64,000 nucleotides of DNA, from contig JAJZDN010000020.1 of NCBI GenBank assembly GCA_021805985.1, positions 1 through 64,000 on the forward strand. The letters are read 5' to 3'. Source of the stretch: Planctomycetota bacterium (GTDB lineage Bacteria > Planctomycetota > Phycisphaerae > WQYP01). Shown here piece by piece: positions 1 through 64,000 of the stretch. The position numbers were made by a program, and so were the translations under genes. Each line of letters begins with the position of its first letter. The first letter of the stretch is position 1. The notes under the pieces are model-generated. The model was not told the origin of the DNA. It saw only the letters and a list, made by a program, of their open reading frames with translations, and ran no database searches.

Positions 1-93
1 AGAAACTTCCAGCGACTCAATGGAGCCGAACAGATTAAGGATATTATCGTCGGGATTATTTACGAAGACGGGATCAAGAAATCAGCCGCCTGA
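1..93 (+). CDS. C-terminal end of an IS256-type transposase (partial, runs off the window)
   Basis: The first 30 codons are open from the window edge and end at TGA 91-93. The pattern of a basic R-L-N motif, then about ten residues, then a G..YEDG motif resembles the C-terminus of IS256 (mutator) family transposases as I remember them. Its base composition is unlike the A/C-rich genes that follow. The catalytic DDE domain lies outside the window, so the family call rests on the tail alone and is moderate. Confidence 0.45.
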   Translation, partial: RNFQRLNGAEQIKDIIVGIIYEDGIKKSAA

Positions 94-126
94 AAATCTC
101 CCGTCCACAACATTTGACAGTAACTC
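94..126. repeat. Probable right terminal inverted repeat of the IS element
   Basis: Directly after the transposase stop comes a stretch containing CCACAACATTTGACAGTAAC. It resembles the CACAA..TTTGACA..C ends that I associate with IS256-type elements. The composition and frame of the prophage begin just after it. The left repeat and the target duplication are outside the window, so the exact end (about position 122-128) cannot be fixed from this sequence. Confidence 0.35.
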
Positions 127-136
127 CACCGAACAC

Positions 137-205
137 ATGGCACCGGCCCCAGGAGCCCTACTTGAATCAGCAGCCATCGACACCGCGGAGGTTGCGGCCC
201 TATGA
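137..205 (+). pseudogene. 3' remnant of a phage gene cut by the IS
   Basis: A short reading frame with an ATG at 137 ends at TGA 203-205 and overlaps the next gene start by the ATGA arrangement used throughout this prophage. That suggests a genuine coupled upstream gene. The 22 residues (AL, AE, AA-rich) are mostly small and hydrophobic and could come from a coat-type protein, but this is a guess. The frame stays open to the window start, yet that part overlaps the transposase and IS end, so I read it as the tail of a gene whose beginning was displaced by the insertion. Confidence 0.35.
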
Positions 206-576
206 TGAACGACCTAGGACAACTCGGAGATTTCGCGGCCCGCATGGCATGGCACCTATGCCTATGGGTACTCAACGGAGTAGTAAGCCTAATCCAATGG
301 ATCGCCCAAACCGTAATGGGCTGGCTAACCACCCTACTGCAAGCCATCTTGCACTACACCGGAGCAGGCGCAGCCCTGCAACCCATCGCCGCTAAGGAAC
401 TCCCCTACTGGACCAACGTAGGCGTGATCGTTAACTACATGGCAAGCACTTTCGTAGGCAACGGAACGCTCCAATTCTGCCTATCCCTAATGCTAGAGAC
501 CCTAATATTCGCCTTGGTCCTACGCGCGTTCTTCTGGATCTGGGCCCATATACCGATCATCGGAAAGGGACTGTAA
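202..576 (+). CDS. Small polytopic membrane protein, pVI-like minor coat candidate
   Basis: The product is 124 residues. A hydrophobic stretch runs from about residue 18 to 50, and a second from about 75 to 118 ends in a basic/aromatic tail with IIGKGL. Small two- to three-pass proteins of this kind (pVI/G6P and DUF2523) lie upstream of the Zot gene in filamentous phages and cap the virion end. Here one gene separates it from zot. The start ATG overlaps the preceding stop (ATGATGA), and the next gene begins two bases after its stop, so it is translated as part of one operon. The function is inferred from size, topology and position; no family signature is decisive. Confidence 0.5.
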   Translation: MMNDLGQLGDFAARMAWHLCLWVLNGVVSLIQWIAQTVMGWLTTLLQAILHYTGAGAALQPIAAKELPYWTNVGVIVNYMASTFVGNGTLQFCLSLMLETLIFALVLRAFFWIWAHIPIIGKGL

Positions 577-577
577 C

Positions 578-1180
578 ATGACCTTCGAAGACCAATTCAA
601 AAATATGACCAACTACAGCGACGGCCGACCCAGCAAACCCGCACCCCACGGAAGCTCGGGCGGATACGGCGGATCAGGCGGATACGGCGGATCAGACAGC
701 GCGTACGGAGGCGAACAAGGCGGAAACCCCATCGAAGACCTAAACGCCTACAGCGCGGGAGAACACCGATTCAAAACAACCAAGCCCACCAGCAGCAACG
801 CCTACGGCGATACCGGAGCCATGCCCGACTACACGCCACCCACCGACCAAGAATACACGCCATGGGCACCCAAGCCCCGAAAACCAAAACCACAAAGCCC
901 ACTGGACACCATGGCACGCGCCGCCAAAGCCGCGGGCCAAAAAATACCGGACTTCGCGCGACGCGTACAACCCAACGAAGGTTTCCTGCACACAGACCCC
1001 GCCGCGGACCAAACCCCGCGGCAGACCGACGAACTCACCACGCCCCCACCAAAACGCACCGGCAGCATCGACACCACGGCCCGCACCATGACACCCGAAG
1101 AGGAACGGGCTTGGGAACTCAAGAAAACCAAAGAAGAATTCGCAGCCAAAACCGCCGCATGGGAGGCACGCGCTAAATGA
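578..1180 (+). CDS. Gly/Tyr- and Pro-rich hydrophilic phage protein of unknown function
   Basis: The product is 200 residues with no signal peptide and no membrane segment. Residues about 25-50 are a low-complexity run of GGYGGS-type repeats. The middle is rich in Pro, Lys and Thr, and the last 35 residues are charged and probably helical (EEER..ELKKTKEEF). It lies between the pVI-like gene and the Zot gene and overlaps the latter by four bases. Gly-rich linkers occur in filamentous adsorption proteins (pIII), but those are exported and this one lacks an export signal. It may act in the cytoplasm during assembly. I do not recognise the family. Confidence 0.7.
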   Translation: MTFEDQFKNMTNYSDGRPSKPAPHGSSGGYGGSGGYGGSDSAYGGEQGGNPIEDLNAYSAGEHRFKTTKPTSSNAYGDTGAMPDYTPPTDQEYTPWAPKPRKPKPQSPLDTMARAAKAAGQKIPDFARRVQPNEGFLHTDPAADQTPRQTDELTTPPPKRTGSIDTTARTMTPEEERAWELKKTKEEFAAKTAAWEARAK

Positions 1181-2352
1181 ACGGCCAGCTAGTCATCATC
1201 GACGGGGAACCCGGCTTTGGCAAAACCCTAGAGGCCATACGCTTAATGCTGGAAAGCGCACACCGCAAAAAAAACATCATCACCAACGTAGCCGTGAAAC
1301 CCCTCTTCATCAAGAAGACGAAACAAATCTGGAACGACATAATCGTATTAAAGCCCACCCCCATAGAGACCAAAGAATTCTGGAAGTACGTGCCGCCCGG
1401 CGGCGACATCTACATCGACGAAGCGCACTTGATCTGGCCCGCAGCATTTTGGAAAGAGCAGCGACAGATCGAATTCATGGAGTACATAAGCCAATTCCGA
1501 AAGGCCGGAGACACCGTGTATCTCATGGCCCAGAACTACGAAAACGTAGACAACTTTATCCGGCAACGCGCCACGAAATTATACTCATGCCGAAGACTCT
1601 CATGGCCCAGTTTCTTCCCGGCAAAACTCGCCCGCCAACCGATAATTTTCTTTGTAAACACCTGGTCAACGTCCGGCGGCGAAAGATCCAGCAGAATAGG
1701 CTGGCCCCGCTTCTACACCCCCGGAATGTGCCACTGGATCTACCAACTTTACGACACCCGCGGAACCGTTGATATCCCCCTGTACGACAAGCAGGGAAAC
1801 CTAGTCAAGAAAAAACCCCGGCCAACATGGAAGGAGTTCATGCCAACGATACTAACAGAACAAAACGCGCAGTCCGAGATCACCGGATCAGACCAAGGCG
1901 CATCAACCCCGCCGGCGGCGACGCCGACCGTAACGATCAACACCGCCCCGCCGGCGGACAAGCCAAAACGACGATGGAAACACTGGGCAATACTGGCGTT
2001 CCTCGGCCTAACCGCCGCGGCACTGGCCCACAAGTACCTACCGCACAAAACCACCCGAACGGCCAGCCAACCACAGCAACACTACGCCCCCGGCCCCCCC
2101 CGCACACGAACCAAACTAACCTACTACGGCACCATGAACAACGCAGTAATCATCGGAGAACACCATGCCTACGCCAACTGGCCAATCGGAACGCACGCCG
2201 GACCGTACACCCTCGAATTCGCCAACGTCAACGGAGTCACAGTGCGAGGACCACACGGAACGCTCCACCACCGGCCCTGGTGGACGCCCCCGAAAGAAAA
2301 AAGCCACCACAAAGCGCAGCACGCGACCAGCCCAACGAGCATATTGCATTAA
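1177..2352 (+). CDS. Zot/pI-like phage assembly ATPase
   Basis: This 391-residue protein has a Walker A motif GEPGFGKT at residues 10-17 and a Walker B-like DIYIDEAH at 77-84. A single membrane segment lies at about 270-288, preceded by a Lys/Arg-rich patch, and the remaining 100 residues would lie in the periplasm. This is the layout of Zonular occludens toxin/pI proteins, which drive extrusion of filamentous phage through the inner membrane and contact the pIV secretin. The gene starts within the stop of the preceding one (ATGA), and its own stop overlaps the secretin frame. It is the strongest single marker that the block is an inovirus. Confidence 0.88.
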   Translation: MNGQLVIIDGEPGFGKTLEAIRLMLESAHRKKNIITNVAVKPLFIKKTKQIWNDIIVLKPTPIETKEFWKYVPPGGDIYIDEAHLIWPAAFWKEQRQIEFMEYISQFRKAGDTVYLMAQNYENVDNFIRQRATKLYSCRRLSWPSFFPAKLARQPIIFFVNTWSTSGGERSSRIGWPRFYTPGMCHWIYQLYDTRGTVDIPLYDKQGNLVKKKPRPTWKEFMPTILTEQNAQSEITGSDQGASTPPAATPTVTINTAPPADKPKRRWKHWAILAFLGLTAAALAHKYLPHKTTRTASQPQQHYAPGPPRTRTKLTYYGTMNNAVIIGEHHAYANWPIGTHAGPYTLEFANVNGVTVRGPHGTLHHRPWWTPPKEKSHHKAQHATSPTSILH

Positions 2353-3463
2353 GGCGATCACCACGGCCACCCTGCTAATGACCGGATGCAGCACCGTCAA
2401 CCGGCACCAACACTTGAGGATCAAGACCATCAGAATCACCACCGAACCAACCCGAAAAAAGACCACCGACTCGTGGCACTTCACAGGAAGCTTCACGCTC
2501 GCCGCGCTCCGATACGCCCTAAGCCGCAACGGATACGCACTGGGATACCCCACCAGCAAAGGCCAGCTACCAGTAGCCCTATGGGGAACCTACACCCCGC
2601 TGCAACTCACCCACGCGCTGGAACGACAGACCAACTGCAACGCCGTCATACGCGGACACACCATCCACTGCCGATACAACAAACGACACACCTTCACGGA
2701 TATAGTGCCCAACTTCACCACGCTGGCCGCCACCAGCATAGACGGAGTAACGGTCACCAACCTAGGCCGACAGGACCTACTGAAAGGCCCCGATAAAGCC
2801 CTACCAATGTTGGCAAAACTCCTACAGACCGCATACGACAAGCCACCCCAGATCCGGATCACCGCCTATCTCATCGACAGCAACGCCGCCGCCAACCTAG
2901 ATTTCCAAATCGCGCCCAGCTCAAGCGCCATACAATTCGACAACCTATCCGCAATCTACACCGGAATCACCGCGACCATCAACGCCCTGGAATCGTGGGC
3001 CGCAATCAAGACGGAATTTAGCACCCTGGCCCAGACCGGGAAACCCGTGACCTTCGCCGACACCGACCAAAGAGAAGTACAGGAATACGCAACGCTGCCC
3101 AACGCACAGACCACCGGCAACGCCACCAGCCTATCGTCGGGACTCACCCAACGAACCGCAGGCATGACCATAACGCTCACCGCCAACGCGACCAGCCGAT
3201 ACTGGACGGTCAGCGGAACCATAGACGACAGCAGCTTCAACGGAACATCCGCCCTGGCCGACCTATTGACCCGATCGGAAACTTTCACAGCAAGCATGGC
3301 CCCCGGCGAACTATTCCGCATAACCAAATTCGAGCAACAGAACAACGACCACGAAATCGGCATACCACAGAACACCGCACAATTCAACGACGACCACACC
3401 AAGGCACACTGGAGCCTATGGCTGAGAATCCAACCACTCTATCTCGAAAGGAACGCCAAATGA
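2348..3463 (+). CDS. pIV-like secretin (outer-membrane export channel), possible lipoprotein
   Basis: The protein is about 370 residues. After a short N-terminal hydrophobic stretch ending LLMTGC, a plausible lipobox, comes an N-domain-like region. The C-terminal half has the secretin pattern: alternating small/polar strands, a VTFADTDQREV..YATLP segment, and a final strand WSLWLRIQPLYLE. Phage secretins form the outer-membrane exit pore for the virion. The start is uncertain. The only in-frame ATG near the Zot stop is 2378, which would remove the lipobox. An ATT at 2348 overlapping the Zot stop would keep it, and an ATG at 2165 would imply 188 bases of overlap. I use 2348 as a working start. 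Confidence 0.72.
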   Translation: MKAITTATLLMTGCSTVNRHQHLRIKTIRITTEPTRKKTTDSWHFTGSFTLAALRYALSRNGYALGYPTSKGQLPVALWGTYTPLQLTHALERQTNCNAVIRGHTIHCRYNKRHTFTDIVPNFTTLAATSIDGVTVTNLGRQDLLKGPDKALPMLAKLLQTAYDKPPQIRITAYLIDSNAAANLDFQIAPSSSAIQFDNLSAIYTGITATINALESWAAIKTEFSTLAQTGKPVTFADTDQREVQEYATLPNAQTTGNATSLSSGLTQRTAGMTITLTANATSRYWTVSGTIDDSSFNGTSALADLLTRSETFTASMAPGELFRITKFEQQNNDHEIGIPQNTAQFNDDHTKAHWSLWLRIQPLYLERNAK

Positions 3464-3690
3464 CCATAACAGCAACAGCCCACTGCCACCGATGCGCACT
3501 CAACATCCAATGCGACAAACCCGCAAGCGCATCACCCCTACTCAACAGCCTTTGGGACGCGACCCGGCACCTCGCCCAATACCCAGACCACATCACCACC
3601 ATCAACTACACCAACGGACGAACCCACGCCACGTACCTACTAACCCTCATCACCCACAACCCAACGCCACCCCGGAAGGAGAAACCATGA
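3460..3690 (+). CDS. Small phage protein with a CxxC motif
   Basis: This 76-residue protein starts at an ATG that overlaps the secretin stop, preceded by a good Shine-Dalgarno (GAAAGGAACG). Residues 9-16 read C-H-R-C-A-L-N-I-Q-C, giving a CxxC plus a third Cys that could bind zinc; a fourth ligand could be a later His. It resembles its downstream neighbour in layout, with N-terminal TxxxxCxxC and a mixed polar C-terminus. Small DNA-binding or regulatory proteins are common in filamentous phages, but no family is recognised. Confidence 0.6.
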   Translation: MTITATAHCHRCALNIQCDKPASASPLLNSLWDATRHLAQYPDHITTINYTNGRTHATYLLTLITHNPTPPRKEKP

Positions 3691-3893
3691 CACCGATAAC
3701 CCTTTACTGCCGGACATGCCAAAAAATCGTACTCTACTCCAGCGACACCGCGCGGCTAAGAGCCTACGCAACCGAACACCACGGGCGACACCCCGGACAC
3801 TGGATCCAAGCAGAAATCACCAACGACATCACCCACAGAACGCACACCGTAGACGTGGCCAACCGACACCTAGCCCCGGAGGCACGCCCATGA
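3687..3893 (+). CDS. Small phage protein, possible paralogue of the preceding CxxC protein
   Basis: The product is 68 residues. It begins MTPITLYCRTCQ, so Cys occurs in the same position and spacing as in the previous gene, and a His-rich middle (EHHGRHPGHW) could complete a metal site. The start overlaps the upstream stop by ATGA, and a GGAAGGAG Shine-Dalgarno lies just before it. The stop overlaps the next start in the same way. Function unknown. Confidence 0.55.
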   Translation: MTPITLYCRTCQKIVLYSSDTARLRAYATEHHGRHPGHWIQAEITNDITHRTHTVDVANRHLAPEARP

Positions 3894-4345
3894 ACGCCAA
3901 AACCGCAACAGCATGGACCGCCGCAGCCCTGCTACTGGCCGCCTACGCCGAGGCCAGACCAATCCTCAGCAGCGCGTCAGAGCAAACCCAACCACACCCG
4001 CACTGGTACACGGCCACCATCGGAAACCGCACCCAAGAATGCACCCCTTCCGACACACCCCGCCAACGACGCAACATCGGACGATGGATAACCCTAACCC
4101 CGACAATCGCAGTATGGCACCACCATGGACTGCACACGCTAAAAATCCGACACAACCCCAACCCGGTGACAATCGTCATCAGCGACCACCACCGGATCGA
4201 CCACCTAATACGCCTACAACCACAGAACACCACCGACTGGGCCTACCGCCAAAACTACTGGCTAATCCTTCCGGGGAACCCAAAGATCAACGCCGGCGAC
4301 GAAATCACCATCACACGCCACCATGTAGACGAATGGGACTATTGA
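3890..4345 (+). CDS. Secreted or periplasmic phage protein of unknown function
   Basis: The 151-residue product opens with a signal-peptide-like segment: a Lys near the start, AWTAAALLLAAYAEA, then a polar stretch from about residue 22. The rest is rich in His, Thr, Pro and Trp and looks like a small beta-rich soluble domain. A Cys at about residue 49 stands alone. It is coupled to its neighbours by overlapping start/stop codons. It might be a minor structural or adsorption protein, but it is short for pIII and lacks a C-terminal anchor. Confidence 0.55.
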   Translation: MNAKTATAWTAAALLLAAYAEARPILSSASEQTQPHPHWYTATIGNRTQECTPSDTPRQRRNIGRWITLTPTIAVWHHHGLHTLKIRHNPNPVTIVISDHHRIDHLIRLQPQNTTDWAYRQNYWLILPGNPKINAGDEITITRHHVDEWDY

Positions 4346-4346
4346 C

Positions 4347-5981
4347 ATGACGACAAAAGAAACAACCTTCTATTATGCCCTCCTCACACTGGTGCTATGG
4401 GCACCCATCAACAACCACGCCCACGCACTGATCGCAGGCCCAGGCGCGGACCCGACACAATGGATCTGGTTCCTCCAATGGTACGCCCACTGCATAACCA
4501 CCTGCACCAACCCATGGCACACAACAACCCTATGGGCACCCGCCGGAATGTCCACCGCTTGGGCAACCAGCACACCCCTCCTGTGCACAATCATGACCCC
4601 GATAACCCTATGGCTCGGACCGTTTATATCCTACAACATCATGGCGACCGCCACGATCGCGGCCAACGCCGCCGCAGCCCGATGGCTCGCTCGATGCGCC
4701 GGAGCACGACGCTGGCCCGCAACCGCCGCCGGGGCCGCAGTAGCCTACTCACCCTTCGCCCTGACCGAACTGATGGGCCGCCCATGCGTGTACACCACAT
4801 GGCCGATCACCTGCGCCGTCGCGGCCTATATCCTGCTTGCCCGCGGCCGGAGATCTTCCCTCTGGTTCGCCACCGCCGCCACCGCGGCAATGACAGCCCA
4901 AGTCTACATATCCGTAGAACCGGTACTCGCGGCAAGCCTAACCGCAGGCCTAACACTCGCCCTACTCTACGCCGCCGACCCAAAGGCACGCCCCCAGATC
5001 AGGGAAACCCTGCCCGGCCTGCTAAGCGCCGCAACCGCCACGGCAACAATCGCCCTGCCAATGCTCTACGAAATGCTCCGCACCCAACACCCAACCACCC
5101 CAATATTCCCACCGGAAATGACCGCAGCAGACTTATTGAACTACATCATACCAACCCCAGTAAACTGGCTCGGCGGGCGACTATGGCAATGCGTCACAGT
5201 AACTTTCCAAGTGATATTCCAAGAACAAGACGCGTACATAGGAATACCCCTACTGGCCACCGCGGCATGGCTATACCGCAAGCACGCCAAGCAAACCACC
5301 GCCAAGGCTTGCGCGTGCGCCGGGATCTGCGCCGCAACACTCGCCATGGGCCGACACCTAGAAATAGCCGGGATCATCACACCCATCCCCCTACCGATGG
5401 ACTTGACCAAATACACGCCCATACTCAACCAACTCATACCCGTAAGAATCACACAATACGCCACACTGGCGACAATAATAGGAGTAGCCGCGGCATGGCC
5501 CAGAACCACCAGCAGAACGCTGGCCCGAAACACCGGCCTAACGCTGCTGACCACACTCAGCCTCCTACCAGCCAGCCACCCGGACTACTGGTACTACAAA
5601 CCAACCAACCCAAAACTATTCACGACCCACCGATACCGCAGATACATCCAACCCGGGCAAAACGTACTAACCCTGCCGGAAACCGCAGAGGGCAAAGGCA
5701 GCATGTACACCGCCGAAGACAACTTTTATTGGAACAACGCCGCAGGATGGATCGGCGCGGCAACCGCCCACCCAGCCTACCGCCAACACTACTTCACCGC
5801 CAAAAAATTTAAGCCATGGCTCAAAAGGCACAACTGCACACTGGTGATCGTTCCACACAAATGGACCCGCCGTGAGCAACCGCTCACACGCACACTACGC
5901 GCCCTGGCCAACGACGACGGCGCAATAATCTACACCACGATACTAGCACCCAACGAGACCAGAAAACAGGAGAAACCATGA
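4347..5981 (+). CDS. Polytopic GT-C-like membrane protein, probable glycosyltransferase
   Basis: The protein is 544 residues with roughly ten or more hydrophobic helices. The N-terminal loop contains PGADPTQWIWFLQW (Asp at residue 35), followed by NPW.TTTLWAPAGMS.AW.TS.PLL. This is the pattern of a broad family of bacterial membrane proteins with the GT-C glycosyltransferase fold, whose first outer loop carries a catalytic Asp. A soluble C-terminal tail follows the last helix at about residue 420. Such enzymes add lipid-linked sugars on the periplasmic face. In a filamentous phage this would be cargo, possibly changing the host surface or pili to block further infection. The fold call is moderate; the role is inference. 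Confidence 0.55.
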   Translation: MTTKETTFYYALLTLVLWAPINNHAHALIAGPGADPTQWIWFLQWYAHCITTCTNPWHTTTLWAPAGMSTAWATSTPLLCTIMTPITLWLGPFISYNIMATATIAANAAAARWLARCAGARRWPATAAGAAVAYSPFALTELMGRPCVYTTWPITCAVAAYILLARGRRSSLWFATAATAAMTAQVYISVEPVLAASLTAGLTLALLYAADPKARPQIRETLPGLLSAATATATIALPMLYEMLRTQHPTTPIFPPEMTAADLLNYIIPTPVNWLGGRLWQCVTVTFQVIFQEQDAYIGIPLLATAAWLYRKHAKQTTAKACACAGICAATLAMGRHLEIAGIITPIPLPMDLTKYTPILNQLIPVRITQYATLATIIGVAAAWPRTTSRTLARNTGLTLLTTLSLLPASHPDYWYYKPTNPKLFTTHRYRRYIQPGQNVLTLPETAEGKGSMYTAEDNFYWNNAAGWIGAATAHPAYRQHYFTAKKFKPWLKRHNCTLVIVPHKWTRREQPLTRTLRALANDDGAIIYTTILAPNETRKQEKP

Positions 5982-6223
5982 ACAACCACATCCCAATATG
6001 GCAGACCGGCTACATCCAACAGATCGAAGTCGCACACCAAGAAATCTCCCGACTGCTAATCCAATCACAAAAACCCATAACCGGCGAAGCCGCACTCGAC
6101 ATGCACCTAGCCCTGCACACCGCCATCGAGACACTCACCGCCGCCAAACTCTACCTGCCCCGACCCACCTGGTTCACCGAACACACACAACAAGCCCAAC
6201 TATCCCCGGAGGACCCCGAATGA
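5978..6223 (+). CDS. Small helical phage protein, unknown function
   Basis: This 81-residue hydrophilic protein is predicted by eye to be mostly helical, with a central run of alternating hydrophobic and charged residues (ISRLLIQSQ, ALDMHLALHTAIETLTAAK). It has no signal peptide or membrane segment. It overlaps the GT-C-like gene by four bases and the TraX-like gene by four bases, so it is co-translated with both membrane proteins. No family recognised. Confidence 0.5.
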   Translation: MNNHIPIWQTGYIQQIEVAHQEISRLLIQSQKPITGEAALDMHLALHTAIETLTAAKLYLPRPTWFTEHTQQAQLSPEDPE

Positions 6224-7020
6224 ACACCAACCACACCACACGCCACACACAAACCAACGCCAACCTAAACGCGCTCAAATTATTGGCTATCGCCGCCATG
6301 ATCTGGGACCACGCGGCCGCAGGATGGACCACCTACGTTAATCCACATATACACGACTACATACTGCTTAGATCACCCGGCCGAATATGTATGCCGATTT
6401 TCAGTTTCCTCGTGGCATGGAACCTACTGCACAACACCCGCAACCCAGAAAAATACGCAATCAGACTAGCCCTATGGGCCATCATCTGCGAACCTATCTA
6501 CATAAATTACTTTCAGTACCCGGGAAACGCATTCCTGCCACTGGCCCTCGGAGCAGCCATCACTAATCAACTCAACGCAATGACCGAAGCAACGAACGCC
6601 ACCGGGACACCCACCGACACGCCAGAAACCCGGAGCCGCCGGCAACAAGATCCACAGGCCGCGGCGAACGCAAAAGGGACACCCACCGCCGGACTAATCA
6701 TGCTCACGTGCGCAACCATCCTAATCGCCCTACTATTCCAAGCACCCGACATAGCCGCCCAAACCGCCACGATACCCGCCGCCTACTTCGCCATGAAAAA
6801 CAGGAGCACAATCCTGGCCGCCGCGGCAACGTCACTACTGCCCTTCTTCAACGGCTTTTGCTGGCAATACTCGGCAATGTACTGCACCGCCTTAGCCCTG
6901 ATCGCCCTATGCTTCCACCCAGCGATCAAAATGCCGCACAGGAAACTCCCAAAATGGGCCGCTTACGCGTTCTACCCTGGCCACCTAATAGTTTTAACCC
7001 TACTATTTCACGGAGCCTAA
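6220..7020 (+). CDS. TraX-like membrane acyltransferase family protein
   Basis: The 266-residue product has about seven hydrophobic helices. The motifs NALKLLAIAAMIWDHAAAGW, then GRICMPIFSFLVAWN and YAIRLALWAIICEPIY, match the TraX family (the F-pilin N-acetylase of conjugative plasmids and its many bacterial relatives). The loop at residues 120-150 (TDTPETRSRRQQD) is long and hydrophilic. A pilin-modifying enzyme in a phage that typically binds pili suggests receptor modification or superinfection exclusion, but this is inference. The gene is coupled to its upstream neighbour by ATGA. Confidence 0.65.
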   Translation: MNTNHTTRHTQTNANLNALKLLAIAAMIWDHAAAGWTTYVNPHIHDYILLRSPGRICMPIFSFLVAWNLLHNTRNPEKYAIRLALWAIICEPIYINYFQYPGNAFLPLALGAAITNQLNAMTEATNATGTPTDTPETRSRRQQDPQAAANAKGTPTAGLIMLTCATILIALLFQAPDIAAQTATIPAAYFAMKNRSTILAAAATSLLPFFNGFCWQYSAMYCTALALIALCFHPAIKMPHRKLPKWAAYAFYPGHLIVLTLLFHGA

Positions 7021-7021
7021 C

Positions 7022-7372
7022 ATGCCAAACCTATGGGACGACTACACCACCGACGAAGCCGCGGCAGCCGCAGGATTATCCAACCGAAGCGTCATCACCC
7101 GCCGGATCCACGCCGGAAAACAACCGGCCCACAAAGGCCCCTACAAGCCCGCACGCTTCCGATACTGGATCAGTGCCGTAGAACTCCAACACGCAATGAT
7201 CACATGGCCGCGATACGCAAAAAAAGCAAGAAACAAAAACCTTGCGGGGCTTACCGCCCGCCCCGCAGACCCCGACGCTTGCCCTGCCCTCCCCCTAAAC
7301 AGCCTTGACAAACCCCCCGCCAAAAGACACAATGGGCAATCGAAGAAAAAATGTGGAGGATCCAAACCATGA
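7022..7372 (+). CDS. Helix-turn-helix DNA-binding protein, excisionase/MerR-like
   Basis: The product is 116 residues. Residues 8-35 (YTTDEAAAAAGLSNRSVITRR followed by IHAGK) fit the short winged-helix domain shared by MerR-like regulators and phage excisionases. Residues about 41-52 (GPYKPARFRYWI) form the wing-like part. The C-terminal third is basic and low in structure. It starts two bases after the TraX-like stop. It could regulate phage genes or act with the recombinase; no integrase is seen nearby. Confidence 0.5.
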   Translation: MPNLWDDYTTDEAAAAAGLSNRSVITRRIHAGKQPAHKGPYKPARFRYWISAVELQHAMITWPRYAKKARNKNLAGLTARPADPDACPALPLNSLDKPPAKRHNGQSKKKCGGSKP

Positions 7373-7716
7373 AACCCATCACCATAGGACAATGGAAAAT
7401 CGTACCACGCCCGGAGGCTTGGCAATTCCTTCACCAACACCCGATCGCGTGCCTGTGGATCGCTACCGCCAGCCTGATCGCCACGGCCATAATGATCAAA
7501 TTCACAATCCACACCACACAACCAGCCAGACCCCACAAAATAACCAAGCCCCGCCGGCACGAACCACTCCAGCACCTGACCATAAACGTAACAATCACAA
7601 CAGAAGGCCAGCAGACCCAGACCAAAACGATTCACACCCGATTAAACACAACACAAGCAGAGCAGGCACTGCAACTCCTAATGAGCAACCCAACGGACCA
7701 CGAAAGGAATAATTAA
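7369..7716 (+). CDS. Membrane-anchored small phage protein
   Basis: The 115-residue protein starts at the ATG overlapping the upstream stop and has a strong GGAGGA Shine-Dalgarno at about 7355. After roughly 27 residues comes one clear membrane segment (CLWIATASLIATAIMIKFTI), then a Lys/Arg/Pro linker and a C-terminal domain of about 55 residues rich in Thr and Gln. This single-pass type II topology suits an accessory or immunity factor. No family recognised. An ATG at 7351 would add six residues but would place the Shine-Dalgarno inside the gene. Confidence 0.5.
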   Translation: MKPITIGQWKIVPRPEAWQFLHQHPIACLWIATASLIATAIMIKFTIHTTQPARPHKITKPRRHEPLQHLTINVTITTEGQQTQTKTIHTRLNTTQAEQALQLLMSNPTDHERNN

Positions 7717-7822
7717 AGCAAACACCGACCCACAACCGATAAAACGAACACCGGAAACGCACCGAACAGAACCAACGGCAAAACAGGACACGCAAAAAAA
7801 TTTGAGAAAAAAGAAAGAACAC

Positions 7823-7851
7823 TTGACAAACCGGAAACCAATGATCACAAT
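7823..7851 (+). promoter_or_regulatory. Sigma70-type promoter before the ribbon-helix-helix gene
   Basis: TTGACA at 7823-7828 is followed after 17 bases by CACAAT at 7846-7851. It lies 29 bases upstream of ATG 7880, in a purine-rich stretch. It supports 7880 rather than the upstream TTG 7802 as the start of the regulator and would give that gene a promoter separate from the long operon. Confidence 0.45.
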
Positions 7852-7879
7852 ACCGCAAGACTCGAACGGAACAAAACGG

Positions 7880-8056
7880 ATGAAAAGCAAACACACCACC
7901 ATCAGGCTCGACGCCATAACGCAGGCAAACCTGCGATCTATCGCAAACCACGAGACATCCGGAAACATCTCACACGCGATCCGCGAAGCTATCACGTTCT
8001 ACACCGAAACCAGCCCCGAAGAACGTAACACAAACCGCACACAACATGTATTATAG
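7880..8056 (+). CDS. Ribbon-helix-helix (CopG/Arc-like) DNA-binding protein
   Basis: This 58-residue protein reads MKSKHTTIRLDAITQANLRSI, a beta strand then helix A, then NISHAIREAITFY, helix B, the usual layout of ribbon-helix-helix repressors and antitoxin-like proteins. It is the last gene before the prophage edge. In filamentous phages a small repressor next to the attachment end keeps the prophage quiet; that role is inferred. Starts at ATG 7841 or TTG 7802 are in frame and would lengthen it to 71 or 84 residues. Confidence 0.55.
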   Translation: MKSKHTTIRLDAITQANLRSIANHETSGNISHAIREAITFYTETSPEERNTNRTQHVL

Positions 8057-8059
8057 GAC

Positions 8060-8091
8060 ATACAATATAATGTTCGTAACTTATAGCAAAT
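8060..8091. other. dif-like XerCD attachment site at the prophage right end
   Basis: ATACAATATAA (8060-8070) is followed by ten bases and TTATAGCAAAT (8081-8091). The second half matches the XerD half-site consensus TTATGTTAAAT at 8 of 11 positions, and the first ends in ATAA as XerC half-sites do. The centre is ten bases rather than the six of a chromosomal dif. Longer centres are known in phage attachment sites that use XerCD, such as those of vibriophages. It sits exactly where the A/C-rich phage sequence gives way to host sequence. Confidence 0.45.
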
Positions 8092-8194
8092 AGCCGCAAT
8101 TATCTTCGCAAAAGAAAAAGACTTTTAGTTTCTTATTCACGTGTCAAATAGGACTTAATTGCTGCCGGGCCTGAACAAAAAGGAGGCCTTTGCG

Positions 8195-9178
8195 CTATCT
8201 GGCGTCTGCGAGTTTACATTTCCGATCAGCAATGACGTCCACAATCATTTTGTTGAGATCCCACTGCGGAGCGAATCCTGTTACGGCTTTGAGTTTGCTG
8301 ATATCGGGAACACGCCGCGGCATATCTTCAAAATTCTTGTTGAATACCTCATTATAAGGAATTAATTTGATTTTTGACGCACCGCCCGTTATTTCCAACA
8401 CGCGTTGAGCCAAAGCCAGGATGCTTATTTCCTCAGTTCCACCAATATTATAAACATCGCCAGCAGCGTGCGGATGATCCATCAGCAGCATGATGGCTTG
8501 CACGGCATCAAGAATGTGGGTAAATGTCCGGGTCTGGCGGCCGTCGCCATACACCGTTAACGGTTGATTCTGCAAGGCTTGATCAACGAGGCGCGGCAAG
8601 ACCATGCCGTAGGCCGGTGACTGCCGGGGGCCGACCGTATTAAAAAAACGGCCAATGGTCACGGGAAAGGCCTGTTTCTGGTGGTAGGCAAGAGCCATAA
8701 ACTCATCCAGGGCTTTGGAACAGGCATAGGACCACCGGCTGACGGACGTGGCCCCCAGGACACAATAATCATTTTCCTTCAGGGGCGCGTGGGTTTGCAG
8801 GCCGTAAACCTCGCTGGTGCTGGCCAGAAAGAGCGGCTTTTCAAAATCCCTGCACGCATTAAGTACGCGCTCGGTACCCACGACATTAGTAAGAATGCTT
8901 TCCAGTGGATTATCGAGAATATACTGCACGCCTACCGCTGCCGCTAAATGAACAACATAATGGCACGTCCCCACCAGGCGGGATATCACGGCTTCATCCA
9001 TGATGCTGCCAGGAAGAAAATGCAATTGGCGATTGGAAAAAAGGTGTTCAATGTTGGCGCGTGTTCCGGTAGATTCGTTATCCAATATATAAACAGCGTC
9101 TCCACGCTGCAGAAGGCTTTCTGCGAGGTGTGAACCAATGAACCCCGCCCCACCGGTAATTAAAATTCTTTGCGTCAC
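8195..9178 (-). CDS. NAD-dependent sugar epimerase/dehydratase (extended SDR)
   Basis: The 327-residue enzyme has a Rossmann GGAGFIGSHL at residues 9-18, an STSEVYG motif at 120-126 and the catalytic YxxxK (Y151, K155). These are the marks of extended short-chain dehydrogenases that act on nucleotide sugars. The sequence is nearest, in my reading, to UDP-glucuronate decarboxylase/4-epimerase types, but the substrate cannot be told. The start is the GTG at 9178, which has a GGAG Shine-Dalgarno on the minus strand; the frame extends further upstream but without a site. It is the first host gene after the prophage and is divergent from the permease. Confidence 0.8.
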   Translation of the reverse strand: MTQRILITGGAGFIGSHLAESLLQRGDAVYILDNESTGTRANIEHLFSNRQLHFLPGSIMDEAVISRLVGTCHYVVHLAAAVGVQYILDNPLESILTNVVGTERVLNACRDFEKPLFLASTSEVYGLQTHAPLKENDYCVLGATSVSRWSYACSKALDEFMALAYHQKQAFPVTIGRFFNTVGPRQSPAYGMVLPRLVDQALQNQPLTVYGDGRQTRTFTHILDAVQAIMLLMDHPHAAGDVYNIGGTEEISILALAQRVLEITGGASKIKLIPYNEVFNKNFEDMPRRVPDISKLKAVTGFAPQWDLNKMIVDVIADRKCKLADAR

Positions 9179-9423
9179 GCTTTTTCTCCAGATCGGATTC
9201 ACACCTGCCAGGCCGCTACTATCGCATGAAAACCGAGAAAATGGAACGCAACATCCCCTTTGAATCGTAGTCTGATAGCTGTGAGCTTCTGGCCGCCTGC
9301 GCATGCGGAAGGCTTGACGGGCGACAATATCGGTATAACATCGCGTTTTAGTTCGCTGGGCAGGTGCCGAAGATCGGCGGTGGTTTTCGCCGACAGCGGG
9401 AGAAATTGGCAGGCCGGAGTATA

Positions 9424-11541
9424 ATGGATCATTCCGTTCGACATAACGAACGCCCACGAGAGTTAAAATGGTATCATGCGTCCGCCATATTATATGGCGA
9501 TTGGGGCACGAGCCGGTTTTACGTTCTCGGCTTGGCGTTCTTTTATTCGCTTTATCAGAGCTTCTGGTATGTTTTAGCCGTTGGGGTGCTGGTAGCGCTG
9601 GTGGGCGGGGCATATATCATTATTTGCCGCTGTTTTCCAGATGGGGGCGGTGTCTATTCTTCCGCAAAGCATCTGAGCCGGAACTTAGCGGTTATTGGCG
9701 CGCTGCTATTATGCGCTGATTATATTGTCACTGCGGCGATGTCGGCATTTGACGGCATTCAATATATCGGCGTGCCCAATGACGGCCCTTTGGTCCCAAT
9801 TTGCGGCATCGGTGCGATCATTCTCATCGGTTGTCTCAATTATTTTGGTCTTCGAAAAGTGGGCGTTTTGGCGTTGATTGTCGCCATGGCAACTTTTGTG
9901 CTGACGCTGGTAATTACCGCTTTCAGCGTACCGCATCTCGCGGAAGGCTGGCATCGCATTATGACCTACGGACAAATCACCGGCCATTTCACGGATAAAT
10001 GGTTTGCATTTGTCAACGTGGTCCTGGCCCTCTCGGGCGTGGAAGCTGTGGCCAATATGACCGGTGTGATGGTACGCCCCGTGAAGAAAACAGCTCGGAA
10101 GACCATCCTTCCGGTACTGGTAGAAGTTGTAGTGCTTAATCTGGTGTTGGCCATCGGAATGTGTGCATTAAGCCCCACGCCTGCAAAGCCGGCGGAGAGG
10201 TTTACTACCCCCGCGATCGTGTTGCATCATCAGGTGCATAAATTCAAGCAGACGCATCCAGATTGGGAAAGCCATCCGCAAATGGTTGGTCAGGTCACGC
10301 GGATGGATAAAAACTACAAACGGGAAAATGAGATACAGAATGCGGTTTTGCGGGTCATGGCCAGTGATTTCGTCGGTCGCCCGTTTGGATGGATATGCGG
10401 CATTGTATTTGGATTGCTGCTTATTTCGGCCGTCAACACCGCCATCGGGGCCATGATGAGTATTCAGTATACGATGTCCCGGGATAATGAGTTGCCCCGT
10501 TTCTTATCCCGGCTCAATATGTTTGGCGTACCTTGGTTGGCACTGATACCGGCAGTGATTGTCCCTGTTCTGATTTTGAGTATTTTTCACGACCTAAGCA
10601 CCCTGGGTGATTTATACGCTATCGGCGTGGTGGGTGCTATTACAATTAACCTTTCAAGTGCGGCTATTAACCGGGAACTCAAATTACAATCCTGGGAGCG
10701 GCTCTATCTGGGGGCGGTCGGCGTGATTATGGCCGCCATTGAACTTACGCTGGCGGTTCAGAAACATGAGGCTCTGATATTTGCCCTTAGTGTTCTGACC
10801 AGCGGATTGCTGGCGCGTTTTTACACCAAACAGTACCCCGGGCTAAGTGTGGCAGTACGATCGCGCGTTCTTGCGGTAAGTGCCGCTCTGGCGTTTGCAA
10901 TCAGCGCGGCCATGCTGAAGTTGGCGTTGGTATTTTTACACCCCCACCCGCTTTACGCAGGATGGTTCTTTGCCGCAGTCGCAATTTTTTGCATCCTGGG
11001 CGTCACGGCTATCTATCAGTTGCGTTTGCTGGCACCAAAAATCCGGGAATCGGAGGCGGCAAAACTGGCGGCTCAGGCCTCGCCAGAGCAACTGACTTTT
11101 GGCACTCCCGGAAAAGAATTGGAAATGTCCATGCCCAAGGTACTTGTGGCCACACGAGGCTCCCCTCGCCTGTTAGATTTTGCAGCACAATATGCCAAGC
11201 AATCTGGCGCGATTCTTTTTGTTATTTTCGTGCGGCAATTGAATCTCGCATTTGCCGCCGATAGTGAAGGGCCGACACTTGAGGAAGACGCTGAGGCCAT
11301 TGCCACGTTTCGCAAAGCGCAGGACGTATGCACCAAGGCGCAAGTTCCACTGGTGCCGATTTACGCCGTTTCACCCGATGTGGCGTATACCATTTTGGAT
11401 TTTGCGGCCACGTATTCCGTCAATGCCCTGCTGATGGGCGTTTCCCGTCGGGGCACCATGCTGAGGGCGTTACATGGTGACACACTTACGGCCGTCGCCG
11501 ATCAACTGCCGCAAGATATTCCATTGTTAATTCACGCGTAA
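9424..11541 (+). CDS. APC-family amino-acid permease fused to a C-terminal UspA domain
   Basis: The product is about 705 residues. The first 560 residues hold roughly twelve to thirteen membrane helices with the APC signature near the N-terminus (ASAILYGDWGTSRFYVLGLAFFYS). The last 140 residues (from MPKVLVATRGS) form a universal-stress-type domain with a GVSRRGTMLRALHGDT segment like the nucleotide-binding loop of Usp proteins. Permease-Usp fusions are known and are thought to sense ATP or AMP, but the substrate is unknown. ATG 9424 is chosen because it precedes the conserved N-terminus; an ATG at 9364 would add 20 residues. Confidence 0.78.
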   Translation: MDHSVRHNERPRELKWYHASAILYGDWGTSRFYVLGLAFFYSLYQSFWYVLAVGVLVALVGGAYIIICRCFPDGGGVYSSAKHLSRNLAVIGALLLCADYIVTAAMSAFDGIQYIGVPNDGPLVPICGIGAIILIGCLNYFGLRKVGVLALIVAMATFVLTLVITAFSVPHLAEGWHRIMTYGQITGHFTDKWFAFVNVVLALSGVEAVANMTGVMVRPVKKTARKTILPVLVEVVVLNLVLAIGMCALSPTPAKPAERFTTPAIVLHHQVHKFKQTHPDWESHPQMVGQVTRMDKNYKRENEIQNAVLRVMASDFVGRPFGWICGIVFGLLLISAVNTAIGAMMSIQYTMSRDNELPRFLSRLNMFGVPWLALIPAVIVPVLILSIFHDLSTLGDLYAIGVVGAITINLSSAAINRELKLQSWERLYLGAVGVIMAAIELTLAVQKHEALIFALSVLTSGLLARFYTKQYPGLSVAVRSRVLAVSAALAFAISAAMLKLALVFLHPHPLYAGWFFAAVAIFCILGVTAIYQLRLLAPKIRESEAAKLAAQASPEQLTFGTPGKELEMSMPKVLVATRGSPRLLDFAAQYAKQSGAILFVIFVRQLNLAFAADSEGPTLEEDAEAIATFRKAQDVCTKAQVPLVPIYAVSPDVAYTILDFAATYSVNALLMGVSRRGTMLRALHGDTLTAVADQLPQDIPLLIHA

Positions 11542-11550
11542 AATAGTGAA

Positions 11551-11600
11551 CCCGCGAACCTGGAAAGATCGGGTTCGCGGGGTTGTTTATATTGTTTTTT
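11551..11600 (+). terminator. Rho-independent terminator after the permease gene
   Basis: A perfect ten-base stem (CCCGCGAACC at 11551-11560 with GGTTCGCGGG at 11572-11581) with an eleven-base loop is followed by T-rich sequence up to 11600. It lies ten bases after the permease stop and just before the HAD gene, whose start falls shortly after the T-run. Confidence 0.75.
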
Positions 11601-11615
11601 GAGGCTGCATCACCC

Positions 11616-12242
11616 ATGAATGTAATGATAAAACCCGATTGGCATACCAATCCTACTGCAGAACTACCTGAGCATATTCGCGGACTTATTTTTGATTGCG
11701 ACGGCACACTTGTTGATACGATGCCCATGCACTACCGGGCCTGGCAGACCGCCTTGGGTGAAGTTGGGATTTCATTTACTGAAGATGAATTTTACCGCCT
11801 TGCCGGCATGCCAACATTACAAATCGCCCACGCCTTGGCTTTGGAACACAATTCCAGTGTCTCCGGCGAGCATATTACCCATCGCAAGGAAGAAGCTTAC
11901 ATTGACAGTATTCCGGATATTGTCCTGATTCCTGCGGTTGTGGCCATTGCCCGGCGTGAACAGGGCCGCCGGGGCCTTTCGGTAGCCAGCGGTGGAATTC
12001 ATCGCATTGTGGATCATCAGTTGCGGGCCGCCGGCCTGATGGAATTATTTCCGATTGTTATTTGTGCCGATGATGTCGAACATGGAAAGCCCGCACCCGA
12101 TTCGTTTCTTGTGGCGGCTTCACGCATGGGCCTGAAGCCCGAAGAATGCATTGTGTATGAAGACGGCGAGCTGGGATTTCAAGCGGCAGCGGCGGCCGGT
12201 ATGACCTGCGTGGATGTACGACCCTGGTATGGAATTAAATAG
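11616..12242 (+). CDS. HAD-superfamily phosphatase, beta-phosphoglucomutase-like
   Basis: This 208-residue protein has the nucleophile motif FDCDGTLVDT at about residue 30, a SVASGG motif II, a Lys in the HGKPAPDSF motif and an EDGELGF motif IV. This is the subfamily I cap type that includes beta-phosphoglucomutase and sugar-phosphate phosphatases. The ATG at 11616 follows a GAGG Shine-Dalgarno. It stands alone between the terminator and the convergent MFS gene. The exact substrate is unknown. Confidence 0.8.
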   Translation: MNVMIKPDWHTNPTAELPEHIRGLIFDCDGTLVDTMPMHYRAWQTALGEVGISFTEDEFYRLAGMPTLQIAHALALEHNSSVSGEHITHRKEEAYIDSIPDIVLIPAVVAIARREQGRRGLSVASGGIHRIVDHQLRAAGLMELFPIVICADDVEHGKPAPDSFLVAASRMGLKPEECIVYEDGELGFQAAAAAGMTCVDVRPWYGIK

Positions 12243-12260
12243 GCCGTTAAGTCTAATGCA

Positions 12261-13838
12261 CTAATGCACATTTACCGGTTTGCTGCGGTGCCTGGGTATT
12301 TTCAGAAACAATACAAAGGGAATACAGCATAATACCAGCACGGCCATTAACCGGAAATTGAACACATACGCCATGACGCCAGCTTGCTGAACCACGGACT
12401 GGTAAATCAATCCAAGTGCCTGTTGATGGGCAGTAACTGCCGGGGCGTGCGCAGCAAACATGCCCTGAATTTGGTGGAGCCGGGCGTTAAACGTCGGATT
12501 CAATTGTGTGGTGTGTGACACCAGCATATTCTGGCTGCTTTGACTTTCACGACTTAGCAAGGCGGTGGTCACGGAAATACCGAAGGCCCCCCCGATATTC
12601 CGCATCAGATTGTAGATACTTGTGGCATTGCCCATCTGATCGTTTCGCAATGTGCCCACCGCGGTGGTCGTCAACGGTATAAACAACATGCTTGTGGCAA
12701 ATCCATTGATGATAATAGGCCAGGTAACACTGAATTGACTGATCTGGGGATCGACGTGTCCCAGTAGGAAGCTGGAGTAGGCCAGAGCTAACAGGGCACT
12801 GATCATCAGGAAACGGTTATCGATAAGATTGGTCAATCGCCCAATGACCAATATGCCGATCACTGAACCCAATCCGCGCGGACTTACGGCCAGGCCGCTA
12901 TCCAATGCGGAGTATCCCATGATCGTCTGAAGAAAAAGCGGCAAAAGCGCCGTGGTGGCATAAAGCACAATACCGACAATAAAAATCAGGATTGTACCGA
13001 TCAGCAGGTTACGGTTCTTCAAGACCCGCAAGTTTACCAGAGGGGCTTCACTGGTGAGTTCCCAGGCGACAAACGCGAGAAAACCGACTATAGCAATGGC
13101 CGCCGCCCAGCGAACCCATACCGCGCCGAACCAGTCTGCATCCTGTCCCTTATCCAACATGATTTGCAGGGCAGCAATCCATACCGAGAGCAGAATAAAG
13201 CCGACGGTATCGAGCTTGGTCTTTATGGCGTTCCGGATGTAGGGAGGATCCTCCACATACGTTTGCACCATAAGAAATGCCACAATCGCCACGGGGATAT
13301 TAATGTAAAACACCCATCGCCAGGAAAATGAATCAGAAATCCATCCGCCAAGCGTGGGTCCGATCACCGGAGCGCAAATCACGCCAAAGGTATAAAATGC
13401 CATGGCTTGTCCGTGCTTTTCCACTGGGAAACTTTCCAGCAGAATCGCCTGTGCACTGGGCTGTAAGGCCCCCCCGCCAGCCCCTTGAATAACCAGAGCA
13501 GCGATTAAAAATGGAAAATTAGGAGCGGCACCCGCCATGACCGAGGCGACCGCAAAGATCGTAATACAGGTTAATAAAAACCGTTTACGCCCGAATGTTC
13601 GACTTAGCCATCCTGCGGCGGTCAATACTACCGCGTTGGAGATCAGGTAGCTCGTGAGCACCCAGGTTGCATCATCCGGCGTGATTGACATGCTGCCGGC
13701 AATGTGGGGCAACGCCACATTAGCAATAGAGGTATCCAGCACCTCCATAAATGTGCCCAGCATCACCGAGATCGCAATCATCCAGGGATTGGCCTGCGGC
13801 TTCCATAGCGCGTGGTCCTGCGACAATGCAGTGCTCAC
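12261..13838 (-). CDS. MFS drug-efflux transporter, DHA2 (EmrB/QacA) family
   Basis: The 525-residue protein has fourteen predicted helices. It begins with the DHA2 motif (MLGTFMEVLDTSIANVALPHIAG) and contains RxFGRKR in the first cytoplasmic loop and GxxxGPxLGGW in helix 5 (APVIGPTLGGWISD). EmrB-type pumps export lipophilic compounds with proton antiport, usually together with an EmrA-like partner, which is not present here. The gene follows the ACP-like and FabZ-like genes on the same strand, so it may export the product of a small acyl pathway. Confidence 0.85.
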   Translation of the reverse strand: MSTALSQDHALWKPQANPWMIAISVMLGTFMEVLDTSIANVALPHIAGSMSITPDDATWVLTSYLISNAVVLTAAGWLSRTFGRKRFLLTCITIFAVASVMAGAAPNFPFLIAALVIQGAGGGALQPSAQAILLESFPVEKHGQAMAFYTFGVICAPVIGPTLGGWISDSFSWRWVFYINIPVAIVAFLMVQTYVEDPPYIRNAIKTKLDTVGFILLSVWIAALQIMLDKGQDADWFGAVWVRWAAAIAIVGFLAFVAWELTSEAPLVNLRVLKNRNLLIGTILIFIVGIVLYATTALLPLFLQTIMGYSALDSGLAVSPRGLGSVIGILVIGRLTNLIDNRFLMISALLALAYSSFLLGHVDPQISQFSVTWPIIINGFATSMLFIPLTTTAVGTLRNDQMGNATSIYNLMRNIGGAFGISVTTALLSRESQSSQNMLVSHTTQLNPTFNARLHQIQGMFAAHAPAVTAHQQALGLIYQSVVQQAGVMAYVFNFRLMAVLVLCCIPFVLFLKIPRHRSKPVNVH

Positions 13839-13867
13839 GGAGTCACTCCCGCAGTCTTTTCTGCATT

Positions 13868-14272
13868 TTAAGCCGGATTGGCAGCGAGTTTGTACATGAC
13901 AAACCGCACCATTGTATTGACAGTAAATACGTCACGGAATTTACTGATGTCCGGATCCTGTTCAAACGTGGTCATATCCGCCACGGCAAACGGCATACGT
14001 TTTTTTAGTTCTGCAATTCCGCCGGCGGTAAGTTTGCCATTGCTGACCAACTCGGGGTTTGTCAGGAACGACTCAATACTCATGTCGCCGGGCTGAATTT
14101 TGATCCCGAATGCTTTTTCCAACTGGAATTGAATGTCCAGATAATCAATGGATTCCGCGCCCAGATCCTGCGTGAGCTTGGATTCCGGTTTGACGTCATC
14201 ACTATCTACTGCCAGAGCCGAAGTCAAAACATCACGGACTTTGGCAAATACTTCTTCTTCTGTCATCGGCAT
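13868..14272 (-). CDS. Acyl-carrier-protein-like protein with a C-terminal extension
   Basis: The protein is 134 residues. Residues 1-85 match the ACP fold, with the phosphopantetheine Ser in LGAESIDYLDI at about residue 39-41. The usual ACP is about 80 residues; here a further 45 residues (KRMPFAVADMTTFEQDPDISKF...) follow, a feature I associate with specialised ACPs paired with their own enzymes. It lies between the transporter and a FabZ/FabA-like gene, suggesting a short acyl-modifying pathway. Confidence 0.8.
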   Translation of the reverse strand: MPMTEEEVFAKVRDVLTSALAVDSDDVKPESKLTQDLGAESIDYLDIQFQLEKAFGIKIQPGDMSIESFLTNPELVSNGKLTAGGIAELKKRMPFAVADMTTFEQDPDISKFRDVFTVNTMVRFVMYKLAANPA

Positions 14273-14395
14273 GCAAAACTCCCGTTATCCTTTAAAAGGA
14301 AACACGTAAGAAAATAAAATCACGACCCAGCCATCCCGGCGATAAAAGTCGCACGACTGCTGCCCGCACGTACAGGCAACAGGTACACCCTTCTG

Positions 14396-14875
14396 CTAGG
14401 CGACAACGGCCCGCTGAAGCTGCTGCCATTGTCGCCGCAACTGTTCTATCATAACATCATCCAAGCTGGCAAGGCTGGAATCCGTATCTTTAAGACTTTT
14501 GTGTACCAATTCAATCCGACCTTGAATCGCTGTAGCCTCCCCTACGGTACCTCGAATTTTAAATTCACTTCCCTGCGATTCTATCCGAATGGCCTGTGCA
14601 TTGACCCGCAAGGCATTGCCCGGAGCTACAAATGAGCCGTACCGGATTCCCCGGGCTTCCCGCAGCACCACCAGGCTATGCTGAAATCCATGGCATTCGC
14701 GCACCAACCACGCCGCAGCCTGCACGGCCGCTTCCAGCATCATCACGCCCGGCAGCACCGGAAAATCCGGAAAATGGTCGGCGAGATATTCCTCCGCCAA
14801 GCTCACCTGCTTGATCATGGTAATCGCCTTACCGGACTCCAGACTTACCAGCGCATCGACAAGGGAGAATTTCAA
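14396..14875 (-). CDS. FabZ/FabA-like hot-dog dehydratase
   Basis: The 159-residue product contains DHFPDFPVLPGVMMLEA, the conserved His and FPxxPxxPGxxxxE pattern of 3-hydroxyacyl-ACP dehydratases, at about residues 33-49. The C-terminal part is longer and more charged than in FabZ. With the adjoining ACP-like gene and efflux pump it forms a minus-strand group that the divergent ArsR-type regulator may control. The precise substrate is not evident. Confidence 0.75.
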   Translation of the reverse strand: MKFSLVDALVSLESGKAITMIKQVSLAEEYLADHFPDFPVLPGVMMLEAAVQAAAWLVRECHGFQHSLVVLREARGIRYGSFVAPGNALRVNAQAIRIESQGSEFKIRGTVGEATAIQGRIELVHKSLKDTDSSLASLDDVMIEQLRRQWQQLQRAVVA

Positions 14876-15348
14876 CGCAGAACACCTTATTCACGCGGCC
14901 TTTCAGCCAAAAGCCCACCGGGAGCAGCAAACGCTTTCCAACTTCCGACGGCATGATGCATTTTTACACGCTTTGCAGCGTTTTGACAAGAAGCGTTAAC
15001 GGAGGCGTTCGGTCGTTGGGCCGGCTGATGTTCGGCAAAGGACACCTTTATTTTAGAATCTTCAAAGTTGCGAATGTAATTATGCCGATGGTCAATGCAG
15101 TTATATGGAGGTCAAGCTATTTTTATACCTATCTGTGTCTATAATATGTTTGACATTCAAGTAAATTATTTTATTATTCAAGGAGGTATGTAAAAGCGGC
15201 GGCAAATCATTGCGCGGTTATGCGTGTACTGGTTGGCTGATTGTTGATTTACCCTTTTAACGTAACCGTTCAATGAACCCCTTGGATCGGGACTTTGGCG
15301 GTATTTCGGGTCAGTAGTTCTCAACGTGGCATTTCGGAGTATTTATAT
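14876..15348. other. Divergent intergenic region with a promoter and no clear gene
   Basis: This 473-base stretch lies between the minus-strand dehydratase and the plus-strand ArsR gene. It is AT-rich around 15100-15180 and holds one strong promoter and a Shine-Dalgarno-like AAGGAGG directly before an ATG-TAA pair. I see no other coding frame with a credible start. Confidence 0.5.
15150..15177 (+). promoter_or_regulatory. Sigma70-type promoter with flanking ATTCAAG repeats
   Basis: TTGACA at 15150-15155 is followed after 16 bases by TATTAT at 15172-15177. Two direct copies of ATTCAAG (15154-15160 and 15176-15182) overlap or adjoin the promoter boxes, which could be an operator for the ArsR-type protein. 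Transcription would give a leader of about 165 bases before ATG 15349. Confidence 0.45.
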
Positions 15349-15669
15349 ATGGTTTCCAAAGCGGATATGGAAAAAAGCCAGGCGGAATTATGCGATTTAT
15401 TTCGGCTTTTATCTGATCATACGCGACTGCAAATTGTCCTTTTTCTGGCTACCGGCGAGCATACGGTCACCGACTTATGCACCGCTCTGAATTTGCCGCA
15501 ACCCACAGTCAGCCATCACCTTGGCCTGCTGCGGATGAATCGTCTGATCGTCAATGAACGACAAGGTAAAAAGGTTATTTATTCTCTTGGCTCTTCGGCC
15601 AGAAGTCTCAAGAAGGCGATCAAATTTTCGGTTCCCCCCTACGTGGTAACCCTCGACGACGACCGCTGA
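15349..15669 (+). CDS. ArsR-family winged-helix transcriptional regulator
   Basis: This 106-residue protein has the ArsR wHTH: LFRLLSDHTRLQIVLFLATGEHTVTDLCTALNLPQPTVSHHL, then a wing (ERQGKKVIYSL). The usual metal-binding Cys pair in ELCVCDL is reduced to a single Cys in TDLC, so metal sensing is not assured. Start ATG 15349 has a CGGAG Shine-Dalgarno eight bases upstream; ATG 15367 is another possibility. Its gene is divergent from the FabZ/ACP/efflux group, a classic layout for the regulator of such genes. Confidence 0.8.
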   Translation: MVSKADMEKSQAELCDLFRLLSDHTRLQIVLFLATGEHTVTDLCTALNLPQPTVSHHLGLLRMNRLIVNERQGKKVIYSLGSSARSLKKAIKFSVPPYVVTLDDDR

Positions 15670-15766
15670 CATGTAGCACTGGGCGGCTAAGGTTGTTTCC
15701 ACTAAACTGCTGTTCCGCACGTCCGAGATTCATTCGTCCCCCCACAGCGATGTCCGGAGTGGTGCC

Positions 15767-17053
15767 GTGGATACTGCCAGGTTTATACCCGATGATCTCA
15801 CGTGCACTGTTGCAGGTCTGAATTACCTTCAAACCCCATCAGGCAAGGCCCTGACCGAAGCGGTAACTCATCGGATTGCCGAGCAGAGAACTATTTCCGT
15901 CGCCGACGTTTCTCTATGGCGAAGACAGCATCCAGAATACGCGGTGTCCTGCGCTATTGCCGTTGCACAATGCCGTTTAAAAGGTGCCGACAAATTCCCC
16001 GGGCAGTCCAATGAGCTATGGGCCGTCCCCGAAGCCCTGCAACAGGCGACCTCGGCCAGAGTCGCCGCCTATAAAGCGCAGCGGATTGCCGAGCTGGTGC
16101 ACCCGAAATTAATCTTGGACCTGTGCTGCGGTGTCGGCGGCGATATGCTGGCGTTATCTCACATGGCACCGGTGCTGGCGATGGACATCAGTATGGTTCG
16201 CGTGTGGATGGCACATAATAATGCCGTGGCATTTCCCGCTAAATACCCGGTTATGGCGGTTCAGGGAGATTTGCAGAACCTTCCGGTTCAACTGACTTCC
16301 GGAATCTTTGTGCATATTGACCCGGCCCGGCGGTCTGATGGGAAGCGCAATTATGATTTTTCAGCCACGCACCCCGCCCCGGGCGTCCTTTTCAGCATCT
16401 TGGAAAAAGCCTACGCAGGCGTTATCAAACTAAGCCCGGCCGTAAATTTTTCGACGTTGCCGACCGGACATCTGGAACTTATCAGCGAAAACGGCACCGT
16501 TGTACAGGCATTACTTTGGACTGGAATGGTCCGTACAGAACTCGGCGAAAATAAACGAACCGCCACGGTAATAGACCGCACCACAATATGGTCAATTTGC
16601 GATTCCAGTACCGACATGGCCGGACCAGAATTGCATGCCTATCAACCGGAAAAGTGGCTCTATGAAATCGATGGCGCTGTTACAAGAGCCGGCTTGGCCG
16701 TGGCACTGGCGAAAGAGCTTAAGCTGCGATGGCTTAGCCCCGACGGCGGTTACATGACCGGCCCGCAATTGCTGCAACATCCCGCTTTAACGGCCTTTGA
16801 AGTGTATGACAGTTTCGTGTATACCGAATCGGAACTCGTTAGAAAACTAAAACACGCCTGCAACAAACACCCCCCCGCCGCCGGCACCGTGGAAGTAAAA
16901 ACCCGCGGCGGACTGGGGCTGAACACTGATCACTTACAAAAAAAGCTGGCCAAAATCTGCCCTTGCTATCTCACCGTCCTAATCTATCGTTGCGCCCACG
17001 GCAAAGCCTGCATCATCGCCCGGCGATGCAAAGAAGGGGTTGCCGTCAAATGA
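15767..17053 (+). CDS. Class I SAM-dependent methyltransferase with THUMP-like C-terminus
   Basis: The 428-residue product has a glycine-rich SAM motif ILDLCCGVGGDMLAL at about residues 116-130, an acidic motif II (LAMDIS) and a VHIDPARRSDGKR motif that resembles the DP.R motif of a THUMP-like methyltransferase family. The C-terminus (FEVYDSFVYTES..KKLAKICP) fits the THUMP-like domain. Substrate unknown, possibly RNA. The start is a GTG at 15767 with weak GGAGTGG upstream, about 100 bases after the ArsR stop. Confidence 0.7.
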   Translation: MDTARFIPDDLTCTVAGLNYLQTPSGKALTEAVTHRIAEQRTISVADVSLWRRQHPEYAVSCAIAVAQCRLKGADKFPGQSNELWAVPEALQQATSARVAAYKAQRIAELVHPKLILDLCCGVGGDMLALSHMAPVLAMDISMVRVWMAHNNAVAFPAKYPVMAVQGDLQNLPVQLTSGIFVHIDPARRSDGKRNYDFSATHPAPGVLFSILEKAYAGVIKLSPAVNFSTLPTGHLELISENGTVVQALLWTGMVRTELGENKRTATVIDRTTIWSICDSSTDMAGPELHAYQPEKWLYEIDGAVTRAGLAVALAKELKLRWLSPDGGYMTGPQLLQHPALTAFEVYDSFVYTESELVRKLKHACNKHPPAAGTVEVKTRGGLGLNTDHLQKKLAKICPCYLTVLIYRCAHGKACIIARRCKEGVAVK

Positions 17054-17115
17054 TTACCAACTGAAGAAAGCAAGCGATGCAGGCATGACCAGGGAGAGGC
17101 GTGTTATTTTCAAAG

Positions 17116-18993
17116 TCATCGCTCGTTTTCGGCTTGTTTTTTCACCAATTTCGCGTTTTCTTCTTTTGCAAATTCCACCCACTTGATCACCTCAGGCTCG
17201 GTTGCATTGGCGTATCGCTTAAGCACCTCATCGTAGGCGCTCATGGCAAGTTCGGGCTGGCCGGTCTGATCAAGTGTTTCACCGCGATAGGCCAAGGCAT
17301 TGGCAATGTTCCCGTGAATCTCCGAATCCGTAGACTCACCAAACTGGGACAGCAGTTGCTCATAAGCCGCCAATTCCTCCGCGTGGGAATCCGTTTTGGA
17401 AAATGTAATACCCTTTTCCAGTAGACAACGGGCCGCCCAAACGGCTTTTTCTCCGGTGGCAGCTTCGCCCATCCGCTGGCGACAAAGGTCGTACAATGCA
17501 ATGGCTTCCGAATACTTGCCTGATTCGGTCAGAAGCACGCCATGGCTCACCATCGCTTTAGCGGCGCGGACTAATAATTCCGGTTCCGGTGCATCAATAA
17601 AACGCTTCCAAGCCGCCTCGTACAGCGCCATTTGCCCTGGCTGGTCTCCCAGTTCCCCGGTTGCCCAGCCCTTGTTAAACATGGCAATAGCCACTGAATT
17701 CCGCACCGATAAATCAGTAGCGTCGCCAAAGTGATTGATGATCTCCTCGCAATCGGCGATCTCCCCTTGAAAATCACCCATTTCCCCTTTGATAAAGCCG
17801 CGGTTAAGAAGTGCCTGCGCAACTTGGGTATCGAGTTCAGGATTCGTACCGAACCGTTCCACCAGTTGGCTGTAAAGCTCTATAGCCGCGGCAAACTGTC
17901 CGGACAATCCCAGGCAATGGGCCTTGCCGTCAATGGCCCAGGCAACAGAATCCAACAGCTCCGGCTCCGTGGCATTACCGCATCGCCGCAGCAACTCGTC
18001 GTAAGCGGCAATTGCATCCTCATATTTTTTTGAATCTTCATACGCATTTCCCTTCGCCAACAGGGCGTCGGCGACGCATTCACGAAGCTCTAACTCGGCC
18101 GCGTTCCCAAATCGTTTCAGCAGCTCACTGTAAGTGGCAAGTTGCTCTTCCGACTTGCCCATCTTGCCCAAGACGTACGCCTTGTCGATCATTGCTTGCC
18201 CGTGCTTCTGCCGCAATTCTACGTCCGTAGCGATTTCAAACCTGGTCAAAACCTCGTTATAGCCGGCAAGAGCCTCCTCGTACATGGCAAGGTCGGAAAA
18301 GCAGCAGGCCTTTTTATAAAGGGTGCCGGCTATGGTTTGCTGTGATTCCAGATCGCCAGCATTCCCCATTCGGGGTAGAATGTCATCGAAACACCTAAGT
18401 GCCTCGTGAAATTTTTCGCCGCGGAGCATCGCAAGGCCTTTGTTGAAAAGCGAGTCCGTTGCAAATCCGCGCAATCGTGGCTCGGTAGAAGCTCCGAATC
18501 GACGAAGCACGTCGTCGTAACTCGTAATACCGTCCACATCACGCCCGATTTCGCAGAGAGTATACCCCTTGTTGAAAAGGGTTCTGGCCAATTGGACATG
18601 CAGTTCCAAGCTCCCCGCATTCGAAATATCTGCCACAATTTCGTCGTAGAGGGCAAGTTCCGCCTCAGGCTGGCCCATCAGGCCCAGCGAAATGCCCTTG
18701 TTGAGTCGCGCTTTCACCGCCCAGATGCTAAGTTCCGGTTCCTGACAAACCTCCATCTGTCGGATTAATTCATCATAACAAGAAATTTCTTCGTTCTCCC
18801 GCTCCAAATTGCCCAAGGCAATGCCAAAATTAAGCCTTGCATCCGCCACGAGTGACCGTATTTTCACGTCAGTTTCCGCGCCGAAATCCGCAATTAGTTG
18901 GCTGAACACGGCAATTGCCTCGGATTGCTTACCGGCCTCGGCAAGATCCAGCCCGCGGTCCAGCATTGCTTTGGCTTTACTGAATTGATCCAT
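17116..18993 (-). CDS. Tetratricopeptide-repeat protein
   Basis: The 625-residue protein consists almost wholly of about fifteen repeats of roughly 40-45 residues, with the recurring pattern ALFNKG...G....A...YDE.L.RFG.A.EPELR..VA.A. The repeats are longer than the usual 34-residue TPR because each is followed by a connecting segment that names the next helix pair. There is no signal peptide or catalytic domain. Start ATG 18993 follows a GTG at 18999; either is possible. A scaffold or binding role is likely, but the partner is unknown. Confidence 0.75.
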   Translation of the reverse strand: MDQFSKAKAMLDRGLDLAEAGKQSEAIAVFSQLIADFGAETDVKIRSLVADARLNFGIALGNLERENEEISCYDELIRQMEVCQEPELSIWAVKARLNKGISLGLMGQPEAELALYDEIVADISNAGSLELHVQLARTLFNKGYTLCEIGRDVDGITSYDDVLRRFGASTEPRLRGFATDSLFNKGLAMLRGEKFHEALRCFDDILPRMGNAGDLESQQTIAGTLYKKACCFSDLAMYEEALAGYNEVLTRFEIATDVELRQKHGQAMIDKAYVLGKMGKSEEQLATYSELLKRFGNAAELELRECVADALLAKGNAYEDSKKYEDAIAAYDELLRRCGNATEPELLDSVAWAIDGKAHCLGLSGQFAAAIELYSQLVERFGTNPELDTQVAQALLNRGFIKGEMGDFQGEIADCEEIINHFGDATDLSVRNSVAIAMFNKGWATGELGDQPGQMALYEAAWKRFIDAPEPELLVRAAKAMVSHGVLLTESGKYSEAIALYDLCRQRMGEAATGEKAVWAARCLLEKGITFSKTDSHAEELAAYEQLLSQFGESTDSEIHGNIANALAYRGETLDQTGQPELAMSAYDEVLKRYANATEPEVIKWVEFAKEENAKLVKKQAENER

Positions 18994-19174
18994 TTCCACT
19001 TTTTCAAACTCCGCAGATTACTCGGATAAAGAATACGTAAGTAAGGCGATTAGGGCAAACGCCCGTTTCTTAAATACTCCGCCGCATGTGCGCGGGAGTT
19101 TGAGTATTTTATGATATTTCCACACTGGGTAATGCGATCAAGAACTGTTGCAACTTTTTTTGTCTGTGTTACTG

Positions 19175-19192
19175 TATTGATTATAGTCAATA
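19175..19192. promoter_or_regulatory. Palindrome before the aldo/keto reductase gene
   Basis: TATTGA and TCAATA form perfect six-base arms separated by six bases (TTATAG), ending two bases before the Shine-Dalgarno. The centre looks like part of a -10 box, so this could be an operator that regulates the gene. Confidence 0.35.
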
Positions 19193-19204
19193 TAGGAGAT
19201 GTTG

Positions 19205-20185
19205 ATGCACTATCGAATACTGGGTCGTACCGGGGTTAAAGTAACACCGCTTTGTCTGGGCACGATGAATTTTGGAGGGCGTAGCGATGAGGCTCAAGCG
19301 GGTGCCATTCTGGATGCGTATACAGCCCTGGGCGGTAACTTTATTGATACCGCCAATGTTTACAACGACGGACGATCAGAGGAAATCATAGGGCGGTGGA
19401 TGAAACAGACTTCCAAGCGCGATGAAATCGTACTATCGACCAAAGTCCATGGCCGCCGATCACCGCATATTAATGATGCCGGCAATCACCGTTGGCATAT
19501 TGTCCGAGAAGTGGAAAAATCGCTTAAGCGGCTGAACACGGAACGCATTGATGTTTATCATATTCATCGTCCGGATGCTGATACGCCCATTGATCAGACG
19601 TTGCGGGCACTGGATGATCTGGTTCGGCAGGGCAAAGTACTGTATCTGGCCAGCAGTGTATTTGCCAGTTGGCAATTGGCTGAAGCACATTATGTCGCCC
19701 AGACACTGGGGACGGCCAGATTTGATATTGAGCAGCCGCAACTGAATATTATTGACCGCCGAATTGAAAGTGAAATCCTGCCCTTCTGCCGCAAGTACGA
19801 AGTTGCGACGATTACCTGGGCACCGCTGGCCCGTGGCCGCCTGGCGGGCGTCTACACGCGCGGGGGTCGCAAGATTCCCAAGGGTACCTGGTATGACGCT
19901 CAACAGAAAACCGACTTTCCCGCCAGCCAATGGCCGGTAATGGAAGCGGTGGATCGCCTGGCCGACGCGCGGGGAGTTTCCAGTAGTCAATTCGCAATCG
20001 CCTGGTGTTTGCAAGTTCCGGGCGTCACGTGTCCGATCATCGGCCCCCGCACCGTTGAACAATTGCAGGACAACATGGCGGCATTAAAGTTCACACTTTG
20101 CGCAGAAGAATTAAAGAGCGTGGACGAACTTAATCCATCAGGAAATCTCTGCCGTGATCCGCAGCTTGGCGCTGTGCCGCGTTAA
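19205..20185 (+). CDS. Aldo/keto reductase
   Basis: The 326-residue protein shows the family pattern: LGTMNFGG near the N-terminus, FIDTANVYNDGRSEEIIGRWM (catalytic Asp and Tyr), STKVHG (Lys) and YHIHRPD (His), with a C-terminal NADPH-binding PIIGPRTVEQL..N. It is closest to the YajO/Gfo-like branch that includes sugar and aldehyde reductases. ATG 19205 is preferred over 19199 because the AGGAG Shine-Dalgarno ends six bases before it. The gene stands alone, divergent from the TPR gene. Confidence 0.85.
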   Translation: MHYRILGRTGVKVTPLCLGTMNFGGRSDEAQAGAILDAYTALGGNFIDTANVYNDGRSEEIIGRWMKQTSKRDEIVLSTKVHGRRSPHINDAGNHRWHIVREVEKSLKRLNTERIDVYHIHRPDADTPIDQTLRALDDLVRQGKVLYLASSVFASWQLAEAHYVAQTLGTARFDIEQPQLNIIDRRIESEILPFCRKYEVATITWAPLARGRLAGVYTRGGRKIPKGTWYDAQQKTDFPASQWPVMEAVDRLADARGVSSSQFAIAWCLQVPGVTCPIIGPRTVEQLQDNMAALKFTLCAEELKSVDELNPSGNLCRDPQLGAVPR

Positions 20186-20265
20186 ACCAGCCGTCCCAAA
20201 GCCGTAACAGCCATCAAATCAATGCCGCGTGTGGGTCATGCTCAGAGTGACTGCGGAGGCGCAGA

Positions 20266-21366
20266 TTAATCTGATACGTCATCTTGAGGTGATGTGAGCT
20301 GGTTTTCGGCGTCTGACTCACTGGCATCGGCTTTTTTCCGGGCGGTAACCAAGGTTGCCAGCACCACACCCAGGACATACAGCAAAACCAGCGGCAGAAA
20401 AATGCTGGAAAACGTAACGATATCCGGTGTCGGTGCCAGCAAGGCCGAGAGTACCGCGAGAATCAGCACCGCATAGCGCCACATTTGGCGGAATTTATGC
20501 GCCGGCATAACGCCGATCTGAGCCAATACCATCATGACCATCGGCAACTCAAAAGCCAATCCGAATACCAGCGCCATGATTGTTACAAATCCCAGGTAAT
20601 CATGGAGCATGGGCAAGGGCGCAAAAAGCGAATCAGCAGGCTGCGCATTAATTGCCAGGGTTTTATTATCCGCGTGAATCAACAGCCGGCCCTGTACGGC
20701 GTTATACCAGAGCGCAATATGATGTTTGGGAAAATGTGTGGGATTGCTGCGTACCATCGGTATAAGCAGAGGCTTGGCCTGATCGCCGGTTGGCAAATTG
20801 GCCCAATTATTTACCCCGGGTTTATTGCCGTAAATCAGATTCTCAACGAAATTTGGTTGCAGGTGCGGCATGGGCACCTGCTGATTAAATGCCAGAAAAA
20901 ATTTCAGCATGATTGGCAGCACAAGGAGAAAAAAGAATGCCACACCCGAAATAAACAGCAGGATACTCGGGCCGATATAGCGATACACCAGCGATCGCTC
21001 ACGCTGGTAAAGCCCCGCTGCGACGAAAAGCCAGAACTGATAGATAATCCAGGGGCTGGACAGCAGCAAACCGGCCTTAATTCCCAGCATCAGATACATA
21101 ATGACGTTGCCGGCGGGTTTATTGTAAAGCAGATACTGCGGATATCCGGAATACCGCAGGGCCAGCAAATACGGCTGAAACAGAAAGTCGATAATGTAAT
21201 TAGCGAATAACGTGCAGATGGCAATACCGATCGCCGCCCCCAGCAGCGACAGAATCAATCGTTTGCGTAAGTCATCAAGATGATCGCCAAACGACATGGC
21301 GGGCATTTGCTCTTCATCGCTGGGGGCCTGGGAAATCTTGGCCAGAAAATGTCGCCATAGGGCCAT
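20266..21366 (-). CDS. tatC: Twin-arginine translocase subunit TatC with a large periplasmic insertion
   Basis: The protein is 366 residues, compared with about 250-260 for E. coli TatC. The N-terminus (FGDHLDDLRKRL) and the six helices are recognisable, including FELPMVMMVLAQIG and LAPTPDIVTFSSIFLPLVLLY. Between helix 3 and helix 4 about 110 extra residues (roughly 130-245) are inserted in a periplasmic loop. TatC is the receptor for folded proteins with RR signal peptides. No tatA gene is in the immediate neighbourhood. The first Asp of HLDDLR replaces the usual Glu. Confidence 0.85.
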   Translation of the reverse strand: MALWRHFLAKISQAPSDEEQMPAMSFGDHLDDLRKRLILSLLGAAIGIAICTLFANYIIDFLFQPYLLALRYSGYPQYLLYNKPAGNVIMYLMLGIKAGLLLSSPWIIYQFWLFVAAGLYQRERSLVYRYIGPSILLFISGVAFFFLLVLPIMLKFFLAFNQQVPMPHLQPNFVENLIYGNKPGVNNWANLPTGDQAKPLLIPMVRSNPTHFPKHHIALWYNAVQGRLLIHADNKTLAINAQPADSLFAPLPMLHDYLGFVTIMALVFGLAFELPMVMMVLAQIGVMPAHKFRQMWRYAVLILAVLSALLAPTPDIVTFSSIFLPLVLLYVLGVVLATLVTARKKADASESDAENQLTSPQDDVSD

Positions 21367-21411
21367 AGGTGTTATATCCGTCTCACTGGGCAGGGGCCAA
21401 AGTCTTACGAC

Positions 21412-22149
21412 TCATAGCGTACTGTCCACAATTTTTCCGTCCTGTAACGTTACCACCCGATCCGCCTGGGCCGCAATATGAACATCATGCGTAACCAGAA
21501 GAATGCTCTGGCCGCTGCCTTTGTGCAAGCCCCGCAATACATCCAGAATCGTCTGCCCGGTCTTGGGGTCAAGGTTCCCCGTCGGCTCGTCCGCCAATAC
21601 CAGCGAAGGTTCATTAATCAGCGCCCGGGCAATAGCCACACGCTGGCGCTCACCACCGGATAACTGCGACGGTCTGTGCCGCAAACGGTCCTTCAGCCCG
21701 AGTTGCTCCAGCAACTCCAAGGCGCGGCGCTTGCCCGGTCTGGCCCGGATACAGGCTTTATACCATGGAGAACAAACCATTGCCGGAAGCAGAACATTTT
21801 CCAGCACGCTTAATTCCGGTAACAAATGATAAAGCTGAAATACAAAGCCGAAGGCGTGATTTCTCAGGCGGTGACGAGAATGGCGGGAAAGGCGGCTCAA
21901 ATCCTGCCCGCGGAACATCACAGATCCCGCATCGGCCGACTCCAAAGCCCCGGCGATATGCAGCAGCGTGCTTTTGCCGGAACCCGAGGCTCCCACCAGC
22001 GCAACGAATTCACCTTCAAATACTGTCAGGCCAGCTCCGCATAATACCCGCACATCCGCAGGTCCCAAACGGAACGTCTTGTTAATGTTGCTCAATTCCA
22101 GCATCGGTTTACGCGCGGTGGAATCAGCGGTCGTCAAGGTACTATTCAT
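21412..22149 (-). CDS. lolD: LolD-like ABC transporter ATP-binding protein
   Basis: This 245-residue ATPase has Walker A GASGSGKST (about residue 52), the signature LSGGERQRVA and Walker B LVLADEPTGNLD with the Pro/Gly-rich D-loop. The sequence is typical of the MacB/LolD group (FRLGPADVRVLCGAGLTVFEGE). It overlaps the gene for the FtsX-type permease by eight bases. Together they should release lipoproteins from the inner membrane to the LolA carrier, which fits the LolA-like protein gene further along the window. Confidence 0.8.
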   Translation of the reverse strand: MNSTLTTADSTARKPMLELSNINKTFRLGPADVRVLCGAGLTVFEGEFVALVGASGSGKSTLLHIAGALESADAGSVMFRGQDLSRLSRHSRHRLRNHAFGFVFQLYHLLPELSVLENVLLPAMVCSPWYKACIRARPGKRRALELLEQLGLKDRLRHRPSQLSGGERQRVAIARALINEPSLVLADEPTGNLDPKTGQTILDVLRGLHKGSGQSILLVTHDVHIAAQADRVVTLQDGKIVDSTL

Positions 22150-23848
22150 AACGCAACGCCTCCACGGGATCCTGCCGCGCTGCGAGAATGGCGGGAATTA
22201 ATGCACCGACAAGGCCCGCGAGAATGGCGAAAATAACAATCCACATGACCGCGTGCGGATCAATTTGATCGGGAATTTTGGAAAAGACGTAAATTTTCCG
22301 GTTCCATATTGAAATGCCGAATATTCGCCACAATATATGGTCATGTATCCAATTGTCATTGCGTACAAATGATACGCCGGTACACAAGCCTAATATCGCC
22401 CCGGCGGAACTAATCAACATTCCGTAAAGCAGGAAAATAACGCCCACGCCTTCTTCGCTTCCGCCAATGGCTTTAATAATGCCAATATCACGCGTTTTAT
22501 CCCGCACCAGCATGTAAAAAATCAGGAATATGACAATCACTACAACCAGACTCATCAAGCCCAGCAGAAACGTAATCATATTACGCTCATTATCCACCGC
22601 GCGAATATACTCCGCCTGAACCTGATCCCACGTTCGAACACGGATACCGGCAATTTCCATCTGCGGGTGCAGCAATTCCAATTGATGCACGACATGTGCG
22701 ATAGCTTTGCGTGCGGCTAAAATATTGTTCTCACTGGAATCGTGCCGCACCAGTACCTGAATTTCACTGCATCGTCCCGGCCGCACTCCGCCTGCCAGCA
22801 GATCCTGCCGCTGCATAAACGCCATTTTCTGGGCGACATGAAACGGGATATAAACTGTCTTGGAATCGACGGCATAGACGCGCGTGCGGGAATCATCCAC
22901 GATGACAAATCGCCGGCTTTGCGGCTGCGCCAGCGTCGCTTTCATCGTCACGGGCACCATGGTGATAATGACCGGAGAAAAGCGAACTCCCGGCGGACGA
23001 TGATAATGACCAAAGCGATCGCGCTTGTACAGGCCCAGATCCACACCGATCACGCAGCCATTCTTCGGTTCGTCCGCGCCGGTCAAATATCGATTGGCGG
23101 CCTGCGGCGGCGGAGTAAAGCTGGGAGCTTTGGGTACCATGGCCTGACGTAAGGCCGCGGCACTGGAAAAGGCTTTATTGGGCAGCGCCTGCACCATACG
23201 CAGATCACGATCCGCCCGATTCTCTTTATAAACCGCCTGCTGATAATCTTCATGGGCTATGACTTGCCAATGCTGACGGATAGAGGCAAACCAGGCATGA
23301 TTGCCAATAGGTTTGAGATTCGCATAGTGTTGTTGGCGAGTCGCTTCTATTTTAGCAGCCGCAAGCAGCCGCTTTTGTGCATACGCCAGGAGCTTGGTTC
23401 TGGTGGTGGGGAAGCCCGCACCGCGCAAATCCGCCACGGCCTGCATGGGTGCTTTATATTGCCAGAACAGGCTGCTTCCGAAGGAACTTACCTTGGATTC
23501 ACTACCCGCTTCAACGCCCATGACCTGGACACCGGTATTGACCTGAAATTCCGGCAAATTAAACAGGCCGTAACCGCTGATCACGGGCGTACTGGCTTTT
23601 ACCTGCGGCAACAGGGCCAAGCGCTTTTGAAGCTGTCGATAATAGGGAAATCCAGCCATCGAATCGCTCTGGATTACGACATCGCCCATCAGCGAACGCC
23701 CCGCGTCCCGCACCCGGTTAACAAAGCCGGTCATGATGCTGTTGACGATAATCAACATCATCACGCAAAGCCATACCGCCAGCACGGGAAACAGCACAAT
23801 ACCCTTGCGCGTCAGATAACGGAAACAGAGAAATATCTTATACATCAA
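22142..23848 (-). CDS. LolC/E-like (FtsX-domain) ABC permease
   Basis: The 568-residue product has one N-terminal helix, a large periplasmic domain (about residues 50-420) and three C-terminal helices with the FtsX-domain pattern (NMITFLLGLMSLVVVIVIFLIFYMLVRDKTRDIGIIKAIGGSEEGV). The periplasmic part is longer than in LolC or LolE of E. coli. A single permease gene suggests a homodimer. The gene overlaps lolD by eight bases on the same strand. Confidence 0.75.
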   Translation of the reverse strand: MMYKIFLCFRYLTRKGIVLFPVLAVWLCVMMLIIVNSIMTGFVNRVRDAGRSLMGDVVIQSDSMAGFPYYRQLQKRLALLPQVKASTPVISGYGLFNLPEFQVNTGVQVMGVEAGSESKVSSFGSSLFWQYKAPMQAVADLRGAGFPTTRTKLLAYAQKRLLAAAKIEATRQQHYANLKPIGNHAWFASIRQHWQVIAHEDYQQAVYKENRADRDLRMVQALPNKAFSSAAALRQAMVPKAPSFTPPPQAANRYLTGADEPKNGCVIGVDLGLYKRDRFGHYHRPPGVRFSPVIITMVPVTMKATLAQPQSRRFVIVDDSRTRVYAVDSKTVYIPFHVAQKMAFMQRQDLLAGGVRPGRCSEIQVLVRHDSSENNILAARKAIAHVVHQLELLHPQMEIAGIRVRTWDQVQAEYIRAVDNERNMITFLLGLMSLVVVIVIFLIFYMLVRDKTRDIGIIKAIGGSEEGVGVIFLLYGMLISSAGAILGLCTGVSFVRNDNWIHDHILWRIFGISIWNRKIYVFSKIPDQIDPHAVMWIVIFAILAGLVGALIPAILAARQDPVEALRYE

Positions 23849-23904
23849 TGAATCAGGAATGTACCGTCAGGTGTGAACCGCCGGTGAAATATCCTTGTCC
23901 TTTT

Positions 23905-25440
23905 TCAGGTCTCTTGGGCGGGGACAGGGGAAGTTCCGGTGGCCCCACGGGATTTCAGCAACGGGAATAACACCACGTCGCGTATGCTGGTTCTATTGGC
24001 CAACACCATCACCAGTCGATCTATCCCGATTCCCAGGCCCCCCGCCGGCGGCATTCCGTGGCACAGCGCCGCGATAAAATCATGATCCATCCGGGCCATG
24101 GAATCCTCTTCTTTTAAGCCCGCAAGCTGGGCCGAGAATGTTTCATACTGCAAAAAGGGGTCATTGAGTTCGGTATACGCGTTGGCCAGTTCCATACCGG
24201 CGATATAAAGTTCAAAGCGCTCCGCCAAATGCGGCATGCCCGCTTTCCGTTTGGTCAAAGGACATAAACCCGCTGGATAATCATAAACAAATACTGGTTG
24301 ACCATATTCAGTGAGTTTCGGTTCGGCCAAACGTTCAAACAGGATTCCCGCCAGCACGCCATGATTGGTCTTGTCCACCTCGGCAAGGCCGTGCTCTAAG
24401 GCACGTTGCTGCACCGCCGCATGGTCCGTCATGGGCACACCCACATGCTCAAGGAATAAATCGCTGTAGCTAACGCGTTGGAATGGTGGGGTAAAATCAA
24501 TCATGCGATCCCCGTATGGAAGTTTTATTCCCGGCGCGGGCGTGGCTGTCGCATGGATTACGGCATGACGCGTTGCCGCCAGAGACGCCAGGAGTGTTTC
24601 GGTGAGTTCCATCATACCAGCCAGATCACTGTACGCCTGGTACAGCTCCATCATGGTAAATTCAGGATTGTGGCTGGTATCAATGCCTTCATTACGGAAA
24701 TTCCGATTAATTTCATAAACCCGTTCCATGCCCCCCACCAGGAGTTGTTTAAGAAAAAGTTCCGGACTGATGCGCAAAAATAAATCAATATCCAGTGCAT
24801 TGTGATGGGTCACAAAAGGCCGCGCTGCCGCCCCACCAGGAATCGCCTGCATCATCGGCGTTTCAACTTCCACAAATTGCCGCGCCGCCAGGAATTCACG
24901 AATCGAACTCATGATGCGTGAACGGGTCAGAAATACATCCAGCGAATCAGCATTTGCGGCCAAATCAAGATAGCGTTGGCGATACCGCGATTCCGTATCC
25001 GCCAGGCCATGAAATTTTTCTGGTGGTGGTAACAGCGATTTACTGGCCAAACCAAAATCATCGGCCCATATAGTTATTTCCCCGGTTTTTGTATGGCCCA
25101 GCTTGCCGGAAAACCAGGCAATATCTCCCAATTCCAGCAATTTGGCCTGATCCCACCGAGCTGTCAGAAACTGCTTGGCCAGACCAACTTGAATTTTGCC
25201 AGTCCAGTCGCTGATGGTAATAAAGATCAACTTGCCGATATCGCGAAGCAGCGTAATACGCCCGGCAACTTTAGCAGATGGGCCGCCATCATGGGGTGTT
25301 TCAGCGGTATGCAAACTTCGCGCCGCCGTGGCGGACATCAATGCTTCAATGCGTGCGCCGAAGGGGTCGGTACCAGCGGCCCGCCACTTCTCCAGCCGTG
25401 CGAGGCGGAACTTAAATTCTGGATTATCTGACTGAAGCAT
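23905..25440 (-). CDS. lysS: Lysyl-tRNA synthetase (class II)
   Basis: The 511-residue enzyme carries an N-terminal OB domain (SAKVAGRITLLRDIGKLIFITISDWTGKIQVGL) and the class II motifs: motif 2 RVYEINRNFRNEGIDTSHNPEFTMMELYQAYSD and motif 3 GLGIGIDRLVML-like (GIGIDRLVMVLANRTSIRDVVLFP). It charges tRNA-Lys. Start ATG 25440 has an AGAGGAAAC Shine-Dalgarno; a longer frame to 25485 lacks one. It stands between the lolCD-type pair and a divergent HAD gene. Confidence 0.95.
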   Translation of the reverse strand: MLQSDNPEFKFRLARLEKWRAAGTDPFGARIEALMSATAARSLHTAETPHDGGPSAKVAGRITLLRDIGKLIFITISDWTGKIQVGLAKQFLTARWDQAKLLELGDIAWFSGKLGHTKTGEITIWADDFGLASKSLLPPPEKFHGLADTESRYRQRYLDLAANADSLDVFLTRSRIMSSIREFLAARQFVEVETPMMQAIPGGAAARPFVTHHNALDIDLFLRISPELFLKQLLVGGMERVYEINRNFRNEGIDTSHNPEFTMMELYQAYSDLAGMMELTETLLASLAATRHAVIHATATPAPGIKLPYGDRMIDFTPPFQRVSYSDLFLEHVGVPMTDHAAVQQRALEHGLAEVDKTNHGVLAGILFERLAEPKLTEYGQPVFVYDYPAGLCPLTKRKAGMPHLAERFELYIAGMELANAYTELNDPFLQYETFSAQLAGLKEEDSMARMDHDFIAALCHGMPPAGGLGIGIDRLVMVLANRTSIRDVVLFPLLKSRGATGTSPVPAQET

Positions 25441-25623
25441 GTTTCCTCTACTACATTCAACAAAGCAATGTATTGTAGCGGTCAACGCTATCCGTGAAAA
25501 CTGCCGCCATCAATTAATATGACAGCCATGCGCTACCCGGTGGCAACGCCGCCTGGGCAAAGCGGCAAGAACGTCGTGCCATCGCTATAATCGGGCAGAA
25601 CGGTAACCGGAGCGCGACTTGCG

Positions 25624-26253
25624 ATGAAATATGATCTGATTGTATTTGATATGGACGGCACGCTGACGTTCGACGCGTTGGATTTTGACACATTGCGGAA
25701 AGAACTTGGATTGCACGTGCGACACCCGATTCTGGAGTGTATCGATACCATGGAACCCAAAAAGCGACAACAGGCCTGGGAGGTATTGCATCGTCATGAG
25801 GCCTGGGCAGCGGAAAAATGCCAATTACGTCCCGGTGCGGAACAGGTCATCGAAAGGTTACGCAGCCGCGGACTAAAAACCGCACTTCTCAGCCGCAACA
25901 GTCAACGCAGCGTAGAAACAGTACTGCGCCGTTATCCAATCTTTTTTGACCACGTGGCATCACGGGATCAGCCCCCTGTTAAACCCGCGGCAGAAAGTCT
26001 TTTAAGAATTTGCCGGGCCTTGCAGATCAGCGCGGAAAAGACATTAATGGTAGGGGATTACGTTTTTGATATTCAAGTAGCACAGAATGCAGGCATCCAC
26101 AGCGTCCTGCTGCTTGAACCGGAGTCCACACCGCCCGATTTCGCCGAGCAGGCAACGTATCTGATTCGGAAGTTAGAGGATATTGAACTTCTGGTCGCTG
26201 CCCCGGAAGAGTTTTTAAATACACCAACCATGGCTGAGGCAACAAAACGATGA
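25624..26253 (+). CDS. HAD-superfamily phosphatase (pyrophosphatase/phosphoglycolate-like)
   Basis: This 209-residue protein begins with the HAD motif FDMDGTLTFD and contains LLSRNSQRSV (motif II), KPAAESLLRICR (motif III Lys) and GDYVFDIQVAQNAG (motif IV). The small cap is of the phosphoglycolate phosphatase type. It overlaps the downstream LolA-like gene by four bases (ATGA), so the two are probably co-transcribed. Substrate unknown. Confidence 0.78.
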   Translation: MKYDLIVFDMDGTLTFDALDFDTLRKELGLHVRHPILECIDTMEPKKRQQAWEVLHRHEAWAAEKCQLRPGAEQVIERLRSRGLKTALLSRNSQRSVETVLRRYPIFFDHVASRDQPPVKPAAESLLRICRALQISAEKTLMVGDYVFDIQVAQNAGIHSVLLLEPESTPPDFAEQATYLIRKLEDIELLVAAPEEFLNTPTMAEATKR

Positions 26254-27095
26254 ATCACTTACGTCAGAATTATAAAAATACGCCAGGGCGGCCAATGGGC
26301 CAAATGCTGGTCACAGCCGTCGTATTATTGATGGCATGGGCTTCCTGTGGGGCGCGAGCTGCAACCGCACAGCAATCTACGGATATCTCGGCACGAGCAA
26401 AAAATACAGAACTGGTGCCAGCGCACGCCAAGATTCTTACAATTCTAAAGGCTTTACAGCAGCGCGGTAAGACGTTGCGGAATTTTCAGGCCCATCTGGT
26501 TGTGCAGGTGCATCATCTGCGAACCGACGAAAAGGATATGAATATAGGCCATATCTGGTATCAGCAGAAAAACGCAACCACCCGATTTGATATCCGCTTT
26601 AATATGCTGGTCGTTGATGGAGCCATTGCCAAACGCCATGCGGATCATGATATTGTTTTTGACGGGCACTGGCTTATTGACCGCAACGGAAGCGCCAAAA
26701 TATTCCGGAAAATTGAAATCGCACCATCGGGAACAAAATTCAATCCGTTACGCCTGGGTCAGGGGCCGCTGCCAATTCCCATCGGGCAAAAGCCCGCGGA
26801 TGTGGAAAAAGAATTTCATGTTCAACTGCTGAAAAATAAACAAATGCCCCCGCATACGGTTGGTTTAAAACTTATTCCACGCGATAAAACAGCGTTTACC
26901 TTTGTGGAAGTGGATTTCTGGATCAATACGCACGATTGGCTGCCGGTTAAAATTATCCGCACAGATCCCGACGGAACTCCAACGACCGCCCTGCTAAGCA
27001 AAATCGTCCTCAATAAACCCATGCGGCACGATTTTCATTTATCACCGCCGGGACGGGGATGGACCGTGGTGGTGAAACATTACCATGACCACTAA
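26250..27095 (+). CDS. LolA-like periplasmic lipoprotein-carrier-fold protein
   Basis: The 281-residue protein has an N-terminal hydrophobic segment (MLVTAVVLLMAWASCGARAATA) that looks like a signal peptide with cleavage near ARA-ATA. The mature part contains LRNFQAHLVVQVHHLRTDEKDMNIGHIWYQQKNATTRFDIRF, with alternating strands like the LolA/LppX fold, and a C-terminal INTHDWLPVKIIRTDPDG motif. The fold is inferred by pattern; the sequence identity is probably low. It would be a partner for the LolCD-type exporter. Confidence 0.6.
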   Translation: MNHLRQNYKNTPGRPMGQMLVTAVVLLMAWASCGARAATAQQSTDISARAKNTELVPAHAKILTILKALQQRGKTLRNFQAHLVVQVHHLRTDEKDMNIGHIWYQQKNATTRFDIRFNMLVVDGAIAKRHADHDIVFDGHWLIDRNGSAKIFRKIEIAPSGTKFNPLRLGQGPLPIPIGQKPADVEKEFHVQLLKNKQMPPHTVGLKLIPRDKTAFTFVEVDFWINTHDWLPVKIIRTDPDGTPTTALLSKIVLNKPMRHDFHLSPPGRGWTVVVKHYHDH

Positions 27096-27186
27096 GCTCG
27101 CAAGGCTATTTATTCGCCGCAGTTCGGGACGCCGTTGACATCGTGTGAATCCGTTCTTTGTGGCGCACGGAATCAATTCAATTCTA

Positions 27187-27753
27187 TCAGCCGCCAAAGT
27201 AATCAGAAAGTATCTTTTTTTTGCTGCTTGGCGGATTCTGGGCAATCAATGTGGGGTCCGTCGTGACAATAATCACGCCGGCCATAGCCCCGGGAAATCC
27301 GTGTACGCCTGGTCGGTGGGCCGGCTGTACGCTGTGATGATAAATTTTGGAAAGTATGGCATGAACCGGGCAGTAATAGGGATAAATTCCGGGCTTCGTC
27401 AGCACCAATTTAAAGCTGTGCACGCCGGCCTTAGGCCCGGTTGTACCCATGAGCATCCCAGAGTTAATGGCGGCATTCGGCTTGCCCGTGGTCGGGTTAT
27501 AGCCATTGACCATGTGCGCGCCGGTATCTTCATTAATAAAAATCACCGGCTCGCCCGGTGCAACCGCAACAATGGATTCCACAAACGCATTGGCTCCATC
27601 CATGTGAATGTAAACGGGCTTCATCGAAGCCATTGCCGGCGCGACGGCCGACTTAGCCACAAGAGGCCGCATGGGATGAAACACCAGCAGCGTGGTGGTA
27701 AGCACAGCACCAAGAATAAAAGAAGCAATACCGATTCTAACTGTTGGGTTCAT
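27187..27753 (-). CDS. Cupredoxin (plastocyanin/azurin-like) domain protein
   Basis: The product is 188 residues with an N-terminal membrane or signal segment and a cupredoxin fold. The copper ligands can be placed: His in EDTGAHMVNG, Cys in PYYCPVHAILSK, His four residues later in the same motif, and Met in FPGAMAG near the C-terminus. This is the blue-copper pattern (H...C-x2-H...M). Such periplasmic proteins move electrons between membrane complexes. It stands between a convergent LolA-like gene and a same-strand glycosyltransferase. Confidence 0.75.
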   Translation of the reverse strand: MNPTVRIGIASFILGAVLTTTLLVFHPMRPLVAKSAVAPAMASMKPVYIHMDGANAFVESIVAVAPGEPVIFINEDTGAHMVNGYNPTTGKPNAAINSGMLMGTTGPKAGVHSFKLVLTKPGIYPYYCPVHAILSKIYHHSVQPAHRPGVHGFPGAMAGVIIVTTDPTLIAQNPPSSKKKILSDYFGG

Positions 27754-27804
27754 CGCATGACTCCATAATTAGCAGAATTTCTCTATAAACACATCACGCC
27801 GGTT

Positions 27805-29349
27805 TTATACGACCGCCGACGGAGATAGGATCTCAAAAGTTTCAATTTTTATGTCACGCCGCGACCGCCATAGCCGGTGCAGCGACAATCCGCCGACGTA
27901 TAGGTAGCCAAACATAAAAATAAGCATAAAGGGCACGCATGATGCGGCACGATTAAACCACAGGGCAATAATAATACACGCCAGCAAATACAATCCAACG
28001 GCCACTTCCGCAAATGGAATCCATTGCGCCTTATGGGCAAAAGCGCCGGCACGACGTTTCCATTGATCGGGAGATTCATTAATTCCCACGCCATATTTCG
28101 GTGTCCGCACAAATTCGCTCTGATGGCCGGTCAGGCCCTCAATAACCGCGATGGCGTTGGCCAGACTTATTCCCATTCCAATAGCCATTAAAAAGGGAAC
28201 CAGCAGGATGCCAACGACATAATTCTCTTTAATTTCCCGCTGCGCCACCACATAAAATGTACCTGCGGAAAATGTCAGGAGTGTAAAAAGCACCGACATA
28301 ACCCACCACAGAATCGGATAGGCCGCGGACAGCAGCCCGGCACCGGCAAAGCAAAAAGCGGGAAAAAATAAAATGGCAACCAGTACCGCTAAGGGATAGA
28401 CCACACCGGACGTAAGATGAAAAAAAGCCTCAATTTTTACCCGCAACGGCTGCGTTGAGCGTAATACCGTCGGCAGTAGTTTCATTGAGGTCTGAACACT
28501 GCCTTTTGTCCAGCGATGCTGCTGTTGCTTAAAAGCTGTAATTTCCGGTGGCAACTCAGCCGGCGAGGTTACGTCACCAAGATATTTAATCCGCCAGCCG
28601 AGCAACTGCGCGCGATAAGATAAGTCCATGTCCTCGGTAAGCGTATCGTGCTGCCAACCTCCGGCATTAAGGATAGCAGTCTTTCGCCATACGCCCCCGG
28701 TGCCATTAAAATTAATGAATCTGCCGCTGCGGCTGCGTGCGGTATGCTCAATAACAAAATGGCCATCCAAAAAAATAGCCTGGGATCTGGTCAGCAGAGA
28801 TTGGGTTCTATTGAGATGTTCCCATCGGGTTTGCACACAGCCGATTTGCTCATTGGTAAATTCGTGGATAACGGATCGCAGCATTTCCGGGCGGGGCACG
28901 AAATCCGCATCGAAAATAGCTATAAATTCGCCAGTTGCACAGGCCATTCCGTTTTCCAGCGCCCCGGCCTTAAAGCCCGTGCGATTGGTTCGGTGGATAT
29001 ATTGAATATCAAAACCTTGCTGACGAAATTGTTCGCAGGCCTGGCGGGCAATCCCAGCGGAACAATCCGTGGAATCATCGAGTACCTGAATTTGCAGCAG
29101 TTCACAGGGATAATCCAGAGCACAGACTGCGGAAATTACCCGTTGGGCAACATAGCGCTCATTAAACAAGGGCAACTGCACGGTGACGGGTGGCAGAACA
29201 TTGAATTCAGAGGGTTTGGATGGAGTATTCTTTGAATTTCGGTAATACAGGAATACCTCCCAATATCGATGCATACCGTAAATAGTCAATACGACCAAGC
29301 ATACGAAATAAAGCGTAAGGGGAACAAATTCTAACGTTTCTTGCATCAT
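27805..29349 (-). CDS. Family 2 glycosyltransferase, cellulose/glucomannan synthase-like
   Basis: The 514-residue protein has an N-terminal helix and a GT-A catalytic domain with VQLPLFNE, DDSTD, the DAD motif (AIFDADFVP), TEDMDLS and QQQHRW, the last being the (Q/R)xxRW signature of processive synthases. Four or five helices follow. This combination is typical of plant-CslA-like glucomannan/glucan synthases and bacterial relatives. The product polysaccharide is not evident from context. It is transcribed on the minus strand with the cupredoxin gene downstream. Confidence 0.8.
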   Translation of the reverse strand: MMQETLEFVPLTLYFVCLVVLTIYGMHRYWEVFLYYRNSKNTPSKPSEFNVLPPVTVQLPLFNERYVAQRVISAVCALDYPCELLQIQVLDDSTDCSAGIARQACEQFRQQGFDIQYIHRTNRTGFKAGALENGMACATGEFIAIFDADFVPRPEMLRSVIHEFTNEQIGCVQTRWEHLNRTQSLLTRSQAIFLDGHFVIEHTARSRSGRFINFNGTGGVWRKTAILNAGGWQHDTLTEDMDLSYRAQLLGWRIKYLGDVTSPAELPPEITAFKQQQHRWTKGSVQTSMKLLPTVLRSTQPLRVKIEAFFHLTSGVVYPLAVLVAILFFPAFCFAGAGLLSAAYPILWWVMSVLFTLLTFSAGTFYVVAQREIKENYVVGILLVPFLMAIGMGISLANAIAVIEGLTGHQSEFVRTPKYGVGINESPDQWKRRAGAFAHKAQWIPFAEVAVGLYLLACIIIALWFNRAASCVPFMLIFMFGYLYVGGLSLHRLWRSRRDIKIETFEILSPSAVV

Positions 29350-29503
29350 TCCTTATCCCGAAACCGCCCCCGCGGATTCCTTTGACCACTAAATCGCCAC
29401 GCGCCCACTAGCGCTTACGCCTATCTGAGTGTACGTCCTGTAAAAGTTGTTTGCAATACCTCACTGCGATTTTATACGCTTTCCGGAATTATTTGCCTTA
29501 TTA

Positions 29504-29962
29504 CTACGCGGAAAGCCCTTCATCCATATTTTCGTAATTCTTCTGTATTTTGCTGATCAGGTTATGCGCCTCCTGAGTTTCAAGTTTGCCCGGACGCCAA
29601 GGGACAAAAAAACTGTCATCGCTTTTTCGCGGAATAATGTGGTAGTGGGCATGATGAACGGACTGCATGGCTTCAATTCCGCTATTAAGGAGAATGTGAC
29701 ATGCGGGGGCTTCAACGGCTGCACATATCGCACGTGCCAGAGCCGGGAGTTCATACGCCACTGCCGCAGCAACTTCGGAAGGCATATCGAATATATTGCG
29801 AATGTGACGCTTGGGAATTACCAGGCTGTGGCCGACAACCACCGGCCCAATATCCAAAAAACACAAAATATTTTGATTTTCTATAATTTTCTGACAGGGA
29901 ATTTCACCGGCGATAATTCTGCAGAAAATACATCCACCGTCATGGGGGGACTGCTCTGACAT
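29504..29962 (-). CDS. HIT-family protein (histidine triad)
   Basis: The 152-residue product contains CIFCRIIAGEIPC at the N-terminus, GHSLVIPKRH in the middle and the histidine triad HHAHYHIIPR at about residues 110-116, the catalytic H-x-H-x-H. HIT proteins are nucleotide hydrolases or transferases acting on nucleoside phosphoramidates or similar. ATG 29962 (MSEQSP) is preferred to a start at 29974 because it begins the conserved part. Confidence 0.85.
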   Translation of the reverse strand: MSEQSPHDGGCIFCRIIAGEIPCQKIIENQNILCFLDIGPVVVGHSLVIPKRHIRNIFDMPSEVAAAVAYELPALARAICAAVEAPACHILLNSGIEAMQSVHHAHYHIIPRKSDDSFFVPWRPGKLETQEAHNLISKIQKNYENMDEGLSA

Positions 29963-29996
29963 GCAAGGCTCCAAGAGTCATTTCAGCGGGTCATAC

Positions 29997-30482
29997 TTAA
30001 TTGTTTTTCAGTTTGCTTAAAACCCCGGGGATATCGGAAAAAAGCCGACGTTCCAGTTCCCCGATTTTCTCAACCCGCCGCGCATGGCGGCCATCTTCAA
30101 AGGGAGCTTTTATCCAAGCCGCCACGATACGGCGGATTAACTCGCCCCCCAGTAAATCTACCGCCAAACATAATACATTGGCATCGTTGTATCGGCGGGA
30201 AATTTCAGCGGTTAATTCATCGTGACAAATGGCCGCGCGAATACCCGGAATTTTATTGGCCACGATCGACATTCCGATACCGCTACCATCGAGCAAAATC
30301 GCCACTTGTGCCTTGCCTTCCACAATGGCCAGGGAGGCAGGAACGGCAAAATCCGGATAGTCAGACGCCTTGGCGTCGAAGGCCCCAAAGTCCTCCACGC
30401 CGTGGCCTTCCACCCGCAACTGCTCGATGAGCTGTTGTTTAATGTTAAATCCACGATGATCGCAGGCCAGAGCTATATTCAT
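29997..30482 (-). CDS. rpiB: Ribose-5-phosphate isomerase B
   Basis: The 161-residue protein matches RpiB over its whole length: ALACDHRGFNIKQQL, DYPDFAVP, then the phosphate-binding loop GSGIGMSIVANKIPGIRAAICHD and RRYNDANVLCLAVDLLGG. The active-site Cys of E. coli RpiB (ILICGTGVG) is Asp here (ILLDGSGIG). Asp-bearing variants occur in other bacteria as I recall. The reaction interconverts ribulose-5- and ribose-5-phosphate. It starts within the stop of the upstream Sua5-phosphatase gene (4-base overlap). Confidence 0.85.
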   Translation of the reverse strand: MNIALACDHRGFNIKQQLIEQLRVEGHGVEDFGAFDAKASDYPDFAVPASLAIVEGKAQVAILLDGSGIGMSIVANKIPGIRAAICHDELTAEISRRYNDANVLCLAVDLLGGELIRRIVAAWIKAPFEDGRHARRVEKIGELERRLFSDIPGVLSKLKNN

Positions 30483-31594
30483 AATTCCATCTCCACAACG
30501 CGGTTACGAATCAGTTTTTCCAGCCGTTGTGCTGTTTTTCTATAAACTTGCTCTCCCTGCCCAATGGGGTCCTCAATATCGCCGTCGGGGTCCAAGGTGA
30601 ACGTTTTTTCACGCGCCGTCGGCATACGAGATATTATTTCTTCACGGTGCGCCTGCGTCATGGTAAATATCATATCGGCCCGCCGCAATAAATCATCCGT
30701 CAGCGGTGCAGATCGGTGCTTTTGAATATTAGCCCCCATTGCTACGAGAACGTTTACGGCTTCTGTGGCTGCCGGCATGCCGCTGGCAGCGTGAACGCCG
30801 GCAGAACGAACTACGATATGCCGACTCGGCAGTTCATCTGCTGGAATCTTAAGTTTCTCGGCAATGATTTGCAATGCCAGGCCTGCGGCCATAGGCGACC
30901 GACACGTATTTCCACTGCAAACAAAAACGATCACCATATCTTCCATGCGACGAATCACGCGCTGGGCTATGGCTCCTTCCCGCAGAATGTCCAAGTGGTT
31001 TCCTGTAACTCGTACGAGCGTGGAAAGATTTTTATAACGCGGTGGCGGCCCGGCAACGGCAAGCGATAATTGCCGACTTATCACTGGCGGCAAATTCTCA
31101 ACACTGTCTACCAACTCATTACCTGCTGCCCCGACGATTGTCACCAGTTCGCCCGCAAGGTCGATAATCTGACGGGTTATCGCAGATTCCGTGCAGCGGA
31201 AGGTCACGCACCCATCCACCATCGTTTCAGCCGTGGTCTGCCGCCCCGTCAACTGCACCAGGCGCTCCACGTCGGCTGGCTCCAAAGGTAGTTGAAGGGA
31301 CAGTGGGCCCGGCCACAAGCGGCGGGCCAGCCGGCGAGCCAGCGGCGGGACATGGGAAACAACGTCGGAAATACGGTCGGCTGAGCTTACATGAATTACC
31401 CAGGCCGGATGGTTCTGGATCTTCAAAGTTTCTTTTAATGCCTGAAGTCCGGCGGGTTGCGCCAAGCTGGCGGCAATGCCGTAGACCGTCTCTGTAGGAA
31501 GTCCCACCAATTTGCCGCCACGCAGAGCTTCCGCGGCGCCGATCAATTGCTCATCAGCGGGGCGGAGCGTGGATCTGATTGGCATGACTTCCAT
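30479..31594 (-). CDS. Sua5/YrdC (threonylcarbamoyl-AMP synthase) fused to low-molecular-weight protein tyrosine phosphatase
   Basis: The protein is 371 residues. Residues about 15-225 are a Sua5/YrdC domain with GKLVGLPTETVYGI and RLARRLWPGPLSLQL, the fold that makes threonylcarbamoyl-AMP for tRNA t6A. Residues from about 235 on are an LMW-PTP domain with the P-loop VFVCSGNTCRSPMA (Cx5R) and a DPDGDIEDP motif that supplies the general acid. I recall this fusion from planctomycetes. It overlaps rpiB by four bases and so is probably co-transcribed. Start 31594 is the first Met with a reasonable site (AGGGA). Confidence 0.8.
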   Translation of the reverse strand: MEVMPIRSTLRPADEQLIGAAEALRGGKLVGLPTETVYGIAASLAQPAGLQALKETLKIQNHPAWVIHVSSADRISDVVSHVPPLARRLARRLWPGPLSLQLPLEPADVERLVQLTGRQTTAETMVDGCVTFRCTESAITRQIIDLAGELVTIVGAAGNELVDSVENLPPVISRQLSLAVAGPPPRYKNLSTLVRVTGNHLDILREGAIAQRVIRRMEDMVIVFVCSGNTCRSPMAAGLALQIIAEKLKIPADELPSRHIVVRSAGVHAASGMPAATEAVNVLVAMGANIQKHRSAPLTDDLLRRADMIFTMTQAHREEIISRMPTAREKTFTLDPDGDIEDPIGQGEQVYRKTAQRLEKLIRNRVVEMEL

Positions 31595-31619
31595 TGGCGG
31601 CAATTCCCTGGCAGGCGTT

Positions 31620-32447
31620 TTATCGCTTATCGGGATAAAACGCGGCGTAGAACAGTGCGTAATTGGTTCGCACCATGTTGCAAATATCTTTTCCAAGCAC
31701 ATCAACAAAATCGGGCGTCACCGGTTCAACCTTGCTGCGAATGCGATGATCCCCATAAATAGTGTGATACTGATCATTTTCCTGTGTCATCTGTCCAACA
31801 TTGTTGAAATCATGCTCAAAATACGGTTCTTCCAGATAATCATAGACACGCTTCATGACATCGGCCGGGTTGGTGGTTAAATCTTCGAAACGCACCACAT
31901 GAAGTTGCCGAATCAGATTGGTCTGAATGGCTTCGATCAGACGGCCAATAGCGATGCCCACCGGCGGCCCGTTCAGCCAGCGCATCACGCGGTTATTGAT
32001 GGTGATCATGGTCAGGGTTCCGGTAACTTCATCGGCATCAGCGCGATCACGATTCTTACGGAACAGTTTTTCCATCGAGGATAGAATGGCGCGTAAATCG
32101 CGCACGCACACAATGTATTTAGGATTCGGAACGAATTGTTTGACCCAATCATGATAATGAAACCAACTGCGGCATTTGTCCACACATACCGGCTTATCGG
32201 TTACACCTTCATAAAAGCCATTGATGCCGTAGCGGCAATAGTTCAAAAAGCCCTTCTGCATGAGGTCCGGATCCTGGGCCTTAAATTCAGCCAATTCGGT
32301 GTAATATTTTCGCGACGCCAGCATCAGATCAATAACGCCGCTGGTGGGCGTACAATAAAAACGCGGATTTTGCGCCAGAATATTCTGCATCAGCGTGGAA
32401 CCCGAGCGCGGCAGCGAGGCGTTAAACACCAGTTTCTTGTCGAACAT
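31620..32447 (-). CDS. Sulfotransferase family protein
   Basis: This 275-residue protein starts with the PAPS-binding 5'-phosphosulfate loop (FNASLPRSGSTLMQNIL) and carries the 3'-phosphate motif RDLRAILSSMEKLFR. It lies 25 bases upstream of the Sua5 fusion gene on the same strand. Such enzymes transfer sulfate from PAPS to sugars, proteins or lipids; the acceptor is unknown. Phosphosulfate-binding sequences are clear, but the family assignment does not identify the substrate. Confidence 0.8.
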   Translation of the reverse strand: MFDKKLVFNASLPRSGSTLMQNILAQNPRFYCTPTSGVIDLMLASRKYYTELAEFKAQDPDLMQKGFLNYCRYGINGFYEGVTDKPVCVDKCRSWFHYHDWVKQFVPNPKYIVCVRDLRAILSSMEKLFRKNRDRADADEVTGTLTMITINNRVMRWLNGPPVGIAIGRLIEAIQTNLIRQLHVVRFEDLTTNPADVMKRVYDYLEEPYFEHDFNNVGQMTQENDQYHTIYGDHRIRSKVEPVTPDFVDVLGKDICNMVRTNYALFYAAFYPDKR

Positions 32448-32778
32448 GAACCCATCCTTTCAAGAGATAAATCGTGACCCGGAAAACCTGCCGGAAGTAT
32501 ACACGAACTGCAGGCAAGGCAAAACTACGCAGCCGGATCGCCTCACCATTTTTTAATATACGGTCCCGAAACGTTCGCCCGAAAAATAGTCCTTCCTTGA
32601 CCCGGACCCTTACACGAGCTAGCCTTATAGGTAGCTGCTGAAAGTTGACTTCGAGGTCGCGGCGTAGATAAAGCGTGGTCAGGGCAAAGAACTCGGTATT
32701 TCATCAGTCCACGCCAAATATTCCGCTGTTGGGGACGAATTCAAGAAATTGTGTTTCTCTTTACAGGAGTTTTCTTTT
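32448..32778. other. Divergent intergenic region with no recognisable gene
   Basis: This 331-base stretch lies between the minus-strand sulfotransferase and the plus-strand DoxX gene. It contains short AT-rich tracts (TTTTTTAATATACGG near 32551) that could serve as promoter boxes. I see no credible reading frame, repeat or RNA gene. Confidence 0.4.
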
Positions 32779-33258
32779 ATGGCAGCGAACACCGAAACAA
32801 CCACCAGCGGCACATGCGCAAGCTCAATACTGGCAACCGGATTGGGTACCCTGCTGGTGCGGGCGATGATGGGCATTATCTTTATCTACTACAGCGGACA
32901 ATTTTTATTTGGGATTTTCGGCGGCCAGGGTCTGCAAACATTTACCCAGATGCTGGCTTCCGACCATCTGCCGATCCTGCCAACCACCGTCTGGGCCTAT
33001 CTTGCCGGCTTCACACAATTTTTTGGCGGCATATTAATTATTGTCGGACTGCTCTCGCGAGTTGTCAGTATTTTCCTGATCCTTAATCTCATCGGAATTA
33101 TCTACGTATCACATGGCGGCGGTTTTGGATCCATAGATTTTCAACTAGTTTTGATCGCCATTTGTGGGCTGATTCTCATCAGTGGGCCGGGGATGCTCTC
33201 CGTAGATGCCCTGATCTTTGGGAAAAAAGAAACAATTATCGCTCCCAGCCGGCCGTAA
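32779..33258 (+). CDS. DoxX-family membrane protein
   Basis: The 159-residue protein has four hydrophobic helices. The pattern LLVRAMMGIIFIYYSGQFLFG, then FTQFFGGILIIVGLLSRVVSIFLILNLI, matches the DoxX/DoxD group of small quinone-linked membrane proteins. The ATG at 32779 has a clear ACAGGAG Shine-Dalgarno. It may belong to the redox neighbourhood with the cytochromes that follow, but the electron donor is not evident. Confidence 0.8.
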   Translation: MAANTETTTSGTCASSILATGLGTLLVRAMMGIIFIYYSGQFLFGIFGGQGLQTFTQMLASDHLPILPTTVWAYLAGFTQFFGGILIIVGLLSRVVSIFLILNLIGIIYVSHGGGFGSIDFQLVLIAICGLILISGPGMLSVDALIFGKKETIIAPSRP

Positions 33259-33365
33259 AAGCGTTTCCGGCTCGATGGTTCAGTAGCCCGGTCAAACTGT
33301 GTTTTGACTGAAAGCAAGGCTAAACATTCGGGGGAACGTCTGACCGGCATTGGTTCCATGGCGAT

Positions 33366-33803
33366 CTATTTACCTTTACCAAATGCATGTCTGATGTAGT
33401 TAATTACATCCCAGCGTTGCTTGCGGCTCAATGAATCGCGGAAACTTGGCATCGGGCTGTGGCCATGCGTAATTTTCCAGAAAATAGCCCCGTCTGTTTG
33501 TGCCAAGAAAGAGGCTTTTGTTAAATTTGCCGGATGGGGGTTTAAAAAGGCCCCGGTCGGGCCATCCCCTTTTCCGTTGGAACCGTGGCAGGCTTCACAG
33601 TTTTGAGAGAATATTGCATGTCCCGCTTGAATGGATGCCGGGGACGTGGGAACAGGATTTTTCTTTTTTACCGCGGAATGCGGCGCTTTCCAACTTGCCA
33701 ACTCAAGGGGCTTGCCAACGGTGGAAATGGCACTGTTACCGCTGCCAGCAAGGAACGTGGAGCCGATGACGACCATCGCCAACTTTGATAATTTTAACAC
33801 CAT
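33366..33803 (-). CDS. Mono-haem cytochrome c, periplasmic
   Basis: This 145-residue protein has a signal peptide (LAMVVIGSTFLAGSGNSA) and one CxxCH haem site (CEACHGSNGKGDG) with a probable Met ligand in HSPMPSFRD. It is a paralogue of the plus-strand cytochrome at 34219, and the last 80 residues are nearly the same. The two genes are divergent, so they share the 33804-34218 region. Class I cytochromes of this kind shuttle electrons in the periplasm. Confidence 0.85.
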   Translation of the reverse strand: MVLKLSKLAMVVIGSTFLAGSGNSAISTVGKPLELASWKAPHSAVKKKNPVPTSPASIQAGHAIFSQNCEACHGSNGKGDGPTGAFLNPHPANLTKASFLAQTDGAIFWKITHGHSPMPSFRDSLSRKQRWDVINYIRHAFGKGK

Positions 33804-33949
33804 CGAAACTATCTCCTGCGTGAATATGTATCATTATAGCAATCGCCAACCCCACGGGTTATAACCTTAACGACGATCCATACTATCGTGACAGATGCCC
33901 GATCCGTCAAAATGTCCGAGTTTTATTTCACTTTGTGCCGCGGTATTCA

Positions 33950-34072
33950 GGCGCGCAAGGATAAATAATCGCCCAAAACCTGGCGGAGTGGTCCCAGGGA
34001 ATTAGGTGAAAATCCTAGTCGGGGTAAGGAATAAATTCTTACGCACAGTCGGGGATTAGTCCCGATTTTATT
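33950..34072 (+). ncRNA. Cobalamin-riboswitch-like leader with terminator
   Basis: GGGAATTAGGTGAAAATCC at 33997-34015 matches the cobalamin-riboswitch core GGGAAnn.GGTGnAAATCC. A hairpin (GTAAG..CTTAC at 34024-34042) and a terminator stem follow at 34049-34065. A possible CGC.ACAGT segment near 34042 resembles the next conserved block but is not exact. The whole is shorter than typical and I could not identify every paired element, so it may be a degenerate or divergent relative. It points toward the cytochrome gene at 34219. Confidence 0.4.
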
Positions 34073-34073
34073 T
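34049..34073 (+). terminator. Rho-independent terminator in the riboswitch-like leader
   Basis: TCGGG at 34049-34053 pairs with CCCGA at 34061-34065 over a seven-base loop, and TTTTATTT follows. It lies about 145 bases before the cytochrome start, so it would end transcripts initiated upstream of the conserved core. Confidence 0.6.
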
Positions 34074-34138
34074 CGTCTGCCTTTTGCGATGATACACATC
34101 CATGACAGATGCGAAAGCGTCCGGGGGCATATGTTTCA

Positions 34139-34160
34139 GTTCGTGAAATGTTTCACGAAC
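34139..34160. promoter_or_regulatory. Rex-like operator palindrome
   Basis: GTTCGTGAAA and TTTCACGAAC form perfect ten-base arms about a two-base centre. The pattern resembles the Rex operator TTGTGAA-N4-TTCACAA, with a symmetrical T-to-C change in the outer part. A rex gene is encoded at 41521 in the same window, and the site is 59 bases before a cytochrome c start, a typical Rex target. The assignment is by pattern only. Confidence 0.5.
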
Positions 34161-34218
34161 CCCTTTGGACGGATGATCTGTTAAAAACACATGGGTACCT
34201 CGAAAAGGACTTAGGTCA

Positions 34219-34659
34219 ATGAACAAGTTTTGCACACTATTGACAGTGGGCGGATTCGTCAGTGTGGTGGGAGTGTCCCTAGCGGCCGGCCTGAACATAA
34301 ATTCACTCCGCAGGCAGCTGGATCGAATGGATTCATGGCGGGCACCGGCTTCCGCGGCATCAAAAGCGAACCCGATTCCGGGCACTTCCGAAACCATCCA
34401 GGCGGGTAGAAGTTTATTTTCCGCCAATTGCGAAGCGTGCCACGGTTCCAATGGAACAGGTGATGGGCCAACCGGAGCGTTTCTCAGCCCTCATCCGGCC
34501 AATTTAACTACGGCATCGTTCTGGTCCCAGAGCGACGGGGCCATCTTTTGGAAAATCACGCATGGCCACAGCCCCATGCCCAGTTTCCGGGATTCACTAA
34601 GCCGTAAACAGCGCTGGGAAGTTATTGATTATCTCAAAAAGCAATTTGATAAGCATTGA
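34219..34659 (+). CDS. Mono-haem cytochrome c, periplasmic
   Basis: The 146-residue protein has a hydrophobic N-terminus (LLTVGGFVSVVGVSLAAG) and one haem motif CEACH with the same flanking sequence (GSNGTGDGPTGAF) and the same Met region (GHSPMPSF) as the minus-strand cytochrome at 33366. It lies downstream of the riboswitch-like leader and the Rex-like palindrome. It probably carries electrons to a terminal oxidase or reductase that lies outside the window. Confidence 0.85.
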   Translation: MNKFCTLLTVGGFVSVVGVSLAAGLNINSLRRQLDRMDSWRAPASAASKANPIPGTSETIQAGRSLFSANCEACHGSNGTGDGPTGAFLSPHPANLTTASFWSQSDGAIFWKITHGHSPMPSFRDSLSRKQRWEVIDYLKKQFDKH

Positions 34660-34830
34660 CGCACTAACTCTTGAGTTATGGTGTTGACGCAAAATATCGT
34701 GTCTGTTACAACAAGCACGGGGCAGATAAAAAATAAGGCGGCCGCAAAGCGTTTAAATAAATTTCCCGGGCTCTTTGGCGCGCGTGTGCCAGGCCAAGTT
34801 CAGGTGAGCGTTTAAGGAAAGGAATGTGCC

Positions 34831-36183
34831 ATGACACACAAACGCGGGGTTCTTCTCAGTATGGCGGCGGCGCTGGCCATCATGCCGGTGGCAGCCGCTT
34901 GGGCTGACCCGGCGGCCGGTGGGGCCGACTATAAGAAGCTGGAGCAAAAGTACCAGGTGCTACAAAAGCAGATGGCCACTATGGCTAAACAAATGTCCGC
35001 CATGCAAAAGCAGCAGGCCGCACTCAAGGCTCAACAGGCGAAAACCAGTCCTACAAACACCAAGGCGATTGATCGCGAAGTCAAGCGACTGTATCGGCGG
35101 GTTGTAAAAGCCAGCCAGAAGATTTCCGAACTGGAGCCGGGAAATATACAAGTGCTGATCGCCGGCGACGTGAATTTCCAGTTTCAGAACATGCAGGGTT
35201 CGCATTCCACGTTCTATGCCGATTCCAGCCCCATGATTCAGGTGCGTATCGATAAAAAAATTTTTATCAACACCGCGTTTGATTTCTACACGCAAGCGGG
35301 TGAAGCTGGGGGCAGTGCCGCCGACATTGGTGCGGCCAACATCAACTATGAACTTAACAATTACATGACGCTTGGTGGCGGTCTGGTTACCAGCCCGATC
35401 GGCGGAATCGTCGGTGTTTACAACCCGGCCCCATGGAATCGGTGGCTGGTGGATGGCTCGCTGGAAGACGCTCTGCTGCCGGCCAACGAACTGGGTGTCT
35501 GGACCCGCGGTGGAATACCCGCGCCGGACAGCATGGGGTACCTGACGTATTTCCTGTTTGTCAGCGATGGCCCCGCCCTTGCCCGCACCACCGACCAGAA
35601 CGGCGCTACTTATAACAATCTGCAATTTGGCAATTGGGATCCAGCGGCCCAGAACGGCAAGACTATCGGCGGCCGATTCAGTTACCTTCCAATTCCCAAT
35701 GTTGAAATTGGCTACTCCTTTGAATGGGCTCGCCCCAGTGCCGATGGTGCGATAACCACCACCAATTCGCTGATCAATGCCGTCGATTTCAACTCCTATT
35801 ATGTGAATAAAAAAATTGACGGCTTATTCCGCTTCCGCGGCGGCTGGACATGGGACCAGGTCGGTCAGGGAATTGATTCCACTGGTACATTCTCCTTGGG
35901 CGGCATGTCCAATGGCGGACAGCTTGAAGTCGCATATCAGCCCAGCCTGTGCGGCATAAAATATCTCGACAGGGTGATGGCAGCCTTTCGTTACGATCGC
36001 ATCGACGGCCCCGCCTCGTCTAATTTTTCCAATGGCGCAGCGCATGAACAGCGCTACAGCATTGGACTGGATTACTGGCTGCACTCCAATGCGGTGCTGA
36101 AGTTTGAGTATCAATTTGACAATCTTTCAAACAATAGGCACGGCAACAATGCCATGTTCCTGCAATTTGCTGTTGGAATCTAA
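34831..36183 (+). CDS. Outer-membrane porin-like protein with a coiled-coil N-terminus
   Basis: The 450-residue protein has a signal peptide (residues 1-24, ending AWA), a coiled coil (about 30-105; repeated KQM, AAL, KRLYRR) and then a beta-rich C-terminal region with many alternating polar and aromatic strands, ending in FLQFAVGI. This is the layout of an OprP/phosphate-selective-like or porin fold with an N-terminal coiled-coil, common in planctomycetes. The final residue is Ile rather than the usual Phe. It lies between two cytochrome genes. Confidence 0.7.
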   Translation: MTHKRGVLLSMAAALAIMPVAAAWADPAAGGADYKKLEQKYQVLQKQMATMAKQMSAMQKQQAALKAQQAKTSPTNTKAIDREVKRLYRRVVKASQKISELEPGNIQVLIAGDVNFQFQNMQGSHSTFYADSSPMIQVRIDKKIFINTAFDFYTQAGEAGGSAADIGAANINYELNNYMTLGGGLVTSPIGGIVGVYNPAPWNRWLVDGSLEDALLPANELGVWTRGGIPAPDSMGYLTYFLFVSDGPALARTTDQNGATYNNLQFGNWDPAAQNGKTIGGRFSYLPIPNVEIGYSFEWARPSADGAITTTNSLINAVDFNSYYVNKKIDGLFRFRGGWTWDQVGQGIDSTGTFSLGGMSNGGQLEVAYQPSLCGIKYLDRVMAAFRYDRIDGPASSNFSNGAAHEQRYSIGLDYWLHSNAVLKFEYQFDNLSNNRHGNNAMFLQFAVGI

Positions 36184-36216
36184 GTTACTCTGGCAATTTA
36201 CTTGAGGAGTTACCCG

Positions 36217-36561
36217 ATGACTTTTATCACATATAAAATGACTAAATCCCTGACCTTAACTGCTGCCGCGCTTGGATTATTTTTGCTGGCCGGTTGTGCC
36301 GCGAACAAACCCACCAAGACTGCCACCGCTACATCTAAGCCGGCCGTATGGCCTTTGACCTTCAAAGACCCTGCCACCACTGAATCCGGAGCGCAAATAT
36401 GGGCAGAAAACTGCATGCGCTGCCATGAATTGCGTTCGCCGTCGCAATATACGCCCGCGCAATGGGGAATTATTGTGCAGTACATGCGGCTCCGCGCGGG
36501 CCTTACCGGCACACAGGCCAAAAAAGTCCTGGCATTCCTGCAAAGCGCCAGCGCCCACTAA
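36217..36561 (+). CDS. Lipoprotein cytochrome c
   Basis: The 114-residue protein has a lipobox (LFLLAGC at about residue 25) and a single haem site (MRCHE, the CxxCH motif as CMRCH). The C-terminal part, LRAGLTGTQAKKVLAFL, carries no obvious Met ligand. The ATG at 36217 is preceded by GAGGAG. It would anchor a haem protein to the periplasmic face and may serve the same electron path as the two paralogues upstream. Confidence 0.7.
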   Translation: MTFITYKMTKSLTLTAAALGLFLLAGCAANKPTKTATATSKPAVWPLTFKDPATTESGAQIWAENCMRCHELRSPSQYTPAQWGIIVQYMRLRAGLTGTQAKKVLAFLQSASAH

Positions 36562-36722
36562 TTGCGTTTTATCCCCCAACGCGGCGGTCCGGCTGCTGAA
36601 GAGTCATCTTTGGCAACCGGCTGTCGGAGCGGATAAATGCAGGAAACCTGTGCTTGGACATTAACGCCGTGCGCCGGAACACACAAAAAAGGAACAACCA
36701 CATGGCTGCCCGACCGCGTGCG

Positions 36723-37211
36723 TTATTTTGTCGATTCGGTACGCTGCCCCATAAGTGTCGCAGGCACCGGAATTTCGCGCGGCGTCATCTTTCGACCGCT
36801 GATAGAAGCATTGATAATTTTTCTGCTGGGCAAATCCTCCAGTGCCGTGCGCCGGCCATGCCCGGGTCGCCAGGCATGACGCAAGGTGGCGTATTTACCG
36901 TCATTGACCACCCGGATAAATGCTTTTTCAGCAAGATCTTGGACCTCCACCAACCGCCCCTCCACCAGGACGGAAGCATAATCATCGAGTTGATCGGTGA
37001 ATACATCAATCTCGAAACAGACCTGATTGTTGACTTCGAGAATGCCTCCCTTGCGCCCGGTCAGGGGCACGCGCAGATAAAGGATGCGTTCGATGCGGCA
37101 GAACGGCAGCGGAATGACGTAAGGACGCCCCTGAACATCGGCCATGGCCAGCCGGCCGATGAGACTGGTATCCAGAAGGTTGAAGATTTCCGTATCAGTC
37201 ATGGCAATCAT
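36723..37211 (-). CDS. Pyridoxamine 5'-phosphate oxidase-like (FMN split-barrel) protein
   Basis: This 162-residue protein has the N-terminal pattern of the PNPOx-like split barrel (TDTEIFNLLDTSLIGRLAMADVQGRPYVIPLPFC). Family members bind FMN, F420 or haem, and the exact cofactor is unknown. The start at 37211 has a GGAG Shine-Dalgarno. It is divergent from the first radical SAM gene, a partnership I have seen in other genomes near haem-related radical SAM genes. Confidence 0.7.
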   Translation of the reverse strand: MIAMTDTEIFNLLDTSLIGRLAMADVQGRPYVIPLPFCRIERILYLRVPLTGRKGGILEVNNQVCFEIDVFTDQLDDYASVLVEGRLVEVQDLAEKAFIRVVNDGKYATLRHAWRPGHGRRTALEDLPSRKIINASISGRKMTPREIPVPATLMGQRTESTK

Positions 37212-37300
37212 GTTTCACTCCGGCTAAAATCGTATAAACGCATAATTATATCTACATTATAATATGATTTATGTATGTGTCAAGATAAGGAGCGTGTCAT

Positions 37301-38467
37301 TTGGTCAGCAGCAACACGAATGGAATGCGGGCCGGTTTTTCAACGGCCCGTCCCGATTATACGGCCGAGGATTTTCCCCATTCCCCGCTTGTGGCATTTT
37401 ATGAAGTCACGCGAGCCTGCAATCTTTTATGCCGCCACTGCCGTGCAGAAGCTCAACCGCACCGCGACCCGCAGGAATTAAATTCCCCGACTTCGCTGGC
37501 ACTGATAGACGATCTCACGAAATTTCCCAAGCCTCCCCTGCTGGTGCTCACCGGCGGGGATCCCATGAAGCGACGCGATATATTTGACATCGTGCATCAC
37601 GCGGTGACTGCGGGCCTAAAGACCGCAATGACGCCGTCGGCAACGAAACTTGTTACTACCGACGCGGTCCAGCGTTTGAAAACCGCCGGCCTGCATCGTC
37701 TGGCGGTGAGCCTGGATGGAGCCGATGCCGCCACGCACGACAATTTCCGGCGTGTGCCGGGCAGTTTTAAGCGGACCCTGGAAATTATCGCCGATGCCGC
37801 CACCCGCGACCTGCCGTTGCAAATCAATACCACCATCGCCCGACACAATTTTCACCAGATTGATGCCATCGCCGAAATGCTCGCCGCATTTCCTATTGTG
37901 CTGTGGTCCGTATTTTTTCTCGTGCCCACCGGCCGGGCATTGGCGGATCAACGCATAACCGCAGATGAATTTGAACTGGCTTTTGAGAAGCTTTACCAAC
38001 AGGGACTCAGCAGGAAATATGGCATAAAAACCACTGAAGCCCCTCACTATCGCCGATTCGTGCTGGAAAAGATGAAACAAGCGATAAGCCAGACCGCAGA
38101 CCACAGCACCCAACGCCCGGTGATGCCCAACATTGTCGGCACCAATGACGGCCGTGGTGTTATGTTCATCAGCCATACAGGTGAGATATTCCCCAGCGGA
38201 TTTCTGCCCGTGCAATGCGGCAGATTTCCGCTTGATTCGGTGGCGCAGACGTATCAATACGCGCCTCTGTTCGTGGACCTGCGAAATCCCGAAAAACTCA
38301 GGGGCAAATGCGGGGCTTGCCAATATCACGACATCTGCGGTGGCAGCCGCGCCCGGGCCTTCGGACTAACCGGGGATCCACTGGCCGCAGAACCGGATTG
38401 CCTTTACGGGCAGTCCTATTTTCAAAATCAAAACTCGAACAGGAGTCTTCCAATATGTTCAGCGTAA
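37301..38467 (+). CDS. Radical SAM/SPASM protein (TIGR04053-like)
   Basis: The 388-residue protein carries CNLLCRHC (the CxxxCxxC radical SAM cluster site), LTGGDPMKR, and a C-terminal SPASM-like cysteine set (CGACQYHDICGG). The region VTRACNLLCRHCRAEAQPHRD and SLDGADAATHDNFRRVPGSF match my memory of the TIGR04053 family. The start is a TTG at 37301 with an AAGGAG Shine-Dalgarno seven bases upstream; no ATG is at hand. It overlaps the next radical SAM gene by 13 bases. Confidence 0.75.
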   Translation: MVSSNTNGMRAGFSTARPDYTAEDFPHSPLVAFYEVTRACNLLCRHCRAEAQPHRDPQELNSPTSLALIDDLTKFPKPPLLVLTGGDPMKRRDIFDIVHHAVTAGLKTAMTPSATKLVTTDAVQRLKTAGLHRLAVSLDGADAATHDNFRRVPGSFKRTLEIIADAATRDLPLQINTTIARHNFHQIDAIAEMLAAFPIVLWSVFFLVPTGRALADQRITADEFELAFEKLYQQGLSRKYGIKTTEAPHYRRFVLEKMKQAISQTADHSTQRPVMPNIVGTNDGRGVMFISHTGEIFPSGFLPVQCGRFPLDSVAQTYQYAPLFVDLRNPEKLRGKCGACQYHDICGGSRARAFGLTGDPLAAEPDCLYGQSYFQNQNSNRSLPICSA

Positions 38468-39735
38468 CAAATTTACTCTGTAATCATCAGGCCGGAAATG
38501 AACGCCTCCGTTATGGCCATCGCAACGCCCATGGTGAATCAGAAGCCACGCCGCGACCGGTGGTCGTGTGGGCTGTAACAAAAGCGTGTAACTTGCGATG
38601 TGTACACTGCTACGCATCGGCAACTAACGCGCCGGCCCCCAATGAACTGACCCATGATGAAGGCATCGCCCTGCTGGATGACTTGGCCGCATTTAAAGTT
38701 CCGGCGGTGCTTTTCAGTGGTGGTGAACCGCTAAGCCGCCCGGATATTCTTCCTTTAATTCGTCACGCGCGGTCGTTGGGCCTGCCATGTACATTGTCCA
38801 CCAACGGCCTGCTGATCGATGAACAAATGGCGGATAATCTGGCGGAATCCGGCCTGAAATATGCCGGCATCAGCATTGACGGCATTGAAAGCCGCCACGA
38901 CAAACTCCGCGGCAAAGCTGGTGCGTTTAATCGCACGCTGGCCGCCATTAAGCGTTGCCGCGCACGTGATATAAAAGTCGGGGTACGTTTCACGGTTCAT
39001 AGCCTGAATGTCGGTGATCTTGATGCAATATTTGATATCTGCGTATCCAGTAATGTCCAGCGGCTCTGCGTATATCATCTGGCCTATGCCGGGCGTGCGG
39101 ACAATATGCAAAAAGTAGATTTGTCCGCCACGCAAATCCGCAAAGTTGTGGATCGCATTTTTGAGAAAAGTCAGGAACTGCACCGCCAGGGAATCCCGCT
39201 GGAAGTTTTAACCGTCGATAACCATGCCGACGCGGCGTACTTGTTGTTGCAACTGGAAAAAGGCGATCCGCAACAATATCAAAAAGTCCGCAGCCGACTG
39301 GAAGGTACGGGCGGTAACCGGTCCGGCTGCAATATCGCATCGGTTGATCCGGTGGGTAATGTTCATTACGACCAGTTTACCTGGCATTACAACTGCGGCA
39401 ATGTGCGCCAACAGCCGTTCAGCAAAATATGGACCGATGCGGCCGATCCGCGCCTGGCTATCTTGCGTAACCGTAAAGCGCATTTGCCGGCCCGCTGCCA
39501 GTCATGCCGCTTTCTATCGGTCTGCAATGGAAATCTCCGCACTCGCGCGGAAGCCGCCACGGGTGATTGGCTGGGGTTCGATCCAGCGTGTTATTTAAGC
39601 GATGCAGAGATCAGTATGGGGGCTCCAGCACGTGCAGCATCCCAAAAATTCAACGGTAATGTGGCACCATGCGGCAGTCCAAACAACTGCGGCTCCGATT
39701 ATCCATTGCCACTGATCAGCGGAGTTGCGAAATGA
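38455..39735 (+). CDS. Radical SAM/SPASM protein, NirJ/AhbC-like
   Basis: The 426-residue protein has CNLRCVHC at about residue 49-56, FSGGEPL, and a SPASM cluster (CQSCRFLSVCNGNLRTRAE). Sequence such as VVVWAVTKACNLRCVHCYASA and STNGLLIDEQMADNLAESG resembles NirJ and AhbC, radical SAM enzymes of haem d1 and alternative haem biosynthesis. Which of the two is not clear. The start ATG 38455 follows AACAGGAG. It overlaps both neighbours and so is part of one operon with them. Confidence 0.7.
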   Translation: MFSVTNLLCNHQAGNERLRYGHRNAHGESEATPRPVVVWAVTKACNLRCVHCYASATNAPAPNELTHDEGIALLDDLAAFKVPAVLFSGGEPLSRPDILPLIRHARSLGLPCTLSTNGLLIDEQMADNLAESGLKYAGISIDGIESRHDKLRGKAGAFNRTLAAIKRCRARDIKVGVRFTVHSLNVGDLDAIFDICVSSNVQRLCVYHLAYAGRADNMQKVDLSATQIRKVVDRIFEKSQELHRQGIPLEVLTVDNHADAAYLLLQLEKGDPQQYQKVRSRLEGTGGNRSGCNIASVDPVGNVHYDQFTWHYNCGNVRQQPFSKIWTDAADPRLAILRNRKAHLPARCQSCRFLSVCNGNLRTRAEAATGDWLGFDPACYLSDAEISMGAPARAASQKFNGNVAPCGSPNNCGSDYPLPLISGVAK

Positions 39736-41177
39736 TGGAATCAATCATGCGGATTATTCAAGGCGGAATGGGAGTCGGCGTCTCCAACTGGGAACTGGCG
39801 AAGTCGGTTTCAAGTTGTGGGCAACTTGGAGTCGTTTCCGGCACCGGAATCGCGGCCGTTCTGGCCCGGCGCTTACAGGCTGGCGACCTGGAGGGTCACT
39901 ACCAGCGAGCTTTTCATGCCTTTCCCTATCGCGCGATCGCCCAGCGCGTATGGGATCGATATTTTGTCGCCGGCGGCATAGGCTCTTCAAAATCGTTTAG
40001 ATCAACGCCGCTGCCGGCCATTGGCTTTAGCCATGCCTTGACGGAATTGACCGTCTTGGCCACATTTTCCGAGGTGTTTCTCGCTAAGGAAGGACATTCC
40101 GGCGCGGTAGGGATCAATTTACTGGAAAAAGTGCAAACTCCGACGCTCACCACTCTTTTTGGGGCAATGCTGGCCGGGGTCGACTATGTACTTATGGGGG
40201 CCGGCATTCCGCGCTTTATTCCAGGGGTATTGGATAGTCTGGCGCGTGGAGAACGCGTAGAACTGAAAATTGATGTTGAAGATTCTGCTACCACAGAAAA
40301 CTTTGTAAGCCAGTTCAGTCCGGAAGAATTTATCACCATGGACGCCCCTGCCGGCAGTGTGTCGGCACCACAGTTAAAGCGTCCGAAATTTTATGCCATT
40401 ATTTCCTCGGCCACGCTGGCCATGACACTGGCGCGAAAATCTAATGGCCGAGTGGATGGCTTTATTGTTGAAACGTCCGTTGCCGGAGGACATAACGCAC
40501 CCCCGCGCGGGCCGCTGCAACTTTCCCAGCGGGGCGAGCCGATCTACGGCCCACGCGACGATGCGGATTTGCAAAAAATTGCCGCAATCGGCCTTCCGTT
40601 TTATCTTGCCGGTGGATTTGGCACCCGCCAGCAACTTCACTGGGCACTGGCCCAAGGTGCCGCTGGAATTCAAGTTGGCACAGCCTTCGCGTTTTGTCAG
40701 GAATCGGGAATTCGCGAAGACATAAAACAGCAGGTCCTTGCCATGGCAAGTTCCGGGAACGCGACGGTATTTACCGACCCACAGGCCTCCCCTACCGGCT
40801 TTCCCTTTAAGGTTGTGGCACTGCCCAATACCTTGTCCGAAACGGAAATATATGCCCAGCGCGAACGAAAATGTGACTTGGGATATCTGCGAAAAGTTTA
40901 TAAACGCCCGGACGGTACGCCGGGTTATCGCTGTGCCGCTGAACCTGTTTCCGACTATGTGGCCAAAGGCGGCAGTGCGGAAACAACCCCCGGCAGAAAA
41001 TGCCTCTGCAATGCCTTGTTTGCAACCATTGGTTTGGGGCAGACTGACCCACAGGGTGTGGAAGAACCTGCCATCGTCACGGCCGGTGATGACGTTGTTC
41101 ACATCAACCGCTATCTGCAAGCCGGAAAAGCCTCTTACACGGCGGCGGATGTGCTGCGCGTTATTCTCGAGGGGTAA
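39732..41177 (+). CDS. Nitronate monooxygenase/2-nitropropane dioxygenase-family protein
   Basis: The 481-residue flavoprotein opens with MRIIQGGMGVGVSNWELAKSVSSCGQLGVVSGTG, the FMN-barrel start of the NMO/NPD family, and contains VETSVAGGHNAPPRG and the FLAGG-like YLAGGFGTRQQL phosphate loop. A C-terminal extension (CLCNALFATIGLGQ) includes a Cys pair. It overlaps the radical SAM stop (ATGATGG). The substrate is unknown; enoyl-reductase-like members of the family also share this fold. Confidence 0.75.
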   Translation: MMESIMRIIQGGMGVGVSNWELAKSVSSCGQLGVVSGTGIAAVLARRLQAGDLEGHYQRAFHAFPYRAIAQRVWDRYFVAGGIGSSKSFRSTPLPAIGFSHALTELTVLATFSEVFLAKEGHSGAVGINLLEKVQTPTLTTLFGAMLAGVDYVLMGAGIPRFIPGVLDSLARGERVELKIDVEDSATTENFVSQFSPEEFITMDAPAGSVSAPQLKRPKFYAIISSATLAMTLARKSNGRVDGFIVETSVAGGHNAPPRGPLQLSQRGEPIYGPRDDADLQKIAAIGLPFYLAGGFGTRQQLHWALAQGAAGIQVGTAFAFCQESGIREDIKQQVLAMASSGNATVFTDPQASPTGFPFKVVALPNTLSETEIYAQRERKCDLGYLRKVYKRPDGTPGYRCAAEPVSDYVAKGGSAETTPGRKCLCNALFATIGLGQTDPQGVEEPAIVTAGDDVVHINRYLQAGKASYTAADVLRVILEG

Positions 41178-41520
41178 GTTAGTGACTTGGCGAGGCCTGC
41201 TCATGCGGCCCGCAACGATACCACTCAGAGAGTTCAACAAAAAGAAATGCAGGTCCGCCTCCCAGTCGCCTATGCCATCAAAAAATTTCAGGCGATGATG
41301 ACTGGAGAGGAATGAGGCCTGCTGTTCCCGCTCCCTTTGCACGGTACAGGCCTATTCTCGCTCCCGGGGTGGCGACTCGACTGAACCACGACCGTAATAA
41401 AAAGTTAAAATCACCAACGTCGCTTGACCCCGTTACGGCGCGCCGATAAATTCACATTGTTTGCGTGGTTCCTGTGGGATCGCTCGCCCTACTTAATTGT
41501 AACTGCCTTGGGACAAACGG
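41178..41520. other. Intergenic region upstream of rex
   Basis: This 343-base stretch lies between the nitronate-monooxygenase-like gene and rex. It holds AT-rich tracts near 41395 and 41440 and a TTCACA element near 41451 that could be half of a Rex box. I see no reading frame with a convincing start. Confidence 0.4.
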
Positions 41521-42177
41521 ATGCGAAACGAAGAGATTCCAAATCCCGCCGTGTACCGGTTAAGCTTTTACCTGCGCCAATTGGAATCATTCCGACGCGG
41601 AGATCGCCACACGATCAGCAGCAAGCAACTCGGCGAAGCGCTGGGATATTCTGATGCGCAGGTCCGTAAGGATCTGGCGTATTTTGGGCAGTTCGGCCAT
41701 CCTGGCATCGGCTATCGCGTGGATGAACTGGTTCATCAACTGAAAAAAATCCTCGGTACGGATAAAATCTCCAATGTTCTGCTGGTGGGTGCCGGAAACC
41801 TGGGACGGGCGTTGCTGGCCTACAAGGGCTTTCTTCAGAAAGGATTTAAAATCGTTGCCATTTTCGATGCTGATGCGGCCAAGGCGGGTAGAAAAATCGG
41901 AGATTTACCCATACGTTCCGATCACGATATTGCCTCGGTGGTGGCAGACTTACAGATTCGAGTGGCCATGCTGGCTGTGCCAGTGGCTGCGGCACAATCG
42001 GTGGCGGATCAACTGGTGACGGTAGGAATTAAAGGTATTTTGAATTTTGCCCCCGTCGCGCTGAATGTTCCCGGTGATGTGGTGGTACAAAGCGTAGACT
42101 TGGCGTTACAGTTAGAGCAACTGTCATTCCGGATGACATTGGGGGACGCAACCTCAGGCGATGAATCAAGTCAGTAA
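41521..42177 (+). CDS. rex: Redox-sensing transcriptional repressor Rex
   Basis: This 218-residue protein has an N-terminal winged helix (VYRLSFYLRQLESF..ISSKQLGEALGYSDAQVRKDLAYFGQFG) and a Rossmann NAD(H) domain with VLLVGAGNLGRALLAY and FDADAAKAG. This is the usual Rex layout: NADH releases the dimer from operators with the sequence TTGTGAA..TTCACAA. A similar palindrome lies before a cytochrome gene in the same window. A few residues of the helix differ from other Rex proteins and could fit the changed outer bases; that is inference. Confidence 0.9.
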   Translation: MRNEEIPNPAVYRLSFYLRQLESFRRGDRHTISSKQLGEALGYSDAQVRKDLAYFGQFGHPGIGYRVDELVHQLKKILGTDKISNVLLVGAGNLGRALLAYKGFLQKGFKIVAIFDADAAKAGRKIGDLPIRSDHDIASVVADLQIRVAMLAVPVAAAQSVADQLVTVGIKGILNFAPVALNVPGDVVVQSVDLALQLEQLSFRMTLGDATSGDESSQ

Positions 42178-42325
42178 AACCATTTGGCAAGCTGGCTTTC
42201 AACTCACCAGAGCCATGGATGGCAAACATCGGCGCACAATTCTGCATTTGTCATTCGCGGCATGTATGCAATTGCCGGTTCATCGCCAGGCAGGCCGCCA
42301 ACCGGTGGATACACCCGCAGGACAT

Positions 42326-42580
42326 TTAGCCCAGAAACATTTCCGATGGGCATCCATCCGCAAATTCCTCATGGCGGTCATCCATCGCAATAGTCTGATC
42401 GACGTTTTGGGGCAGTCCACCAGATTGCGCGGCAAATGAAACGGGATAGGTCGAAACGCGCCCCCGTCCCGCAACACTGCGCTGTGCCGGAGCGTCGGTA
42501 AGCTCAGTACGCCGCGTTGCACTGGCAATCGGCTGGGCAGCAGGCTTGCCGCCTACGAACATGTAATCTTGATTTGCCAT
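42326..42580 (-). CDS. Small hypothetical protein
   Basis: The product is 84 residues and starts at ATG 42580 with an AAGGAGC Shine-Dalgarno. It is hydrophilic, Ala/Gln/Arg-rich, with no membrane segment and no motif that I recognise; the N-terminus is MANQDYMFVGGK. It lies alone downstream of the convergent rex gene. Confidence 0.45.
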   Translation of the reverse strand: MANQDYMFVGGKPAAQPIASATRRTELTDAPAQRSVAGRGRVSTYPVSFAAQSGGLPQNVDQTIAMDDRHEEFADGCPSEMFLG

Positions 42581-42860
42581 GGCAAGCTCCTTATGTTGTG
42601 GCAAACGGTCGGAGTTGCTCGGTCTTTCCACTGCTTCGTATTATACACCGCGGCTCCTTCAGCAACAACAAAAAAATTGCCGGAATTTTCGGCTGCGTTA
42701 TTGATGGTGCCCAACGCGCTTACACTGCACTGGATTTTGCGCTTGGCAGACTGCGTTAAGGTTCGCAGGGTCTTCCCATCCGCAGGTAGACTGAAGGTCT
42801 ATCACTCCCCTTCCACATCCTCTGCCTGACTTTTACTTCGGCAGAAAATCGTCGTTTCCT

Positions 42861-44486
42861 TTAATTTTTAACTTTTGGAGTCCGAAGGGACGCCTTTTGT
42901 ACCGCCGCCAGGAGCGACTCCGCGCGGCCCGTGAGTTTTACATAGTACCATCCTGCCGCCGCACGGAAGCCGTCGCTGCGTCGTAAGCCATACAGCACAA
43001 TATTCCGCAAAACAGAAAGTTCAACCTTTTTGTTCTCACGGGCCAGTTCCATCGCCGCAAATTCGCGAATTTTACGCGAATCCCGCTTCAATAATTGTTT
43101 CCACAGCGGCTGAATTAATGTCGAAAAGTTCCTATTATGGCTCTGAATCATTCCTGCCAGGGCCGCTTCCACAATTCCCGCATTGGGAGAATCCAGATCG
43201 GCAGCTAATATTCCTCGTTCCGCTTTGCCATCGCTGTTGGCCAATATTGTCGCGGCGGCCACTGCTCGCCGAAAATCGGTATTCTGACCATCCCCTACGG
43301 CGGTGGCATAGCTAATCAAGCCTTTGATGACCATCAGGCGATGAGGCGTTGTTTTGTTATCTGCATAAGCTAACGCCCAGTTTAAGAAAATGGGTTGTCC
43401 CTGCTCAATGAGCGATAAAATCCCCGGCAGCGTATCTTTAGCTGATACGGCCGCCGCGGCCGTTCGGGCGATACCGGTTAAAAGCGGAGAATCCGTCTGT
43501 CGCAAAATGTGGACATCCGATAATGACAACCCCTTGGGATATTCGATAGCCAGCAAGCCTAATTCAATTTTATCAATAGTACCTTTAGCATCCTTCAGCA
43601 TTGCGGCGAGCAGTTTGGGGGCTATGGGATTATTCAATACCAGTAACGATTGCACTGCCCGACGGCGCAAAGACCACGGGCTTTTTTTTTCACGCGCAAT
43701 CTCAGCTGCCCACGGCGCGGCCGCCGTGATTTTCTGGGCCGCCACCCGGGCCAGAAGGGCATCTTTTAAGTCCAACAGCCGCGGCGCGGTGCGTGCCGCT
43801 AATTGCATCAGTACTTTAAGGCCGCGTTCCGCCTGTCCGGGTTGTTTGCATTGCAAGCGTGTCAATGCGGCGTAATAGCGTGTGGCATCCGTTTGACTTC
43901 CCGTAAGTGCGTCAAGCACCTTGATCACCTGTGCGGATTTTCCGCGATTAACTAATTCAGAAGCAGCCATGAGTTTTTGTGACGGTTCAATGGCTTTGCG
44001 AACTATTTCCATAAGTTGCGCCGAAGTAATGCGCCCAGATTGAATCATCACGGCCAATGACGGGCTGATTAACCGTGGAATGGGAATGGCCAGAAATTTT
44101 GAGACGTTAATAAGCCGCGCGTTTTTGCTTACGGCATTGGCATCCAGCAGGCCGATGAGTTGCAGTTCCGGCGACCGTGCATGGCTTACCGTCATAAAAA
44201 ACGGCTCCAATCCGGGATCATCCGTTGATTTCAGCGATCCTAAGACAATCGAACCTGTCATGCCCGGCACCAGAGCGGATTTGAATAGTTTTAACGTTTC
44301 ATTAAAAACCGGACCGCTCGTAGTTACCGCAGCATTCGTTGCCGGCGCCACCGGTTTTGCAGGAGCAACCACAGAAGCGGTAACCCCCTGCACCCCGGCA
44401 GCAGTCAATGCCCCCCCCGCCACCAACCCGCTGGCTGCAACTACCAACGCAGTAACAAAAGACATATAAGACCAATTTTTACCCAT
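42861..44486 (-). CDS. Secreted HEAT-like helical-repeat protein
   Basis: This 541-residue protein has an N-terminal signal-like helix (SYMSFVTALVVAASGLVAGGALTAAG). The remainder is Ala/Leu-rich, with repeated helical pairs (for example LLARVAAQKI, RAVQSLLVLNNPIAPKLLAAML, AALAGMIQSHN), consistent with HEAT or similar alpha-helical repeats. It has no catalytic motif. ATG 44486 has GCAGGAG about twelve bases upstream; an in-frame TTG at 44507 is also possible. Function unknown. Confidence 0.6.
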   Translation of the reverse strand: MGKNWSYMSFVTALVVAASGLVAGGALTAAGVQGVTASVVAPAKPVAPATNAAVTTSGPVFNETLKLFKSALVPGMTGSIVLGSLKSTDDPGLEPFFMTVSHARSPELQLIGLLDANAVSKNARLINVSKFLAIPIPRLISPSLAVMIQSGRITSAQLMEIVRKAIEPSQKLMAASELVNRGKSAQVIKVLDALTGSQTDATRYYAALTRLQCKQPGQAERGLKVLMQLAARTAPRLLDLKDALLARVAAQKITAAAPWAAEIAREKKSPWSLRRRAVQSLLVLNNPIAPKLLAAMLKDAKGTIDKIELGLLAIEYPKGLSLSDVHILRQTDSPLLTGIARTAAAAVSAKDTLPGILSLIEQGQPIFLNWALAYADNKTTPHRLMVIKGLISYATAVGDGQNTDFRRAVAAATILANSDGKAERGILAADLDSPNAGIVEAALAGMIQSHNRNFSTLIQPLWKQLLKRDSRKIREFAAMELARENKKVELSVLRNIVLYGLRRSDGFRAAAGWYYVKLTGRAESLLAAVQKASLRTPKVKN

Positions 44487-44895
44487 AGCCAAGCTGCGCT
44501 CCTGCAAAACCAGCCACCATGATAAGCGAAGCCGACAAAATGCAGAACGCTGTGGATGCCAGCAGGCTGCACTGCACCGAGACGGCCACCTGCCCCGGCC
44601 CAGTGTGACCGGCGACTCTTGCTTTGTTTTTCCGGAATATTGGCGAGCTTTATATCCCCGACTTTTCAGCAGGCCGCCGGCCGAGGCTCATGCCTTGTGT
44701 GCTACAACCAGAGGCCCTAATTGGGTTCCATGGCCTTGGCGGGGTAAATCCCGTAACTCCTGGCCGAGCAGCTGCGGGTCCTTGCATACGGCGAAATCCA
44801 CACCGGCTGAGGATCCGTAGGGTTTGTGCAATTGTCCGGTCGGTTATAGGCATCGGCGAAATTCCTTCCTTGGTTCTTGAATCAGGTGCGTAGAG
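44487..44895. other. Gap with no convincing gene
   Basis: This 409-base stretch lies between the helical-repeat gene and the PIN gene. On the minus strand one frame (44650-44853) is open but lacks a Shine-Dalgarno, and another frame reads a plausible protein tail of about 36 residues ending in a stop. It might be the relic of a gene, but I cannot name it. Confidence 0.35.
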
Positions 44896-45300
44896 CTACA
44901 CTTCGGCGATCCTTAATCTGCAATACTCTTGGGCCGCCTGATAATGACGGAGGTTATTGGTCATCAAGGGAATCTCATTGCGGATTGCAGCCGCTGCAAC
45001 CCAGGCATCGCCGGCGGACATCCTCCGGCCGCGTTTGTCACATTCGCCGGCTACGCGCGCCCAAGTCCACGCTAAATCCCGGTCGTAAGGAACAATGACA
45101 CATTGGCGAAATGAATATTCCAACATGTCGATTCGCGGTTGTTGCCAACCCCTGACAACGCTCCATTTGAAAAGCTCCGCTACGGTTTGAAATGAAAGCA
45201 CGATCTGACATCCCCGTAGAGATTCGGAAAAACGCTGTGCCTCCGGACTGCTCTTGAGGATGAAGCTGTATACATCGGTATCAACGGCCACTCGCGTCAT
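44896..45300 (-). CDS. PIN-domain protein, probable VapC-type toxin
   Basis: The 134-residue product has the acidic PIN residues in order: DTDVYSF near the N-terminus, AELFK, and AGDAWVAAAAI with a following MTNN. PIN toxins of the VapC kind are Mg-dependent ribonucleases that cut tRNA or rRNA. It starts at ATG 45300, overlapping by four bases the stop of the small gene upstream, the standard toxin-antitoxin order with antitoxin first. Confidence 0.75.
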   Translation of the reverse strand: MTRVAVDTDVYSFILKSSPEAQRFSESLRGCQIVLSFQTVAELFKWSVVRGWQQPRIDMLEYSFRQCVIVPYDRDLAWTWARVAGECDKRGRRMSAGDAWVAAAAIRNEIPLMTNNLRHYQAAQEYCRLRIAEV

Positions 45301-45659
45301 TGGGGACGCTCCATGTCCTGGGCGCGCCATTGGCGCAACGCGTCATCAAATCCATCGTCCCGGTGCTCCGCCGGCCAGATACCCCCGATGCCATCCAAGG
45401 CCGATTCTCCCGGAACATTCTGTGCGGCGGCGAGTTGATCGAGCGTGTGTGACTGCCAGAATCTGCAAGTTCTTTCGGATTGCTCGTTTCTTTGGGCGGT
45501 GATGTCCCACCACTGGATAACGATCGACTCGGCGTCCCTGCGGTGATGCACAGTGCGCTCGGCAGGAGCCCTCCCTGTATCCGTGTATGCGCTACTCAGA
45601 GGATTAAATAGAAAGCGCCCTGCAAGATCGAAGTGCGTCAGTATGTTAACTGTGGTCAT
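45297..45659 (-). CDS. Probable cognate antitoxin of the PIN toxin
   Basis: The 120-residue protein is hydrophilic. Its C-terminus (LDGIGGIWPAEHRDDGFDDALRQWRAQ) follows the pattern of antitoxin tails that wrap PIN toxins, with a conserved WP..D.F...WR. The N-terminus has no recognised DNA-binding fold. It overlaps the PIN gene by four bases and the TIGR04255 stop by one (TAATG), so the three are probably one transcript. The identification is by position and tail pattern. Confidence 0.5.
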   Translation of the reverse strand: MTTVNILTHFDLAGRFLFNPLSSAYTDTGRAPAERTVHHRRDAESIVIQWWDITAQRNEQSERTCRFWQSHTLDQLAAAQNVPGESALDGIGGIWPAEHRDDGFDDALRQWRAQDMERPQ

Positions 45660-46438
45660 TACGGCGTACCTCCGAGATCAAATTCCGGCTCCAACTGCTC
45701 TATGGTTTCCGGCTTTAGTATACCAAAAAACAGAGCGTGATTGAAACCATGCGCCTGATCAAGCAGCGATCCGAACCGGTCCCAAAAACTCTCCGAGCTT
45801 GCCGGAAAAATGGTATCAATATCAACGAGCAGGCCTTCAGCAGTCGTAAGTTCAGCCTGCACCCGCGCCGGGGCCAGCAGCGTGATGACATGAACAAAAT
45901 CACCCTCGGACAGTTGTGACGTTACCTGCAGCGGTGAACATCCAAGATTGTAGCCCCCCAAATTGAGCTGTCCCTCAAGCGGAGTTAAATAGTCCGGCCC
46001 GGTGGCGGGAACCAGGTCGACATATTTTAAGGAAAAACGCTCAATTGCGGCGATTAATCCCGTCTTCCGGACAACTTCCGCCAGGACCATAATCTCGGAT
46101 TTAAATTTCTCCCAACCTAAATACGGCTTCCGGCAGTTCACGGTAATGGCACGCGGCGCAATCTGAATGCTCAAGGCGGCCTTTTCGCCTGTTCCATCAA
46201 AGCGGAACATGGGGGTGTAGTTGAGTACAGGCTGGTGGACGCGGGCGGCCAAGGGGATGTCGGCGGGGGCCAACCGCACCGGCGTTCCAAAAGAACCGGC
46301 CATTTTGTCATATATAATTCCTGACAGGAGATTTTCAACCGTGTCAGCGCCGCTCTGAAAGCGCAATTCCCAAACCGCTTCAAGCAGCGGCTCTTTTGCA
46401 AGCCGTTTGGGAATTCGTTTTTCTTTCCGCAGCAGCAT
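45659..46438 (-). CDS. TIGR04255-family protein
   Basis: The 259-residue product begins with KRIPKRLAKEPLLEAVWELRFQSG, then YTPMFRFDG and FSLKYVDLVP. These are features I recall from the sporadically distributed TIGR04255 family, whose function is unknown. It is hydrophilic with mixed alpha/beta character and has no membrane segment. It lies upstream of the antitoxin-PIN pair and 120 bases downstream of the cyclase-like gene. The sporadic spread of the family and its neighbours suggest an accessory, perhaps defensive role. Confidence 0.7.
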   Translation of the reverse strand: MLLRKEKRIPKRLAKEPLLEAVWELRFQSGADTVENLLSGIIYDKMAGSFGTPVRLAPADIPLAARVHQPVLNYTPMFRFDGTGEKAALSIQIAPRAITVNCRKPYLGWEKFKSEIMVLAEVVRKTGLIAAIERFSLKYVDLVPATGPDYLTPLEGQLNLGGYNLGCSPLQVTSQLSEGDFVHVITLLAPARVQAELTTAEGLLVDIDTIFPASSESFWDRFGSLLDQAHGFNHALFFGILKPETIEQLEPEFDLGGTP

Positions 46439-46558
46439 GGGCAAATCCTGTTTCATGTTCAGACATGAGCATTCTAGCGAAACTTTGAGAACGTGCGAGT
46501 TCGGGCTGCCCGATGCAGGCCTGCCGGGATCAGCAGCTTGCGAGCGGGCAGAACCCAT

Positions 46559-47476
46559 TCACGGGCCTGGCCCGCCGAAACCGCGGCTTTCAAGGTAGGT
46601 CTTCAGCCATTGGAGTTTTTTGCGCACTCCTTGGTCAGATTCTGTCTGAAGTGCCCCGCGAACCCATTGGTATCCATGTCGGAAAAAATCGTGCGTTTTT
46701 TTGTGGTGGGGATTGTTGGCGTCTATTCCAGCGCGACCAAAAATGTTGGCAAAATCGACAGCACGTATGTCGCCGTTGACATCCGGGGCATAACCAGCTT
46801 TGCTGTTGAGCCTCATCAGCAAGTCCAATGACTGCCGTGCATTGTTGACCCAAGCTCCTTGGAATCTTCCGATGCCGTCCGCCGCTTCCTGCAGCAGCTT
46901 TACCGCGCGTAATCCGAGGTAGGCTCCCGGCGGCGAGTTGGGCATCGAAGCGAGTTGGCAGGCTGCGATGTATGCGGGGCCGGCGATATCTCCTTCTGAG
47001 ACGCGGCGCCTCCCCCGGTCTTGGCTCGGCGGTGTTGTTGTGCTGAAATATTCGCCGACGCTGCGAATGGCTTGTGCAACTCCAACGTCGATGCCCGCCC
47101 GGAAAATCACACCCTCAGCAAGCAACTCGGCCGCCAGTGGAATCATCCCCGTAAGGAGCATTGAAAGCGCCATGGGTTGCGGGTGACCGCGGCAATTTAT
47201 CACCTTAGACGCGACAACCATGCTGTCGGCGAAGCCAAAGGCAACGAAACCGCACTCGAGTGTCCCGGCCAGGCCGGGGTAATCTTCGTTCCGCTTTTCG
47301 AGACTGCGGTTGATGGCAGGCAACAGTTCTTTTGATATTTTCGTTCGAAACAGATCGATCTTGTCGCAAGTAACTTGCGGATTTTCCCATTTGGCCATTT
47401 CTCGCTGAATTCCCAGCAGGTCATAATACGCCACCACCCATTGCTCGTCGGAGTTGTTTTCGTGTTGATCGGCCAT
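46559..47476 (-). CDS. Nucleotide-cyclase-like protein (class III/Pycsar-like fold)
   Basis: The 305-residue protein has YYDLLG at residues 17-22, FGFADS at 80-85, FRAGIDVG at 125-132 and GDIAGPAYIAAC at 162-173. The order, an Asp in a YxDLLG motif, a second Asp in FxDS and a later R-x-G-I-x-x-G, matches the pattern of class III nucleotide cyclases, including the uridylate and cytidylate cyclases of Pycsar antiphage systems. The exact motifs of PycC are not all present, so product and activity cannot be told. Start ATG 47476 follows AAGGGAA. Confidence 0.42.
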   Translation of the reverse strand: MADQHENNSDEQWVVAYYDLLGIQREMAKWENPQVTCDKIDLFRTKISKELLPAINRSLEKRNEDYPGLAGTLECGFVAFGFADSMVVASKVINCRGHPQPMALSMLLTGMIPLAAELLAEGVIFRAGIDVGVAQAIRSVGEYFSTTTPPSQDRGRRRVSEGDIAGPAYIAACQLASMPNSPPGAYLGLRAVKLLQEAADGIGRFQGAWVNNARQSLDLLMRLNSKAGYAPDVNGDIRAVDFANIFGRAGIDANNPHHKKTHDFFRHGYQWVRGALQTESDQGVRKKLQWLKTYLESRGFGGPGP

Positions 47477-47624
47477 ACTATCAATTTCCCTTCGTCCCTT
47501 AATAACGTTCGAGAAACACTGGAGCGGGGCGACGCCGGGCTGCGCCCGGCAAGACTTACTTGCCCAGAACATCAGCCTTAATAAATTGTTTGATCCGACC
47601 ACGCTGCCCTACTTTTTTCCTATT

Positions 47625-47888
47625 CTATCCCAGCGTCTCCACCTTCACGACCCCGTTGCCGCGGGAATCGATAACTTTTACTGCCGCGCGTTTGTGCTTG
47701 CCTGCCAACGGTAAACGCAAAACCGGCGGTAAATGTGGGTTATACGCCTATTGGGCTTTAGGAATTGCGGGCACCACGCCCTCAGCGGCGATTTTGGCGG
47801 GCGGATTATTTTTGCGTTTGGCAGCATGGCGGTAATCAGACATCGCCGTCTGCGGTGCTGCAGTTTTGGAGCCGGTGCGTTTGGCCAT
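47625..47888 (-). pseudogene. Remnant of a type III-like DNA methyltransferase gene
   Basis: From ATG 47888 (with GGGAG upstream) the frame reads MAKRTGSK..MSDYRHAAKRKNNPPAKIAAEGVVPAIPKAQ and hits TAG at 47748-47750 where relatives, as I recall them, continue with a Tyr. The frame then resumes with AYNPHLPPVLR and runs directly into KHKRAAVKVIDSRGNGVVKV and a stop at 47625-47627. The first part matches the start of site-specific adenine methyltransferases and the last part their C-terminus, so the central catalytic part is deleted. Confidence 0.6.
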
Positions 47889-48000
47889 TGAGTAACTCCC
47901 GTACAATGTCGAACAAGGGGGATTGTAAGCTCGATGCGGCCCTGCTGGCCAGTGACCGTTTGGATTGAGGAGCCGGCTCCATTTAAATCGAGCCTACCCC

Positions 48001-48528
48001 ATGTTACCATTGCGATATGGAAAACGAAGATGGGAAAACCCAGTCGGTCCAACGGCACCCCCTGCTGCTGTGGATTCGCAAAATGTAGGGACGAGCGCCG
48101 ATAGTTTCAGCGTGTACGTGCAACATCGTGGGCAGCTTGAGGCCGCAAGACAGAGTTCCGCTGCCCTCTTCGACAAATATACGTTAGCGGGGGCGGGTGG
48201 CGCTGCGGTACTCTCGCTGAGCATTCTGGCCAAGGTCGGAGCCAAACCAAGCTGTGTTATTATCCTTCTGTTTTCGTGGTTATGCTTGGCGTGTTCCGCT
48301 GGCTCCGTTCTGTTGAACTTCCATCTGACCTGCCTGGCAAATGAGGATGCAATCGAAACTGCCGATAGGAGTATCAAGAAAAATTCCGCAGACTATCGGC
48401 GCATATACACCGAAGAAGCGTCGGTGCGGCGATGGGAGCGCCGAATCAAATGCCTGAATATTACCGCACTCGTGACACTGGCACTCGGAGTTTTGCTACT
48501 GCTGCTATTTGCAGGGGTTAATCTTTAG
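48001..48528 (+). CDS. Multi-pass membrane protein, possible effector
   Basis: The 175-residue product has three clear hydrophobic segments (about 63-80, 88-115 and 150-172 of the protein), with hydrophilic parts between. A central pattern (QHRGQLEAARQSSAALFDKYTLAGAGGAAVLSLSIL..) resembles small membrane proteins that are common in genomic islands. ATG 48001 is used; a TTG at 47965 is in frame. It is divergent from the methyltransferase relic and the cyclase-like gene. A membrane effector driven by a cyclic nucleotide is possible but is inference. Confidence 0.5.
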   Translation: MLPLRYGKRRWENPVGPTAPPAAVDSQNVGTSADSFSVYVQHRGQLEAARQSSAALFDKYTLAGAGGAAVLSLSILAKVGAKPSCVIILLFSWLCLACSAGSVLLNFHLTCLANEDAIETADRSIKKNSADYRRIYTEEASVRRWERRIKCLNITALVTLALGVLLLLLFAGVNL

Positions 48529-48552
48529 AGGTTCACTACCGACGGAGGAAAA

Positions 48553-48816
48553 ATGGCAAAAAACAAACAGCCGGCACAGCGGGGAGCACTTTCCGCCACT
48601 CCGGCACGCCCGCGAGTGGCCCGCAACGAAATATCGACGGCAGGGCCGAAGCCGCAAGCTGCGCAAACGGGGGCGCAATTGCAGCCGCAGCCGCAATCCT
48701 CCACCAGCGGTGCGGCGGCTCAGGGAGCAAAGCGCGACGTTGACGCGGGCGGACCCCAACGACGCCGATCTTTTCGGCGGGGGCTATGGCAGGCATCGGA
48801 GCGGCGGCGAATGTGA
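48553..48816 (+). CDS. Small basic Pro/Ala/Gln-rich protein
   Basis: The 87-residue protein is made almost wholly of Ala, Pro, Gln, Arg and Gly, with an Arg-rich tail (QRRRSFRRGLWQASERRRM). A GGAGGA Shine-Dalgarno lies four bases before ATG 48553, and the start is 24 bases after the membrane-protein stop, so it is the second gene of a two-gene operon. It is probably unstructured. No family recognised. Confidence 0.5.
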   Translation: MAKNKQPAQRGALSATPARPRVARNEISTAGPKPQAAQTGAQLQPQPQSSTSGAAAQGAKRDVDAGGPQRRRSFRRGLWQASERRRM

Positions 48817-49106
48817 ACCAGCCATGCTATCTTGGTGCCCTAACGCTTCACGATCCGCTCACGCACTCGCTAGCCTCCGCCGATCCGCTTGGCCGGCCCA
48901 CATGGGTTTATGTGCCCGTGCCGTCTACGGCGGCCAGACAAGCCGGTTCCATGATCGCCGAAGGCACCCTTTCCGTTGCGTATCGTGTAAAGCAGGGCTG
49001 GGCATGAAAACCCGATTTCGGGGAAGGGTTGGCAATTCGACCGTGGTACAATCCTTCGCGATGGCAATTGCTTAACCATTGCGGATGCTTTCGTTGGGGT
49101 GCTTTT

Positions 49107-49196
49107 ATGGTTACTTGGAACCCCAAACAGTATCTGAAGTTTGCGGACGAAAGATCGCGGCCCTGCCTGGATCTCATTGGGCGCATTGCGCTGCCA
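49107..49196 (+). pseudogene. 5' remnant of a trans-aconitate methyltransferase (tam) gene
   Basis: ATG 49107 begins a frame reading MVTWNPKQYLKFADERSRP and CLDLIGRIALP, which matches the N-terminus of Tam-type SAM methyltransferases as I recall it. After about 30 residues the similarity ends where the frame runs into the antisense end of the subtilase gene. The glycine-rich SAM motif that should follow is missing. It marks a deletion or insertion edge. Confidence 0.5.
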
Positions 49197-50979
49197 TTTT
49201 GCGTTTGCGCGGCAGCATGAACAGGCCCGAGCCGATGGCGAAGATGGCCAGGGTGGCGGGTTCCGGCACGGTTACGGGGTCGACAAAATTCCACGCCAGG
49301 GCGTATGTGTCGCTGGTGGAAATGGCGTTCACACCGCCCAACATTTCGACCGCGAGATCATACTGCCCGGGCGCTAAGGAATTTATGCCCAATGCCGGGT
49401 TGATATTAATTTGTTGTACGTTGTCTACCATGCTGGTGCTTGCAGCGACCTGCTGACCTGCCGAGTTCAATAAAAACAGCATCAGATGATTGATTCCGCT
49501 GGCATTATAGTTTTTGTTCCAGGTGAGTGTGGCGGTGACATCCCAACTGTTTTGGGAATTTCCGGTCAAATTAAAATCATAATTTTCCACCGCATTGCTG
49601 GAACTGGTGGCCGCGATGGTCGCGAGGTTCCACCCGGTGACCGTGGCTGGATTAGTCATGGAGGCCAACTCTGACACAGGGCCGGAAAAATTGGCGGTAG
49701 GCGCACTGGTAACACTGGGTAAAGCCGCGATGGATTGGGTCGTAGCAGATGAATAAGTGTGTTCGCCACCGGCCAGGTTTTCATAGGAATTATACGCATT
49801 GACCACACCGGAGCCATAGCGCGGATCCAGTGGCGTGGTGGCCGTGGTAGACACAGCATTATACGTATAGGTGCCGTTATTAACGGTATAAGAATTCGTC
49901 CAGCCGACGGGTTTGACGGCACCATTGAGCAGCAGTGCTTTGACCGTGCGGATATCGGTAGCGGCAGTGGTGTAGGCGGTGGCACCTTGGGCGGATATTG
50001 CAGAATCGCTGGAGCTTAGGCCGACGGGGCCGGATAGGTTCGTGCCCCGTCCTGCTTGTTCCAGGAGAGTGGCCACGCCCGAGACAATGGGGGCGGTGTA
50101 ACTGGTATAGGCACCCGGGGCGGTAATATCCGGCTTGGAGCGGCCGTCCCATGTGGGGCCAACCCACGAAGCCTCAGAGCCAGTGGACGGGCTGAAAACG
50201 CCGTTGGTCTCGGTGCCGGTATATGCCCCCACCGCAATTCCGTTATACATATCCGCCGGCGGATTAATGTAGCTCGCTGGAGTAGTGGCGGTGGTTTGGC
50301 CGTCGCCGATAGCCGTGACGTAAAGGGTGTTGTATTGAGCCGCGTAATTGTCCCACACCGCATCCAATTGCTGCGCGGTTCCTGAGGGGACTCCCGGATA
50401 CATAAAGCTCTGGTTGACCACCGAGGGTACGTTATTACTAAGGCCGCCGCTCGGGGGAGCATCATAGTAGATGTCGCTATAGTAGCCTTCTTCTGCGTAA
50501 ACAGTGACGCTCGATACTCCCGTAGAGACTCCACCCGATCCGTAGAATAGCGACGCCACGTAGGTCGCATGGCCGGATCCATACGACGGGTTATATGTAC
50601 CGGATGAGTTTCCGTACGCGTCGAAATACGTCACTTGGGGAACGGTCGCTCCGATACTCGCAAGGTTTGGCTCGAATTCATTCAGGCTCGTGCTGCTCAC
50701 GGATGCCTCTACCTGCGCGACAGCTACGCCCGCACCCGTAAGGGACGGAGCAAGCTGCTGCAACTGCGTAACGCCCACCTGTTGCAGAATGGAATCAGCA
50801 TTGGCCAGGCCGCCTCCGGCCGCAACACCTGCCGCCAGGATCAGGGCGCATGCAGCCCCGGCACCACCGCTAAGCGCTGGGGGCGACTGCGCGGCACAAA
50901 GGAAGTAATTCATATTTTCATGTATATGGCTACTTTTATCGGAACGGCAAAACTTCGGATCTCGCTTTTTAGCGCTCAT
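49174..50979 (-). CDS. S8-family (subtilisin-like) peptidase with PEP-CTERM sorting signal
   Basis: The 601-residue protein has an N-terminal hydrophobic signal (about 35-55), a subtilase region and a PEP-CTERM tail (VPEPATLAIFAIGSGLFMLPRKRK) that would be handled by an exosortase. His137 (GSGHATYVAS) and Ser293 (YTSYTAP) fit the catalytic pattern. The Asp position reads VAQVEAS (Glu91), and the oxyanion Asn region reads AIGDG. So the catalytic set looks altered. Start ATG 50979 has a GGAG Shine-Dalgarno. The tail is followed by seven residues (MAAQCAQ) encoded by what looks like sequence from a neighbouring pseudogene. Confidence 0.75.
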   Translation of the reverse strand: MSAKKRDPKFCRSDKSSHIHENMNYFLCAAQSPPALSGGAGAACALILAAGVAAGGGLANADSILQQVGVTQLQQLAPSLTGAGVAVAQVEASVSSTSLNEFEPNLASIGATVPQVTYFDAYGNSSGTYNPSYGSGHATYVASLFYGSGGVSTGVSSVTVYAEEGYYSDIYYDAPPSGGLSNNVPSVVNQSFMYPGVPSGTAQQLDAVWDNYAAQYNTLYVTAIGDGQTTATTPASYINPPADMYNGIAVGAYTGTETNGVFSPSTGSEASWVGPTWDGRSKPDITAPGAYTSYTAPIVSGVATLLEQAGRGTNLSGPVGLSSSDSAISAQGATAYTTAATDIRTVKALLLNGAVKPVGWTNSYTVNNGTYTYNAVSTTATTPLDPRYGSGVVNAYNSYENLAGGEHTYSSATTQSIAALPSVTSAPTANFSGPVSELASMTNPATVTGWNLATIAATSSSNAVENYDFNLTGNSQNSWDVTATLTWNKNYNASGINHLMLFLLNSAGQQVAASTSMVDNVQQININPALGINSLAPGQYDLAVEMLGGVNAISTSDTYALAWNFVDPVTVPEPATLAIFAIGSGLFMLPRKRKMAAQCAQ

Positions 50980-51347
50980 GGGAAGGCTCCTGTCTGCGGC
51001 ATACCACACAACTAACTCTGACGGCCCTAAGGTCAAGGGCCGTCGGCGAGTAACAACATTTCTTGCATCGACAAGACCACCACAAGTTATAAAATCAAAC
51101 CGCCCGATTAATTGTTATAGGGCAAGGGCAACCATCAAAACCTTATCGCATTTCGGATTACAGGGTGGCTGCGGATACAGGGATCCGTCGCCCGGCAGGC
51201 CCGGCATAACAGAGGTAATTATGAAATGATGATTCGCGAAACAAGTGTTTAAAAACGTCATTATCAGCCGATCCATAAAATTTTTTCGCATATAAGTCTA
51301 TTGAAAGCAAAGGTTTACGGTTCTTGTGAAAAAAACGCAAGTATTTC

Positions 51348-51376
51348 TTGACATGCCAGTCAAAATGTCGTACACT
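51348..51376 (+). promoter_or_regulatory. Strong sigma70-type promoter
   Basis: TTGACA at 51348-51353, a 17-base spacer and TACACT at 51371-51376 are close to the sigma70 consensus. It is about 360 bases upstream of ATG 51734, so the transcript would have a long leader. Confidence 0.6.
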
Positions 51377-51733
51377 TATCCGCGGCTAATGGAGTGGCCG
51401 AGAGAGCCTCACAAACCTCGAGAGAGTGCGGTATCTCTGATAAGCAGGACTTTAGGTTAGTTTCGGTTTGGTGCCGAGGCCTGTTTGTTTTGGCGATTGG
51501 TATTTGCGATGGTTGTTCTGAAGGTGCACCGGAACATCAGTTAGCAGGTAATCAATGTGTTCAGGCAGACAAAGCTCTGGGCAGCGAATCAAACTTATTA
51601 ATTGGAAATCATCCTGAACTTGCAGTTGGGTTGTTTCAACTGTGCGGGAAGATTCTCCACAAGGGACAATTTGGGGCAGGTTGCGGACGATGATGAGAGC
51701 ACCTCCATCCCAAGAACCGAAAAGGAAAAATAC
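51377..51733 (+). other. Long untranslated leader of the PEP-CTERM-type gene
   Basis: About 357 bases separate the promoter and the gene. The part at 51390-51440 contains GGAGTGGCCGAGAGAGCC, and several short complementary segments occur (for example GGCCG / CGGTTTGGTGCCGAGGCC near 51465-51482), so it may fold. I do not match it to a known riboswitch or to a tRNA, since the T-loop is absent. The stretch 50980-51347 between the subtilase and this promoter holds no gene that I can see. Confidence 0.35.
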
Positions 51734-52399
51734 ATGAATTACAAACTTGGCAAAATTGGCATAGGTCTCGCGGGGGCGGTAGCTGCCGTGGCGTTGATCT
51801 CCGGTGGCGTCCAGAACGCTAATGCGGAGTTGATTGTGACGTACACCGGGGCGACGCATCCGGTGGAGTCCACCGGATGGAACTACGGTTACACCCTCAG
51901 CACAGGCAGCGTTTCCGGCGGTTATGCGGCCATCGATCAGAACGACTACTTTGTGTTGGTCGGATTCGACGGTTATGTGAGCACCAACATCGGCTCCGAT
52001 TGGACGGTCAGCCAGATTAACAGCAGCTCGACTGGCCTGCCCTCGAGTCTGTCTTACTCCGGTAACAAAATCTTCACATCACTGGGAAATTCCGTGGCTG
52101 GTGCTGGCTTGATCCCAAATACAAATGATCTGTTGTTTACGTATTCAGCCCCGTCCGGCACAATCTTTTCGCCGCTATCCTTCGACGTTGTATCGACCGT
52201 TGGCACGACGCTTCCGTCAACTGAGCTTGGGAACTACACTCACGACTCGACGGTCAGTTCAAACTCGATTATTGTTCCCGGGACCAGTTCAACTCCGGCT
52301 GGCCCGCTTCCCCTTCCTGCTGCTTTCTGGCCTGGTCTTATGACGTTGGGCGGAATGGCTGTGGTCGGTGGACTGCGGTTGCGTCGCCGGACGGTCTGA
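51734..52399 (+). CDS. Secreted protein with a PEP-CTERM-like C-terminus
   Basis: The 221-residue protein has a signal peptide (LAGAVAAVALISGGVQNANA) and a C-terminal sorting-type tail (PLPLPAAFWPGLMTLGGMAVVGGLRLRRRTV), a hydrophobic stretch bounded by a P-rich motif and an Arg cluster. Between them lies a Ser/Thr/Gly-rich, beta-type domain of about 150 residues with no catalytic motif. It should be exported and processed by the same exosortase as the neighbouring subtilase. The start at 51734 follows AAAGGAAAA. Confidence 0.65.
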   Translation: MNYKLGKIGIGLAGAVAAVALISGGVQNANAELIVTYTGATHPVESTGWNYGYTLSTGSVSGGYAAIDQNDYFVLVGFDGYVSTNIGSDWTVSQINSSSTGLPSSLSYSGNKIFTSLGNSVAGAGLIPNTNDLLFTYSAPSGTIFSPLSFDVVSTVGTTLPSTELGNYTHDSTVSSNSIIVPGTSSTPAGPLPLPAAFWPGLMTLGGMAVVGGLRLRRRTV

Positions 52400-52448
52400 T
52401 TGATCTGATTCAGTGCATCCGAATCAGGGATATCCTATAAGAACAATC

Positions 52449-52490
52449 AAGCCGGGTTTATCGCGTAAGCGGTAGCCCGGCTTTTCTTTT
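52449..52490 (+). terminator. Rho-independent terminator
   Basis: AAGCCGGG (52449-52456) pairs with CCCGGCTT (52476-52483) over a 19-base loop, followed by a T-rich tract. It ends the PEP-CTERM-type gene 50 bases after its stop. Confidence 0.7.
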
Positions 52491-52516
52491 TCCGTTTTCC
52501 TCTCTATGATTCAGTT

Positions 52517-53149
52517 ATGAAAATCAGTACCAATACCGGCGGCTTAGCGGCGACAAATGCTTACTTGATTGCCGATGAAAATACCGGCGAGGCGGCCATT
52601 ATTGACGCGCCGCAAAATACCGTCTTGCCCCTGCTGAACGTGGCGAAACATCACGGATGGAATATTCGATATCTGTTGCTTACCCATGGCCATTGGGATC
52701 ATACCAGTGACCATAAGGTGGTAACCGATGCCTACCCCGATGCAAAGGTGCTGATTCACGCCCTCGATGAACCAAAACTTATCACGCCCGGAAGTATGAT
52801 TTTTTCTCTGCCCTATAAAATTCCGCCGCGCAAGGCCGATGGATATCTGGAGGATGGCAAAACGATCAAAATTGGCAACCTGGAATTTCAGATTATCTTT
52901 ACGCCGGGCCATTCACCGGGACATGTGGTGCTGTACTGCCCCACCGAATCACTGCTGATCGCCGGTGATCTGCTTTTTGCCGGAGCGGTTGGCCGCACCG
53001 ATCTGCCCGATTCCGATCCGGCGGCTATGGAAATTTCCCTCCAGCGCGTAGCCCAACTGCCGAACAATACAACTGTCCGCCCCGGCCACGGCCCACCGAC
53101 AACCATTGGCCAAGAGAAATTGTCCAATCCATTTTTGCAAAGCCAATAA
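52517..53149 (+). CDS. Metallo-beta-lactamase-fold hydrolase (glyoxalase II-like)
   Basis: The 210-residue product has the di-metal motif THGHWDH (HxHxDH) at about 56-62, then TPGHSPGHV, IAGDLLFAGAVGRTDLP and a C-terminal RPGHGPPT, the metal-binding set of the MBL fold. The short form and GRTDLP motif resemble the glyoxalase II-like or YcbL-type group. Substrate unknown. It stands alone, downstream of the terminator. Confidence 0.8.
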   Translation: MKISTNTGGLAATNAYLIADENTGEAAIIDAPQNTVLPLLNVAKHHGWNIRYLLLTHGHWDHTSDHKVVTDAYPDAKVLIHALDEPKLITPGSMIFSLPYKIPPRKADGYLEDGKTIKIGNLEFQIIFTPGHSPGHVVLYCPTESLLIAGDLLFAGAVGRTDLPDSDPAAMEISLQRVAQLPNNTTVRPGHGPPTTIGQEKLSNPFLQSQ

Positions 53150-53295
53150 AATCTCGCATCCGCGGCCCAAGCTTGTGGCAGCAGCGGAGAATTATCATGC
53201 GTCAGGAACGTACGCTTTCGATGTAATTTTCCTGCGGCGTGGTCGCGGTAATTCGGGCAGCGGAGCCGGACAAAGTTTAACCGTTAGTAGAAGCT

Positions 53296-54411
53296 TTACC
53301 GCAACTTGACCGTCGCCAACGCGATGGCGGCAAACAGCGCGGAAAGCAGCCAGAATCGTACAACAATTTGAGGTTCGCTCCATCCTTTGAGATGAAAGTG
53401 ATGATGAATCGGACTGCATAAAAATACTTTTTTTCCGTGCGTGGCTTTGAAGTAGCCCACCTGAATCATCACACTCATCGCTTCTATAACAAATATCCCC
53501 CCCACCACCAGCAGCATAGGTTCCTGTCGAATGACAATCGCGACGTACCCCACCACCCCGCCCAGTGCCAGCGAGCCAGTATCCCCCATGAATACCTGCG
53601 CGGGGTTACAGTTAAACCAGAGAAATCCCAGACAGGAGCCTGTGATTGACCCGCAGATAATGGCCAATTCTCCCGCATCGCGAATGTGGTTGAAGTTTAG
53701 ATTCGCAGCCCACCGGGCATCGCCGGTGACATAGGCCAAAATCATAAATGCAAATGCAACAATGGCCATGCAGCCACTGGCCAGGCCATCCATGCCATCG
53801 GTCAAATTAACCGCATTACTGGTTCCGGTGATTACCACGACGGAGATAATGGCAAAAAGCCACGTGGGTAAAACGATGTCGCGCGGCAAAAACGGCCAGT
53901 TGAGGTAATGGGCCTGATCATATTTTCCATGGTAGTAAATAAACAATGCCAACAGCACACCTAAGCCAATCTGAAAAACCATTTTCTCCCACCAGAACAG
54001 TCCGTCGCGGCTGCCTGGAATCCGCCGCTTGGCGGTCAGCTTCAGCCAGTCATCCACGCCGCCGAGCGTCCCCAGATAAATCAGACACAACAGCCCCATC
54101 CGCACGTAAAAATTGTCCAGGCGTGCGAAGATCAGCGTTGTCACAAAAATGCTTAAAATAATCAGCATGCCCCCCATCGTGGGCGTGTTGGCTTTCGAAC
54201 TGGTCAAGGCGTTGATCTGGGCATGGTTAAACTCCGGCTGATCACCCAGCTTTTGCCGGCGCAGCCATTCTATCGTTGGCTTGCCTGCCACAAGCACCAT
54301 CAGAAAGCTGAAAATAATGGCCAGCGCCGAGCGGAAAATAACCACGTCGATGGGCCAATGCCCCGGCAGCCAATGATGTCCCGCCATCCATGTATATAAC
54401 AAATACAACAA
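53296..54411 (-). CDS. mraY: Phospho-N-acetylmuramoyl-pentapeptide transferase
   Basis: The 371-residue polytopic protein carries the MraY motifs KANTPTMGG, NAVNLTDGMDGLA (Asp cluster) and IHHHFHLKGW. It transfers phospho-MurNAc-pentapeptide to undecaprenyl phosphate to give lipid I at the inner membrane. It is the last gene of the minus-strand cell-wall block and follows murF by 25 bases. Confidence 0.95.
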   Translation of the reverse strand: MLYLLYTWMAGHHWLPGHWPIDVVIFRSALAIIFSFLMVLVAGKPTIEWLRRQKLGDQPEFNHAQINALTSSKANTPTMGGMLIILSIFVTTLIFARLDNFYVRMGLLCLIYLGTLGGVDDWLKLTAKRRIPGSRDGLFWWEKMVFQIGLGVLLALFIYYHGKYDQAHYLNWPFLPRDIVLPTWLFAIISVVVITGTSNAVNLTDGMDGLASGCMAIVAFAFMILAYVTGDARWAANLNFNHIRDAGELAIICGSITGSCLGFLWFNCNPAQVFMGDTGSLALGGVVGYVAIVIRQEPMLLVVGGIFVIEAMSVMIQVGYFKATHGKKVFLCSPIHHHFHLKGWSEPQIVVRFWLLSALFAAIALATVKLR

Positions 54412-54436
54412 AAGTAATAATCCTCCAGGTATTGAA

Positions 54437-55858
54437 TTACGCGGTGCCTGTGGGAATTTGTTCCGTTGCCCGCATCATGTCCAGTACTTTTTCCAACCGC
54501 GTCCCACGGGATGCCTTAAGCAGTATCACATCCGATGGCCTAAGCAGTTCGGGCAGTTTTGCCGCGGCAGTTCCGGCATCGGAAAAATGATGAACCTCCA
54601 TACCCATCACCCGCGCTTCATTGGCGGCATGAAGCATCAATGGCCCGACAAATACCAGTAAATCGATGGGACTTTCCGCCGCAAGCCGACCGATTTGCCG
54701 GTGCAACTCCTCTGACTGTGCCCCCAGTTCCAACATATCGCCCAGCAGGGCCACGCGACGGGGGCGTCCCTCAACCGCGTCGGGCAGTGCTAAAGTTGCA
54801 AACATTTTAATAGCTGCCGCCATACTGGTTGGATTCGCATTATAAGCATCATTGATAATCAAATGGCCGGCAATCCGTACCGGCTCAAGTCGCATGGAAG
54901 CGGGTTTCACCGCGCGCAGGCCGACTTGAATTTCCTCATCCGTCAGGCCCATACGCCGGGCAACGCCAATGGCCAGCATCGCGTTGAATACATTATGCCG
55001 CCCAAGCAACGGCAGATGATACGCTGCGCGACCATTGACCACAAAATTTGTCCCAGCCAGCGCCTCATGAATTTCCGTGGCTTCCATATCCGCACCGGAA
55101 CCGCCATGACCAACAGTGAACCGCGGCCCGCGGGTTAAGCGCAACGCATTAAGCAACTCGGGAGAATCATTGGTTAATAATAAAATGCCATCCGGAGCGA
55201 CAAACCGCGCCAAGGACGCCTCTTCGTGGGCCACGTGAACAATATCCGTAAGAAATTCCAGATGCTCTAAGCCCACCCCGGTAATAACCACAATGTCCGG
55301 TGCCGCCACCTGCCCCAGCGCCTCAACCTCACCAGGCGCGTTGGTGCCCACTTCCAGCACCACATATTCGTGCTGCGGTTGCACCGAAAGCAGAGTTAAG
55401 GGCAGACCGATATTATTATTGAAACTCCGGGGGCTGGCGACACCCGAAAATCGCTGGGATAAAAGCGTGTGAATAATCTGCTTGGTCGTGGTTTTTCCAT
55501 TGGACCCACCCACTGCTACAACCTTCGCCCGTAATTCCCGACGATAGGCCGCAGCCAGACGATTTAAACCGCGAACCGTATCATCACATTGCAAAATAGT
55601 TACTGAAGCAGAAGTCGCGGCTGCTATCACTGCGTCATCCGGCGCGCGCGAAACCAGGATACCGGCCGCCCCGGAGTCCATCACGGCGGAAATAAAATTA
55701 TGGCCATCAAAATTTGGTCCGCTGATGGCAATAAATAGATCGCCCGGCTGCATATCCCGGCTATCGGTGCTGATGCGCCCCGTAAATTCACGCGTGCCGC
55801 GGGCCAGCCAGCGGCTTAGCGTTACTCGGCGAATTTGCTGAAATGGCCATGGCTTCAT
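54437..55858 (-). CDS. murF: UDP-N-acetylmuramoyl-tripeptide--D-alanyl-D-alanine ligase
   Basis: The 473-residue Mur ligase has the ATP loop VVAVGGSNGKTTTKQII, the HLEFLTDI-type middle domain and a C-terminal DAYNANPTSMAAAIK motif typical of MurF. It adds D-Ala-D-Ala to the UDP-MurNAc-tripeptide. It overlaps the preceding murE by four bases, so the two are translated together. Confidence 0.93.
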   Translation of the reverse strand: MKPWPFQQIRRVTLSRWLARGTREFTGRISTDSRDMQPGDLFIAISGPNFDGHNFISAVMDSGAAGILVSRAPDDAVIAAATSASVTILQCDDTVRGLNRLAAAYRRELRAKVVAVGGSNGKTTTKQIIHTLLSQRFSGVASPRSFNNNIGLPLTLLSVQPQHEYVVLEVGTNAPGEVEALGQVAAPDIVVITGVGLEHLEFLTDIVHVAHEEASLARFVAPDGILLLTNDSPELLNALRLTRGPRFTVGHGGSGADMEATEIHEALAGTNFVVNGRAAYHLPLLGRHNVFNAMLAIGVARRMGLTDEEIQVGLRAVKPASMRLEPVRIAGHLIINDAYNANPTSMAAAIKMFATLALPDAVEGRPRRVALLGDMLELGAQSEELHRQIGRLAAESPIDLLVFVGPLMLHAANEARVMGMEVHHFSDAGTAAAKLPELLRPSDVILLKASRGTRLEKVLDMMRATEQIPTGTA

Positions 55859-57384
55859 GTTGTACCGTTCGTTTGTAAACCCATCCGCCCTGTCAGTGCC
55901 CTTTGCGCATGCTCAACATCATCAAAATGATACCGGCTTGTGCCGATGATCTGGTAATTTTCATGTCCCTTCCCGGCCAGCAGCACCACATCGCCCGGCT
56001 GCGCATAATCAACTGCGGCACAGATGGCCTGGGCGCGATCTGGAATAACCGCAACGCGCCCGCCCAGATTTCCGGAAAATCCGGAGAGGATCTGCTCTAT
56101 GATAACCGATGATCCTTCAGTGCGCGGATTGTCATCGGTGACGATAATCTTATCCGCCAGGCGCTGGGCCACTGCGGCCATCTTCGGCCGCTTTGTGGCA
56201 TCACGATCGCCGCCGCAACCAAATACACAGATAATTTTTCCACTGGTAAAGCCGCGCACAGCAGTCAACACATTTTCCAGTGCATCATGCGTATGAGCGT
56301 AGTCCACCAACACGGAAAATGGCAACTCCTCACGCCGCAAACCCGTGGGAACTACCCGCTGCAATCGGCCGGGAACAATATCTCCGCCTTGCAGACCGGA
56401 AATAATAGAGTCCCATGAAATGTCCGCCGCACGGCACGCAGCCATGGCGCAAAGAATATTCTGCACGTTATGCCGCCCCACCAGGGCGGTTTGCAGGTTC
56501 AACGTCTCGCCGGTGCATGCGCGAACAGCCAGTTCCATGCCGGTTGAATTCATCGTGGCAATGTTGCAGGAATAATCCGCATCACACTGTATGCCATACG
56601 ATATTTTTCTTGCCCGGCAATCCCGGACCATCCGGGCGCTCCACGAATCCTGGGCGTTGATAATCGCAAAGGCCTGCGGCCCCAAAGATTCAAACAGCCG
56701 CGCCTTGGCGTCCGCGTATTTTTCCATAGTACCGTGATAATCTAAATGATCGCCCGTGAGATTGCTGAACATAGCAACTTGCACATTCAAGCCAGCGAGT
56801 CGATTCTGTGCCAACGCATGGCTGCTGGCCTCCAGCGCCACAACTTGCACGCCATGATCACGCATGCGGGCTAACAGTGCGGCAAGTTCCACAGGGCCGG
56901 GCGTGGTCATAGGGCTTTCCACGACGGTTTTGCCGTCATCAAGCTGTACCGTACCAATCAATCCGCAGGGAATAGATGCCTTCTGCATGATGCTGCGGAT
57001 AAGATAGGTCGTGGTCGTTTTGCCGTTAGTTCCGGTTACTGCCATGACTTTCATATCACGCGCCGGAAAGTTGTAAATTGCCTGCGCTAAAAACCCCAGC
57101 GCTTGGGCCGGAGAATCACATGCGACAATCGCCACTTTGCCATCCGACGGCACGTACTGCGGCAAATCGGTGACAATCGCCACGGCTCCGTGCTTGATAG
57201 CCTCGGAGATAAATCCCTGGCCGCTATTTTTACTTCCGGTTTTGGCGACAAATAAATCCCCCGGCTGCACCGTGCGTGAATCTTCCACAACACGGGAAAC
57301 TACTGGATCAACAATGGCAGCATCGCTGGGCATTTTCCGCAGCGGAATAATCACAGATTCCATGAGGTTACTAAGTTTCATCAT
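55855..57384 (-). CDS. murE: UDP-N-acetylmuramoyl-tripeptide synthetase
   Basis: This 509-residue Mur ligase has AVTGTNGKTTTTYLIRSI, ASSHALAQNRL and a DNPRTE motif in the C-terminal domain (VTDDNPRTEGSSVI), the last being the meso-diaminopimelate-recognising motif of MurE, so the cell wall is probably of the mDAP type. It overlaps ftsI by one base and murF by four. Confidence 0.93.
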   Translation of the reverse strand: MMKLSNLMESVIIPLRKMPSDAAIVDPVVSRVVEDSRTVQPGDLFVAKTGSKNSGQGFISEAIKHGAVAIVTDLPQYVPSDGKVAIVACDSPAQALGFLAQAIYNFPARDMKVMAVTGTNGKTTTTYLIRSIMQKASIPCGLIGTVQLDDGKTVVESPMTTPGPVELAALLARMRDHGVQVVALEASSHALAQNRLAGLNVQVAMFSNLTGDHLDYHGTMEKYADAKARLFESLGPQAFAIINAQDSWSARMVRDCRARKISYGIQCDADYSCNIATMNSTGMELAVRACTGETLNLQTALVGRHNVQNILCAMAACRAADISWDSIISGLQGGDIVPGRLQRVVPTGLRREELPFSVLVDYAHTHDALENVLTAVRGFTSGKIICVFGCGGDRDATKRPKMAAVAQRLADKIIVTDDNPRTEGSSVIIEQILSGFSGNLGGRVAVIPDRAQAICAAVDYAQPGDVVLLAGKGHENYQIIGTSRYHFDDVEHAQRALTGRMGLQTNGTT

Positions 57385-59324
57385 CAGTGGCTCAATCCTT
57401 TGAGTCGCTTTAACAGGGACTCTTTACCCCACCATGGATCAGTTTTAGGCCCTTGATCTGGGGGCACCTGCAAGTACTGTAAAGACTTGGTCAGAATTTT
57501 AGAACACGCCGGCCCTGCGACCGTTCCACCAAAGTGCCCCAGATGCGGATCAGGCTCATGCACACACACCACGCAAATCAGCCGCGGATTGGGCCGCGGG
57601 CCGCCGGCAATAAAGGTGGCATTGTATTGATGGGCGTGATAACCATCCTGCCCGGCGATGGCGAGGTTGGCCGTGCCAGTCTTGCCAAACAACCGATATA
57701 GCGGTGAGATCGCATACTGCCCGGTGCCCTTCACCATCACTTGTTCCATGGCCCGGCGCACGAGCTTTTCGGTATGGCGCGGGACGATTTTTTTCCAGGG
57801 CTGCGGCCCGGCGATTTGCGACCAGGTTTCCAGTTTGCCGGGGCTGACTTCCACGGCTTTGACGATCTGCGGCGTAGGCAACCAGCCGCCGTTGGCAATG
57901 GTGCACAGGCCGCGCGCTAATTGTAAGGGCGTAACGGCAATACCATAACCGAAGGAAACACTGGTCTCCATACCTTTGGTCCACTGGGATTCCGGGCGGA
58001 CCATTCCGGGGGATTCGCCGGGTAGAACGCAACCGGTCATCTGTCCGAATCCAAAAGAATGGATCGCCTGATATTCCATGGGGATACCCATTTTCCAGCC
58101 AATTTGTGTCATACCGATGTTGCTTGAGTACACGAGAATGTTTTCCACCGTCAGGCTCGGCCATCCGCCCACATCTTCAATTAACCGGCCTGTCGGATCA
58201 CGATATCGACCGTTGTAAGTGTCGAAAACCGTGTTGAGCGTAACAACATGATTTTTCAGCGCCCATGACAAATTGTAAGGCTTAAAGACGGACCCCGGTT
58301 CATAAGGATCGGTTACGGCACGATTGCGCCAGAAATTCGATGGAGTTTTCTGGTAGTCATTAGGATTCAGTTCCGGATAATTGGCCATCGCCAGAATATC
58401 GCCGTTCCATGGATTCATCACAATAGCTACAGCACTGCGGGGCTTGAACTGCTTTCCAGCTTTATCAAGTTCATGCTGCGCGATTTGCTGGATCGTTGTA
58501 TCTAACGTCAGCCACACGCGCATGCCATCACTGGGCAGGCGGTATCCCTTTTTCTTGATCCATAACGCCCGTGCGGCGGCGTCTTTCACATACACCGCCT
58601 GCCCGCTGCGGCCCACCAGCAAAGAATTCAATTGCTCTTCCAATCCATTGAGGCCGGTTTCAGAATTGGCAAAGCCGATGACCTGCCCGGCAAAATCTCC
58701 CAGAGGATAAACGCGACGGGTAGAAAGTATAAAACCGATTCCATCGAGAGCATGGAAATATTCCTGCGCCAATACCGGATGATGATCGCGAAGCGCAATA
58801 CGGGATTGGGCGATCAAAGAATGTTTAACAGTTTCAAAATGGTGGTAGAAGGCATAATTGGCTCCACGTTTAAGCCAGACAAACCGCCGTAAATTGCCGT
58901 TGGTGTAATACAACCGGCTTTTAAGCCACGGGAGAAAATCCATCGGATTTTCATCCAGCACGCGCGCCATCGCAGGGGCCATGATTTTACGCGCTGCGAC
59001 AAGTTGCGCTCCGGACAGGGCATTAAGGACACCCTTGGGATCAAAAATATATCCCGGATCGGCAAACATGTTGTAAACCCGAACGCTGCCGGCAATGAGA
59101 GTGGAATCCGCTGTGTAGATTGATGCGCGACGCGCCATGAGCGTAACGCTCACATCATGTTGCGAGTGCAGGCTTCCCGCATCTGCACGCGTCACATGAG
59201 TTTGAATCCATATCACCCGGGCAGCCAGGCCCATTAACAGCGCCGCCGCAAAAAATAATACGATGGTGGAAAGCCGATCGGCTCTCTGCAATGCATTCCC
59301 TTGATTGTTGCGCTGTTCCGCCAT
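57384..59324 (-). CDS. ftsI: FtsI/PBP-type peptidoglycan transpeptidase
   Basis: The 646-residue penicillin-binding protein has an N-terminal helix (TIVLFFAAALLMGLAARVIWI), an N-terminal dimerisation domain and a transpeptidase domain with SVFK (EPGSVFKPY), SSN (YSSNIG) and KTG (FGKTGTANL). Its place in the block, ahead of murE-murF-mraY, identifies it as FtsI, the septal cross-linking enzyme. It lacks a PASTA domain. Most Planctomycetia lack ftsI, so its presence helps place the host in Phycisphaerae. Confidence 0.88.
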   Translation of the reverse strand: MAEQRNNQGNALQRADRLSTIVLFFAAALLMGLAARVIWIQTHVTRADAGSLHSQHDVSVTLMARRASIYTADSTLIAGSVRVYNMFADPGYIFDPKGVLNALSGAQLVAARKIMAPAMARVLDENPMDFLPWLKSRLYYTNGNLRRFVWLKRGANYAFYHHFETVKHSLIAQSRIALRDHHPVLAQEYFHALDGIGFILSTRRVYPLGDFAGQVIGFANSETGLNGLEEQLNSLLVGRSGQAVYVKDAAARALWIKKKGYRLPSDGMRVWLTLDTTIQQIAQHELDKAGKQFKPRSAVAIVMNPWNGDILAMANYPELNPNDYQKTPSNFWRNRAVTDPYEPGSVFKPYNLSWALKNHVVTLNTVFDTYNGRYRDPTGRLIEDVGGWPSLTVENILVYSSNIGMTQIGWKMGIPMEYQAIHSFGFGQMTGCVLPGESPGMVRPESQWTKGMETSVSFGYGIAVTPLQLARGLCTIANGGWLPTPQIVKAVEVSPGKLETWSQIAGPQPWKKIVPRHTEKLVRRAMEQVMVKGTGQYAISPLYRLFGKTGTANLAIAGQDGYHAHQYNATFIAGGPRPNPRLICVVCVHEPDPHLGHFGGTVAGPACSKILTKSLQYLQVPPDQGPKTDPWWGKESLLKRLKGLSH

Positions 59325-59473
59325 GGTATTTTTGCCTGCCCTTGTAGTGACTGTAACGATTTTTTACCCGGGATATAAAGCCTGGACCTTTTCCATAGCT
59401 TACGCTTTCTCCGCAGGTTGTCCGAGTAATTGCCGGGTTGCCACAGCCATTACTCGGAAAGGCTCCAGGCCGT

Positions 59474-59767
59474 TCACTGCGGAGACTTAAAGACCGGCGT
59501 TGCGTACACCATAACCCCGCCGGATGGAGCAGCGGGTTGCGTTGCAGCATCCTGGGCCCGCAGGGCTGCCAGTCGAGCGGACAGGCCTTGGGGATTCGTA
59601 TCGGCGGCGATTTTTGTCTGTTGATCCCAAAGAATCTGTTTGTGCCGCGCGATTTGCGCGGAAATTCGTGCGGATTGGCTCGTTAAATCCAGGCGCATTT
59701 GCCTAATACCGAACAGCAAACCCGCTGTGAGGAAAAAAGCGATTAAACAGGTAAGAATCTTGAACAT
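59474..59767 (-). CDS. FtsL-like division protein
   Basis: The 97-residue protein has one N-terminal helix (ILTCLIAFFLTAGLLFGI) followed by a heptad-like coiled coil (SARISAQIARHKQILWDQQTKIA) and a low-complexity tail. This is the size, topology and place (before ftsI) of FtsL, a short single-pass protein of the divisome. FtsL has little sequence conservation, so the call rests on position and shape. It is followed by an unassigned 150 bases before the ftsI start. RsmH and MraZ, which usually come next, are not here. Confidence 0.65.
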   Translation of the reverse strand: MFKILTCLIAFFLTAGLLFGIRQMRLDLTSQSARISAQIARHKQILWDQQTKIAADTNPQGLSARLAALRAQDAATQPAAPSGGVMVYATPVFKSPQ

Positions 59768-60014
59768 GTCCGAGCTGCCATCCTTGGCTTGAAAACTGGA
59801 TTAGATCCATCATCCTGACTTACGCACACAACCGCCAGGTTGGGAAACAACATCAGGTTAGGATTATAACCCATCGGATATCCGCAAGGAAAGTGAAGAG
59901 CTAGCACTGAAGAGATTTAACTTCCTGCACGCCACGAACGCCCCGAGCGATTAGTACGTATTCGCTTGGCAATACCTGACGTATAAGCTCTTGCATGCCC
60001 TAGCAGCTAGCCCG

Positions 60015-60227
60015 CTAGTCTTGGGAACCGGCGGTCTCCCCCGGCTGTGAAGCCTGAGGCTCACCGCGGAGTTCCAGAATCTTCACGCGCACTGCCTGGG
60101 CAGACTGCCGAATTTCCTGCATCACCTTTCGTACCCGCGTGCCGGCATTTTTATTGCCGCCTTCCGCCTTGGCAATATCTTCGGCCACTTGTTCGATCAA
60201 CTGTTTGAGTGTCTCGTATTCCTGCAT
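60015..60227 (-). CDS. Histone H1-like (Hc1) nucleoid protein
   Basis: The 70-residue protein reads MQEYETLKQLIEQVAEDIAKAEGGNKNAGTRVRKVMQEIRQSAQAVRVKILELRG. The pattern AEGGNK..AGTRVRK and the helical, basic character match chlamydial and planctomycete Hc1-type histone H1-like proteins, though the Lys/Ala-rich tail of the chlamydial form is missing. It starts at 60227 with an AAGGAGCG site and would bind DNA. It is upstream of the ftsL-like gene on the same strand. Confidence 0.65.
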   Translation of the reverse strand: MQEYETLKQLIEQVAEDIAKAEGGNKNAGTRVRKVMQEIRQSAQAVRVKILELRGEPQASQPGETAGSQD

Positions 60228-60956
60228 GGGATCGCGCTCCTTCACGATGAAGCCAACGCCTCGTCCCGGCAGATTACATCTGCAGCCGGAGAACAAAAAC
60301 GGGCGTCTCTATGTGATTATCGGATGTATACGCCCAATAATATCAGTGAAAAACTCGAAATTTTGTGTTTATTCGCATATATGTACATTTGGCGCCGCGC
60401 TGTGTGGCGATTTTTTTTGTCATAATCGGAGGTTCTATACCCGCGCCTCCGGGTTCGGCCGGGCGGGTGAATGCACGTGCGCGCGTAACAACTTCTCACA
60501 ACCTGGAGACCACAAATAGGCCGGAGGAGGTTTTTTCCCGTCTCGGTGATAGCCTCTCTTATGCACCAGCCTTATTTGCTCTACTGCTCACCTGTCTAAA
60601 AACATCTGCTCTAATCAGGCCGCCGCCCGATTGGAGCAATGAAAGTAGAGAGTTGAGAGTAGACCGCAGGGGTTGACACGTCTCGGCGATAGCCTCTCTT
60701 ATGCACCAGCCGTATTTGCTCTACTGCTCACCTGTCTAAATTCTCCTGCTCTAATCGGGCCGCCGCCCGATTGGAGCAATGAAAGTAGAGAGTTGAGAGT
60801 AGACCGCAGGGGTTGACACGTCTCGGCGATAGCCTCTCTTATGCACCAGCCGTATTTGCTCTACTGCTCACCTGTCTAAATTCTCCTGCTCTAATCGGGC
60901 CGCAGCCCGATTAGACTTGAGGTTCTGATAACTTTATGGCAAGATAATGAAAGAAC
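60228..60956. other. Repeat-bearing gap between the histone-like gene and tRNA-Leu
   Basis: This 729-base stretch holds the 140-bp tandem repeat described separately. The first 300 bases (to about 60530) have no gene that I can support, only AT-rich tracts near 60345-60420. Confidence 0.5.
60540..60920. repeat. Direct tandem repeat of 140 bp, about 2.7 copies, with a stem-loop
   Basis: The start of each unit, TCTCGGYGATAGCCTCTC, lies at 60541, 60681 and 60821, so the period is 140 bases. Each full unit ends GGGGTTGACACG, so a TTGACA box lies just before the next unit. It also holds a perfect stem (GCTCTAATCGGGC with GCCCGATTGGAGC, one T-G pair; loop CCGCC-type) and a 12-residue frame (MHQPYLLYCSPV). 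The third unit ends after its hairpin's 5' half at about 60915, near the tRNA gene. Confidence 0.85.
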
Positions 60957-61040
60957 GCCCGGGTGGCGAAATTGGCAGACGCGCCAGCTTGAGGTGCTGG
61001 TGGGCGCAAGCTCTTGCAGGTTCGAATCCTGTCCCGGGCA
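60957..61040 (+). tRNA. tRNA-Leu (anticodon GAG)
   Basis: The 84-base sequence folds as a class II tRNA: acceptor GCCCGGG with CCCGGGC, D-loop TTGGCAGAC, anticodon stem CCAGC/GCTGG with loop TTGAGGT (anticodon GAG), variable arm TGGGCGCAAGCTC, and T-loop GGTTCGAATCC. It decodes CUC/CUU. CCA is not encoded at the 3' end. The repeat ends just before it. Confidence 0.95.
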
Positions 61041-61288
61041 TATCTTCGTATTTGATCAACTGCTGCTCTTTACGTGCTGATGCTGGCACGGCAAGACGTT
61101 AGAGTAGGCGTAGAACCATGCTCTCTGGCTCCACGTCTTGGCTGCGTACTTTAAGTTTTCACCCTTTATTTTCTCACCATAATTTCTCACCATGACTGCA
61201 CCGGTGATAAATTCCGCTATAATACTTATGGGTATTGGCTTGGCGGACAAATTCCGCCTAGTGGGCACTGTTAGGGACGGTAAATGTA

Positions 61289-62782
61289 ATGAGGTTAGAT
61301 TCTTCCCAACATATGCGGTTGGAACAGCGTATGAAGCTGGCACCGCGCATGATTCAGTCCATGGAAATCCTGCAATTGGCCACCATGGCGCTGGAAGAAC
61401 GCATTGATCAGGAACTCTCCGCCAACCCAGTATTAGAGCGAGAAGAATCGTCTTTTGACCAAGGCCCGGATTTGATGACGCCCGTTGCGGGAATGCCCCC
61501 GGAAGCCGTTACACCGGCCCCATCTGAGACGTCTACTTCCACCAGCCCGGCGGAGGGGGCCCAAAATCAGCGCGACTTTGATGAATATATTCCCGGTTCA
61601 AGAATTTCCTCCGCCAAGAGCGGCGACCGGGATCCCAAAATGGAAGCCATGGCCAATACCGCAGCGCGCGGTGCTTCCCTGCAGGAAGAACTGCATCAGC
61701 AATGGGCGATGCTTGATGATGTCTCCCCGGCGATTCGGCTGGGTGGATCCGTCCTTATTGACTGGGTTAACGAGGACGGATACATCCGCGACAGCTTTGA
61801 TACGATTTGTCGGGAGCTACCGCCGGGCGTGCGGCGTGAGGACTTGGAAAGGGCCCTTCCCATTCTCCAGCAACGCATGGAACCCGCCGGTGTCTGCGCT
61901 CGAGATCTCAAAGAATCTCTGCTGCTGCAAATTGAGGCCATCAGCCGGGATCAGGGACTGGACCTTTCAGCGGCTCGGACACTGATAAGCCGCTATCTGG
62001 AGGATCTGGAACTTAACCGCTTGCCGCAGATCGCTGCCAAAAGCGGTTGGACACTCGAGCGGATAAACGAAGCAAAATCATTCATGGCCCGCCACCTTCA
62101 CCCGCGTCCTGGAAGGCTGCTTGTGGACCGGCAGGTTCCCATTGTTGCGCCGGATGCCGTTATTGAGCTCGATGACGAAACCGGGGAATACCGCATCCGC
62201 CTGACCGATGACCGACTGCCGAGATTATGTATAAATTCCATGTATAGCCGCATGGCCCGCGCCCGATCCGTGGATACCACGACGCGACAGTTTATTTCCA
62301 ACAACATTCGCAATGGCCGCTGGCTCATCGAGGCCATCGAACAGCGCCGCAACACATTGCTTCGCGTTTTGCGCGTAGTGGTAGATGCGCAAAAAGAATT
62401 TATCGATATGGGGCCTGAATATCTCAAGCCGCTGCCGATGACCTCGGTAGCGGATCAGTTGGGCATCCACGTTGCAACGGTCAGCCGGGCGGTGGCGGAA
62501 AAATATGTGCAAACGCCGCGCGGCATATTTCCGCTGCGGGCTTTTTTCAGCGGTGGCATGGAAAATTCCGCTGGCGAATCCGTCAGCTTTGACGCCATTA
62601 AAGCTAAACTCATGGAAGTCATTGCCGAAGAAGACAGGCTTAATCCGCTCAACGATGATGAGATTGTTGAGAAACTCAAAGCCAAGGGCCTGACGCTGGC
62701 CCGGCGCACGGTGGCAAAATATCGCAAAATTTGCAAGATCGCCCCCGCCCGTCAACGGCGACAATTCGGAGCAGAATCTTAA
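61289..62782 (+). CDS. rpoN: RNA polymerase sigma-54 factor
   Basis: The 497-residue protein has the region I pattern (MKLAPRMIQSMEILQLATMALEERIDQELSANPVLE), a core-binding middle, the HTH region (MTSVADQLGIHVATVSRAVAEKYVQTPRG) and the C-terminal RpoN box ARRTVAKYRK. Sigma-54 directs polymerase to -24/-12 promoters that need AAA+ activators. ATG 61289 is the first start after a GGGACGG site; it is a normal-length protein. Confidence 0.93.
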   Translation: MRLDSSQHMRLEQRMKLAPRMIQSMEILQLATMALEERIDQELSANPVLEREESSFDQGPDLMTPVAGMPPEAVTPAPSETSTSTSPAEGAQNQRDFDEYIPGSRISSAKSGDRDPKMEAMANTAARGASLQEELHQQWAMLDDVSPAIRLGGSVLIDWVNEDGYIRDSFDTICRELPPGVRREDLERALPILQQRMEPAGVCARDLKESLLLQIEAISRDQGLDLSAARTLISRYLEDLELNRLPQIAAKSGWTLERINEAKSFMARHLHPRPGRLLVDRQVPIVAPDAVIELDDETGEYRIRLTDDRLPRLCINSMYSRMARARSVDTTTRQFISNNIRNGRWLIEAIEQRRNTLLRVLRVVVDAQKEFIDMGPEYLKPLPMTSVADQLGIHVATVSRAVAEKYVQTPRGIFPLRAFFSGGMENSAGESVSFDAIKAKLMEVIAEEDRLNPLNDDEIVEKLKAKGLTLARRTVAKYRKICKIAPARQRRQFGAES

Positions 62783-62879
62783 AGTCATATTTTTTTCCGC
62801 CCCTGCATCAGCGCTGTTCACTATTTTTAATCGCATTTTTCTTGACTTAATCCCTCATCATGGGCTACCGTTGGTTTTC

Positions 62880-63896
62880 ATGAATCAACGAAATGCTGGA
62901 ATCACCCGGCTGGAATTAATCGTCGTCCTGGTGCTGGCGGTCCTGACCGCTTGCCTGCTTCCGAATCTTGCTAACTCCATGCGCCTCGCCAACCGGGCAG
63001 TTTGTTCCGCTAATGTCCGGGGCATCATCCAATCCATGAGCATTTATGCTCAGAGCAGTCAAGGGCAGTTTCCATGCACCCCCGGCCCACAGAAAAATAT
63101 GTATAGCAACGCGCCGCAGGCTCCCCTGAATTTGCCCGATGCGTGCACAGCCAAAGCCGTTACCGCAGCATGGTTCGGTAATGGAAATCCGCCGCACGGC
63201 AGTGATTGTGGTGATCCGCTGGCCTCCATTTGGCTACTGGTACTGGAAGGCCAGGACAACCCAAAATGCTATATCTGTCCATCAGATCCGATCGCGACTA
63301 CGCCATCACTGGAATACCAGACTGGCGGTACCAAAGCACATCCGCTGTTTCAACCAAACTTTGGCGTGATGAAATACGGCCATCGGCCGGAATCAAATGG
63401 CGATGGCGAAAGCTATTCCTTTGCCTATCCGTGGCGGCCGACCTCGGCAGAAAACATCGCACGCGTTGGCAACTGGTGGACGGATCATGACGGTTCACAT
63501 ATTGCGTTAGCCAGCGATATGGCGCCGGCGGATATTCCCGGGCGCGGCCAGGAGAATCGAATCACCACCACGCTTCCGGGGGATAATACTTTTGGCAACT
63601 ATATTTATAATTCGATGAACCATGATGGCAAGGGTCAAAATGTCGGCTTTGGGGATGATCATGTTGCCTGGGAAACCAACCCGTACTGCGGGGTGCGGCA
63701 TGACAATATTTTCACCTATTATCACCAGGATTTTTCCGGCAGCGGATATTCGCCAGCAGCCCCTCAAACCGGCTTAAGCGCTCTGGGCGACAAGGTGCCG
63801 GCACCGACGATTTATGGTTCCAGAAGCGGCAGTGACATTTGTATGGTCCCGGTGCGCAACGGCAGTTACAAGACCCCGTTACGACGGAGGTGGTGA
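62880..63896 (+). CDS. Prepilin-like (type II secretion pseudopilin-type) protein
   Basis: The 338-residue product has a prepilin-type leader: RNAGITRLELIVVLVLAVLTACLLP with Gly before the cut, an Ile at +1 and Glu at +5. A C-terminal domain of the planctomycete DUF1559-like type follows, with NHDGKGQNVGFGDDHVAW, a typical D/G/H-rich loop. Such proteins are abundant in planctomycetes and may form part of a secretion system or surface layer. It follows rpoN by about 100 bases. Confidence 0.8.
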   Translation: MNQRNAGITRLELIVVLVLAVLTACLLPNLANSMRLANRAVCSANVRGIIQSMSIYAQSSQGQFPCTPGPQKNMYSNAPQAPLNLPDACTAKAVTAAWFGNGNPPHGSDCGDPLASIWLLVLEGQDNPKCYICPSDPIATTPSLEYQTGGTKAHPLFQPNFGVMKYGHRPESNGDGESYSFAYPWRPTSAENIARVGNWWTDHDGSHIALASDMAPADIPGRGQENRITTTLPGDNTFGNYIYNSMNHDGKGQNVGFGDDHVAWETNPYCGVRHDNIFTYYHQDFSGSGYSPAAPQTGLSALGDKVPAPTIYGSRSGSDICMVPVRNGSYKTPLRRRW

Positions 63897-63898
63897 AG

Positions 63899-64000
63899 AT
63901 GGACATGCCGCAACCAGATGGGCAAAAAATCACTGTGAAGTCGCACGGGGCAATCGTGCGGTGGCTCCTGACGGACCTTGTGCCGCGATCGGCGCTGGGA
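63899..64000 (+). CDS. Start of a further gene, cut by the window edge
   Basis: ATG 63899 is preceded by GGAGGTGG, and the frame is open to the window end (34 codons: MDMPQPDGQ..VKSHGAIVRWLLTDLVPRSALG). It begins two bases after the prepilin-like stop, suggesting an operon. There are too few residues to name a family. Confidence 0.5.
   Translation, partial: MDMPQPDGQKITVKSHGAIVRWLLTDLVPRSALG

Follow-up and report, generated by a model that had tools for sequence, protein, structure and literature searches.

A TIGR04255-X-PIN gene cassette in a Planctomycetota island resembles a three-part phage-defence switch more than a cyclic-nucleotide signalling system

In Pycsar systems the cyclase PycC is paired with a TM or TIR receptor (PMC11224242). 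Toxin-antitoxin-chaperone (TAC) systems consist of three genes, in which one constant kind of partner accompanies unrelated toxin-antitoxin pairs; one of them, CmdTAC, acts in phage defence (PMC11618068). TAC partners are SecB-like chaperones and the antitoxins carry a C-terminal addiction segment (PMC5105189), while in Panacea one protein family (DUF4065) is associated with many unrelated toxins (PMC8832971). Here we compare with such systems a gene island found in a stretch of 64,000 nucleotides of Planctomycetota DNA (contig JAJZDN010000020.1; the whole stretch is called the window). The original prediction had seen in this island the plan of a signalling system such as Pycsar, a tempting reading that our analysis corrects: an unstudied type of switch for phage defence seems a better reading of the cluster than an alarm that signals by cyclic nucleotides.

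The predicted genes are all present in the predicted order as four minus-strand ORFs, for a cyclase-like protein (46559-47476; 305 aa), a TIGR04255 family protein (45659-46438; 259 aa), a protein that we call X (45297-45659; 120 aa) and a PIN-domain protein (44896-45300; 134 aa). The overlap predicted for the last three was also found, 1 nt for TIGR04255/X and 4 nt for X/PIN; the cyclase-like gene lies 120 nt upstream of TIGR04255, without overlap.

The first gene common to the cassettes was assigned to TIGR04255 with 100.8 bits against the curated NCBIfam cut-off of 30, and its product also matches phrog_5464 (E 2.5e-39). NCBIfam labels the family merely sporadic; we observed it in 41 of 246 genomes of the phylum, and no mention of its name was found in open-licence PMC papers. 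The AlphaFold2 model (pLDDT 85.5, pTM 0.83) is a predicted two-lobed alpha/beta saddle matched in Foldseek by TBP chains, with chain H of 7z0o as the best (E 4.9e-4) and the only one below 0.001 among the matches listed. Phosphagen kinases were matched as well (VIA Z 8.9, rmsd 4.3, 185 aligned), though Z values of about 8 may reflect merely a common arrangement. We had expected a SecB-like chaperone; SecB is absent among the 50 matches listed in each of the Foldseek and VIA searches, though such an absence is no proof against one. The TBP-like saddle of the model points to binding, not catalysis, as the probable task of the protein; a literature search for TBP-like folds in toxin systems gave no relevant title.

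The third protein of the window cassette is ribonuclease-like. It scored 28.9 bits against the Pfam PIN cut-off of 23.6, its best solved relative is Ribonuclease VapC (6nkl, E 7.5e-9), and its D7, E42 and D98 fall opposite D, E and D in the alignment with the 6nkl chain, at positions that we take to be catalytic. The acidic residues are in place, and the protein is presumed to be a toxin. The label of antitoxin given earlier to X rested on its position; no library names X, and the role of antitoxin or linker stays a presumed one. We found for X no family in the libraries searched, which need not include every VapB type, no DNA-binding family (Pfam, NCBIfam), no significant match to solved structures and no relative in the plasmid search. 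A VapB-like tail of X (P0003), a likeness confirmed by no tool, was for that reason not used as evidence.

The cassette genes are conserved among relatives. Relative G019 has all three genes in the same order, with 75, 57 and 76% identity to TIGR04255, X and PIN of the window; in G010 the values are 63, ∼45-47 and 63%, with the PIN gene frame-broken, and in G002, which is without PIN, TIGR04255 and X are 73 and 55% identical. The X homologue is located directly 3′ of TIGR04255 in each of the three. The absence of PIN from G002 and its broken frame in G010 would both fit a harmful role for PIN.

To see the cassette in a wider sample (the phylum, phages, viral contigs and one plasmid), we collected 77 TIGR04255 ORFs from 74 loci, of which L070, L074 and L097 contribute two pieces each; copies (L111/L128/L129 and L110/L136) were kept. 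Downstream sequence of 800 nt or more was available for 75 of these ORFs; within set limits, 68 of the 75 have a same-strand X and 66 a third gene. As ORFs were called mechanically, some of the X calls are chance: on the upstream side, which gives the baseline, 30 of the 75 have a same-strand gene that ends within those limits. The seven ORFs counted as lacking X are those of L052, L058, L064, L070, L071, L074 and L089, and in L064 a plain PIN gene is located downstream of TIGR04255. Three divergent TIGR04255 genes (L071, L076 and L079) are followed by a gene that by eye looks peptidase-like and by one for dihydroorotate dehydrogenase, not by a toxin gene; L076 and L079 are included in the counts of 68 and 66.

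Family scans of 64 third genes, made after leaving out a short ORF from L070 and another from L097, identified PIN in 10, DUF7689 in three and PemK/MazF in one. Most third genes have no Pfam match, and for those ‘toxin’ therefore stays a presumed label. While TIGR04255 is constant, X and the third gene vary jointly, across PIN, MazF-like, DUF7689 and unnamed families: of 211 locus pairs with a common X family, 139 also have the same third-gene family, a number reached in none of 2000 shuffles (maximum 46), with the result inflated by relatedness.

These data bear on an alternative in which X and PIN form an ordinary VapBC-type addiction pair with TIGR04255 as merely a regulator or passenger. 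Two-gene VapBC systems are common, X is small and VapC is the nearest solved structure to the PIN protein; nevertheless, a constant additional gene, TIGR04255, precedes X in 68 of 75 cases across unrelated X/third-gene pairs, and X has neither a family in the libraries searched nor, in particular, a DNA-binding one. We regard this alternative as quite unlikely.

Cassettes are carried by phages VW-6S (between CI and integrase), Dobby (adjoining the portal gene) and SNW-1; TIGR04255 was also present in 11 viral contigs, three of which copy the Dobby or VW-6S gene. Among loci picked because their flanks resembled defence, some cassettes lie inside restriction-like clusters, with an SNF2/NOV_C helicase and DUF1156 on the two sides, with DUF1156 and DUF499 as neighbours, or following a DNA methylase or a type III Res gene. 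Given the constant order, the overlaps, the acidic residues of PIN, the exchange of X and third genes and the carriage by phages and in defence contexts, we consider TIGR04255-X-PIN to be probably a tripartite toxin-antitoxin-type module, and we infer that TIGR04255 is its common partner or sensor.

In plan, such a module would work like TAC systems such as CmdTAC. The cassette shares with CmdTAC and Mtb HigBA1-SecB the three genes, the constant partner and the unrelated pairs, its roles being presumed ones. It appears to differ in that the TAC partner is a SecB-like chaperone, whereas the TIGR04255 model matches TBP chains with SecB absent among the listed matches, and in that the TAC antitoxin has a C-terminal addiction segment, whereas the hydrophobic segment expected in X was not general (100 shuffles per protein). 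Panacea is similar in the association of one family with many unrelated toxins; however, the Panacea pairs have two genes, with PanA as the antitoxin, while TIGR04255 is an additional gene and X changes with the third gene. A further likeness is to the PADLOC candidate PDC-M32. Two members of the largest X/third-gene class have an X that matches PDC-M32A over its C-terminal part, and one of these two also has a third protein with a weak match to PDC-M32B (E 0.0018), but the window proteins match neither model, and TIGR04255, tried as the N-terminal part of PDC-M32A, was not found by HMM in three PDC-M32A loci.

The tripartite module could operate as follows. The PIN protein would be a translation-stopping RNase bound and blocked by X, and TIGR04255 would hold or stabilise X, or read out infection via X. 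A phage product that occupies or removes TIGR04255 would then cause X to fail, and PIN would halt growth of the infected cell. The cyclase-like gene would stand apart from the module within the island, perhaps as an added effector with a loose tie to it.

Profile comparison in two steps places the 305-aa protein (P0001) remotely in the class III nucleotidyl-cyclase superfamily, as a very narrow family found in three genomes; the cyclase-like identity in the original prediction is supported at this superfamily level. An alignment of the narrow subfamily (A1) was related by hhalign to an alignment of nine phrog_23933 relatives (A2; probability 95.1, E 2.9e-8), made from nine of 10 loci with L106, a short piece, omitted. 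A2 in turn matched guanylyl cyclase 3et6 (E 0.0011) and seven further structures, also cyclases (E 0.17-0.92), while A1 alone matched no solved structure at E 10. Both D19 and D84, proposed earlier as metal sites, are among the positions invariant in 12 relatives (D19, G22, D84, R126 and G132) and are, by eye, in register with the cyclases matched by A2. The AlphaFold2 model is poor (pLDDT 45.7; best Foldseek E 0.25); in VIA, cyclases came up at Z 6.5-8.1 together with ferredoxin-like folds that are unrelated to them. As for relatives in genome contigs, a scan with the single protein confirmed none of 20 candidate stretches and a scan with the alignment confirmed two; none were found in viral contigs (33 stretches, 0 confirmed), plasmids or phages. 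Five weak A1 matches elsewhere in the order (E 0.003-0.38) were read and judged to be chance.

With two invariant Asp and a remote profile match to class III cyclases, encoded near a membrane gene, the protein could be thought to work in a Pycsar or Pycsar-like system, its infection-triggered cyclic nucleotide opening the membrane protein. The end of the cyclase gene in G017 is overlapped by an unrelated ORF that has, by eye, a single hydrophobic stretch, so a variable membrane partner is possible. Against this, the window membrane gene is divergent, stands behind gene remnants and has no homologue in the sequence fetched from G002, G017, G010 and G019, including beside the cyclase gene in G002 or G017. 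No recurring effector was seen by eye among neighbours of 12 loci of the wider cyclase family, none of the libraries identified an effector, and Pfam shows no cyclic-nucleotide-binding domain in the six window proteins. The PADLOC library contains Pycsar models, yet gave no match for these six proteins and 12 cyclase relatives. The motif is also altered, as the positions that we take to be those of the transition-state Asn and Arg are not evident in P0001 (GPAYIAACQLAS). As the window cassette in addition recurs without the cyclase in two relatives, G010 and G019, the Pycsar plan of the original prediction was not borne out, and we consider it highly improbable.

A different possibility is a four-part system, in which the TIGR04255 module would include the cyclase-like enzyme, either as another effector or to supply a signal, and the enzyme and PIN would take part in a single response. 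TIGR04255 is downstream of the cyclase subfamily on the same strand in three of three genomes (gaps of 120, 78 and ∼780 nt), although TIGR04255 of G017 is just 31% identical to that of the window, and in G238 a distant cyclase-like gene directly follows TIGR04255-X-PIN; thus, a functional link is possible. There is also a precedent, a putative nucleotide cyclase as toxin in a PanAT pair (PMC8832971). TIGR04255 does occur with a PIN gene elsewhere, so the lack of co-occurrence that would have refuted the original prediction was not observed. Still, the cyclase is absent from G010 and G019, which have the window cassette. No cyclase-like gene was present in 52 of 54 other fetched TIGR04255 loci (three of these in the same genome; flanks of 4 kb or more on each side for 40 of the TIGR04255 ORFs in these loci). 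In the wider cyclase family, two loci out of 16 have TIGR04255 in the fetched stretch (only nine of the 16 with 5 kb on each side), and clustering of defence genes happens anyway. We believe a four-part system to be unlikely.

Returning to the tripartite module, if many unrelated toxin-antitoxin pairs do have TIGR04255 as their shared partner, a widespread family would acquire a function, a second kind of three-part toxin system would stand besides the SecB-based one, and there would be a hint as to why some phages carry TIGR04255. One could speculate further, in a doubtful but conceivable extension, that TIGR04255 is a new sensor or chaperone family whose TBP-like saddle arms unrelated antitoxin-toxin pairs against phages, that cassettes travel between phages and defence islands through exchange of the X-toxin pair, and that in this lineage a catalytically altered class III cyclase has become a further output, which would put an RNase and a nucleotide-using enzyme under a single sensor.

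Judging from its genes and their relics, the island is a patchwork, in which remnants of lost genes separate the cyclase-like gene from the membrane gene. The membrane protein (47965-48528, plus strand; hydrophobic stretches by eye) has homologues in three of 60 relatives, 33-46% identical, with alignments that start at residue 46-50. Because conservation begins only at about residue 46, the true start is probably near 48100; the predicted divergent membrane protein is thus a conserved gene from that residue on, but its link to the cyclase was not seen elsewhere. Next to it, the basic ORF of 87 aa (48553-48816, plus strand), of uncertain status, had no family match in Pfam, NCBIfam and PADLOC. 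On the minus strand, a DUF1828 gene that is intact in G002 has left its final 20 codons at 47559-47618 (tblastn, 70% over 20 aa, E 0.001), and a decayed gene with an in-frame stop in its translation is found at 47620-47890. By eye the latter resembles both ends of what we take to be a DNA methyltransferase (Mod) gene, and a C-terminal stretch resembling it is located upstream of the DUF1828 pair in G002 and upstream of TIGR04255 in G017.

The four minus-strand genes of the island lie where the original prediction had placed them: a cyclase-like gene encoding a 305-aa protein, P0001 (46559-47476), followed by TIGR04255 (259 aa, 45659-46438), a 120-aa protein designated here as X (45297-45659) and PIN (134 aa, 44896-45300), with the last three genes overlapping by 1 nt and 4 nt. 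The names given to TIGR04255 and PIN were borne out by NCBIfam and Pfam, respectively, while P0001 and X matched no family in Pfam, NCBIfam or PADLOC (the single NCBIfam row for X, with E-value 0.1, was far under that family's cut-off). The order TIGR04255-X-PIN is the same in two relatives with no cyclase-like gene, G019 (75/57/76% identity to the window) and G010 (63/45/63%); TIGR04255 and X (73/55%) are also present in G002, one of the two other genomes with the P0001 subfamily. PIN is absent in G002, and in G010 it is broken by a frame change close to its start (L171:5896-6330, minus strand), with TIGR04255 and X open. These two cases of PIN being lost or broken while its neighbours were kept fit a toxin role for PIN.

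The TIGR04255 family was found in 41 of 246 genomes of the phylum and in none of 14 control genomes. To the window we added 54 fetched TIGR04255 places, two relatives, four phage or plasmid records, 11 viral contigs, G002 and G017 (the third genome with the P0001 subfamily); of the 77 TIGR04255 ORFs in this set, 75 had 800 nt downstream. An X gene followed in 68 of the 75 and a third gene in 66, against an upstream baseline of 30 under the same limits; both counts take in loci L076 and L079, whose downstream genes encode a peptidase-like protein and a dihydroorotate dehydrogenase. The divergent branch with these neighbours (L071, L076 and L079; peptidase-like by eye) indicates that not every TIGR04255 member resides in a toxin cassette. 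Three more TIGR04255 loci occur in the window's own genome (L046 on contig C126, L047 on C96 and L048 on C23), with differing X and third genes, a PIN seen by eye in L047, and no cyclase.

The partners of TIGR04255 are exchanged. Clustering produced X families of 19, 9, 4, 4 and fewer members and third-gene families of 14, 10, 3 and fewer, and the two pair off (139 of 211 same-X locus pairs also share the third-gene family, versus a shuffle maximum of 46). TIGR04255 proteins with X of one family are on average 27% identical, against 17% for those from different X families, so TIGR04255 and its partners show partial tracking. L053 and L061 nevertheless differ in X and third genes, although their TIGR04255 proteins are 52% identical. 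Among 64 third genes Pfam recognized PIN in 10, DUF7689 in three, dihydroorotate dehydrogenase in two, and PemK/MazF and metallo-beta-lactamase in one each, leaving most without a family; PADLOC assigned PDC-M32B to five, by one model, and PDC-M32A, PDC-M48B, PDC-M20B, LmuA and RTasMBL to one each, with no match among 17 TIGR04255 proteins. In L173 and L174, PDC-M32A-type proteins carry an X-like C-terminal domain on a different N-terminal part, so the same X domain occurs under two kinds of partner.

In the mechanism we propose, PIN would be the toxin and X its antitoxin, while TIGR04255 would be the constant partner making X work and, by analogy with the chaperone CmdC of CmdTAC, may read infection; neutralization could then give way to toxicity in a putative phage defence. 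In CmdTAC a capsid protein is described as drawing the chaperone off the antitoxin (PMC11618068). For the TIGR04255 cassette, the sequences show its anatomy, its recurrence, the exchange of partners and the presence in phages; toxicity, neutralization, sensing and phage defence are inferred. The PADLOC candidate PDC-M32, listed in prophages by one paper (PMC12429752), overlaps one of the X/third-gene classes, and we found no mention of the name TIGR04255 in the open-licence PMC papers searched; therefore we regard the cassette as belonging to the already known three-part toxin-antitoxin kind, with TIGR04255 as its constant partner being new.

Phages do carry the cassette: in phage VW-6S it is located between CI and integrase, and in phage Dobby it adjoins the portal gene. 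TIGR04255 was seen in viral contigs and a Phocaeicola plasmid as well as in phages (L110, L111, L112, L113 and L128-L138). Most of these copies are accompanied by a small X plus a third gene, which belongs most frequently to a family of 188-209 aa that has a 'CD' motif and that Pfam does not name. In five loci picked by eye for defence-like flanks, a TIGR04255-PIN cassette lies between SNF2/NOV_C and DUF1156 (L062) or between DUF1156 and DUF499 (L064), and a cassette is found downstream of a DNA methylase (L069), near a helicase (L072), or after type III Res and a HATPase-like protein, the latter just under cut-off (G010). Published work treats DUF499 clusters as defence systems, either BREX-related or Hma (PMC12839542).

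The TIGR04255 model built from 13 sequences (pLDDT 85.5, pTM 0.83) had a single Foldseek match under 0.001, from a TBP complex (E-value 4.9e-4), with many TBP chains next; VIA ranked phosphagen kinases at Z 6.8-8.9 and TBP near 6.7. The predicted fold fits a duplicated, saddle-shaped binding protein, which proves no function.

P0001 is rare: full relatives occur in three of 101 genomes near its own, that genome included (three of 28 within the order), and in its own genome only across a sample of 392 from the phylum; searches of viral contigs, plasmids and phages yielded none. Weak matches in four further genomes of the order were judged to be chance. All three subfamily members (alignment A1) weakly matched phrog_23933 (E-values 0.003-0.009), a family present in 10 of 246 phylum genomes; nine of these ten relatives form alignment A2. 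D19, G22, D84, R126 and G132 are invariant in A2 plus the subfamily, and comparison of the A1 and A2 profiles gave a probability of 95.1 (E-value 2.9e-8). An HMM of A2 alone, run against ORFs of 75 loci, recovered the window protein (5.5e-5) and those of G002 (1.2e-6) and G017 (5e-8). All eight solved structures matched by A2 at E-values up to 10 were class III cyclases (the best 0.0011, the other seven 0.17-0.92). The AlphaFold2 model of P0001, built from three sequences, was poor (pLDDT 45.7); its matches tend towards cyclases, GGDEF and Thg1, none at 0.001. Membership of the class III cyclase superfamily is thus supported; cyclase activity is not. The canonical transition-state Asn and Arg are not evident in the P0001 stretch GPAYIAACQLAS. 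The metal Asp residues are 65 apart in P0001, whereas they are 44 apart in two Pycsar cyclases (D102/D146 and D62/D106; PMC11224242).

TIGR04255 is downstream on the same strand in all three genomes carrying the P0001 subfamily, after a gap of 120 nt in the window, 78 nt in G002 and about 780 nt in G017, where the gap holds an ORF with one hydrophobic stretch plus a remnant, and TIGR04255 (31% identical to the window's) has its own X and PIN. The wider cyclase-like family, found in 16 of 294 genomes at E-value 1e-5, had TIGR04255 in the fetched stretch of two of 16 loci, only nine of which had 5 kb on both sides: in G238 the cassette TIGR04255-X-PIN is immediately followed by a cyclase-like gene of 259 aa, and in G204 the two genes are 3.8 kb apart on opposite strands. 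The cyclase-TIGR04255 association is suggestive, though unproven. No common effector was seen by eye beside the wider-family cyclases in 12 loci with neighbours listed; the gene in G056 (L156:7787-8713) lies between methylase and specificity genes of what by eye is a type I restriction-like operon.

The cyclase neighbourhood is a decaying patchwork. G002 retains an intact DUF1828 gene upstream (L004:2077-2847); the match to it extends over 96 residues in G017 and over 20 codons in the window (47559-47618, minus strand). Beside it is a methyltransferase-like remnant (47620-47890, minus strand), presumably of Mod, whose end 'VKVID.RGN.V..VE.L' is present in the window, G002 and G017. From these two remnants it follows that the island has lost genes. 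A membrane gene and a small basic ORF occupy 47965-48816 (plus strand); homologues of the former occur in G002 (contig C56, not the cyclase contig), G023 and G054. Farther on, a 620-aa ORF (49174-51036, minus strand) ends, by eye, in a PEP-CTERM-like sorting signal.
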